Of a stretch of DNA of 64,000 bases, positions 1 to 64,000 are shown one piece after another (the first letter of the stretch is position 1; each line of letters starts with the position of its first letter). The notes under the pieces are model-generated. The model did no database searches, was not told the origin of the DNA, and saw only the letters and a list, made by a program, of their open reading frames with translations. This DNA comes from Engraulis encrasicolus (Eukaryota > Chordata > Actinopteri > Clupeiformes > Engraulidae): the NCBI RefSeq assembly GCF_034702125.1, contig NC_085860.1, forward strand, positions 21,680,484 to 21,744,483, written 5' to 3'. The translations under genes were made by a program, and so were the position numbers.

Positions 1-860
1 CAGGGCACTGCCAGCCCTTGGTCACGTCTTAGATGGACATAAGACATTTCTGCTCGTGGGGGTCTATTGCAGGAGTGTCAAACATACGGCCTGTGGGCCG
101 TATCAGGAAAATGTATTTATATGTGGACCTTCATCATGGAATATAGTGGTGTCAACAATAATCGATTCGGCAATGCAATGCAATGCAGGGCATGGACGAT
201 CCAATTCAATGCGGCAAGTTCCAGAATCGATGCAGCAAATTGTTTAAGGTTCAATTACTTCCGTGGATATTTCAGGAGCAAATGAATGTTAAATTAAATA
301 AAAGCACTTCAAAGCATTGAAAACTGCAAGACTGATACAGAAAACAGCCAATACAATGTTGCTCAGTATCTCACTACTTGCATTGCTTGATCATGACTGA
401 TGAAACATTTGCTTTGCTCTCAGTAGAAATGTAATGCATTGTGATGCATCGCAGAATCGAATCGAATCAAATCGAATCGAATCGTGAGGGCAGTGCCAAT
501 GCACACCACTACTGGAACACCCTGCAACACAGTGTTTTGTTCTTGCTTAATGGCTATGATTCTGTGTATGTTATTGTAATATGTTTTTATTCAACATCCA
601 GAGTGGGTTGCCAGGGTGGGGGCCTGTGTGGGTTGCCTGGGTCGCTGGCCGGTGGTGGCCTGTGTGAATTGTGGCATCTGGGTGGCAAGAGCAACTGGCG
701 CTGGACAGGGCACTGCCAGGTCACCCCTGGTCACCTCTTTGATGGACATAAAGCATTTCTGCTCGTGGGGGTGTGAGATTGTCGCCCCGCACAAACAAGG
801 GCCTATTGTATTGTAGGCTTATTCTTCTCCCTGCAGAGAAAGCATGCCTGGGAAATAAAC

Positions 861-1100
861 ATATGAAAAGCTCTTTCCCAAAACGCTATATCGACCATTT
901 TTGACTTTTTGCATTTTAATATTGGAATTGATTGTTAAGAAGTCTTGCCATCTATGTGTGAATTCTTGCCATTCAAATGTTTTGAGAACATACTTTTTAA
1001 ACCTCTACAAAATGCATTATGCAATGCAATTCAATGGAATGCCCAATACAAAAACGTCAATTTCCTAACATTCTATAAAATGGAAAAGAGCTCTTCATAT
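861..1100 (+). mobile_element. MITE, ATATGAAGAGCTC family, copy 1
   Basis: Inverted ends ATATGAAAAGCTCTTTCCC and GGAAAAGAGCTCTTCATAT. In an intron of transglutaminase 1. Confidence 0.65.
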
Positions 1101-1152
1101 ACAGAGAAATAGGAAGCGGTAGAGGGAGAGTAGAAGGGGGAAAATCCATAAA

Positions 1153-1332
1153 TGCCTCGTTTCCACTGGGGGTCTTCTGGTAGGTCTACAGCTCGGCAAA
1201 GTGCGACTCAGCCGCCACTTTTTGCTTTTCGAATAGGCGCGACACAGCTCACTCGAAAAGCAAAAAGTGGAGGGCATGTCATGCTGTGTCAAGCTGTAGG
1301 CCTTACAGAAACCCAGCAGTGGAAAAGAGGCA
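1153..1332 (+). mobile_element. MITE, TGCCTCTTTTCCACTG family, copy 1
   Basis: 180 bp foldback with ends TGCCTCGTTTCCACTG and CAGTGGAAAAGAGGCA and inner arms around CACTTTTTGCTTTTCG. Confidence 0.7.
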
Positions 1333-1388
1333 ATAGAGTCACTGATGGCTGTCTAGGAGATGGGATGATAAAGAAATAAATGGTGTGT

Positions 1389-1406
1389 GAGAGAGAGAGA
1401 GAGAGC

Positions 1407-1446
<40 letters not shown>

Positions 1447-1451
1447 GAGAA
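1389..1451 (+). repeat. (GA)n microsatellite
   Basis: Interrupted by two GAGC units; in a transglutaminase 1 intron. Confidence 0.9.
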
Positions 1452-1708
1452 ATCGAAGGGAAAGAATAGGCAAATAAACAATGGCTTCAGCTGCCAAACG
1501 CCAAACCAAAACCTGCTTTAAGAATATTTTTTTGTTATTTCTGTAGGTAAGAAAAAACTGTATGTCCTTTACTATGAAACGTTTTTGGAACAGTGCCCCC
1601 CTTTTTTTAAAGCACTAGATCAGTGTGAACGGACATATCATATTTAACACTACTGCTGCAAACCGTGTACAAACACAAACCAACTCTCCTTCATTCTGAC
1701 CCTGACAG

Positions 1709-12138
<10,430 letters not shown>

Positions 12139-12327
12139 TAATTCACACAAAACCAGCGTTGAGATGTTAGATAAATGATTCATGTTTTTTTATACTGAAA
12201 AAAAACTTTTTTAAGAATAATAATAATAAAAAATCCATGGGTATGACAGTGTCACTGAAGTTTCCATTGAATCTGTGTGCCAGAATAACTGAATGACGTG
12301 ATTGTTCTTAAGCTTTTATTTTTTTTA

Positions 12328-12333
12328 AATAAA
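12328..12333 (+). promoter_or_regulatory. Polyadenylation signal, transglutaminase 1
   Basis: The first AATAAA is about 190 bp after the stop codon. A second AATAAA lies at 12495-12500 and could serve a longer 3' UTR. Which one is used cannot be told from sequence. Confidence 0.5.
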
Positions 12334-12602
12334 CTCGAAGAATATTTTGATATTTGCACTGCAATTGTGTACTCTAGATTAATCTGTAAAAGGTTATAAC
12401 TTGCTTGCACTGTCAAAAAATCCCTACATTGCAAGGTAATAACATGCCTAGTAATCAAATTCTTCTTCAACCCTGTTATGCTTATATGCCTGGCAATAAA
12501 GAGATTATTTATTAAGTATATCATGTTGACGTGTTGTTTTATTATAAGAAAGCACATGTTTGTATAGAAATAAAAAGATACAAAGATCAAATGCCATTAC
12601 AT

Positions 12603-12965
12603 TCAGTTCTCGGATGGAGGTGGCTTTTTTCGAATCGTCTTCAGAAGGGTGTGCTGAATCGCAGGGTAAAGTTTGAAGCAACCTTCAATACACGCCTGGA
12701 CTGCTGCTTTTATGGACTCATGCTCCATAACACCGTCCGACTGCAACAGACACCTGATTCACATTGGGCATCAGTGAGAGGGTCACAGTTCCCTGGCTGT
12801 CTACAGAGGCACCCCTCTGATGGTCTTGTACCTCCGCGAATGTAGGGTCAAGGAGCTGGGTGTTCCCAATGTGCCTGACGGTGCAGTCAAGCACCAGATC
12901 GTAGGCTACATATCAATCCCAGCACCTGCGAGAGCAAGAGACGCACAGGTGACAGCGTGGACAAA
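12603..12965 (-). pseudogene. exosc6: exosc6 (MTR3 exosome subunit) C-terminal pseudogene
   Basis: MTR3/EXOSC6 is a non-catalytic RNase PH-type subunit of the RNA exosome ring. Read on the minus strand this stretch gives VTCASLALAGAGIDM, then YDLVLDCTVRHIGNTQLLDP and VTLSLMPNVNQVSVAVG, then EGCFKLYPAIQHTLLKTIRK and a stop (12603-12605). These match the EXOSC6 C-terminal third (LADAG..MYDLV, LLDPT, LMPVLNQV, EGC..LYP). Two lesions break it: about 5 extra bases near 12905 that bring in a stop, and a frame change near 12735. The N-terminal two thirds are absent and no introns are seen, so it is probably a truncated retrocopy. It lies tail to tail with transglutaminase 1. Confidence 0.8.
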
Positions 12966-13644
12966 TGCAGATTTTCAAAGCGGAATTAAGTTTTATTCTG
13001 AAGTAAATTCAGTTAGCTCTAATTCTGAATTGAATATCGCATGTAAACAAGGCCATTGTCTCATATGTCTTAATTAGCCCCTTATAAAAGAAAGGTGAAG
13101 ATCTGCTGAAGTCGTGGCTCCAGTATTATACACTAGAGGGCGTAAGAGCCCTGTTTTTGTGACTGCAGTGTTGGCCTGTCAGCTCAGCCTGCTGTGCTGA
13201 AGGTGGCCTAGGATGAGCACTGATAGGCTCCTGTTTCTACTGGAGAGCCGTTACTGAAGTCAGGAAATGAGCAGGTGTGTGTGTGTGGCTACATGTGTGC
13301 CTGTATATTTATGTAACCTAAGTCCTATTTCAGAACAGAGCTGAGAAGCAGCGCGGGACGGAAGCGATTTTTTTTACCGGCGGTGGCGAAAATACATGGA
13401 AACAGATCTGTCCTTCCATTTATGAATAATTATGAATAATTGATATGCAATACAACATACATAGAGTATATTGGCAAATACTTTATGTTTTAAAAGAGCA
13501 AAATGGTAACATGTCTGTTTCCTGTTCTACTTTGGGCTTTAACCTAGACAACATGTTGGCTACCTAACCACTTAATTTATTGATTGCTCGTTATTTCTTA
13601 TTTGTGGGTGTGGTCCTTTGTTTAAAACATGTCTGTCTGCCTTC

Positions 13645-13648
<4 letters not shown>

Positions 13649-13739
<91 letters not shown>
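13649..13739 (+). repeat. (CA)n microsatellite
   Basis: About 90 bp of pure CA. Confidence 0.95.
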
Positions 13740-13741
<2 letters not shown>

Positions 13742-13826
13742 GTATTTCAAAAACTTTAAACAACAGCATAAAAAAACACATTGGCTTTGGAGGGATACAG
13801 CTGTCAAAGTAGCCTATAAGTCATCA

Positions 13827-14217
13827 AGACTGTACTGTACTATAGTGTAATGAACTGTAATATACTCTACTGTACTGTAATGTACTCTACTGCACTCTTC
13901 TGTACTGTACTATAATATACCATGCTGTATTCTACTCTAGTGTACCGTACTGCACTATACTCTACTGTACTCTACTCTAGTGTACTGTACTATACTGTAC
14001 TATACTCTACTGTACTGTACTCTACTGAACTGTTCTGTACTATACTGTAGTTTACTATACTGTACTCTACTCTAGTGTACTGTACTGTAATCCACTCTAC
14101 TGTACTGTACTGAACTGTAACATACTGTACTGTACTGTACTGTACTGTACTGTACTGTACTGTACTGTACTGTACTGTTCTGTGCTGCGCTGCACTGTAT
14201 GCTACTGTACTATTGTA
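13827..14217 (+). repeat. (TACTG)n pentanucleotide satellite
   Basis: About 390 bp of degenerate TACTG/TACTC units, purest at 14125-14177. Confidence 0.9.
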
Positions 14218-15009
14218 CAACTATCGTTTTGAAACATGTAGAGCATTCTGAGGTCAAGTACAATATGATTCAAAAAGGTGTGGTGGGGTTGAGTTATGTT
14301 ACCACTGAAAATCTTGAAGGTTAAAAAGGTCCTGTGGCATTTTGTTGGGGAGGTGGGGGGGGGGCTAGTAGGCCATCCTTCCTCCTGGACTATATTTCTT
14401 GCATATCAAGAAAATGAATAATGGTTCACCTTTATAATATATGCCATATGAGAATTGTTGCTTTATATTGATATTTCTCCCATAGGTAAGGGTGGCAAAG
14501 ACCTACGGTTCATTTTGCTCTATCTCATGCAAATGAAAATATCTATGTTATGGAAATTAGAAGATGGAGAAGCTGCTACCTTGGACACCTTGTTGCACTG
14601 ACACCTCCCCATTCAGTATGCTGCTGACTGAGCATTAGCAGTAGTCTATTCTCACCGTAGTTTTAGTGTGGGAAATACTCATTTTTTTTCAGGCCAAGTA
14701 TGAATCTTTTCAAATTGTTCATAATGTTACATTTGCTGTCAAGCATGTAAGCACAGACTCATTCATATGACATGTTAGAAAGTTTTTTTTCAGAGGGTTC
14801 CTTGGCTAGAATTACTACATATACCCTAAAGAAACATCATGCTAAGTCTGGTGCTTTTGTTACTTCCGTAACGGTAAAACCCTTAACAGACTCCACTAAA
14901 GTTGTTATCTTTTAATATAAGGATTTAATCAAAACCTACTTCAAAACATAAATGTCCACCTTTAGACTGCTTTTAAATGACATTTCAAGCCTTAGATATG
15001 TCCAAATCT

Positions 15010-15465
15010 CCAAAAGGTGGCCATTTTGGACGCCATCTTGAATTTCTCAGAGAGCCCAAGGGGTATTCCTGGGGACTTTTGATTCCTAAAGGTATTCTAA
15101 ACATATTCTGACATTTTCAGCTTATTACTAATTTGTTCAATCCACGCACTGAATGGTAATTGCGCTAAAGCATGAAAAATCATCAATTTTGGACCCCATC
15201 TGGGCCACCATATTGAATTTCTCAGAGATGCCAAGTTGGATTCCTCTGGATTTTTTGTATGTTGTTCCTATTATAGTTGAGTGTTAGCATACAATATTTG
15301 GTGCCGATCAGACCACCCATTGAAAAGTTATCACGTGAAAACATTGAAAATATCCTAAATTTTGGACGCCATCTTGAATTTCTCAGAGAGCACAAGGGGG
15401 ATTCCTGGGGACTTTTAGTATGTTATTCCTAAAGGTATTCTGAACATATCCTGAAATTTTCAGGT
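15010..15465 (+). repeat. Tandem repeat, roughly 175 bp unit, about three copies
   Basis: Blocks GCCATCTTGAATTTCTCAGA, then GATTCCTGGGGACTTTT and ATTCTGAACATAT, recur near 15030, 15205 and 15370. The last unit is cut by the MITE at 15471. Confidence 0.65.
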
Positions 15466-15470
15466 TGTTA

Positions 15471-15831
15471 AAGGGACACTGTGCAGGAAATGGTCAAAAA
15501 GGGTACTGCAACTATGCTGCTCATTGAAACTGGGCTGCCAATTGCCAAATTTGATCTTTACATGAAAGTTTTCTAAATAATAAACAAGTATTTTCTAGTA
15601 TGGTCCAAGTAGAGTCATTTTTGCAGCTAAAAGTGGCTATTTTTGGAAATTCAAAATGGCGGACCATGGAGAAGATACCCCTTTTCATGTATGAAAAGTT
15701 CAATTTTCCCAGTCATAATGAATACTTAGAATTTGATGGTGGTGGTAAGTATTCATGAAAAAGGTAACATTAGTGAATGGGCAGCATGAATTCTGGAAAT
15801 AAACAACTAAAAATCTCACACAGTGTCCCTT
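15471..15831 (+). mobile_element. TA-flanked MITE, 361 bp
   Basis: Ends AAGGGACACTGTG and CACAGTGTCCCTT with TA at each side (15469-15470, 15832-15833). The interrupted repeat rejoins exactly if it is removed. A 5' piece of another copy is at 63261-63350. Confidence 0.8.
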
Positions 15832-16330
15832 TAATAATTTGTTCCGGGTGAAACCCTAATACTCTTGGCCTATATGGCCCCCGCACTGCCCACCTAGAGA
15901 CTAGTCGCGTTTGTACAGACGTTGGCTACTTAGGCCTACTGCCATGTGGGGTTACCAGTGCACACATTAAGTGGAGTTGGCTACTCCTTTGTTTGCACTA
16001 AAGTGCACCCAGTTTGCTTTGTCTTCACCTGCCGAGTTTGTAGTGAAATGCGTGCTGTACTTTAACTTAATAGTGTGCTGTGATCAGTAATGGCCACCCA
16101 CTTGTGTCTGTGCTCAAACCAACCCCACTGGTTAATTCATTTCCCTGTTCCTCCAGCTGGCAGTTGCATCGAAGAAGAGGGGGTCGTGACAGAGGAGCCC
16201 GCACATGCAGCCAACTGGACTTTGGGCTGTCGCTGGCCTGTCTACCCCACCCTGAGGCATGGGCCCACACTGGACTGAGGACATGAACTTTGAGTGGTAC
16301 CGTGGGCCCGTGCACATTGACTGAACTTTT

Positions 16331-16549
16331 AGCTGCCTCCTTCCTCCAAAAAGACTTTTAGTGGTAGGCTATTTAATTGATAAAATATAACTTGTGAACT
16401 CATTCGTTGTCCTGGTGTGTCTGTGGTGTACAGTTTGTTCCTCTGGGTATTTGGTATCAAACGGGGGTGCCGCTTAGAAACGCGCACCCCCTACCTGTGA
16501 CATACTCTCGCGGACATGTTACATTCTTCTTGTTGTATATCTCCGGATA
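16331..16549 (+). repeat. Segmental duplicate A, left part (interrupted by TA transposon)
   Basis: Matches 22663-22893 nearly base for base, including GGGGTGCCGCTT and ACCTGTGACAT, which are the 3' end of the TGTCAC...GTGACA repeat family seen at 35613-39176. Confidence 0.7.
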
Positions 16550-19161
16550 CACTGTAAACCCCAACATGTTCCATGAACTCTAAACTTTTGTGGAAACTTA
16601 TTCCCGTGAAAGTTTTAGTTTTGTGACCAAATGTTTTACGTAAATACTACATACATTCATGCATATGCAGGACACAAAATCTTTAAGAAGATGATCAAAA
16701 ACTTTGAAATGACTGAAAAGATTGAAAACATTAATTCCATAATTAGATTTTTAGTTTTTAGCAGCCCAAGTCAAGTATGTACTCCAAACTCTAAAATGCA
16801 CAGAAACAATGGTTTACACAAAAGATTTGAGTTGAAAACTAAAACGTTTAAGTAAGTCTTACATAAAATCAGACATGTTATTTGAAAACAAATGTTATGA
16901 GAAAAAAAAAATCTTGAATGTTTTAGTAGCTGCTACTCAAAGATCTAACATGCTCCATTGACATAAATATTTAGAGAATGGTGCAAAAATCAATGCAATT
17001 AGTACTTAGCAGAGAGTTACAATTTTAAAGTAAACAAGCACAGCATTGTTTAGCTATATTGGCTCTAAGTTTTTGATTTCAAAATTAAAAGTTTTATGTT
17101 TTCCCATTTTAGAGCCCACAAAAAAATCTTGGTTGGTTTATTGATTGGTTGGTTTATACTAATGCACTAGGCTACCACCCCTCTGTTTAAACCAAATATA
17201 ACATGAGCTTTAATTCCACAAACGTGAACAATGCTTTATATCAAGTTTTTTTTATTTTGTTCCATGTGGTTGACAAACAAAAACAGTAGCCTAGACACTA
17301 ACACAACAATCATACAATACACAACAATCTGTTCTAAAATTTAGACCCAGTCTATACAGTCAACCAATATATTACAAAGAACCAACCTCAACACATTAGG
17401 CAATTTAGTCATTTATTTGTTGTCCATGTCTGAATCTTTTATTAGGAGTTGGTGGCTGAAGGAGATCCATATAGCATAACTTACAATAACATTTCTCCCA
17501 AAATAGTGTCAGACTTCACAACACAGTTACCCTTTGGAGTGTTGAGTAGAGCTGATGGAGTTCTGGTGGTCCCATATCGGCTGCCTGTGGAGCATAAATA
17601 GGCCTAATAAGTTTAAGGCTTTCATGAGGACTTGTTGGATTAGGCCCCTCAGCATGATCACTGGGTTTGCTACACTGGTTTATACAGAAGTTCAATGTGC
17701 AATATGTCATCAAATGCAACGCATCACTTGCAAATACACTGCAGATGTATGATACAAGAAAAAGATTTGTATGAAAGGCCTACACAGTGCTAGCCTAACT
17801 AGCAGTAGCTAACATTCTAAGCTAAGTTGCTAACATAACATACACACAGTGTAGCATCAAGAACACCTACGGTCACACACAGCAACATAGTAAACTACTA
17901 CACATACACACCAACACACTTTTATGAGTCTTTTCTTACCTTGAAGTGAGGTTGATAGACACGTTTTTCCATGCCAAGTTGTCAGTTGTGGTTTGATGGT
18001 CACATGGTGTTGAGTAAATCTATCCCCCATTGACAGTTTGTATTTTATGTTACATTTTAATAAAATAGGGTTTCTATGGTTCTGACATGAATGGGTTCTT
18101 CTTTACACAAAGCAGAAGTTGGTAAACAATAATAAAAAAAAAAAACTAAAACAACCAAAAAAGTGAGTGCCCCAGCCTTAGGATTCAAACTCTCAACCTC
18201 AAGATAAGGACATGCCAATATGGCTACATGCAGAGGACTATCCCCTACACCACTCAACTGCAGGTTTTATATTTGTAGAAAGTTAGCCCTGTTTGTTAGA
18301 AAGTATTGGGCTTACTCATAATTAACAGTCAAATGTGTTTCACATACTTTCCACTTCAAATCCGGCCAACTGACATCATAGCAAAACAATAATGTTTGAA
18401 TGTGATTTTTTTTTTTAACTAACATCCAATGCTGGGAATTGAACTTGAAACCATCATGTTTCGAGGCCAACTGCTTAACTGTTAGTCCATGACTGCCCAA
18501 GCACAACATGCTGACATCCATAGTCTCATATGTCAGATATAGTTCCAATTGACATGATTTAAAGAATTTGTAACTTTCACAGTTTCGCGAAAAATAAACA
18601 ATAATTATCTATTTGAGTGTTTTTTTTATTGGTAATACAGGATTCAAACCTGCAATCCTCTGATCTTGTGGCCATTTCCCTATCCAGACCACAGCAGCTC
18701 AAACATTGTCTTGCTTTACCTAAGCATTTTTCTTTTGTAATTTCGCTCGAAATTAAATGTGAAAAATATTGCTAATTAAAGCTGGAGTCATGAGTCTGGT
18801 GGCCATCTGAACATTTTCATACCATGTTCCAGGAAGTATGGAAGTAAGTAAGGTTATCTCCATGTTGGGGATTGAACTTGCAACCTTTGAGGTTGAAGAC
18901 CAGCTGTTTAACTACTACTCCATGATTGCCACAGCTGTTGTCAAGACATCTAACCACTCATATGACAGATAGAGCTCCAATTTACAAACTCAAAGACATT
19001 GTGTTAGGATGTCAGTTGTACTTAAACACACAAGTTAATTTATTGGTACCTGAAAACCTGTTGAGAACACCTAAAATGTGTATGTCATCTGGATATTTTT
19101 GCAATATTGAGTACTACAGCGTAAACTTTTCTAGTTCATAGTACTGTTGGGGAATACAGTG
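16550..19161 (+). mobile_element. 2.6 kb TA-flanked non-autonomous DNA transposon, copy 1
   Basis: The ends are CACTGTAAACCCCAACATG and its inverted partner (CACTGTATTCCCCAACAG read from the right), bordered by TA on each side (16548-16549 and 19162-19163). The paralogous empty site GGATATGTG is at 22892-22893. No transposase is visible. On its minus strand it holds four tRNA-like modules (about 18165-18265, 18420-18500, 18630-18700, 18855-18935). The family is Tc1/mariner-like by its TA target, which is an inference. Confidence 0.8.
18165..18935 (-). repeat. Array of four tRNA-like (SINE-like) modules inside the TA transposon
   Basis: Each module resembles a pol III type 2 promoter: an A-box-like stretch (TGGAGTAGTAGTTAAACAG, TGGATAGGGAAATGG, TGGACTAACAGTTAAGCAG) and a B-box-like stretch (AAGTTCAATCC, GGTTTGAATCC, AAGTTCAATTC, AGTTTGAATCC) 30-45 bp apart. 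Spacing between modules is about 200-240 bp. Acceptor-stem pairing is not evident, so they are not functional tRNA genes. Confidence 0.6.
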
Positions 19162-20205
19162 TATGTGAGGCATGGACCATACCCTCCCACGACCAGACAA
19201 TAAATTGATTTCAGTTCACAGGCATTTATGTACATGCCTTTATCACGCTAAGTGTTATTACTTATTACAACATAGTCCTGCCTGGTTACCACCAATCCTA
19301 ATCACAAATGAGATTGTCTTTCAGATCGAAACGATTGTGCAAGCTGAGGATTTCCCAGGCTAACATGGAACGGGCATGTTGCCACATCTGTGACGTTGCC
19401 AAAGTTGCCGTAATTACTAAGGCTGACGTAAGGTTAAACTTCCCTACTACAAAGGTAAACAGTTATACCAAAAATGAAACTGAGAAATAAATGCCCTCAA
19501 AGCCTTGGTATTAGGTTGAATATTATAGGCCACTTACTGCAAATTTGACATAGCAATATTTGTAAAAGGGGGCACACTTAGACCATAACTCTTTGTCACA
19601 TGATAAATGAAGTGTTATGAACATAATTTTCAGTATGAACACAATTTTGACAAAATAAGCCGACGGTAATTGATTAGGCTACTGCATTTTGCCTTTGTAA
19701 GGCAGTCTACTATACGTCTTTCAACATAATGACACAAATCTACTGCAAAACAAGAAGTTTTGACAAAATGGGCCTACTGTAATTGGTTACTGCACTTTGC
19801 CTTTGTAAGGCAGCATACTTCTCTCAACATAATGCCACAAATCCACTGCAAAACTACAATTAGGCCAACTTTACATTCCTGCTAAATGACAGATAAAATC
19901 ATATTATAACAGACATTTTGTTGAATGTTCTTTCTTTAATTTCTATTTTTTACATTTACATGTAATCATATTTCAACATAATAAGCTTGGTCGGCCGCAG
20001 AAGGGGGGGGGGGTCACGAAGGGAGAATCGGCCACTATCGGTCACTCGCTGCCTAAAGGCCTGTCCTCCTGTTTCCTTCCAGGGCTTGCTGGCACTGATG
20101 AAGTACGCCTGCAAGGCGCACACTTCTCCATCTCGGACAGAGCAGAACAAATGTGCACTTGTCCTCCTCCCCCACTTTCCCCATCAGACATAAGGCTGGC
20201 GTCAG
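19162..20205 (+). repeat. Segmental duplicate A, right part
   Basis: Matches 22892-23222 and 23713-24640 at very high identity. It carries short open frames shared by the copies (MERACCHICDVAKVAVITKA and so on at 19365; a 64-residue minus-strand frame at 19956-20150), but nothing I recognise. High identity of whole copies explains frame conservation, so no gene is called. Confidence 0.65.
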
Positions 20206-20643
20206 CTCCTTTGAGGTAGTCAAGGTTGTCCTCCTCCAGGACATCCTGCGCCACCAGCACCACTGCTTGAAAAGCAAAAAATAGGGCAGTTTTAAACAAT
20301 GTGTTAAACATTAAAAAATGTGTACTGTTCAAAACCTACACTCATGCTTGTTTACCATGAACATGCCAAATAACGGGCCACATGATGAGATAATACAGCA
20401 GGCTTTTCATGAGATTATCCAGCAGATCAACCAAGCATAGTTCTATTGTGGTTTATCCACAGGAGTACAGTAGGTGTCATAGTAATAGCCCTTACAAAGA
20501 TTAACCATCTACTATTTAACTTTGGTATAGTACTATTTGCCATAAACCATGGTTCCCCCAAACCACATTTTTAAAAACTATGCCCCCTGCCCCCCACCCC
20601 GACAGTATATGTCCCCCAACTGAAGGAGGAGTCTTGTTTAAAA

Positions 20644-20806
20644 TATATTTTTGTCTTTATAATGACAGTACAGTGTAGATGGTGACTGGAAGCGAGTTGG
20701 GAGAGAGAGATGGGGAAGGGCTGGCAAAGGACCCAGGCCAGGAATCGAACCTGGGTTGGCCGCATTGCAAACGAATGCCCTACCATATACTCCACGGAAG
20801 GACCTG
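20644..20806 (-). mobile_element. tRNA-derived SINE
   Basis: On the minus strand, B box GGTTCGATTCC, body CTCGCTTCCAGTCACCATC and an A/T-rich tail. Diverged from the other members. Confidence 0.6.
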
Positions 20807-21304
20807 AAGGAGGAGTCAAAACAGACCTTTAGTGTTGGCTGCCCGTTTGCAAATACCCTGTACTAAATGTGGTCCTTCTAAAAACTAACAAAAGCATTCG
20901 GAAGAAAGAAAGGGGATATTGGCTAATTGCCCCCTGAAGTGAAGCAGTGGCAAAAGAATGTGATGGCAGTTGTGTGATGGGGTTACTAGATGTGTTTTAC
21001 CTACCCGCTCACGTCTGCTCATCAGCTTTTTCCTCTTCTTCCCACGTCATCAGTCTCCCCCGCAAGGCCCAGTCGTTTGACTTTTAAGATTCTCAAAGAA
21101 TCTATTTCAGGCTTCTGCGAGACAAAAAGAAACTGAGTTAGTCGTTTATATACATCATGATCACATAAATGTGAGTAAACACTCTGGTCCCCAGCTCTAC
21201 CCAGAATCCTTACTAGCCTGGATGATGGCCTTGGTGACCTCGTCATTATTAGGTTATCTACAGCTGAACAGAAAACATTCAATGCTGTACACAGGTTTTC
21301 ATTA

Positions 21305-22470
21305 AACACACAAGTTATTCCCAAAATGATCATAGAGTAAGTGTAATACAACATCTTTTGAGCTTATGGCAGAAAAGTAAGGTCAGTAGTATAACTTGAA
21401 TGACATATTTGTCCATTTATTGTGTAATTATGCTAGTGGAAAAGTGAGTACACTCCAGTGTTAAACTGTCTGAGAAGGGGCCGTGCTGGCACGAAACGTC
21501 TTGAAATTGAAAGGGATTTAAAGGGAGGTCATCGGTGTGCGTTTCATCCTTGCCTTACATTGAACTTTTACAGTTGAAGTCTACACCAGGTCAAAATAGA
21601 CGTGTGTGAAATTTGAATGAAATCATATGGAGAGTATGTATCGTGATCCGCTTCAGTAGTCACAGTACATGTTGACAAGCATGTTTCTTTTGGTGAAATT
21701 CAGCTTCCTACTGTTGATGGCATCCACACAGCCCCAAGCCGTGCCGCTCCCACTACCATACTTGACTTTAAGCATGGCCCTTTTCTTTGTACAAATCGCT
21801 TTTTACCACCACACATACTTGACACCATCTAAGGCAAATTTGTTTATCCTGGTGTTATTAGATCACAGTAGTACATGGTTCCAGTAACCCTTAGTTTGAC
21901 TCTGATGAGACCATGACAAACAACTATTTTATTAGAGGGTGTCAAGCATGTGTGATGGTGAAAAGTGATTTGTACAAAGAAAAGTGTCCCATGCTGAAAG
22001 TCAAGCATGTTGGTGGGACTGAAATGTTTCGAACCTGTAATACAGGCTGTATGAATGTCACCAACAGTAGGAAGCTGAATTTCACCACTAGAAACATGCT
22101 TGTTAAAATGTACTGTGACTACTGAAGATCATCAGATCATGATACTCTCCATAGGATTTCATTCAAATCTCATACACATCTAGTTTAACCAGGTCCAGAC
22201 TCGAAATATTAAGGTCAATGTAAGGCAAGGATGAAATGCACACCAATGACCTCCCTTTTAATCCCTTTTGCACCAGCATCCTTTCACAACAATGGACAAA
22301 TATGTCATTTAAGGTATACCTTAAATTACATATTTCAGTAAGTGTAATACATCTTTTCAAAAAGTAAGGTCAATAGTATACATACTTATGACCTTACTTT
22401 TCTGCAGTAAGCTGAAAAGATGTTGTATTACACTTACTCTATGGTCATTTTGGGAATAACTTGTTTGTTT
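21305..22470 (+). repeat. 1.2 kb imperfect foldback element
   Basis: The left arm (21305-21735) and right arm (22040-22470) are inverted copies, for example AAGTTATTCCCAAAATGATC against its complement and CAGCTTCCTACTGTTG against CAACAGTAGGAAGCTG. The right arm contains its own small palindrome near 22340-22440. The central part has no recognisable gene. Confidence 0.65.
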
Positions 22471-22662
22471 ATTAAAATATTGTTCAAAATGTCATTTTTT
22501 CGATAGGAGTGTACACATCATTGCTGTGCACTGTACAACATATGGTCATCTGTTTGCATTACATCTTTCTCTATAAATAGCACTTTGACCACATAAGTAT
22601 GGGTTGACATGCTCAGAGTAAACCCGGTTACCTGGCCTGTGGTCCAACTTGCCACTGTGGTT

Positions 22663-24660
22663 TACTGAACTTTTAGCTTCCTCCTTCCTCCAAAAAGACT
22701 TTTAGTTTTAGGCTATTTAATTAATAAAATATAACTTGTGAACTCATTCGTTGTCCTGGTGTGTCTGTGGTGTACAGTTTGTTCCTCGGGGTATTTGGTA
22801 TCAAACGGGGTGCCGCTTGGAAACGCGCATTCCCTACCTGTGACATTACTCTCGCGGACATGTTCCATTCTTCTTGTTGTATATCTCCGGATATGTGAGG
22901 CATAGACCATACCCTCCCACGACCAGGCAAAAAATTGATTTCAGTTCACAGGCATTTATGTACATGCCTTTATCACGCTAAGTGTTATTACTTATTACAA
23001 CATAGTCCTGCTTGGTTACCACCAATCCCAATCACAAATGAGATTGTATTTCAGATCGAAACGATTGTGCAAGCTGAGGATTTCCCAGGCTAACATGGAA
23101 CGGGCATGTTGCCACATCTGTGACGTTGCCAAAGTTGCCGTAATTACTAAGGCTGACGTAAGGTTAAACTTCCCTACTACAAAGGTAAACAGCTATACCA
23201 AAAATGAAACTGAGAAAAAAAAATGCCATAGAGGTAGAAAATAACACTAGAGAGGACATGGCAATTCACGACAGCACTGGGAAGTGGCACATGGCGCCTC
23301 CCATTGTCTGTAGGTAGTGTAGGCACCTTCAGTCAATTCAAGTCAATGGAGAACACGCCCACCTCTGTTAAAAATGGACCAAAACTGTGTGTTTATGAAG
23401 TAACCCATTAATCAAAGACCAGTTTTGAAATGTCAGGATAAATATCTACTTAAATCATATGAGTCGATAAAATACATCTAAAAATCAAATTATATTAATG
23501 CTGTACATATTTAGCAACACACTTCAACTATTGTCCTTGTAGAGTGTGTTGATGGACATTTTCACATTATTAAGCCATTTTTTGACAGCGGTGAGCCTCC
23601 TTCTCCATTCATTTACATTTATCAGACCTACCTACAGATAATGGCCGCCACAGATTGCCGTCAGAAGGGGGGCGGGGTCACCTCTAGTGTTATTTTCTAC
23701 CTCTACAGTATGGTGCTTGGTTACCACCAATCCCAATCACAAATGAGATTGTATTTCAGATCGAAACGATTGTGCAAGCTGAGGATTTCCCAGGCTAACA
23801 TGGAACGGGCATGTTGCCACATCTGTGACGTTGCCAAAGTTGCCGTAATTACTAAGGCTGACGTAAGGTTAAACTTCCCTACTACAAAGGTAAACAGCTA
23901 TACCAAAAATGAAACTGAGAAAAAAATGCCCTCAAAGCCTTGGTATTAGGTTGAATACTATAGGCCACTTACTGCAAATTTGACATAGCAATATTTGTAA
24001 AAGGGGGCACACTTAGACCATAACTCTTTGTCACAAGATAAAGGAAGTGTTATGAATATAATTTTCAGTATGAACACAATTTTGACAAAATAAGCCGATG
24101 GTAAAATTATTGATTAGGCTACTGCATTTTGCCTTTATAAGGCAGTCTACTATACGTCTTTCAACATAATATGACACAAATCTACTGCAAAACAAGTTTT
24201 GACAAAATGGGCCTACTGTAATTGGTTACTGCACTTTGCCTCTGTAAGGCAGCATACTTCTCTCAACATAATGCCACAAATCCACTGCAAAACTACAATT
24301 AGGCCAACTTTACATTCCTGCTAAATGCCAGATAAAATCATATTATAACAGACATCATTTTGTTGAATGTTCTTTCTTTAATTTCTATTTTTTACATTTA
24401 CATGTAATCATATTTCAACATAATAAGCTTGGTCGGCCGCAGAAGGGGGGGGTCACGAAGGGAGAATCGGCCACTATCGGTCACTCGCTGCCTAAAGGCC
24501 TGTCCTCCTGTTTCCTTCCAGGGCTTGCTGGCATCGATGAAGTACGCCTGTAAGGCGCACACTTCTCCATCTTGGACAGAGCACAACAAATGTGCACTTT
24601 TCCTCCTCCCCCACTTTCCCCATCAGACACAAGGCTGGCGTCAGCTCCTTTGAGGTCCTT
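22663..24660 (+). repeat. Segmental duplicates B and C around a TIR element
   Basis: Copy B (22663-23224) lacks the TA transposon. A 477 bp TIR element follows (23229-23705). Copy C (23713-24660) repeats the last ~210 bp of B and then continues like A. The only differences I see between A and C are a few substitutions and short indels. Confidence 0.7.
23229..23705 (+). mobile_element. TIR element (MITE), 477 bp
   Basis: Terminal inverted repeats TAGAGGTAGAAAATAACAC (about 25 bp), with TA at each edge as the likely target duplication. No coding potential. It is flanked by a ~210 bp direct repeat of host sequence (23012-23224 and 23713-23926). Confidence 0.7.
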
Positions 24661-24990
24661 TGAAGTTTAGTACGAACAGACAACTTGTGCGACAAAACAA
24701 CAAGAAGAAACTGATTGCGCTCATTTCATTGTTTAGTTTTCATTGCATTGTTTCTCCACGCTGTAAAACGTGTGCTGAGGGATTTTAGACAGGATCTGTC
24801 TTTGCACACGCGCTGTTGTGAAAAGCACGGTAGAACGCACCGTCCGATCTGTCTCTGTCATCCTGTTGACTGTCAAAATTTCCCGGATTTTGGCTTAACA
24901 TATGGGAATTTTCCCGGATTTTGGGAGCTCAAGGTTGACAGTTATGGGCTAAGCCACCCCTCTAGTGACGCCCCTTGGTGTAACTGTCAG

Positions 24991-25000
24991 CATAAAAAGA
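24991..25000 (+). promoter_or_regulatory. TATA-like box of the avidin gene
   Basis: CATAAAAAGA lies about 40 bp before the start codon. This spacing would give a very short 5' UTR, which is plausible for a small secreted-protein gene. No experimental support. Confidence 0.4.
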
Positions 25001-25035
25001 GTGGCCCAGCACAACACTTGGTAGACACTGCTAAA

Positions 25036-25125
25036 ATGACGTTTGCACATATTTATCCGCGTTGGACTTTGCTGTGTGCAGTTCTGGTTCATCTTCACAC
25101 GGCGGCTCTTTCATTACCCAGCCAG
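25036..25125 (+). CDS. Avidin-like gene, exon 1 (signal peptide)
   Basis: 30 codons, phase 0, donor CAG|GTAGGC. It encodes MTFAHIYPRWTLLCAVLVHL, then HTAALSLPSQ. Cleavage is likely near the HTAA/LS region. Confidence 0.9.
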
Positions 25126-26740
25126 GTAGGCTGTTGATGTGTTTTTTATTTTATTTCATGATTCCTTGTATCCTAATTTAAATGCGCTAGTCCTTCAACA
25201 AATTTGATGTGACAAACTGAATGTATGGGAGTAATTAAATTTTATTCACACACATTTGACAGTAATTTTTTTTAATGTTTCCAGGCTGTGTTTAGCCATA
25301 AAGGCCTTTCAAAAGCGGGACAATTAGGCCTACTTCATGGCGTCTCCTTTGGAATGTATTCTCCGCAGGGAAGGTCTCGTGATGCTAGGCCTACTCCGAT
25401 GGGAAGTTCGTGTGATGTTACTGGCCATTGGCGTAACGAGCTGGGCTCCCGCATGCAACTGTCCGCCAAGGACTCCTCTTTACAGGGGTTTTACAAGACG
25501 GCCGTGGAGACTACCGCAGGGGCGGCGGGTAACGGTTCAACGTTGACTGGTTTCGTCAGCGGGGGGGTGCATCCTACCGTGTCATTCTCCGTGTTGTGGA
25601 AAGGGGGTGAGCAGCAAGCTTAGTCAAGTAATCAATTGTGTTGGGCAGTAATGCATTACACAAGTACAGTACAGTAATTAATTACTGTAATGTGTTACAT
25701 TTAGCTGTAATGCAGTAGCATAATGTAAGGCATTACATGTAGGGCAAAAATCTGTAATATTTACTTAGTTACAATGCTAAATAACTTAAGTTACAAATGC
25801 ATAATGACCTGGATTTTAGTGGTATTCAGTGTGGTGGGTCAGAAAGAAGCTGGACCTGGTAGTTTTTAGTCTGCATGCTGTCAAAAACACCTTCTGGGTT
25901 GGAGGTGAAAAACTCATGACTCATGAGCTTGATTGGCCTACACTGTAATAAATTGCCAGATCCATATTTAGGCCTAAAGTTCTTTTGGCGAAAGTAACTA
26001 AAGTAACACCACCACTGGGTTTTTAACCTTGAATTGTGGGGAGGGGATCTCATTTTTTACTGTTTGATTTACTTGATTAATTTATTATTACTCATATTAT
26101 TACTATTATTTACTTTAATTTATTATATTATTTACTTTAATTTATTATACTTCATGATATACTTCATGAATTTAGACTTTATTTGACTACTTCTTTTTGG
26201 TTACTTCTGTAGGCCTACTTCAAACTACATAGTGTTGTTGCTCCACCCACAAATTCGTTGACTTCATTGACAATGACAATAAACTTCTTGAATCTCGAAT
26301 CTTAATGCAAAACTATTGTAATGCCTTAGGCCTACATTTTAAATATAGTAATATTGTAGTGTAAGGGGCATGTAATCAGTAATGCAGTGTTTGGGTAACT
26401 CGCCCAACACTGCTAATGAATAATAGTCATCACCTTTATGTATAGTTATGTATAATAAGCTCTTTACAATAATATGTGCCTAATTTGTCAGGTTCCTGCA
26501 CCTCGTGGGTGGGTCAGTGTTTCATTCTGCCGACTGGAGACCGAGTTTTGAAAACCGTCTGGATGTTGCGTTCTGTTGCAAAAGGCCCTGGAGACAACTG
26601 GATGAGCACCAGGTAGGCTACTTCAGTCAGCGAAACTAAAGTGGATGTTATTGCGATTGGATTGGCTGTATTTTCTAAATGTCTTTTTGTTTTTTTTCAG
26701 GGTTGGAGCAGACACTTTTTCATTTGTAGGCGCATGTTGA
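25036..26740 (+). CDS. Avidin-like secreted biotin-binding protein (fish avidin, zebavidin type)
   Basis: Four exons: 25036-25125, 25285-25606, 26492-26612, 26701-26740 (573 nt, 190 residues), all AG/GT with matching phases. Exon 1 encodes a signal peptide (hydrophobic TLLCAVLVHLHTAAL). The avidin beta-barrel follows: CDVTGHWRNELGSRMQL, GFYKTAVETT, HPTVSFSVLWKG, WVGQCFILPTGDRVLKTVW, GDNWMSTRVGADTFSFVG. By alignment with chicken avidin the biotin contacts Asn12, Leu14, Ser16, Tyr33, Thr35, Trp70, Trp97 and Trp110 and the Cys4/Cys83 pair are kept. The Asn118 position is Asp, as in streptavidin, and Thr38 is Glu. About 45 residues lie between signal peptide and barrel. A second in-frame acceptor (CTCCGCAG|GGAAGG, 25368/25369) would remove 28 of them, giving 162 residues. 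Start chosen for the signal peptide and nearby TATA-like box. Confidence 0.93.
25285..25606 (+). CDS. Avidin-like gene, exon 2 (strands 1-5)
   Basis: 322 bp from acceptor GTTTCCAG to donor GGGG|GTGAGC. The first 28 codons may be removed if the inner acceptor at 25369 is used. The remainder carries the first biotin-binding residues. Confidence 0.85.
26492..26612 (+). CDS. Avidin-like gene, exon 3 (Trp97 and Trp110 homologues)
   Basis: 121 bp, phase 1 to 2. It encodes SCTSWVGQCFILPTGDRVLK, then TVWMLRSVAKGPGDNWMSTR. Confidence 0.94.
26701..26740 (+). CDS. Avidin-like gene, exon 4 and stop
   Basis: The acceptor has a strong pyrimidine tract (TTTTTTTTCAG). The exon encodes VGADTFSFVGAC then TGA. 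The Asp of GADTF sits at the avidin Asn118 / streptavidin Asp128 position. Confidence 0.9.
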
Positions 26741-26930
26741 GCTTCATGAAGATGCCTCTCATGTGAAATGGCTTTCTTTCGAAGTGTGTTGGAATGACAA
26801 ATCCCCAAGTTTGTGCATCGGTGGTTTAATAACTGGATTAAAAACAAATCTAAAGCATTTTTTCAGTTGTTGGCTGGATTTGTTCTTTTACTCTGACTTC
26901 CAACCACTAAACTGTAAGTAAAATCTTTTG

Positions 26931-26936
26931 AATAAA
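26931..26936 (+). promoter_or_regulatory. Polyadenylation signal, avidin gene
   Basis: AATAAA about 190 bp after the avidin stop codon. Confidence 0.6.
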
Positions 26937-28270
26937 AAATGATTATCCTGGCACTTGACCAAATTGGTTCTGATGCATCAACAAAGTTAATGAGCTTGTT
27001 GATGAAACCATGCTGCTTTTGCTAGGCAGCGGGCATGCCCACTGCATGCCGCGTGAAGCATCCTGGTTAGAATTTCTGTCCAGGACGTGGCATATGGGAG
27101 TGACCTCTGCGCAGCAGTCATGTCACATGGTGTTAAACCATCGCGGAAACAATTAATTTGCTAAGCAGTGGCGCAGCCAGGTAAGAGCAACTGCTCTGGC
27201 ATGCCGCCGGTAATCTACCCTGATTGGCATTCCTCTATATGACGTGAATTGTGGGTGTTGTCCACATGCTTGTGAGGCAGTTCACTTGCTGCTTCAAGTA
27301 GGGAGTGGGGTTTGGTATGTCTCTGGAAATCATGTTAAATATTTCTGTCCAACTTGTTTGCCAAGCATTCAACCCCACCTTTATTAGACCAAGCAGATCT
27401 CGTCTTGATCACGAAAATGTCTGCTTGGTTATGACCGCGCCGAATATGTGCAACTTGCATTAATGAATGTCCAAGGTTTTATCTAATCAGCGCTCCTACT
27501 ACTTTAATCCAAATTAAGGGATACGTTTATTATTTATATGCATTTTAACATGCAGTTGTAATACTCACGCTACTCTGTCTGGACTTGTCAGTAGCCTACC
27601 TGAGATTTTTCTTTTCTTCAGCCTTTTCCGAGATCCTGGTTATTGTAATGGGGGCAGGTGTTTGTTTACATTTTTTTTTTTAAAACTTTTTTAAAAAAAG
27701 TCTTTTGATCTCCAGTCACAAATGGGAAAGTTCTTCTCATGTGCTCCTCCTCTCCCATATTTTCCAACCGTCTCTGCCCACCATGCACGCTACATACATG
27801 CCTGACTCCCTCATCACAGGACTTAGATGTAGGTGTCCTTTAAAGTGCTTCACCTTCTGTGGCGTGTACAGACATTTTGGGGGGCAGGTGCTCGACGGCA
27901 GGCATGGGCATATGGAACTTCCAGTTGCCTCATCAGGCTATAGAGGCTATATATACCACGGCAGTCTGGAATCTCCCATTGTGACGCGCTAAATTGGGTG
28001 TTGATTAACTGTTTATAGATGCACACCTGAAGTAGTCCCACTATTAGGTCACTTTTCTGACCGCATAACTCCAGTGTATCAATGCGCCAAGGCACGCACG
28101 TTCATAAATTACGCACAAAAAAGTTGCAAGCATTACGCTCTGAATTGACACATGTCGAATCGCGCGTCTGGAAACACCAGCAATGTATGGTGAATCTGGG
28201 GCAAATCTTAGTAGGCCTAATCACATTTCAAACATGTTTATTTCTCCCAACTGACCATCACTGTCAACTT

Positions 28271-28304
<34 letters not shown>

Positions 28305-31030
28305 GATGAGATAGATAGATTCCCTGCGCAAAGTAAGGGACGCCCGTTTCACGTGGGCGTTTCTTCCCCACGAGAGGAGAGGTTTCCTGTGGTTGTAGCG
28401 TTTATTAGTTGAGAGAGTAGCGTAACTTGTGAAAAGTATGGGCTATTTTCGGATCAATAACTATGGGAACGCAGTGAAATTAAATCAGGAGTTTCCTATA
28501 GGATGAGAGCAGATTGACGAGGTGCCTGTCTTAATGGCGAGGCGAGGCATTTAGAATGTCGCCAAGATGCGCGGGGTATTTTTTTAATCTATTGAGATCT
28601 GTACATTTGTAGGAATCATGCCAACTGTAGCATAATCTAGTGGGCAAGTCAGACGCGCCCATATATCGGATGGGTAGAACATTGAGGTGACTGACTTGAC
28701 AACCAAATGCGATAGAATTAACGACTGGCTCTTGACTTGACAACCGAATGCGATAGAACTATCAACGGTGTCTTGGCCATAGCAACCTTCAATTTAGAAT
28801 TAGCAACGGCAGTTTGCCAGAAAGTTATGCAAGGAACCTTCTTTTGGCGGAAGAAAGTAGTTATACAGAAAACCTTTGTTTTAGCCAAAGAAACATTGAA
28901 ATAATTCCTCAAATAAATTTCAGACAGTGTGGCAACCGTGGTATAAGCGGGATAATTGACTTCACGGTGTGCGTATAACAGGAAAAATAATGCACACCGA
29001 GGTGTAACGGCCACTCCGCTTCGCGTCGTGGCCGCATCACCACCTGGTGTGCATTATTTTTCCTGTTATACGCACACCGTGTCGTCAATTATCCCTTACA
29101 TATATACCGTAGGGCAAAGGGACAGGTGCTTTAGCACCACCTCACTCCTATCTGTGCACACCTATGTTTACTCGCATTGAGCTAATTCAAATATTTTGAA
29201 GTTTCTAGCTGGTGGTCTGCCTTTAGGTTGTGTGCCACCATGTGGTAGATAGAACTGCTATAAAAGTGGAATTTAAAACACTCATTCTAAACCATCCAAC
29301 AGCTCTGCCTCATTAATCATAATATGCATGAACTCAAGACATTGCAGAGGAATTGAAGAGGGATTTTTGATTTGTTGTATGATAACGAAATGACCGTTTG
29401 ATGAATTTAGGTATCTAATTTAAAAAAAAAAGGAAATGTGCCACCAATTCATTTGACAGAGTTTTCCAAGTTGAACAACCTCACAGGTGTATGTAATGAA
29501 TACAAACATATAACATAAATAATATAAATGATCGATTGAGAAGGGATTTCAGATAATGATAGGTTGTAAGATAACAAATTGAGGTGTGCCTAATTAAAAA
29601 CAGGAAATATGCCAACAATTAATCTTCAGTTTTTCTCTAACAGGAAAACGGCTGGAAATGTGGCCTTTCAAAATTTCGGCCTAAATCCTAAAAAAATGGG
29701 CGGACATACAGTGCAAAAGAGATTGTTAATATGTTGTCAGAAACATGTTGGTAGCTTCATGAATTTAGATAGGCCTATGTAATGACAACAAAACACGAAA
29801 TGCATTAGGAAGTAATTTCGCAGTGTTTCCAAACCCAGAAATATCACAGGATAATGTATATGATGAACACAAGTTTTATGTGACTGAATGTATACTGTAT
29901 GTTATAGTGTCACCATGTGGTAGGTGAAAATGTGTCAAATTTGCACATTTTGAGATGTGCAAGAGCTCAGGACACTGTTGATGGTAAGATAAAAACTATT
30001 CTATGAATTTAAGCATCTAATAAAAAACAAAACCATTTCACAACACACAACCAGTGGTGCACAACACTGAGAATTAACAAGTGATAGTATATGCTAGGAA
30101 CTAAAACATTTCTATATGACAGAAATGACAATATGACATAGTGCAACCATAGTGAATGAACCTCTGATTTGAAATTTGGTATATTTATTAATAACATGCT
30201 GTTGAAAAAAAAAAAAAAAAAGGTTTTGAAATGTATAGGGATATGGAATTACACCAAAGCCACTGTGCAATAGGCAAACAGGAAATGGCTCAAGAAATCT
30301 CTATGCTCTTTGATTGAGAAAACTTACCAAACTGAGGCATATTGTCAACATCCATAATGGTAAAACATCAAACGTCGATGGCGCCAGCATGTGGTAGTAT
30401 CATTGGACAAAATAATTTGTTTTGCAGGGTTGGCCTGCCCTATACTTTCACTTTCATGCTTGGTAAGGTTTTCTATCTCACTTAATCCGTTAAGACACAG
30501 CATTTTAAAATTGCTGTTACCTGAATGGCAATGACCAAGTCACAGGGCATTACTAAAGGCCCTGTGCTATGTCATATTGCAGTCCTTTGGTACTTAACTT
30601 TTCAATGACTATTACAGCATGCCACTGGCGGTACGGAGTGCATTATTAAGGAGCTACACAAACAGAAAAGGCAGATGGGGTGATACGCCTTGCCTCGAAC
30701 CGTAGGTGTGAGGGCCCGCCAGCACCGCTTGTGGCTTTAATTCTGAATTGAATATCTTATGTAAACGAAGCCAGTGTCTCACGTGTCTTAATTAGCCCAA
30801 GAGACAGATGAAGATCTGCTGAAGTCGTGGCTCCAGAATGGTACACTAGAGGGTGTAAGAGCCCTGTTTTTGTGACTGCAGTGTTGGCCTGTCAGCTCAG
30901 TATGCTGTGCTGAAGGTGGCCTAGGAAGAGCACTGATAGGCTCCTGATTCTACTGGAGAGCCGTTACTGAAGTCAGGAAATGAGCAGGTGTGTGTGTGTG
31001 GCTACATGTGTGCCTGTACATATTTCTATG
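26937..31030. other. AT-rich stretch without a recognised gene
   Basis: Apart from the MITE at 28949-29095, a partial foldback arm at 27617, a (GA)n at 28274-28301 and a near-repeat TGACTTGACAACCRAATGCG at 28690/28733, I find no coding pattern. 30740-31030 repeats 13015-13320 at high identity (duplicated non-coding sequence). A CACCACCTCACTCCTATCTG block at 29130 is an inverted match to 11470. Confidence 0.5.
28949..29095 (+). mobile_element. Foldback MITE, 147 bp
   Basis: Ends GGGATAATTGAC and GTCAATTATCCC; arms include GTGTGCGTATAACAGGAAAA and complement. Loop is GC-rich (CCGCTTCGCGTCGTGGCC). Confidence 0.75.
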
Positions 31031-31790
31031 GAACCTAAGGCATTGTTTCCCAACCTTTTTTGTGCCAAGGCACACTTTTTCCCTTGAAAAAAATCTCACG
31101 GCACACCACGAACCAAAAATTATGAAATAATGTAAACATTGTAAACATAATGTAAGTCATTCTTATAAAAGTGTCTTGAATAGCAATCAAATAAACACAA
31201 AAATGTATTTTTTTTATCATCTTTTAAATTTCCTCTTTCAAATAAAAAGTGCACTTAACATGTCCCTTCTTAAGGAAGCTATAAACTTCAAAGTAGGCCT
31301 TAGGCTTACTATTTACAAATTGTTATTCCAAAAGCATTCTATTTGCAGGAATACAGAAAATAATGCTTATTCTGACAGTAGCAGTGCTATTTAGGAAAGA
31401 TTTCACTGTAACAGTATGAATATGCATGTTTAATATCAATTTCTGTTCAATGCCTTGCAAAATAGAACGCTTTCTCTGATTGCGTCTCCATCCACAAAAC
31501 GCACATTGGCCAGGAGTTGCGCATGTCCACTAATATCAGCCTCGTCAAGTTGCAACGCAAATTTCTCACGGATACGGATCTTTTCCAAAACCACACTTTC
31601 GATGTCAGCAGATGGGCTATGTCATCAATGTCTGGAAATTGTGTTACTTGAGAGTGGGACTTTGGCTATTTCTCTAACCGCTTAAGGTCAAAGCATTTGC
31701 AGGCAGGTAGCCTAATATTAGCGTCTCTGCCACTTTGTGACTTTTTTTTTTATTTAGCTACAAGTTCAGCTACGCGGTAGCTAGCTTTAA

Positions 31791-32177
31791 GGGCCAAAAC
31801 ATACCAAGGCGGTACGGAACGGTCGCAGGACGGACGCGGTCTTTCTGCTTAGTTTTGGCCGGCGTGCTTTTCTCTGCCTTGCACACTGACAGCGTCGGCG
31901 TGCGCGGCCAATCCTATTCAAAACCCTCCCCACAGCCAAAGCTAGCATGCTACTTTGCCATTCATTTGAATGAGACACCGCCGGTCGCCGGCGTGAAAAA
32001 TACGCTCGAGTTCTATTTTCCAAATGCAGCGCGGCGCGGAGCCGGCTCCCGCGCCGCTGACGCCCGACTACCGCCGGTTGGTGTGTAAGGACAGATAGGT
32101 TTCAATGTATTTTCACCGACGGCGGTAAAAAATGTGGCGGTTCCGCGATGCTTTACCGCCTTGTTGTGTAAGACCCC
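31791..32177 (+). mobile_element. GC-rich MITE, tandem copy 1 (inside the hAT)
   Basis: Ends GGGCCAAAACATACCAAGGC and, inverted, GGGGTCTTACACAACAAGGC, next to TTA/TTAA. It is separated from copy 2 only by TTA. The target type suggests PIF/Harbinger or piggyBac, unresolved. Confidence 0.7.
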
Positions 32178-32180
32178 TTA

Positions 32181-32556
32181 GGGCCAAAACATACCAAGGC
32201 GGAACGGAACGGTCGCAGTCTTTCTGCTTAGTTTTGGCCGGCGTGCTTTTCTCTGCCTTGCACACTGGCAGCGTCAGCGTGCGCGGCCAGTCCTGTTCAA
32301 AACCCTCCCCACAGCTAAAGCTAGCGTGCTACTTTGCCATTCATTTGAATGAGACACCGCCGGTTGCCGGCGTGAAAAATACGCTTGAGTTCTATTTTCC
32401 AAATGCAGCGCGGCGCGGAGCCGGCTCCCGCGCCGCTGACGCCCGACTACCGCCGGTTGGTGTGTAAGGACAGATAGGTTTCAATGAATTTTCACCGACG
32501 CCGGTAAAAAACGCGGCCGTTCCGCGACGCTTTACCGCCTTGGTGTGTCAGACCCC
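32181..32556 (+). mobile_element. GC-rich MITE, tandem copy 2
   Basis: Same orientation and ends as copy 1, over 90% alike by eye. It lacks about 11 bp near the left end (GGACGGACGCG missing). Followed by TTAA. Confidence 0.7.
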
Positions 32557-33040
32557 TTAAGGTTCTCTCGTTTACCTTTTTCCCTCATAAATGTTGCTTG
32601 GTTCTCTGTTTGCTTACGCAGGCCAACAAAATAGTCTGCACTCTTGTTTTGTGAAGGGTGTTTTGTTTACATACCAAGCACAATGGAATCGGTGCCGTTG
32701 CATCCCACGTACAAGTAGCCTACTGGTAGTCCTAAATCCAAATGTAACTCTCTTTGTATTGACTCGAGCTCACGGCACGGCATTTGCCTTTTTTGACAGC
32801 TACTACAATACAATTCGCTACCTGCTGCCACCTAGTGATAAGGAATTATTACATGATTAGGACGCCAGTCAACAGCAGACACTACTGTACATAATGACTT
32901 ATAGGCATTAGGCCTATTTGCTGATAATAATGAATTCTTTTTTTTTTTTTGAAAACAAGAATTTTCCACGGCACACCTGACGATCTCTCACGGCACACTA
33001 GTGTGCCGCGGCACAGTGGTTGGGAAACGCTGACCTAAGG

Positions 33041-33430
33041 CCTATTTCAGACCAGAGCGGTGAAGCAGGGCGGGACGGAAGCAACTTTTACTGGCGGTGG
33101 CGAAAATACATGGAAAGAGATCTGTCCTTCCACACCAAACGGTGGTAGTCGGACGGTAGTGGCATGGGAGATGACTCCGCTCCGCGCTGCATTTGGAAAA
33201 AAGAAATCGATTTTGGAAAGCAGTGGCCAGCCACCCATGTCCCATGTCCCGTTGAAATGAATGGCAAAGTAGCAAACCAGCTTTGGCTGTGGGGGGTGTT
33301 TTTATCAGCAGTGTCCGCGCACGCCAACGCTGTTGGTGTGAAAGACCAAGTAGAACACCGCCCGATACTAGGCAGAAAGACATACTTCATCTTGCTGCCG
33401 TCCCGCCACGCACTAGTTTGGATCTAGCCT
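33041..33430 (+). mobile_element. Diverged relative of the GC-rich MITE
   Basis: Imperfect inverted ends (CAGGGCGGGACGG against CCGTCCCGCCACGCAC). Internal blocks parallel 34792-35178 (CATTTGGAAAA, TTGAAATGAATGGC, GCTTTGGCTGTGGGG). A 5' fragment of the same sequence is at 13320-13420. Confidence 0.6.
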
Positions 33431-33479
33431 AAGTGTAAATGACCACTGAGCAACAGTATCTCTGCTCTAGCCAGTGATT

Positions 33480-34660
33480 TTGTCAGTCCTGGCTCCATGC
33501 AGGCTGTATCAGAACCATGTCCCCTCTCCATCGGGTCAGAGGTGGTGGAGAGAGTCAGTACTTTTAAATTTCTGGAGTGACCCTGGCGGACCTGTCCTGG
33601 GGCACTCACATCGCCTCTGCTGTTGGAAAGGCCCAGCAGCGCTTTTTCTACCTGAGGAAGCTGAGGAGGTACCACATCCCCAGATCACTGCTGGTGAACT
33701 TTTACAACTTTGCCATCAGAAGTGTTCTGACCTATGGGTTCCTAGTGTGGCTCTCCAGCTCCTCCAAAGCAGATCAGCAGGCACTCCAGCGTGTGGTGAA
33801 AACAGCAGGGAAAATCGCTGGAATGCCTCTCCCGGAGATTAGTACCATCTACACCACACGCTGTCTACGGAGAGTGCAGAACATCCTGCGTGACAGCCAC
33901 CATCCTGCCTATCATCTGTTCCAACGGCTACCCTCAGGTAGAAGGTACAGGTCCCTTCAGAGCCGCACTGAAAGACTGGCCAACAGCGTTTACCACCAGG
34001 CCATTGTACTTTTGAATTTGCATTACTGTCTAAAATGTTATCAATCTATCCTTTGGACATTTCTGTGTGTGTGTGTGTGTGCGCGCGCGCGTGTTTGAGA
34101 CAGGGCGGGGGGTGTGGAGTATTATGCACTTAATCTCTGCTGCACTTTAAGTGGGATGGGGGGGGGGGGGGGGGGCCTGCGGGGGTCAAGCACCGGTGTC
34201 ACTTTTACCTCTTATTGCACTTTACGTTTTTTTTTTTTTTTCTTTGCCCCCAAGGAATACAATGACATTGTACGTTTGTACTAGGTAGAGAGACTATGGA
34301 CACTAAGGACACTTTACTGGCCACTTGTCCTGGCTTCTATGTGCCACTCAGCTAAGGCATATGCGACACTGTGGACACTTTATTTTATTACTATTTTTGG
34401 GTGTTTGTATGTGTTTGTGTGTGTGAGAGAGAGCGAGTGTGAGAGATATGCCTGGGAAAATGTATGTAACAGTGAGCTATATATGGTTATTTTATGTCTA
34501 AGTATGTGTGTAACAGTGAGCTATACATGATTATTTTATGTATGTGTGTAATGTCTCGTGGGCAATGTCTTTATTTATGTATGTCTGTATGCTACTTGAC
34601 ACCTTAATTTCCCCCTGGGATCAATAAACGATACTCTACTCTACTCTACTACTCTCTACT
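33480..34660 (+). pseudogene. L2-type LINE, 3' fragment with reverse transcriptase C-terminus
   Basis: A 173-codon frame (33577-34098) reads DLSWGTHIASAVGKAQQRFF, then YLRKLRRYHIPRSLLVNFYN and TRCLRRVQNILRDSHHPAYH, then LPSGRRYRSLQSRTERLANS. This is the characteristic C-terminal RT region of fish L2 elements. A one-base loss just before it (TTTCTGGAGTGACC) breaks the frame from VSTFKFL. The 3' end TTTCCCCCTGGGATCAATAA followed by a CTACT repeat is the usual L2 tail. Confidence 0.85.
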
Positions 34661-34791
34661 TGAAAACCTGCTGCTACTAAGTATTGTACTCCATTTGACA
34701 ATGACAATAAATTCTTGAATCTTGAATGTCAGCTTGACATGAAACTGACTCCGCAGGCTGCATCAAAGGGCAACACAGTTGAGGGCTATAA

Positions 34792-35178
34792 GGGGTCTTA
34801 CACACCAGGGCGGTAAAGCGTTGCGGAACGGCCACGTTTTTTACCGGCGTCGGTGAAAATACATTGAAACATATCTGTCCTTACACACCAACCGGCGGTA
34901 GTCGAGCGCCAGCGGCGCGGGAGCTGGCTCCGTGCCGCTGTGCATTTGGAAAATAGAACTCGAGCGTATTTTTCACGCTGGCGACCGGCGGTGTCTCATT
35001 CAAATGAATGGCAGAGTAGCACGCTAGCTTTGGCTGTGGGGAGGGTTTTGAACAGAACAGGTCGCACACGCCGACGCTGTCAGTGTGAAAGGCAGAGAAA
35101 AACACGCCGGTTGAAACTAAGCAGAAAGACAGCGTTCGTCCTGCAACCGTTCCGTTCCGCCTTGGTATGTTTTTGCCC
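34792..35178 (-). mobile_element. GC-rich MITE, third copy, inverted
   Basis: Reverse complement of 31791-32177 at about 90% identity, flanked by TAA on both sides. Confidence 0.7.
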
Positions 35179-35612
35179 TAACGCTCTATCCCTATGTCTC
35201 ATTCCAGACTTGTGTCAGTGCACTGATGGTCTTCAGTGCATATTGTTGTGAAACAAGTGCATAGTGTTGTGGAAAAGTTTGAGCACTATGCACTGTGCCC
35301 TCGCTGGAAGTGACGGCTGAGCATGGCATTAGCTCGCAAAAATATTGATTGGCTACTGTGCTGTTTACAATGCACAGCGTCTTGTGCTTGTATTTACATT
35401 TCCTTCACCCCAAAGGACAACAATCACACATACAATACTTGGCTTGGCATGAAAAGGTTGGTGTCTCAGCAACATTACTTACAGAATTAGGAGACTGTTG
35501 ACCAAACTCTTCTACTGAACTGAACACCACTTTTCCGCCGTTTCCTTGTCAACATGGCGGCCGTTTAGAGCGTGCAGCGCAGTGTTAATTTTGTCAGCTT
35601 TTTAAAATGTAG

Positions 35613-38600
35613 TGTCACGGGGTGACAAGGACTGGTGGGGGTGGGAACAAAAAAAGCGAAAATTTGGTTCTCGGGGGAAACTTTCATGTGACGGACAGAC
35701 TTGACAGACGGAAAGTAAACAGCATGATGACTGGCAATGAAGTGCTGATTGCCAACAGGTGAGGCGCGCCAGGGTGATTGGTGCGCTTGGAGTGGGCCAG
35801 TGTATTAAAGACTTTGAATGCCTTCACTCGAGAGAAGACGCCGGGAGGGAGAGACCACAGCGGAAGCAAGAGAGGGACCGGTGGAAGATGGCGAGAAGCA
35901 GCTGCTAGCGGCGGGATGCCCGTGGCCTGTAACAGGGGGCGACCAGGACCGTGAGACGGACGATTGGACAGTGATCCTAAGGTTTGGAACCAGGTGGACC
36001 GGTGGTTGGCGGAGCACGGACGGCTTAGAGCCCGGATCAGGTCCGCGACCGACATCGGACGTTGCTGCCTTGATGGATGGGGGCCGAAGACGCACGCCCT
36101 GATCAAGATAAGTGTCAATTTCTCAAGTCTGGTTGCTACAGCTCCCCCTCGATGGAAGGCTGCTCTCGCATTCACTCTCTCTGTCGCTCTAACTCTCTCT
36201 CTCGCTCCAACTCGCTCTCGCTTCTACTCTCTCTCCGTGGGCCTAGAGGAACGCTGATCAGAGACTTTATTACATCTTGACCTGCAGTGCGGCTGCCATT
36301 CCTCTTCAGTGGGCTACCCCTAGTGTTCACGTTTGGTGTTTGCTGTGAACCATCACCTTTGTCATAAATGCTTGCAGCACTTTGTAGCCTAGATGTCTTC
36401 ACGAGTGACTAGTAATAATTAGCCACTGTACATTTGGATGAAAGCAACCCTGCTGGTAAAAGCCTCTCCTGTCTCCTCAGCTGACTTGCCGAAGATGAGC
36501 TCCTGGACCTCCCCATGGACGAGACCTCCCCTCCAGCCACCCAGCCTCCTGCTAGCCTGCCTGACCTGCCGAGTTGTGGGCCCACTCCGGACAAGGGACA
36601 AAGAACTCTTTTGGACAGCGAGTGTGGGCCCACTCGGTAAGGTGATTGACTGACATTTAGTAGACTACAGCCTCCTCCAACAGACTGAACCTTGGTGCAG
36701 TAAAAATAAAAATCATTGTTGAACCAGATTTTGTTGTCCTGGCATATTTGTGTGGTGTACAGTATGTTCCTCAGGGTGGTTGGTTTTAACGGGGGTGCCG
36801 CTTGGCAACGCGCACCCCGACCTGTGACACATAGGGGCAAGTCCACTGAACCCACCAGTCTCTCAGTCCATCCATCATCCCCTCCGTCCGGCAGCTGCTC
36901 TGCCCGCGACCCGTCTGCAGCCGTCTCCCCCTCCAGTGCTCACTCGCCACCTCTCGCTGTGTCCTCCTTTCCCGGCGTTCTGCCCCATCTCTGCACACCT
37001 GCGGATTAAAAAGTGTTTCCCCAACCCATCTGCTCTCCTCCCTCTCACCTATCCCCTCGGACTCACCCTCTAAATGTTGTCGTGCGTTGGAGTAAACTCC
37101 TCTAGGCAGGACTGACACAACTTATTGTAGTGGCTAGCTACCCCGTTTTATTCACCGTTTGCAGTGACTTGTTTACCTGGATTGAAGCTTCGTGTGCAGT
37201 GTTTATATGGTGTGATACACGAGTGTCGGGTAGTAGCTGCATTGGTTATGTGTAAATTGAAACCATTAGCCTGAGTGGACATTCATTACTGCACTTGTCT
37301 CCTGCAGCGACTTGGGCCCCACCCCTTCCCTCGGCCAGGAGGCCAGGAAACCCTGCTGGCGATGATCGGACCCAAATTGAGTGGACTGTGGACTTTGGAC
37401 TCTGTGGTTCTCGATTCGGACTCTGGTTGCATGTGAACCCATGGAATGAACTGGTTCAGGAGGACTGATGACTTCATCTGCCCACGGGGGCTTGAGTGAG
37501 TGAGCGAGCATCCTGTGTGTGTGTGTGCGCGCGCGTGTGTGTGTGTGCGTGTGGGAGTGAGTTGCTTTTAGACATTTAGTCCTAATAGTAAATAAATATT
37601 GACTTAAATTTCAATCTGGTGTCCTGGCTTGTCTGTGTGTGTGCAGTATGTTCCTCTGGGTAGCTGGTGGTTAAGTGGGGGTGCCCAATGCTTATTCTAC
37701 TTGGGGTGCACAGCCGCTCAGACTCAGGGTAATCCTGCCGACTACGCCATTTGTAACCCTTTAGCTGCCTGAACTGTCTGCTGCATTGTGCTGTACCTAC
37801 CTCTGCTGCTATTAACAAGCATGTCAAGTAGCCCAAATAGGCCCCGCTTTCACCGCCTCCTCGATAAAGTTGTTTTTTAATTAGTGCTTCGTGGAGAAAA
37901 AAAATAAAAAATTCCATGGTGCCTGAGCCCCCTGGACCGTTCTAGGGACTAGAACGGATTGGTGGTGGTGAGTGTCACAGGGGTGACTAGATCCACGGCG
38001 GAATGTTTAAAAGTATGGTACTTGTTCCCCTGGGGAATGTTTTCAGAGACGAACTGGTGTCAGAAATTCTAGTAGGCCTAATCAACTTAAATGATGACAG
38101 GTGTACAACGGGAGATGGAGCAGGTGATTGGTGGTTCACAGGTGGGTCAGCGTTTAAATGTGTAGTTGCCAAACATGACGAGAGACGACTGGGGGGAGAG
38201 GAGGATGCAGCGAGAGCGGGAGAGAGAAAGCTCGGAGGTGGGGAGATGACCACGACCCCGAAGCAACCACAGGAGACGCGATGCCCTGAGCCGGTGACCG
38301 GATGGGACCAGGCAAGAGCCAGACGATGACGGAGCGATCCTATGGATCCGGATAGAAGAAACGAATGCTCGACGGCGGAAGCGAAGGCGGCATATTGCCA
38401 GATGGATGCCCGCGACCCGAGCAATGTTGTGGAAGACTCGTTGGATGTCAGGGGGGTGGGATCGCCTACCCCTCGCAAATATAAGTTACTCATCGTTTTG
38501 CCTGGTCGCCATGGCCTCCAAGTTGGAGCTCTCTCCAAGATGTGCGCAGCGCACTATGTGCATGGACGTTCTCTCTTCTCCTCCTCTTCTCTCTCTCTCT

Positions 38601-39176
38601 CTCGCTCGTGCGCTCTCTCCCTAGTCGCTCTCTTTCCCTTATGTCTCTGGCCCAGCCAGCACCTAGGCTACTGTAGTCCTCATCCATTAGACTTGCTACT
38701 GATTTCCTGTTGCCATGTACTCTTATTTTATATTTTGGTTTGTCGTGCGGTTTAGATTTAGTTGGTTTTGGTTTGCAGTGTTTATTTGACGTTTTGTTGT
38801 ATTTAAGTTTAAATCAGTAGCAGTCAATTTATTGTATTAGAAGAACCCTTTGTCGGCTCGTGCTGTCACCACCTCTCCTGTCTCCCCAGCTCGCCACGGA
38901 GAAATGCTGAGAACAGGGACACGGATCCGTTGACACCGTCCTGGACAGTGAACACTGGGGGCTCCTTGGGGACAGACGGAAAATGGACTTCGCCTGGGGG
39001 TGGGCCTGCTCCATCTAGCTCATGAGACTTGGGACAATTTTAGTAAAATAAAATGCATGTATTTTAAACCTCATTTCCGTGTCTTGGCGTGCTTTGGTTG
39101 TATGCGGTGTACTCTTTGGGGTAAACGGTTGAAAGGGGGTGTGTCGCTTTGGAACGCGCGCAACCCCCCGGTGACA
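35613..39176 (+). mobile_element. 3.6 kb element with TGTCAC/GTGACA-ended units (LTR-like)
   Basis: Flanked by GTAG (35609-35612 and 39177-39180), and splits a CAGTGTTAATTTCGTCA repeat. Two outer units, 35613-36829 and 37973-39176, both start TGTCACRGGG and end GTGACA, and share ordered motifs (GATGCCC, GGGACCAGG-like, CTCTCTC tract, CTCTCCTGTCTCC, late GGGGGTG..GC block). They differ too much to be the LTRs of a young insertion. A third related piece lies at 37300-37700. No gag or pol frame is visible. It may be an old non-autonomous LTR element or an array of a TIR element. Confidence 0.45.
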
Positions 39177-39245
39177 GTAGTCAACCCAAATTAGTCTTAG
39201 TCTAAATTACGAAAATCAATTTTAGTCTGTACATAACTGTACATA

Positions 39246-39395
39246 ATTCTCCACACACTGCTTCTCTTTTTAACATATATCATTGACTGTATAGAATAAA
39301 CCTTCTCCCCACACTGCTTCTCTTTTTAACATATATCACACTATACAGAATAAAACTTCTTCACACACTGGTTCTCTTTTTCTATATTTTATTTA
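39246..39395 (+). repeat. Short tandem repeat of a ~58 bp unit
   Basis: CACACTGCTTCTCTTTTTAA occurs twice and CACACTGGTTCTCTTTTTCT once, with ATAGAATAAA between. Confidence 0.6.
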
Positions 39396-39402
39396 ACACC
39401 AG

Positions 39403-39588
39403 CAGTGTTAATTTCGTCAGCTTTTTAAAATGTAGTCTTCGTCTTAGTCACAATGACGTCTTAGTCTTAGTCATATTTTAGTCATTTCCTTCCCAATTTA
39501 GTCTTAGTCTTAGTCTAAATGACGAAATTAAAAAAAGGGCATTGACAAAATATTTTAGTCATAGTCATGGTTGACGAAATTAACACTG
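39403..39588 (+). mobile_element. MITE with CAGTGTTAATTTCGTCA ends and (TTAGTC)n body
   Basis: Ends CAGTGTTAATTTCGTCA and TGACGAAATTAACACTG. Body is degenerate TTAGTC. The 5' end of another copy (35580-35612) is cut by the 3.6 kb element. Confidence 0.75.
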
Positions 39589-41206
39589 GTGTAGTGTCCA
39601 TCTTTCAAGCACTGCGTTTTCTGCCATTGTTAGGGGATCATCCGGGCGCTTTCAGTGCACTGCCACTGACTCAACCGAAATTTTCAGCGTGATCGCCCTA
39701 TGCACTGAAACACAGTGTCCGAAGTGTACAAGTGCGTGGATTGAGACACGGGAAGTCTCTTTCTTGGTATGCTGATTAATATTAGCGTCGGATTAGCGTT
39801 GAAATTTCAAGATGGTCGCCTAATCCAATATGGCCAACCCAACTTAATGAAACTACTTGACAAGATTTTGTTTTGTAACCTACAGTACTTGAGTGATGGT
39901 TGTGCATGGGTGCTGCTAGGAGGGGAAAGATGTTACAAATTCTAAGGGCCCAAGCACTGACAAGGGCCCTTAAGAGGGCCCAAAAGCACTAACAGGGGCC
40001 CTTTAGGGGCCCAAAATTCGAATCTTTCATAGGGCCCAAAATTTCTGGTGGCGCCCCTGGGTTGTGCACTCCATTTATTTAAATGATGAATGGCTCAAAT
40101 CCAAAATTCACAGATTTTGAAAATGTGACTAAAAATGCAATTATATGTTTCTATTACAAGTATAGCAAAAATTTATACGGAGATAAATGTAGGATATTTG
40201 ATGTGGGGCCATCTTGAAAATTCTTTCTTTTTGATGATATAAACACATTAAAAATGCACATGTATTTCCATGCTTTCACTACTAAGTGTACAGTGGTTTC
40301 ACATACACATAATATAATATGCATACATAGACATAGGAAGGCATAAAATGTTTTTAATGAACAGCACTGGTACCAGGTAAAGTGCCAGCAGCATCAACAT
40401 CTGATGCTTCCTCTTGCTCATCATCCATAACGGATACACCCTGCAGTATGGCAATGGGCCTATTTCACCATCAGCATTTAGCTAGAGGTGCCGCCTATCA
40501 TTGCAAATGGAACTATATGGTCAAAGTGCATCTGTCATCCGTGATGTTGGTAGACACATTGTGAAAGAGGGGAGAGGCCCAGAACTACTTCTCCTTTCAT
40601 CTCCAGAAGGGGATGATGATAACCAGTATTTGAATCAAGCAATGTGTACACCATGAGCGACCTACACTACCTGAGCGAATTAAAGAGGCACTAGGTAGGA
40701 TAACGTCATTTCCGAGGTGCCCGTGGCATGCCTGTCTCAAAATCTACACCGTAATGAAAAAAGGCTGTTCAAATAAACAGGGTAGTGAGACTGTTTTTCA
40801 TCCCGGAATGCCAGCATTTGATACAGATCTGAATACGGTATGTAAAGCGATGTTTCAAATGAATAGTATTTCTCACGACCCCCGTTCGGTCCGGCGCTGT
40901 CAAAAGTTGCATGTGGGGTTTTCTGACAGTGGACCGTGGAAGTGATCATGAGAGCCATCATTCACTTACTAAAGACTAGAGAAAGCGTCAGCTGACTCGG
41001 GTCGCGATTAATTTAACTTTTAATCCTACCTGGAGCCCGTTTGAGGTGTGTGTACACCAAGAGTGACCTTTGCTACCTGAGCGTTAGAAGTCATAATTTC
41101 TCTCTGGAGGGTCGGCAAATAAAGTGACCAAAGCAAATTCACCGGGAGCAAAGCGACCTGAGGGACCAGAGCTAATTTCAGCGATTAAAGTCAAGCTAAT
41201 ATTATG

Positions 41207-41359
41207 TAAGGGTTAACGTTCGGCGAGAAGGTCGCTACCGTGGAATAGCAGCACGACAGAGAGAATCTTTAGACCCCGACGCGGAGCGGAGGGGTCTTGT
41301 TCTCTCTGAAGTGCTGCTATTCCACAAAGCGACCGACTCGCCGAAAGTTAACCCGCTTA
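41207..41359 (+). mobile_element. Foldback MITE, 153 bp
   Basis: Ends AAGGGTTAACGTTCGGCGAG and complement-like CTCGCCGAAAGTTAACCCG; inner arm GTGGAATAGCAGCAC. Confidence 0.7.
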
Positions 41360-42088
41360 TTATATGGATATACTTAAATGATTCACACATGCGGGGACAT
41401 TTCTTTAGACCTATTTAATGTTAAGATTGTTGCTGCGCAAAACAAAACAGTGCCGTTGTGGAACACCGCTAGGCAACAGCTAGGTAGGCCTAGGCTAGCC
41501 AGGACAGGTGTTGTCTATCACAGCAGCTGATTAGAGTGACAAAAGACCGGACCCCCTGCGTAGTGATATGAAACATTCGCTTTAGCCACTGACTTGTATA
41601 CAAGCCAGTGACTTTAGCAGTGAACGTCTTGTTGCCATTGACAGCGGTAGCCAGGACAACGGGTGCTGTCTATCACAGCAGCTGATTAGAGTCTTGTTGA
41701 AAAGTCGCTTTAGCAGTGAAAAGTCTTGTTACCATTGACAGCGGTCTGTTATAGACCAACCCGTCCGTTATCGAAAAATAACAGACGTCCGAACGTTGGG
41801 GAGCCCCGTTGAAATGAATGGAGCATTCGACAGATGGCGTCACAACCATATAATATGATTGGAATAACGATTGGAATGTTCACATTGCCGAATGTCTGAC
41901 AAGACAGACAAGCCAGAGCCATGATTAGCTAAATCAAACCTGTCAATGTTAAGTCCAGAGCAAATAAAGCAAACTCATGCCAAATACACCGGCCGCAACG
42001 AGATTCAATCTACAGAGAATCGCTTCTGTGCAGCAAGAGCGATATGAGCGATTGACTCAACTAGAGTATGTCCGTTAAAAGCAGAATG

Positions 42089-42270
42089 CAGGGGGCAAGT
42101 CCCCCACATTTGGGCTTGCATGCCCACGGGGACCCCGGTTCGAGTCCGGCCGGGGTCATTTCCCGATCCCACCCTGTCTCTCTGTCCCACTCACTTCCTG
42201 TCATCATCTCAGAATGTCCTATCAAATAAAGGCATAAAAGCCCCTAAAAAAAAAAATATATATATATATA
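42089..42270 (+). mobile_element. tRNA-derived SINE, 5'-shortened, nested in another repeat
   Basis: B box GGTTCGAGTCC, body CACTCACTTCCTGTC, tail AAATAAAGGCATAAAAGCCC and (A)n(TA)n. Target duplication AAAAGCAGARTGCA on both sides (about 42075 and 42273). It splits a repeat related to the one in intron 5690-6164 of transglutaminase 1. Confidence 0.8.
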
Positions 42271-43552
42271 TAAAAAGCAGAGTGCAAGCATTCCAACATT
42301 CCCATTGGCTGTGGCGACTGTCGCTGAACCGTCTCATAGCTAATTTGCATAATATTCCCAGGAGTTCAACTACAAACTGTCGCTCTTGTCACGCGAATCA
42401 CCTCTAGTCGCCTGAATCGCTTTTGTCACGTAACTCAATACAAAGTCAATTACGTACTTCCTTCGCTTGCCTCACTCTGGTCGCGGCCGGTGTATTCGTG
42501 AGGTAAGAATCAAGTTCACAGTTTTGTCTAGCCAAATTAGTGCATTGCTCGTCATCATCATTTATCAGCCTTGTTGTTTGCACGGTAACTACCTGGTATG
42601 AACCCAGTTGGGATTGAATAACAGTTTGAAGTGTATATGAATACCGGTATCTAGTGAACTGTATACCTACCTGCCCATTTTAAAGTAGTTATACAGAAGA
42701 AGAACATAAAAAGAATTGTAGGCCTGTGTTAACAGCGGTGTCTCATTCCTCATCCAGAACCTGTCGGGGAAATTGTTGTGTAGGCCTATTGTACATAACA
42801 CCTGGGTTGTCACAACCATAAGGACACTGGCGTAGCCACTTTTTAACCTGAATAACACAAAGTTTGAAATCAGTGCACCACTACACGTGTGTGTGTGTGT
42901 GTGAGAGAGAGAGATAGAAATATAGAGAGAAAGATTGTATGCCTAACATTCACCCATTCACACTCACATTCACATACCGGTGGCAGTGGCTGCCACACAG
43001 GTTACCACCACCCTGCAACTAGGGGATCTTGCCCTAGGACACATCAATGGGGTCAGGCAGAGCAGGGCTCGAGCCTGCATCTTTCTGGTTGCCAAACAAG
43101 CTCCTCTGCCACCTGAGCCACCACCGCCCTTATAATTTTGCCCTTTCATCCTGCCTCAGCAGCAACCATTATCATCATGAAAGAAAGTGATTTCTCAATG
43201 TGTTGCCACAGTTCGGATGAATTGTATTTCGTCCTTGTCATGGCCATTCTGAAATAGCCATCAACAACATGGCTGTGTGCCAATGGCTATTGCATAATGT
43301 TCAACCGAATTTACTTGCAAAAATAAGGCAGAAGACTGGGTACCTTTTAGCACCCACTTTGTCGGCCATCTTGAAAGTCAGCCATCTGGAAAGCTGTGGC
43401 TTCCAAAATGTGATCAGTTCATGTGGGCCTACCTATAAAAGATACTATTATATATGCCAGTCCGTCCATCCTTAAAAAGTTATTGCGTTACTGTAACACA
43501 AGATATCTGTGGCGGTGGCAGAAGCGGATGTGGTCAAACTATAACCAACCAC

Positions 43553-43640
43553 AATAATAATAATAATAATAATGATAATAATAATAATAATAATAATAAT
43601 ATAACTTTATTTGTATAGCACAATATCATACAAGGCATGC
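43553..43640 (+). repeat. (AAT)n with TTTATTTGTATAGCAC repeat tail
   Basis: The (AAT)n is followed by ACTTTATTTGTATAGCACAA, a common fish interspersed repeat; the same arrangement is at 61464-61600. Confidence 0.6.
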
Positions 43641-43919
43641 AGCTCAAAGTGGATAAACAACAATGCTAAAAATGAAAAATAATGGAATGAGGTAGAAAAG
43701 ATAGAAAGAAGCAAGAAAGAGCTAGGTCTATGCAGTCGCCTCCGACTGCTGAAGCTATATCCCCAAAACGTGGCCTTTCCAGTCCCCCTTCATTCCTACC
43801 ACTCCCGTCCACCTATTTATAAACGTATATATTAAATACAAAACATAGAAGAAATACATTTACTATGACTATCTATACATAGATCAGTGCATGCATAGGT
43901 TTTTGGGGCAAAAATGTTT

Positions 43920-43921
<2 letters not shown>

Positions 43922-43956
<35 letters not shown>

Positions 43957-43984
43957 CGTGTGCGTGCGTGCGAGAGAGAGAGGG
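43922..43984 (+). repeat. (GT)n/(GA)n microsatellite upstream of transglutaminase 2
   Basis: TG tract grading into GCGTGCGT and GAGAGAG, about 70-130 bp before the TATA box. Confidence 0.85.
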
Positions 43985-44051
43985 GAAGAGAGATGGGAAG
44001 AGAGCACAAGGAGGAGGTGAAAGCGGAGGGAGGGAGGCAGGTCTGTGTCTT

Positions 44052-44059
44052 TATAAATA
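44052..44059 (+). promoter_or_regulatory. TATA box of transglutaminase 2
   Basis: TATAAATA lies 135 bp before the start codon and just after a GT/GA microsatellite (43922-44040). It predicts transcription starting near 44083 and a 5' UTR of about 110 bp that contains no intron. Confidence 0.6.
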
Positions 44060-44193
44060 CAGACCTCTGCATCCAGACAAGACACGTGAGGCTTCGCCAT
44101 CACAAGAGGAATCTGAGGACAGATTGATACTCTTTTACCAAACAGAAGACGCAGAAGATCTGTTGACAGCCTCACGCACACAGGACATTAGAA

Positions 44194-44206
44194 ATGGCTG
44201 ACCAAT
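44194..44206 (+). CDS. Transglutaminase 2, exon 1 (start codon)
   Basis: ATGGCTGACCAAT|GTGAGT; only 13 coding bases, as in other TGM genes with a very short first coding exon. Confidence 0.85.
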
Positions 44207-47200
44207 GTGAGTAGTATCGCTGATTCTATAATGGACAGTGCATTGAACACGGTGACATGGCTATATGAAGTGACATAGACTTGTAAAAGCCAGTATGCTG
44301 TAAAACATTGCAAGCCAGTTATATGTAAAAAAAAAAATGAAGTTGCCCTGCTGCCTTAAAGGAACAGTCCACTCCTTTTTGATTTTCACATATTTGCAGT
44401 ATTTCTAAGTATGACTCAGGAATGTGCATATGTAATTTTCTCAGTGTGTTCAGTACTTAGATTTATTAGTATTAAATATATTAGCTTAGCTTAGCATAAT
44501 TACTGGAAGTAAATGGTAACTTCAGCATCAAGCCACAAATAATCACTGGATGGAATCAAATTGCCGTTTTGCAGTCTGGTGAATTTTACATTCATTTTAA
44601 AGTGGTTTAACAGTACATCTGATGATATTTTATTTTGTACCGTAGACTTACATTGCTACACCGAATATGGCTATACTGTTAAACTAGGCAATGCAAACAA
44701 ATAGAGAAAAAAAATCCAATATCTTCTCATATTTTTCCAGGGCTTCCTGAAGTTTACAAGTTAACTCAACTCGAGGTTAACTCAAGTTGAGTTAACTTAC
44801 ACACTTTAGGCAGCAGAACAACTTTCTGTTTTACATATAACAAATACAGTTAATAGTGCCACCACAACAGTATTTTCTACTCTCAAACAATATCTCCGAG
44901 GTTATCATTCTGGCTTCTGTCAGACACTGACACAGACCTAGGGTCCCTAGGGTTCACGATATTCTTTTCAAATGTACATCAATCAAACACAATCATGAGG
45001 CCTTAGTTGTAGTCTTTGAAATGTTGTGCAATTTTAAAGACAAATGTTACACCATATTATAGTCCAAATGTTACACCATATTTGACCAGTCTGCAATATT
45101 TTAACTGCACATTGGAGACTGGTCAAACACAGTGTCAATCTTCTGTGTTAAGCCTGTTACATACAGCAGATTTTTGAAAATTAATATTGTACACTTCAAC
45201 TTTGACTTTTGACTGCTGTACCTTTACAGGTGTGTTCTCCGGAGTTGACCTGTGCTGCCAGTTGAACAACTCGGCCCACCACACGGAGGAGATTGACACG
45301 GAGCGTCTGCTGGTGCGTAGGGGCCAGTCCTTCGCCCTCGCCCTGCGGTGCACCGGCAACGCCCCCCGCGACCCCAACTACTCCTACTCACTCGTCCTAC
45401 GACTGGGTGAGTGCATGAGTCCACAATAACTTTACACATACACTGTATTCCCCAACAGTACTATGAACTAGAAAAGTTTACGCTGTAGTACTCAATATTG
45501 CAAAAATGTCCAGATGACATACACATTTTAGGTGTTCTCAACAGGTTTTCAGGTACCAATAAATTAACTCTGGTTGGCATTGTGTTTTTAAGTACAACTG
45601 ACATCCTAACACAATGTCTTTGAGTTTGTAAATTGGAGCTCTATCTGGCATATGAGTGGTTAGATGTCTTGACAACAGCTGAGGTGACCATGGAGTAGTG
45701 GTTAAACAGCTGGTCTTCAACCTCAAAGGTTGCAAGTTCAATCCCAAACATGAAGATAACCTTACCTACTTCCATACTTCCTGGAACATGGTATGAAAAT
45801 GTTCAGATGGCCACCAGACCCATGACTCCAGATTTAATTAGCCATATTTTTCACATTTAATTTCGAGCAAAATTACAAAAGAAAAATGCTTAGGTAAAGC
45901 AAGACAATGTTTGAGCTGCTGTGGTCTGGATAGGGAAATGGCCACAAGATCAGAGGATTGCAGGTTTGAATCCTGTATTACCAATAAAAAAACACTCAAG
46001 TAGATATTTATTGTTTATTTTTCGCGAAACTGTGAAAGTTACAAATTCTTTAAATCATGTCAATTGGAACTATATCTGACATATGAGACTATGGATGTCA
46101 GCATGTTGTGCTTGGGCAGTCACAGCAGCACGGGATGTTAGTAAAAAAAAAAATCACATTCAAACATTATTGTTTTGGTATGATGTCAGTTGGCCGGATT
46201 TGTAGTGGAAAGTATGTGAAACACATTTGACTGTTAGTTATGAGTAAGCCCAATACTTTCTAACAAACAGGGCTACCTTTCTACAAAGATAAAACCTGCA
46301 GTTGAGTAGTGTAGGGGATAGTCCTCTGCATGTAGCCATATTGGCATGTCCTTATCTTGAAGTTGAGAGTTCGAATCCTAAGAATGGGTCACTCACTTTT
46401 TTGGTTGTTTTTTAGTTTTTTTTTTTTTATTTATTGTTTACCAGCTTCTGCTTTGTGTAAAGAAGAATCCATTCATGTCAGAACCATAGAAACCCTATTT
46501 TATTAAAATGTAACATAAAATACAAACTTCTCTAAAAATGGTGAATCTGTCAATGGGGGATAGATTTACTCAACACCATGTGACCATCAAACTTTTTTTT
46601 TTTTTTTTTTATTTTTTATTTTTTTATTGTTGCAATTAATTCTCATTACATTACAATTCTCAATTCTCTCTACATTACAAATATGGGTATCATTGTAGAA
46701 AGAGAGACATAAAACAATGAACAAACAAAAACAAACAAAACAAAAAACAAAAAAAAGACACATCTACCACAGAGATTTAAGACTAGGACAGTAATTTCAT
46801 TTCTACACATATGTAAGGTCTGTTATATTAAATTGTATATAATATTTTTAAGGGCAACAGCTTTCTTGCTTTTCATTATATTAAGAGAATTACAGTATGC
46901 ATTGAACTCTTGTTTAAAAACTATAAAGTGAGGGAATGTTTTTAGAAATCTATTTTTATGTATAAAGAATTTACCTAAAATAATAACCACATTCACCAAA
47001 TAATTCTCGTCTGAGTTTCCCCTTGTGCTACCAAGTAGAATTTCTTCAGCTGTAAGCCTAGGCCCAGGTATTGCCAACCAGTTCTTCACCGCAATCCAAA
47101 AACTTTGTGTCACAATGCAATCACTGAAAATATGTACAGTTGCATCTATTTCCCTTTTACAAAACAAACACAGTTCTAAGTCTATATTAAATCTATGGTG

Positions 47201-50200
47201 TAACAATTCTCTTGATGGATAAATGTTATTCATAGTTTTAAAATGCACCTCTTTTGCTTTTGGTGAAATTGGAAACTTCAAATATTTAGTCCTGAGTGTG
47301 ACTAACTGACTTTCAGTACAAGAGGTTGCCTTCCTTATTGTTCTCCCCGGGTGAAACTCTTCTCTTAAGCATTCTCTGATAAAGTTGTTTGTACTTTTGA
47401 TATCTAGTAGATGCACACCTTTCACATTTAAATCAGGCAACTTGGGAAGTAAACTGTCATATTTCAAATCGTTTTGGATAGNATTAATCAAACATTCAGG
47501 GATAGCTTTAATGACCTTGTTAAATTGGCGTTTGGGTGGAAAAAAAGCCATACTTAACACAATACAAAATGACTCGTAGGTGAAAATGTTCCCTTGAGCA
47601 TCCAAAATATTCAATATGGACCAAATATTTTTTTCCTTCCATTCTTTTATGTACAAGGATTTACGACTCAGAGTAACATATCTATTGTTCCAAATCGGGA
47701 AGAAGGGGTGTGAAGTTGTGCTTGTATATGAGCTTCCAGTACATTAGAATTTGTTGGTGAAAGTCTGACAATTTGATGGGTAATTTTTGAAGTGGCAAAG
47801 TCACATGACATGAGATAAGGCAAAAACCACCAACTCTATTAAATATCAGTCTGGTATACAGTACCAAAAGGCTTCATTGTTCTTCAAATACTCCTTAATC
47901 CAGTTAATTTTAATCATGCCATTTAAACAGTTAAAGTCGATGACTTTTAACCCCCCCCCCTTGANGTCTTTTACAATGTATGCTTTTTGTAAATAGTGGG
48001 TTTTATTTCGCCATACAAAGCTGAAAGTAGCCTGATTAACCGCTTTGATTTCATCTTTTGGGATGGCCAAGGAATGTGAGGGATAGATGCATCTAGATAA
48101 TAAAAATTCCATTTTGTTAGGTACACCCTGCCAAAAACAGACAAGTCTCTTTGCTGCCATATATCCAGCCTAGTTTTCCCCTTCTGAACGGTATCTGTTT
48201 ATGTTCAGCTTGACTCTTCTCTTTTTGTCATTGTTATGTGAATGCCCAAAATATTTCAATTCCTTTTTAACTGGAATACTATTAATGACCAATTCATCAC
48301 ACTGTTTGATAGGCAATGAGCTCACCAACTTGGCAATATTAAGGCGTAAACCCCTGAGGCTTTTGGAAAATATTTCAATCCGCCTTAATCGCCTCTGGGA
48401 TTTGATATTTATCCTTTCAAAAAAAATTGTTGTGTCGTCCGCTAACTGACTTATTATGAGTCTGTATCAAGTACACGGAGTGCAGCTAGTTCTGTGTAAT
48501 TTTTTTATATGAATAGCCAACATTTCTACTGCCAAGATGAATAAATACGGGCTAATTGGGCAGCCTTGTCTTACTCCTGCTTGAATTGGAAAACGTGTAG
48601 TTGTGCCACTGGGAAGAGACCACACTATTTATGTCTGTGTAGCATGTCTTGACAAAGTTACAGAACCCATTACCAAAACCAAAACATTCAAGAGAGTGAA
48701 AGAGGAAGTTATGTTCTAAGGAATCAAATGCTTTGAAAAAATCTAAAAAAGAGAATAAACCCTTCATCTTCTATCATGTCACTGTAATCTATAATGTCCA
48801 GAACTAACCTGATGTTATTATGTATAGATCTATTCTTCATGAAGCCTGACTGAGACTCACTAACACATTGTTCAATACCTGTTTTAGCCGTTTGCAAAAA
48901 CATAAGTTAAAAATCTTGTAGTCTGTAGTGAGAAAAGTGTAATAGGTCTTCTATTATCTAAAACCATTGCATTTTTCCCTGGTTTAGGGAATAAGTATTA
49001 TAAATTCCTTGTTTCATAGATGGTGAAAGTGTGGGACTGTTAAGTATTTCCAGAAATGTGTTGAAAAGACAATGGCGTAAGACTGGCCAGAAGTGTTTGT
49101 AAAAATTGGCAGTTAAGCCATCAACACCTGGGGATTTTGTTAATTTTAATTTTACCAATAACAGCATCCATTTCTTGAATTTGTAAAACTCTCCATCACA
49201 AGTGTCTCTGAATACATCCTGTAATTTGTGGAATATGTTGTTTAATACCCTCAAAAAAATTGAGAGTCTCAGTCTCTGAGCCCTTTGAAGTATACAGTTG
49301 GCTATAGAAAGTTAGAATCTCTTTAGAAATCACCCTTTGATCCTTGCATAGGTTATTGTCAATCAATAATGATCTTATTTCAATTCTTTGCTGTCTGTTT
49401 TTTTCAAAGTCGACAAAAATATGCTGAATTTTTTTTCCCCCTCTTCTATCCATCTAGCCCAGATCTAATATAAGCACCCTTTGCTTTTTTGGCATACATA
49501 TCATCCAACTTTGTCTGCAATGACAATAGATTGTGTTTATCATTGTCAGTAAGTATGGGTTTGTTGCATGTAGTGTTCAGCTCTTTGATGAGTTTCATTT
49601 CCTCCTGTCTTTGTGACTTTTAAGCCTTTTTGCTATAGTCAATTGAATATTGTCTTATTTTATATTTACAGAACTCCCACTTCAGTATGTATGAGGAAAA
49701 ATCCTCCATATCCATAACCTCTTTTATAAGTTGTTCAACCCCAGTGCAGTAACCGTCATGTGAAAGTAACGCTGAGTTGAATTTCCAGTAACCCCTATAA
49801 TGAAATTCTTGTTCAGGGGGTTTCAGTACCAGCGAGATAACTGAATGATCCGTTAATGGAGCTACTGACATGTTAATATCAGCTACCAGACCTAAAAGAG
49901 GGTCTGATAGCAACCAGTAATCCAGCCTAGACCTATGATTCCCATTTGGTTGAAACCAGGAAAATTGTACCTTGTTACCATTGTAATGCCTCCATGCATC
50001 TTGTATCGCATTTGAATGGCAGAATTCTTGAAATGTCTTATTTGGTGTGTGAGTGTTGCCTCTTGGAGGAGCTCTATCCAACCATTCATCGTTCACCAAA
50101 TTCAGATCCCCTCCTACCAAAACATTTTCACATTGGTGAGATAGTTTGCATCTCTCTAATTCGGTTGACAAGTCCTTTAACAAGTCCAAATTTTTCTGTT

Positions 50201-53200
50201 TGTTGTTGTACCCATACACATTCAGTAAAATGAGCCTTGAGTCATTAAAGTCCACCACTGCCATCAACCAATGTCCATGTTCGTCTGCCTTTACCTGTAA
50301 GTATTTCCCAGGGCAGTTATGTGACAGAATTGCCACTCCTCCTGACCGTTCTGTGCCATGACTGAAAAAAATCTTCTCTCCCCATTGTTGTGTCCAAAAC
50401 GACTCATCCTCCCTCATAGAATGAGTCTCCTGCATAAACGTGAAAGTACTTTTCTGCCCTTTGCAAAACAAAAACAAAGCTTTTCTTTTCGTATTGTCTT
50501 TAAGTCCTCTTACATTTAGAGAAATAACAGAAACATCTGTGGTAAATGACATACACAAAATGAATGAAAAGATAAACAAATAAAAGGATAGAGCCCAACG
50601 GGCTAACCTAGTGGCTTTAACTCAACCTCCTGCCGAAACTTGGGGTGTTTTTTTTACCTTCAGCAATGCCCCTAGTAACCATTTTCTCCCTTAACGTTTA
50701 GCTTGGTCAGCTGCTACCGTTCACCTCTCCTCTATTCCCGAATGCGTTGTCCGTTGATGAATCCGAATGGTCCTCTGAAGAACGCCTTCATTCCCTGCTG
50801 TCTGGCAAGCTCAATCTTTGGCCAGAGCACACTGCGAGCGTCGCGTTCCGCCTTGGTGAGGTCCTCTTTGAAGCGAACCCTCATCTCGGCGCACACCCGG
50901 TCTTCCTTCGCTTGTTTCCAAAGTGCGTCGCGGTGGGTTCTTGAGATGAATTGTAAGATGACCTGACGAGTCTTTCCTGGAGTCGGTTTCCCCAGTCTGT
51001 GAACGGTGCCCAGAATTATGTCCATTTTTTGTGACCATCCTGGCATCATCTTTGAAATTAGCTCGGCTACCGCCTCCCGGGTATTCTCTCCTTCTGTCTC
51101 GGGGAGCCCATTCAGGCGGAGGTTCCACCGTCTTTGGTATCGCTCCAGTTCCTCGGTTTTTTCCTTCAGTTCACGGTTCTCTTTCTGTAGCTCCCGTACT
51201 GCCTTTTCAAGCACTTTGGTCTTCACTTGTCCCTCTTTAATGTTCGCGGAGTTAAACTCCGCTGTCTTTGCGACATTAGCTATCATGATGTTGTTCTGTT
51301 TTAGCTGTGTACCAAAGTCCTCTACTAAAGCTGTTAAGTTCTGGATAGCCGCTAGCACGTCAACATTTGACACGGTTTCATTCATTATTTTCGGCATTCC
51401 CCTCTGTTTCTTGGCCGATACATTGACATTGGATGGAGGGCTGTGTTGTCGTCTTCTTACCACAGCGCAAGCTGCATCCATCTCCTCAGTTTCTTCTTGG
51501 AGACCGTCAGCGTTATCGTTAGCTCCATTCGCCGTTGCAAGGCTCACTTCGGCTCCAATTTCCAAAGTGGAATTTTTTTCGCTTCCAGAGGTTTCAAAGT
51601 CGTGGAACATCATCTTTACGGTTTTAGCTGACAAGATTGAGGTAAAATTTTGAAGAATATTTTAATTTTGTTCCAATTTGGGGCTAGGCTTGCAGAGCAT
51701 ACGAAAGGCGCGACTGCTCAGCACGCCATCTTGCCGGAAGTCCCTCCCATGTGACCATCAAACCACAACTGACAACTTGGCATGGAAAAATGTGTCTATC
51801 AACCTCACTTCAAGGTAAGAAAAGACTCATAAAAGTGTGTTGATGTGTATGTGTAGTAGTTTACTATGTTGCTGCTGTGTGTGACCTTAGGTGCTCTTGA
51901 TGCTACACTGTGTGTATGTTATGTTAGCAACTTAGCTTAGAATGTTAGCTAGGCTAGCACTGTGTAGGCCTTTCATACAAATCTTTTTCTTGTATCATAC
52001 ATCTGCAGTGTATTTGCAAGTGATGCGCTGCATTTTCATGATGACATATTGCACATTGAACTTCTGTTCCTCATGAAAGCCTTAAACTTATTAGGCCTAT
52101 TTATGCTCCACAGGCAGCCGATATGGGACCACCAGAACTCTATGATCCATCAGCTCTACTCAACACTCCAAAGGATAAACAACTGACTGTGTTGTGAAGT
52201 CTGACACTATTTTGGGAGAAATGTTATTGTAAGTTAGGCTATATGGATCTCCTTCAGCCACCAACTCCTAATAAAAGATTCAGAAATGGACAACAAATAA
52301 ATGACTAAATTGCCTAATGTGTTGAGGTTGATTCTTTGTAATATATTGACTGTTGACTGTATAGACTGGGTCTAAATTTTAGAACAGATTGTTGTGTATT
52401 GTATGATTGTTGTGTTAGTGTCTACTGTTTTTGTTTGTCAACCACATGGAACAAAATAAAAAAAACTTGATATAAAGCATTGCTCACGTTTGTGGAATTA
52501 AAGCTCATGTTATATTTGGTTTAAACAGAGGGGTGGTAGCCTAGTGCATTAGTATAAACCAACCAATCAATAAACCAACCAAGATTTTTTTGGGGGCTTT
52601 AAAATGGGAAAACATAAAACTTTTAATTTTGAAATCAAAAACTTATAGCCAATATAGCTAAACAATGCCGTGCTTGTTTACTTTAAAATTGTAACTCTCT
52701 GCTAAGTACTAATTGCATTCATTTTTGCACCATTCTCGAAATATTTATGTCAATGGAGCATGTTAGATCTTTGAGTAGCACATACTAAAACATTCAAGAT
52801 TTTATTTTTTCTCATAACATTTGTTTTCACATAACATGTCTGATTTTATGTAAGACTTACGCAAACGTTTTAGTTTTCAACTCAAATCTTTTGTGTAAAC
52901 CATTGTTTCTGTGCATTTTAGAGTTTGGTGTACATACTTGACTTGGGCTGCTAAAAACTAAAAATCTAATTATGGAATTAATGTTTTCAATCTTTTCAGT
53001 CATTTCAAAGTTTTTGATCATCTTCTTAAAGATTTTGTGTCCTGCATATGCATGAATGTATGTAGTATTTACGTTAAACATTTGGTCACAAAACTAAAAC
53101 TTTAACGGGAATAAGTTTCCACAAAAGTTTAGAGTTCGTGGAACATGTTGGGGTTTACAGTGTAGGTGGGCTCAGTTAGGGACGACGTGGTACTAGAGCT

Positions 53201-53498
53201 CTTCCGCTTTGCCCTACTCGACAAAAAATGGGCTATTGAACGTTCTTTTTTGAATGTTTTTTGTCACAATGCACTGTGGAGATGATACAGTATACGGACG
53301 TGTGAAAAGACACATGGTAATGGCATCACATTTCTCATCATTCGAGAGTTTCGCCAAGATTGCACAGAACTGGTCTTATTGCACCGCATTTCTATAATAA
53401 ATGCTCTTAAAAGGAAAGAAAGAAAGTTTTAACAGAAAGTACTGTAACATTACAAACAGCAAGCTGCAATGTTTATACATTGTTACATCAGTTTGTGT

Positions 53499-53567
<69 letters not shown>

Positions 53568-53582
53568 CATGCGTGCATTTGT

Positions 53583-53617
<35 letters not shown>

Positions 53618-54791
53618 CCTGCGTGCATGTGCGTGTGCATCCCTGCGTGCGTGTGGGCATGTGTTTGTGCATGCCTGCGTGCGTTTGTGTATGTGTGTGT
53701 GCATGCACGCGTGTGTGTACTGTGTATGTGTGTGGATGTGTTTGTGCGTGCGTGTGTAAACGCCTACGTGCGTGTGTGTGTTTGTGTGCATGCGTGCGTG
53801 TGTTTGTGTGTGCCTGCGTGTGTGCATGCCTGCATGCCTGTGTGTGTGTGTGAGCTTGCGTGCGTGTGTGCATGTGTTTGTAGGTGCATGTATGCATGCC
53901 TGCGTGCGTGCACGCGTGTGTGCATGCATGTGTTTGTGCGTGCGTGTGTGCATGCCTGCGTGCGTTTGTGCGTGCGTGCATGTGTTTGTGTGTGCATGTT
54001 TGCATGCCTGCGTGCACGTATGTGTGCGTGTGCATATGTGTGTGTGTGTGTGTGTGTGCTTATGTGTGTGTGCTTGTGTTTGTGCATGCATGTGTGCATA
54101 CCTGTGTGTGCGTGTGCGTGCATGTGTGTGCATGTGTTTCCGCGTCTGTGTGTGTGTGCATGCCTGCATTCATGTGTGTGTATATGTGTGCATATGTGCA
54201 TGTGTTTGTGTGTGCGTGTGTGCATGTGTTTGTGTGTGCTCGTTTGTGTGCCTGTGTGTGTGTGCGTGCATGTGTGTGTGTGTTTCTGCATGCCTGTGTG
54301 CATGTTTGTGTGTGTGTGTGTGCATGTGTTTGTGCGTGTGCATGCTTGCGTGCCTGTGTGTGTGTTTGTGTATGTGCGTGCGTGCCTGTATGTGTGTGTG
54401 TGTGCATGTGTTTGTGCGTGTGTGTGAGTGAATGTGTGTGTATGTGTGTGCGTGTGTGTGTATCAGCATGCATGTGTGTGTGTGCGTGCGTGCGTGCATG
54501 CCTGCATGCCTGTGTGTGTGTGTGTACCTATCTGTGCAGGTAACCAGGAGACAGTGAAGGTGTCCTATCGGCAGTGGGACCCAGCAAAGTGGTGGTTCAG
54601 CGTGCAGGGAGGCCAGGGTGAGATGTTGCTCTCCGTCTACAGTCCCCCGGACACCCCCATAGGCAAGTACAACTGGCCCCTCTCCTGCTCTCCTAGACTG
54701 CATTCTAATAATAATAATAATAATAATAATAATCTGGACGCTCCATAGGCAAGTACAGCCTGGCATGCTCCTGCTCTCCTAGACTGCATTC

Positions 54792-54827
<36 letters not shown>

Positions 54828-54856
54828 TAATAATAATAATAATAATAATAACAATG

Positions 54857-54907
<51 letters not shown>

Positions 54908-55639
54908 TGGACGCCCCCTGTAGGCAAGTACAGCCTGGCCGTTCTCTTGGTCTCCTCGGACGGACACATCATGGAGGAGACGGCCCCCGAGAGCTTCTAC
55001 CTGCTCTACAACCCCTGGTGCAAAGGTGGACTCACATCACATCACATTACACCATATTACATTGCATTTGGCAGACACTTTATAACCAAAGTGACTTAGA
55101 ATCAAGGACATAATCATTGCCAACATTATTAACAGATACAAAGTGCACAGGAAATATACAGAACAACAAGTGCAGGCGCAAAGTCACTCTCAGAAATAAA
55201 GGTACAGAACTCGTCACTGAGGCAGTACCGTCAAGGGGAGTACCATTGCGTCGCTTGATTGGTACCCCAAAAAAGAGGTGCGTTCAGTTTCTTGCAATGT
55301 CGACCAATGTGCATCTGTCACGTTTTTTTGAGGTACCACCCAAGCGACGCAGTGGTACTCCCCTTGAGGGTACTGCCACAGCGACAAGTCCTGTACTGTT
55401 ATTTCTGAGAGTGGAGTTATTGTTTTTTAAGTAAAGTAGAGTACAAACATGTACACATCATATCACTGTGGAAAGAGCGAATTCACATGGGGCAGATCAG
55501 CATCTCTCTCTTTCTCTTTGTCTTTCTCCCTCCGTCCTCAACACTTGCAAAGGTGATGCGTGGGCTCGACAGTGTTCAAATCAATTGCATACATTTATTT
55601 GATGTGGACACAGCAAAATTACATGGGACAGAGACCAGA

Positions 55640-55694
<55 letters not shown>

Positions 55695-55709
55695 TTTTCT
55701 CTCCCCGTC

Positions 55710-55797
<88 letters not shown>

Positions 55798-58009
55798 AGT
55801 CGCGTGCATGTGGCAGGGGCACCGCCAGAAATGTTAAGGGCCCCTGTCAGTGCTGTCAGTGCTTGGGCCCTTAGAATCTTTAAATATATTTTTAGGGACT
55901 TTTATGCCTTTATTTGACAGGACAGTCGAAGATGGTGACAGGAAGCGAATGGGACAGAGAGACAGGGGAGGATCGGGAAATGACCCCGGGCGGACTCGAA
56001 CCGGGGTCCCCATGGGTGGGCATGCAAGCCCAAATGTGGGGGGCTTAGTGCGCTGCGCCTCAGCGACCGGGGGCCCTTAGAATCTTTAATACCTTTCCTC
56101 TCCTAGCGTCACCCATGGGTGGATGGGTCCTTTTTAGGTTGGGACCTTGTTAGGTTTTTAGTGTTTTTCAGTAACAACACAGTCTATGTACCGCATTAGG
56201 TGCAATGGAGCAAATGGTGTAACAGCTATGTAATATCATGCGCTAGAGTTGCACTTTCACCATGAATTTACAGGACTGATAGTATTCAGGCTCCATGCCT
56301 GATTTCAGGCTTGACAGAGTTTGCAAAAAAAACCCCAAAAAAACATTGATAATAATTAGCCATTAGGTTATTCTTATCTCAGAAAGTGTTACAGGTTCAG
56401 GGTTTTCTTCTACTATCAGGCTTGAATAATGATCATACACAGGCTATTAAATGTTTGAATAATGTGTCAAAATAGGCCTACGTTACTTCACTATGTAGTA
56501 TCTTGTCGTCGTTAGAGCAGGGAAAAAAGGTCAGGTTCAGGATTTTTTTTCACTATCACCCCTGAATTTACATTCACTTTAACTATTACTCTTGACACCT
56601 TTGGTTGTTTCCCCCTGCAGCTGATGCGGTGTATCTGCCAAACGATGTTCACCTGAAAGAGTATATCATGAATGAGAACGGCCTCATCTACCAGGGGGAC
56701 GCGGACGAGATCACCTACAGGCCTTGGAACTTTGGACAGGTAGGCACACGACCTGCTGTGGCCTAAGGTTTTTTTTTCTTCAGTCTTTTCCGAGATTCTG
56801 GTCATTGTAATGGGGGCAGGTGTGTGTTTACATTTCAAAAAAAGCATTTTTATTTATTCCCAAAGACATCGAAAAGGTTATGCAACATCAGCAGACAACT
56901 AGCAAACAGCGATACCTTTTGGGAAAATATTTGGAGTAGGCCTACAGTATGATATTTAAAAAAAAAATGTAAACAAAAGGTGCCCCCATTAGAATAGCTC
57001 ATACATCGGAAAGGGCTGAGCCCTATAACACCCTATAAATAACTAAGTCGCTTTGGATAAAAGCCTCAGTGTAGTGTAGTGTAACAATGTAGGAATGTGA
57101 GTCACGGGAGCATCTCAGATGCAAAAGAGAGAGAGAGAATGAAGAGAGAGAATAGGCAATTAAACAATGGCTTTAGTTGCCAAACGCAATATGACCAAAA
57201 CCAGTTTAAGAATATTTTTGATTATTTCTGTAGGTAAGTAAATACTGTATGTGCTTTACTATGAAACATTTTAGGAACAGTAGCCCCTTTTTTAAAGCAC
57301 TAGATCAGTGTGAACGGGCATATCATATTTTACACTACTGCTGCAAACCACAGGCAGACACAAACAAACACAAGCCAACTCTCCATCATTGTCACCCGTT
57401 GACAGTTCGAGGAGGATGTGGTGGACATCTGCTTTGAAATTCTGGACAACTCAAACTCCACACTCAAAAACCCTGAGATGGACCTCCAGAACCGGGCCGA
57501 CCCTGTATATGTCAGCAGAACCATCTCTTGCATGGTAAGCCTGAAAATGAATCAATAAACTATAAATGTACTCTGAGAGTGCAGAGCTCCGCCAAGGAAG
57601 CTGTTTGATAGAACATTTGACTATGCAACACCCTATTTGTTTTAAAGTCTTTCTGCCTTCTTTTTGTGAAATTAGAAACTGGAATGTCAAAATTCTGTAT
57701 CCCACAATGGTGAAGAATAGTTTAATAATTCCTGGATCCAGATCGTGATCCGGAGCACCACCAAAATGTAGTCACTTGTTCCTTTTGTCCCTTCCAACAA
57801 CCCTGCAAAGTTTCATCCAAATCCACTCATAACTTTTTGAGTTATCCTGCTGACACACAAACAAACAGACAAACCAATGCGACCAAAAACATAACCTCTT
57901 TGGCGGAGGTAAACATAACCTTGGCGGAGGTAATAATACCAGTATTGCATTAAAAACAATGGAACACAAAGTAAAGTGTGTGTGTGAGAGTGCGAGTCTG
58001 TGTGTGTTG

Positions 58010-58093
<84 letters not shown>

Positions 58094-58572
58094 TTAAAAA
58101 GCCTTTTATTAACATCATTCAGCCATCATTGGCACAGTACAGTCAGCCACTGCTCAAAAGCAGACCAACACCCCCCCTATATGTTCACAATCAGCTCTCC
58201 GTCCCCCCCAACCTCACACAATACCCCACCCCCCACCCCCACACACACACCAAACGTTTGAAAATTTCTCCAAATCATTGACCAAGTGATAATACATGTA
58301 TTCCACCTTGATGCGACTTTTAGCCATTCCCAAGAAACCCTCTAAGGGGTCTACATACACCAAGTTCAGCATTTTCTGCTTGCGGGTCAGCCAAATGGCC
58401 AACTTTGCCATGCCTAATAGAAAATTTACCAGACAGACCTCCTTCTTGACATTTGCATTGTATTTAGGCCCACTAATGAAGAGACTCTGAGAAGCCCTCC
58501 CCAAACCCTCCCAACGCTCCCCCGAGCCACTGAAAAAGACCTCCTAGCCTAGCCTAGGGAGTGAAGGGTGAT

Positions 58573-58661
<89 letters not shown>

Positions 58662-58791
58662 ACCTCCTGTCCCCGTAAACTGGGTCTGCCAGCTATTGGA
58701 CCTGCTTTTTGGTTCCCATCATTATTTGGTTTGGAGGCCATCACCAATGAACACTACACAGCTAGCAGAAGCCAACAGTGCAGATCACACA

Positions 58792-58884
<93 letters not shown>

Positions 58885-61870
58885 TTGTAACTAATCTTGT
58901 GGTGATTACAATAATGAAGTGAGACTTTATTCCGTTTCAAGCGTTTACTAAATTAAAGAACTTAACATATTTACAGCGAGTGGTTGGCTTGAATTGTCTG
59001 CATCCTTAACCTTAAGAATCACTGTGCGTATGACGTAACACGCACAATGTCCCATCATGGGTTTAAGGATTTAAGAGCAAGATAATTATCTTTGTAAACC
59101 AAGCAAGAAAGGCACTTTCTGTCTTACTAACAAATAGACTGTATTTCATGCAAAGAAGAGAGTCACCGGAGCATCTTCAGATGTGGAAAAATTACTGTTT
59201 TATTGGGAAAGTGCCAAGACTATACTGTATATATGTGGAAAAGTTACCCCCTTGCTAGACTTTTCCCCAAATGTTCCCGACGTTGTCCCTGCACTTAACT
59301 GACAAACATTTCCCGACACATGCACACACCTGCACGCGACACTCGGCAAGTTCATCACACGCGATACCGGTTTAGCGCGTTTTGAACCCATTCATATTTC
59401 ACCCTCACGTAGCGTTGCCCATATTTCTGTACTCACCAGTTTTCATCCACAACATCTCCGCAAGCCGCGAGGTACCCGCTGGTTTTGCTCCATCCAACAT
59501 TTCCACCACAAACACCTGTAGTCCCACGCCATAGCACCTACACTGAACGCATTCACTTCCTTGTTGTGCGCCCCGCCATCAATGGTCCCCCGAGAAGCTT
59601 CTTCTTCTTCTTCTTTTTGAGTTTTTAATGGCGGTTGGCAGCTTAGCGAAAAAGCAGCATTACCGCCACTTGCTGGGCTGGGGTGTGGATGCAAGAGAGC
59701 CTATTCTGAGCCTAAGCTGGGAAAGAAAGGGAAAAGGGGAAAGAGAGAAAAGAAAAGAAAAGAAAAGAAAAGGAAAATAATAGTAGTAATAATAGTAATA
59801 ATAATAACAAAACAAAACAAAACAAAAATTCAAAAGAAATTATGAGGGTAGCACTAGATTCTGTTGATAAGCCCTGTATCCCTCAGAAACCTAAACACAT
59901 GGTTGAAGCAGATGTGACCAGAGCCTAACTTTAAAATCTCCTTTAGGTTTAGTCTTAGCTTAGCCCTTCTGAGCTGCTCTATTAGAGTCTCCCTTTCTGT
60001 CTGATAGCATGGACAGTGACAGATCACATGCTCCAGTGTTTCTGGACTATCACAGAACTGGCATTTACCATCTGCGTGCTTCTTCATAATTGCAAGGGTA
60101 CTGTTAAGCTTAGTGTGTCCAAATCGCATTCTTGACAGTGCATCTTCCTCTCCCTTACTCCTGTTCGATGATCTGCATCTTTCTAGCTTGTCTTGGATGT
60201 CATGTAGATGTCTTCCTGTTACCTCACTGTCCCATAGGGATTGCCATTGCTCTCTCACTTTATGCTTTATAATGCTTTTAATTTCAGCCTTGCTGTAGTC
60301 TATTTCCAGGTCTACTTCGCTGTTGCTAGCTGCCTCCTTGGCAACTTCATCGGCTTGTTCATTACCTGCTACACCTATATGAGCAGGTACCCACACAAAC
60401 GAGAGGTTGGCACCCTCTTTTTGTAGCACGTCTGAGACTTGTGCTATATTCCACACTATATCTTGTCTGGATTTTGACTGCCATGTTTTAATACTGATCA
60501 GCGCTGAACTGCAGTCTGATGCAATAACTGCCTTCTTCGGTCTGTTCTTCTCCATCCACTGCAAAGCCAGCCACATAGCTATTAACTCAGCTGTGTATAC
60601 TGCTAGATCATCAGGAATTCTCCTGCCCACTTCAATTCTGAGTTCTGGGATAACAAATGCCACTCCAACTCTCTTGTCAGAGAAACCCGAGCTGTCAGAG
60701 TTGCAATGTTTTTGTATTTTTTGTTTGATGACGTGTTTGGTAATTGCAGTTAGGGTTCCAAACTAGCGATAGGAAAGAAGAAAATATATTTTTGATAACT
60801 GAAAATATGTGTAATGTTATTAGGATTATGGTATGTTTAGTTTTGTTATGATTTATTTCTTTATTGTGTTAATTGTGTTGTGCACCATTCTCCCGCCACT
60901 TTGTAACGACGTGACTAATGGGTAGTCCCATAAATAGGCGGCGCTTTTGCCATTCTGGAGAGAGCGGCGCAGGGAGAGCAGCTTGCTGTGAGGCTGAGAG
61001 AGTACTGGTTTGTGGACATTTAACCCTTTGAATCCCGATTAGTTTTGTATTTGATTATTTTGAAGTTTATCATTTCAGTTTGAACAACCCTCGTGTTGAT
61101 TTTTGTTTGTAGCCTTTTTGAAAGTTTTTGTTTATCACTTTTTAGCACTGTAAGTAAACCAGCACTCCTACTATATATATTTCACCCAAAAGGAGAATAT
61201 CAAAGGTGGGAGTATTTAGGGTAACCTTACAATTCTTCAACACCAAAGGGATACGTCATAAAACAGCAAAGGAAGCCATTCAAGAGAGGGGGGGGGGGGG
61301 GGGTTGCAGATCAGACTACAAAAAACGTATTTCATTTACAAACAAATAAACAGACAGTATTTCATGATCACCTAGGTTGAACTTTGATGAAGGACTGAGC
61401 ATCTTAAATACAATATGTTTGGGAGCATAGAACAGTGCAGCGAACCTTTATCGTTTCCTCAAGATATGACTTATAATCATAATAATGATGATAATAATAA
61501 TAATAATAATAATAATCATAATGATGATTTTATTTGTATAGCACAAAATCATACATAAAATGTAGCTCTAAGAGCTTAACAAACAGATTAAAATCCATAA
61601 AATAATCCACAATTAAAACAATAACCAATACCCATGTATAACTGACATTGCATGACATGTTACTGCATTCCTTTCCTTCCTCCGGGCAGGTGAATGCTAA
61701 CGATGACAGAGGAGTGCTGTTGGGGAAATGGGGAGAAGGGGACTACCATGGATGTGTGCCCCCTACCCGCTGGAATGGAAGCGTGGACATTCTCAGGCGC
61801 TGGAGTGACGGCGGCACAAGGCCTGTCCGGTATGGGCAGTGCTGGGTGTTTGCAGCGGTGGCCTGCACAG
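44194..61870 (+). CDS. Transglutaminase 2 (tandem paralogue, TGM2/TGM5-like), 5' part of gene
   Basis: Seven coding pieces: 44194-44206, 45230-45406, 54540-54662, 54924-55025, 56621-56739, 57406-57534, 61690-61870 (844 nt, 281 residues), continuing past the window. The start ATG GCT GAC CAA fits the family start and follows a TATA box. The N-terminal beta-sandwich ([51 protein letters not shown]) is followed by the core through the catalytic Cys at residue 272 (codon 61840-61842, GQCWVFA). The beta-sandwich exon that is unbroken in known vertebrate TGMs is split here by a 261 bp GC-AG intron. The gene is in tandem with transglutaminase 1 and shares its exon lengths and intron sequence. Exons for His, Asp and the C-terminal barrels were not found before 64000. 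Confidence 0.92.
45230..45406 (+). CDS. Transglutaminase 2, exon 2
   Basis: 177 bp, acceptor CCTTTACAG, donor CTGG|GTGAGT. It carries the family motif [20 protein letters not shown] and ends in YSLVLRLG. Confidence 0.94.
46823..50579 (-). pseudogene. LINE ORF2 (endonuclease and reverse transcriptase), broken
   Basis: The APE-type endonuclease (50579-49620) is readable: [46 protein letters not shown]. The frame stops at TAA 49620 and has further stops and shifts. The RT follows in pieces: [17 protein letters not shown] near 49100, [14 protein letters not shown] near 48740, LADDTTIF near 48440. A 277-residue C-terminal open frame (47656-46823) carries the [18 protein letters not shown]ys/His knuckle. 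Undetermined bases at about 47482 and 47966 lie inside it. Confidence 0.88.
50732..51634 (-). CDS. LINE ORF1 protein (L1 ORF1p-like, coiled coil plus RRM), intact
   Basis: 300 residues without interruption. It has a disordered, acidic N-terminus, then a heptad-rich coiled coil at about residues 120-185 ([19 protein letters not shown]). RRM-like [15 protein letters not shown] follows at about 190, then the C-terminal domain GTVHRLGK...RQVILQF. This is the architecture of L1 ORF1p, an RNA-binding trimeric chaperone. The start is 113 bp from the 5' end of the element. Selection on it is not implied, since ORF2 is dead. Confidence 0.85.
   Translation of the reverse strand: MSAKTVKMMFHDFETSGSEKNSTLEIGAEVSLATANGANDNADGLQEETEEMDAACAVVRRRQHSPPSNVNVSAKKQRGMPKIMNETVSNVDVLAAIQNLTALVEDFGTQLKQNNIMIANVAKTAEFNSANIKEGQVKTKVLEKAVRELQKENRELKEKTEELERYQRRWNLRLNGLPETEGENTREAVAELISKMMPGWSQKMDIILGTVHRLGKPTPGKTRQVILQFISRTHRDALWKQAKEDRVCAEMRVRFKEDLTKAERDARSVLWPKIELARQQGMKAFFRGPFGFINGQRIRE
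53501..54530 (+). repeat. 1 kb TG-rich cryptic repeat abutting exon 3a
   Basis: Pure (TG)n at the left grades into TGTGTGCATGCCTGCGTGCG-like units. It runs to within 10 bp of the splice acceptor at 54539, so there is no normal pyrimidine tract. All open frames in it are artefacts of the dinucleotide repeat. Confidence 0.9.
54540..54662 (+). CDS. Transglutaminase 2, exon 3a (5' half of the split exon)
   Basis: Begins after CTGTGCAG, where a 1 kb TG-rich tract runs right up to the acceptor. It encodes [40 protein letters not shown]. Reading on without splicing meets a TAG in the next repeat copy, so the exon has to end here, at ATAG|GCAAGT. Confidence 0.85.
54663..54923 (+). other. Duplication-derived GC-AG intron inside a conserved TGM exon
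   Basis: 261 bp between ATAG|GCAAGT and CCTGTAG|GCAAGTACAGCC. The TAGGCAAGTACA core occurs three times (54660, 54746, 54921). The first two copies share about 45 further bases (to GACTGCATTCT) followed by (AAT)n. The third is the true coding continuation. Removing it as a GC-AG intron rebuilds DTPIGKYSLA with no change. Confidence 0.75.
54705..54906 (+). repeat. Two (AAT)n tracts inside the GC-AG intron
   Basis: (AAT)n at 54705-54733 and 54792-54906, separated by the second TAGGCAAGT copy. Confidence 0.95.
54924..55025 (+). CDS. Transglutaminase 2, exon 3b (3' half of the split exon)
   Basis: 102 bp, phase 1 to 1. It encodes [20 protein letters not shown], then [13 protein letters not shown] and donor AAAG|GTGGAC. 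Together with exon 3a it gives 225 bp, near the size of the single exon in other vertebrate TGMs. Confidence 0.88.
55185..55413 (+). mobile_element. Foldback MITE in intron 3 of transglutaminase 2
   Basis: Ends CACTCTCAGAAATAAAGGTA and complement-like TACTGTTATTTCTGAGAGTG; inner arms around GGGGAGTACCA. Confidence 0.75.
55644..55796 (+). repeat. (CT)n then (CA)n compound microsatellite
   Basis: CT at 55644-55688 and CA at 55714-55795, in intron 3 of transglutaminase 2. Confidence 0.95.
55884..56070 (-). mobile_element. tRNA-derived SINE, full length
   Basis: Perfect 19 bp target duplication GGGCCCTTAGAATCTTTAA (55865-55883 and 56071-56089). On the minus strand: A-box-like TGAGGCGCAGCGCACTAAG, B box GGTTCGAGTCC, body and AAATAAAGGCATAAAAG tail. 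The best preserved member here; inside intron 3 of transglutaminase 2. Confidence 0.85.
56621..56739 (+). CDS. Transglutaminase 2, exon 4
   Basis: 119 bp, acceptor CCCCCTGCAG, donor GGACAG|GTAGGC. It encodes [20 protein letters not shown], then [20 protein letters not shown], matching ADAVYL...IYQGS...PWNFGQ of TGM2. Confidence 0.95.
56778..57021 (+). mobile_element. Foldback MITE after exon 4 of transglutaminase 2
   Basis: Imperfect inverted arms, both containing TAATGGGGGCA and TGTTTACAT. A left-arm copy is at 27617-27675. Confidence 0.6.
57406..57534 (+). CDS. Transglutaminase 2, exon 5
   Basis: 129 bp, phase 0-0. It encodes [20 protein letters not shown], then [20 protein letters not shown] and SCM. 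It is the paralogue of exon 1709-1837. Confidence 0.95.
57572..57934 (+). mobile_element. RTE-type LINE 3' tail or derived SINE
   Basis: Contains GTGCAGAGCTCCGCCAAGGA at the start. Near the end it has AACTTTTTGAGTTATCCTGC, then ACAAACAAACAGACAAACC and CATAACCTCTTTGGCGGAGG. These are familiar from RTE-family 3' ends in fish. Non-coding. Confidence 0.55.
57975..58091 (+). repeat. (GT)n/(GA)n microsatellite
   Basis: GT tract to 58058, then GA to 58091; borders the LINE fragment. Confidence 0.9.
58090..58550 (-). pseudogene. LINE 3' fragment (L1/Tx1-group-like)
   Basis: A minus-strand frame 58504-58214 reads [20 protein letters not shown], then [20 protein letters not shown] and [10 protein letters not shown] recognise this as the tail region (AIWLTRK, VEY.YY.L, WCVGG) of a fish LINE ORF2, though the clade is uncertain. 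Truncated at the 5' end. Confidence 0.5.
58577..58882 (+). repeat. (GA)n and (CA)n flanking an intron block shared with transglutaminase 1
   Basis: (GA)n at 58577-58659 and (CA)n at 58787-58882. The 125 bp between them (CTGGGTCTGCCAGCTATTGG and on) matches 3260-3380 in transglutaminase 1, which is also flanked by (GA)n and (TG)n. Confidence 0.9.
59596..60760 (-). pseudogene. I/Nimb-type LINE, 3' fragment with RNase H domain
   Basis: A 269-codon minus-strand frame (60663-59854), readable in frame a further ~30 codons upstream, encodes an RNase H fold ([51 protein letters not shown]). A C-terminal [20 protein letters not shown] knuckle follows. RNase H plus this knuckle is typical of I-clade LINEs. 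The 3' tail ends in a GAAGAAGAAG repeat on the minus strand (about 59596-59610). The 5' end is truncated; it lies in intron 5 of transglutaminase 2. Confidence 0.82.
61690..61870 (+). CDS. Transglutaminase 2, exon 6 (catalytic cysteine)
   Basis: 181 bp, phase 0 to 1. It encodes [20 protein letters not shown] through [11 protein letters not shown] to [14 protein letters not shown]. It is the paralogue of exon 5039-5219. The following exon is not found before the window ends. Confidence 0.95.
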
Positions 61871-62074
61871 GTGAGCTGTCTTGTTGTAGAATAGCATATG
61901 ATATATACCGGTAATAGAATAGAATCTAATACAATAGCATATAAAAGAATACAATGTAATCAAATAATGAGAGTAATAGAATTTGGAATTGAATTTATAG
62001 AGTCTGACTATATCTCTGCAGAGCTGGAATGGAATTTTATTTCCTGCATGTCATGCAATGTCATGTGTGTCTAT

Positions 62075-63067
62075 CAGAGATGGGACCAAGTCACTAATTT
62101 GCAAGTCGCAAGTAAGTCTCAAGTCCTTCCAATCAAGTCCGAGTCAAGTCACAAGTTACGACACATTTGACCAAGTCAAGTCCAAGTCCAAGTCGTGCCA
62201 AAGCCAAGTCAAGTCAAGTCCAAGTCCAAGTCCAAGTCGTGCCAAAGCCAAGTCAAGTCCAAGTCTTATGCCAAGCCTTGTGTTCTATGTGCAATATTGA
62301 CAATTACCTTTGGTCATGAATTCATTACCTCTCCACACTGCTTTGCATGTCCCCCTTCGCCAGTCATGTCCCGAAAATCGACCATGGTATACTATGATTT
62401 CAGTTTTTTGAGCATGGTTCGGCATTGGTTTTTGGTTTTACTTGGTTTAACTATAAATTGAACCATGGTTTTACTCTGAAAACTAACCATGATTTTACCA
62501 CGGTTTATAATTATTCATTAAATTACTTTCATCTTTTATCCAACGCATATATTAGTGACAGTCCTTTGAGCAATATGGGGTTAGGTGCCTTGCTCAAGGG
62601 CACTTCAGTCATGGATGGAGATGTAGGAAGAGGTGGGTTTAAGGGTGGGATTCAAACCTGCAACTCTGTGATCTCCAGCCCAACTCCCTAACCATTACAG
62701 CACGGCTGCAGACAAGCTTTCATGTTTGTTTGGGTGACCATGCAACCCACAATTGATCATATATATTTTTTAGCATGGTTTTTGACTATGGTTGAAGGTA
62801 AATCATTTATTTTTTCTTTCTTTCATGCATTTTTTTCACACACAAAATGCAAAAATATATATATATATATATTCATTGACTTGGAGCACAATTGCAAGTC
62901 ATTGCAAGCTAAAACTGTCAAGTCGAGTCAAGTCTCAAGTCAATAGCGTACAAGTCGAGTCAAGTCACAAGTCATTCCTAATATTGGCAAGTCAAGTCTC
63001 AAGTCGAGTCATTTGTGACTCAAGTCACAAGTCAGTCCGAGTCACAAGTCACAAGTCCACATCTCTG
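62075..63067 (+). mobile_element. hAT non-autonomous element made of CAAGTC repeats
   Basis: Perfect 8 bp target duplication GTGTCTAT (62067-62074 and 63068-63075), ends CAGAGATGGG and CACATCTCTG. Both arms are degenerate (AAGTC)n-like arrays in inverted sense. The paralogous intron of transglutaminase 1 (near 5405) lacks it. Confidence 0.85.
62545..62712 (-). mobile_element. AFC-like tRNA-derived SINE nested in a hAT element
   Basis: On the minus strand: A-box-like TGCTGTAATGGTTAGGGAG, B box GGTTTGAATCC, then the familiar CCCTTGAGCAAGGCACCTAA. Confidence 0.65.
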
Positions 63068-63433
63068 GTGTCTATTGTCTTGGTATTACTAAAGAGATAA
63101 TTGACATGGATATTATTGTGGTAATTGACATGGTTAGCATGGTATTGGTCTACAGCAGAGGTGTCAACATTTACAGTGGGCCAAAATGAAAATCTGGAAA
63201 GTTGGGAGCTGAATTCCATATTTATTCCCAAATGCACTGAAACTGCATATATTAAATACTTAGAGGTACACTGTGCAGGAAATGGCCAAAAAAGGTACTG
63301 CAACTATGCTGCTTGTTGAAACTGGGTTGGCTATTGCCAAATTTGTATATGTGTATATGTCAGCCTATGTATAGCATGTGCTGTTATACTAGTCTGCGAG
63401 CCTATTCTCATGCGCCTTCGTAGAGGACCCACA

Positions 63434-63645
63434 ATATAAATCTATTCATTGTGTGGTACCGTTACGATAAAACCCTGTTTTTCGTGGTTGGGCGACACCT
63501 CCATTGCCCACTAAAATTGGCTCCTGAATCGTAAAGCTACCACAAATCAGACAGCCCATTAAAATGTATAGGCTCATGGAGGTGTCACCCAACCACGAAA
63601 AACGGGGGTTTTCTCCTAATGGTACCATGCTATGAATAGATTTAT
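63434..63645 (+). mobile_element. Palindromic MITE near the window end
   Basis: Inverted arms AAATCTATTCAT...GGTACC and TTTTTCGTGGTTGGG...ACACCTCCA against their complements. Confidence 0.7.
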
Positions 63646-64000
63646 ATCCACGCTACCTCTACGACCCAGCGTGTGACACGCTTAAGTCTCTGCCCCTCCC
63701 GGGCAGCTCATGGGGCTGGGAAAATCAAAAACTTTGACTGGGCTGTAATGGACTGATCAAACCTATTTTCCGATCCACCTTGCATCCCCTCCTAGATCAC
63801 ACATATGCTGTACCTGGACTACACAGCAGATGTCGCATGTCTGACGTGCAGCCACTTCAGCTGCGGTGCACATTGTAGTCTCTAACCCAGTTTCGCCCAA
63901 AAAACAAAATAACCTTTCTTGCCTGCCGAAAATGAGTGGTTTTACAACGGCAATCCAAACGTTTCAAAATCACTGCTATCAAAATGTGAAATCCAGAGCA

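Follow-up and report, generated by a model that had tools for sequence, protein, structure and literature searches.

Tandem duplication of an exon segment that carries AGGT is an accepted route of intron gain and has been shown to work in vivo, as the available extracts of two reports describe (PMC3443670, PMC4974935). For Drosophila, the corresponding extract names a cryptic AG/GY motif as what the duplicated piece of exon requires (PMC2891723), so a GC donor falls within the model. GC donors make up less than 1% of donor sites and, in the excerpted part of one survey, adhere more closely to the remaining consensus (PMC2490688), and a partly available paper describes the GC-AG introns of human and mouse as tending to be shorter and to have weaker sites (PMC7242645). 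Intron gains have also been reported, in the extracts at hand, from ray-finned fishes, with those of notothenioids coming from putative transposons (PMC12357937, PMC3151243); the available portion of PMC5896119 makes no mention of GC-AG introns. Few of the intron gains in vertebrates have a legible source. We describe here a transglutaminase exon in which the source is still readable in the DNA, and which is probably split by a GC-AG spliceosomal intron gained by exon duplication in the ancestor of two paralogs, B and C; splicing, the order of events and the mechanism of duplication are the parts of this reading that we infer.

The window, the whole 64,000-nucleotide stretch that was analysed (C4:21680484-21744483 of the 1.43-Gb genome of Engraulis encrasicolus), contains transglutaminase gene B from position 45229 onward, with exons 2-6 inside it and exons 7-12 beyond its end. 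The spliced protein of exons 2-8 is matched by Pfam Transglut_N and Transglut_core, the solved structure nearest to exons 2-3 is the red sea bream transglutaminase 1g0d (E 9.8e-33), and exon 6 carries the active-site motif GQCW. An Rfam scan of the window at gathering scores gave no match, nor did six peptide patterns of the gene when compared with viral contigs. A TG-rich repeat of ~1 kb (53494-54525) ends 14 bp upstream of exon 3. On the minus strand, a region of intron 2 (46826-51661) holds long open frames (46826-47743, 49623-50621 and 50735-51661) whose translations resemble LINE parts by eye, and a 302-codon open frame at 59857-60762 resembles, also by eye, a remnant of an RNase H-type retroelement.

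Features of gene B and of its exon 3 insert, in window coordinates.
Feature	Positions	Strand	Remarks
Exon 2, start of Transglut_N	45230..45406	+	acceptor tttacag/GTG, donor CTGG/gtgag; Pfam PF00868 on spliced protein
Exon 3, left part, ending ...DTPI-G at ATAG	54540..54662	+	
Predicted donor TAG/GCAAGT	54660..54668	+	first 11 intron bases the same in B and C
Proposed GC-AG intron, 261 bp	54663..54923	+	paralog C: 197-bp insert, same site
Insert unit 1, 86 bp: exon-like start, AGACTGCATTC, (TAA)n, then TGGACGCTCCATAG	54663..54748	+	
(TAA)n tract 1	54706..54733	+	
Middle AG/GCAAGT, a putative acceptor abutting a putative donor; possible zero-length exon, candidate recursive splice site	54747..54754	+	
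Insert unit 2, B only; exon-like start, then intron-like; possible chimera	54749..54923	+	C has one unit
(TAA)n tract 2	54792..54907	+	
Decayed copy of exon segment GGACACCCCCATAG, now GGACGCCCCCTGTAG; would supply the acceptor	54909..54923	+	
Exon 3, right part, GKYSLAVLL...NPWCK	54924..55025	+	donor AAAG/gtggac
Exon 4	56621..56739	+	
Exon 5	57406..57534	+	
Exon 6, carries GQCW	61690..61870	+	

A preliminary description of this DNA had placed a 261-bp interruption, bordered on both sides by AG/GCAAGT, at 54663-54923 of exon 3, and these coordinates and borders are confirmed. The left part of the exon closes with ...GACACCCCCATAG at 54662 and the right part opens with GCAAGTACAGCC at 54924, while the insert itself begins with GCAAGTACA and ends with CCCCCTGTAG, giving GC...AG. 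The string TAGGCAAGTACA occurs at 54660, 54746 and 54921, and AG/GCAAGT accordingly stands not only at the two borders but also in the middle of the insert (54747-54754). An 86-bp unit is present in 1.9 copies (54657-54819), the two (TAA)n tracts account for about half of the insert, and its GC content is 0.28 versus 0.60 for exon 3. The further claims that reading through meets a stop and that removing 54663-54923 restores frame and protein also held: a TAG at 54746 closes a frame that is open up to 54745, and the protein without the insert aligns to 1g0d with no gap across the junction. The predicted spliced junction joins ...GGACACCCCCATAG to GCAAGTACAGCCTGGCCG... within exon 3. The bases around the 54662/54924 junction recur in the middle copy; what tells the two apart is the stretch that starts at GGACACC on the left side and extends beyond CCTGGCCG on the right. 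Any duplication restores the frame exactly when it is removed, so the restored frame is no independent proof of splicing.

The insert had been taken as newly arisen, which in the narrow sense is not supported by comparison with the rest of the genome, and it is not confined to gene B. A 19-base pattern was found at three places, two of them in gene B and the third at C4:11294360, which is exon 3 of paralog C, 10.4 Mb from B. Exons 2-12 of gene C were found, and its insert lies at the same codon, measures 197 bp, runs GC...AG with AG/GCAAGT on both sides, and consists of one unit that is mostly (TAC)n. Repeats and microsatellites are error-prone in assemblies, but a separate locus with the same arrangement and many differences makes an assembly error scarcely credible as the source of the insert. 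Over the 11 exons common to the two genes, 611 codons could be aligned, with dN 0.086, dS 0.189 and omega 0.46; these values do not include exon 1 (no such exon was recognised), exon 13, the diverged 3′ end of exon 7 or the codons at a number of exon borders. With the same insert present in paralog C, its origin most likely lies before the separation of B and C (dS 0.19), and it would then be older than first supposed. Exon 3 gives no sign that the intron passed between B and C by gene conversion, its dS of 0.177 being close to the 0.189 of the whole, although an old conversion may have taken place.

Reading through the insert ends in a stop in both genes, at 54746 in B and, in C, at the TAG that belongs to the acceptor, as would be expected if the exon were broken and B (and C) were a pseudogene or encoded a truncated protein. 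This alternative, which the preliminary description had also named, is improbable, with two intact and constrained paralogs sharing the insert. Neither gene has a stop or a frameshift over the 11 shared exons, omega is 0.46 as given above, exon borders are splice-like in both by eye, and exon 13 is open in both, also by eye; moreover, with an insert that predates the split, both genes would have been dead since then. When neutral substitution was simulated (2000 runs for each gene) at half of dS per lineage (0.095), 0.1% of the runs for B and 0.5% of those for C ended without a stop, and at about half that rate, 0.05 per lineage, the values were 2.9% and 4.1%. The lengths of the inserts, 261 and 197 bp, are 0 and 2 modulo 3 in B and C, a difference that argues for removal by splicing in both. 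Most likely, B and C both remained in use with the insert in place, and splicing would be the simplest account of this.

By site criteria the insert would be classed as a GC-AG intron of U2 type, with a GC donor that is otherwise near consensus and an AG acceptor. Pairing GT or GC donors with AG acceptors, on condition that the intron be at least 60 nt long, the frame be kept and no stop remain, yielded 78 pairs in B and 60 in C. Two donors in B match the consensus at 7/9 positions, GC 54663 (TAG/GCAAGT, with mismatches at -3 and with C at +2) and GT 54618. Seven pairs with donors of this quality keep at least 74 residues, and only GC 54663 with AG 54923 yields family sequence; the products of the other six contain poly-isoleucine stretches. 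The homologous GC pair is ranked first in C. The first 11 bases of the putative intron are identical in B and C (11/11), compared with 15/23 of the next 23 (Fisher p 0.027). Gene C has TACTAAT with the predicted branch A 30 nt upstream of the acceptor. Within 130 nt of the acceptor in gene B, no YTNAY branch motif was seen, only TNA cores, and the missing nearby YTNAY is a point against efficient splicing of the predicted intron in B. The GC donor counts against the reading as well, such donors being a weaker class (PMC7242645).

An intron whose main splice form differs from the one proposed is unlikely, be it that GT 54618 serves as donor, that the middle site is used in part or that exon 3 is skipped. 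GT 54618 equals the GC site at 7/9 donor positions, but the corresponding dinucleotide in gene C is GC with 6/9 positions matched, and the 15 residues between donors 54618 and 54663, which would be lost by use of the former, are identical in B and C. The middle AG/GCAAGT is intact, but by arithmetic excision of unit 1 alone would leave 175 nt and a shifted frame. Skipping of exon 3, at 225 nt, would be frame-neutral; against it stands the constraint on this exon, which is modest: over 74 codons, 10.5 of the differences are nonsynonymous and 7.5 synonymous (p 0.025). When the first 12 codons are dropped, p becomes 0.064; the 23 codons left of the junction give 0.047 and the 34 codons to its right 0.13.

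Whether the insert was gained or inherited was judged from the other transglutaminases of the same genome. A Pfam-based family search gave 17 matches, seven of which reach exon 3, one of these being gene C; the other ten, which include exon 2 from both B and C, are exon 2 or weak pieces. The exon 2 on C6 and the weak pieces on C20 and at C17:15450430 showed no exon 3. The six remaining genes with readable exon 3 lie on C9, C10, C14, C16 and C17 (two), and by eye in each of these paralogs from the fish's own genome the exon runs unbroken to NPWC (NTWC in one) and then to a GT donor. An unbroken exon in 6/6 other readable genes favours gain over loss. An old intron retained in B and C and lost elsewhere would be compatible with a comparison set made up of paralogs of one genome, and extra introns occur in some family members, at places that the available part of the source does not give (PMC11152450), but copies of the exon flanking the intron are not expected on this account, and together with its absence from those six genes this renders it very unlikely. 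A further copy, paralog A, is a tandem transglutaminase at 1709-9308 of the window with exons 5-12 open, and compared with B over 445 codons it has dS 0.24 and omega 0.39. No exons 2-4 of gene A were seen in the 40 kb upstream of the window, and none in the genome searches could be assigned to it; gene A, a conceivable source of the exon copies in the insert, is perhaps a 5′-truncated copy.

The derivation of the insert from its own exon was gauged by comparing alignment scores with those of 2000 shuffles. The strongest match is that of unit 2 of B, past the 8-nt donor core, to the exon of gene C, where 22 of 25 columns are identical, with two mismatches and one gap; its score of 33 was reached by none of the 2000 shuffles, the best of which scored 22. 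For gene B's own exon, one shuffle in 2000 was as good against unit 1 and one against unit 2, and for the intron of C against the exon of C seven were. The 3′ end compared with the left exon (GGACRCCCC) was equalled by 7/2000 shuffles in B and by 207/2000 in C, where it is not significant alone. Two other parts of the insert were rejected as exon copies: AGACTGCATTC, which 1646/2000 shuffles matched in score, and the (TAA)n tracts. Exon-like sequence makes up ~33 nt of the 5′ end of the insert and ~15 nt of its 3′ end, with a middle of (TAA)n or (TAC)n filler, and the putative intron thus appears to be built as exon copy, filler, exon copy. The original proposal of a GC-AG intron made from its own exon by tandem duplication is consequently upheld as the most likely one for the sequence around AG/GCAAGT and for the ends; it does not extend to the filler, nor to AGACTGCATTC, which had been among the pieces considered duplicated.

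The non-exonic middle bears on how the intron was born. A staggered double-strand break, whose repair captured (TAA)n filler and whose ends were filled in to give the flanking repeat, is a real possibility, though one that we lean against; it stands against tandem duplication followed by microsatellite growth, concerns the birth of the intron only, and overlaps with our main proposal. Short direct repeats around inserted DNA are a described mark of the repair route in the extract available (PMC3443670), but the repeat here, at ~45-50 nt, is much longer than short, and a search by exact 22-mer did not find a source for the filler. This 22-mer, taken from the start of the filler, also served to look for a repeat dispersed in the genome, as a transposon-derived intron would contain; it occurs at two places, both in the insert of gene B, in an exact search that missed even the diverged filler of C. 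A 13-mer common to B and C, TGCATTCTAATAA, is present in ten of 39 loci, all of them loci that span one or other insert.

Tandem duplication of the exon would have required a segment that carries a usable donor. In exons 2-12, the coding part of gene B that was scanned, there is a single AGG[CT][AG]AGT, which 40 of the 1345 possible windows of 47 bp contain; exons 5-12 of gene A have none (0/970 windows). Its single occurrence in B means that the duplication captured the sole strong latent donor there. In another family member (C9:8176598-8176777), GGGCAAGT stands at the same Gly-Lys site (VVGKF), without a preceding AG and without an intron; the motif is one that recurs, at this locus, as a putative latent donor.

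We propose that a GC-AG spliceosomal intron arose in the gene ancestral to B and C when ~45-50 nt of exon, including the strong latent donor AG/GCAAGT, became duplicated and AT-rich filler came to lie at the junction. The upstream copy would have become the donor and the downstream copy the acceptor, and the spliceosome would remove filler and duplicate together, leaving the protein unchanged. After B and C had separated, unequal exchange between the exon and its intronic copy would have produced the second unit of B. At the informative columns this unit is exon-like at 10 and intron-like at 18, 27 and 34, which suggests, from four columns only, that one unequal exchange could explain it, and the single unit of C fits. 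Features of tandem-duplication gain found at this site are a duplicated exon segment with AGGY at both borders (its 3′ part being short and, in C, weak alone), a coding sequence unaltered by removal of the insert, and a site that is intron-less in relatives, namely 6/6 other genes of the same genome. With only the ends exon-like and filler in the middle, this would be a variant of such gain and not its pure form.

More tentatively, the steps taken together may describe a restless young vertebrate intron, derived from a duplicated GC-donor proto-splice site, in which filler, repeat exchange and deletion all have a part; we regard this as possible rather than probable. Microsatellite filler would have lengthened the duplicate and lowered its GC content, making it spliceable. 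Recombination between the flanking exon repeats could then add further units and with them, as in B, an internal zero-length exon; the reverse exchange could delete the intron exactly. B and C would record one birth event, with C as the simpler form, so that its steps can be ordered. A GC-donor case is permitted by the AG/GY form of the tandem-duplication model, and the locus raises the question of how a coding duplicate gains enough intron body for splicing.

Four described systems can be set beside the proposed transglutaminase intron. In the vertebrate ATP2A1 gene (Hellsten et al. 2011, as related in part of PMC4974935), a duplicated exon segment likewise gives donor and acceptor at homologous places and the coding sequence is likewise unchanged after removal; unlike ATP2A1, the transglutaminase case has a GC rather than a GT donor, non-exonic, AT-rich filler as the larger part of the intron, and a later gain of a unit in one paralog, and its splicing is a prediction. 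The new intron of the potato RdRp gene (PMC4974935) also came from a tandem duplication, is AT-richer than its exon and was accompanied by a further tandem duplication in the same gene, but there the duplication spans an old intron-exon border, which was the source of the acceptor signals, and RNA reads confirm splicing. The tandem-duplication introns of Drosophila share the cryptic AG/GY and differ in belonging to an insect and in the GT donor of the example visible in the available extract (PMC2891723). Direct repeats flank inserted DNA in the Daphnia introns attributed to double-strand-break repair, as they do here, but compared with those described in the available part of that report (PMC3443670) the flanking repeat of the transglutaminase insert is much longer.
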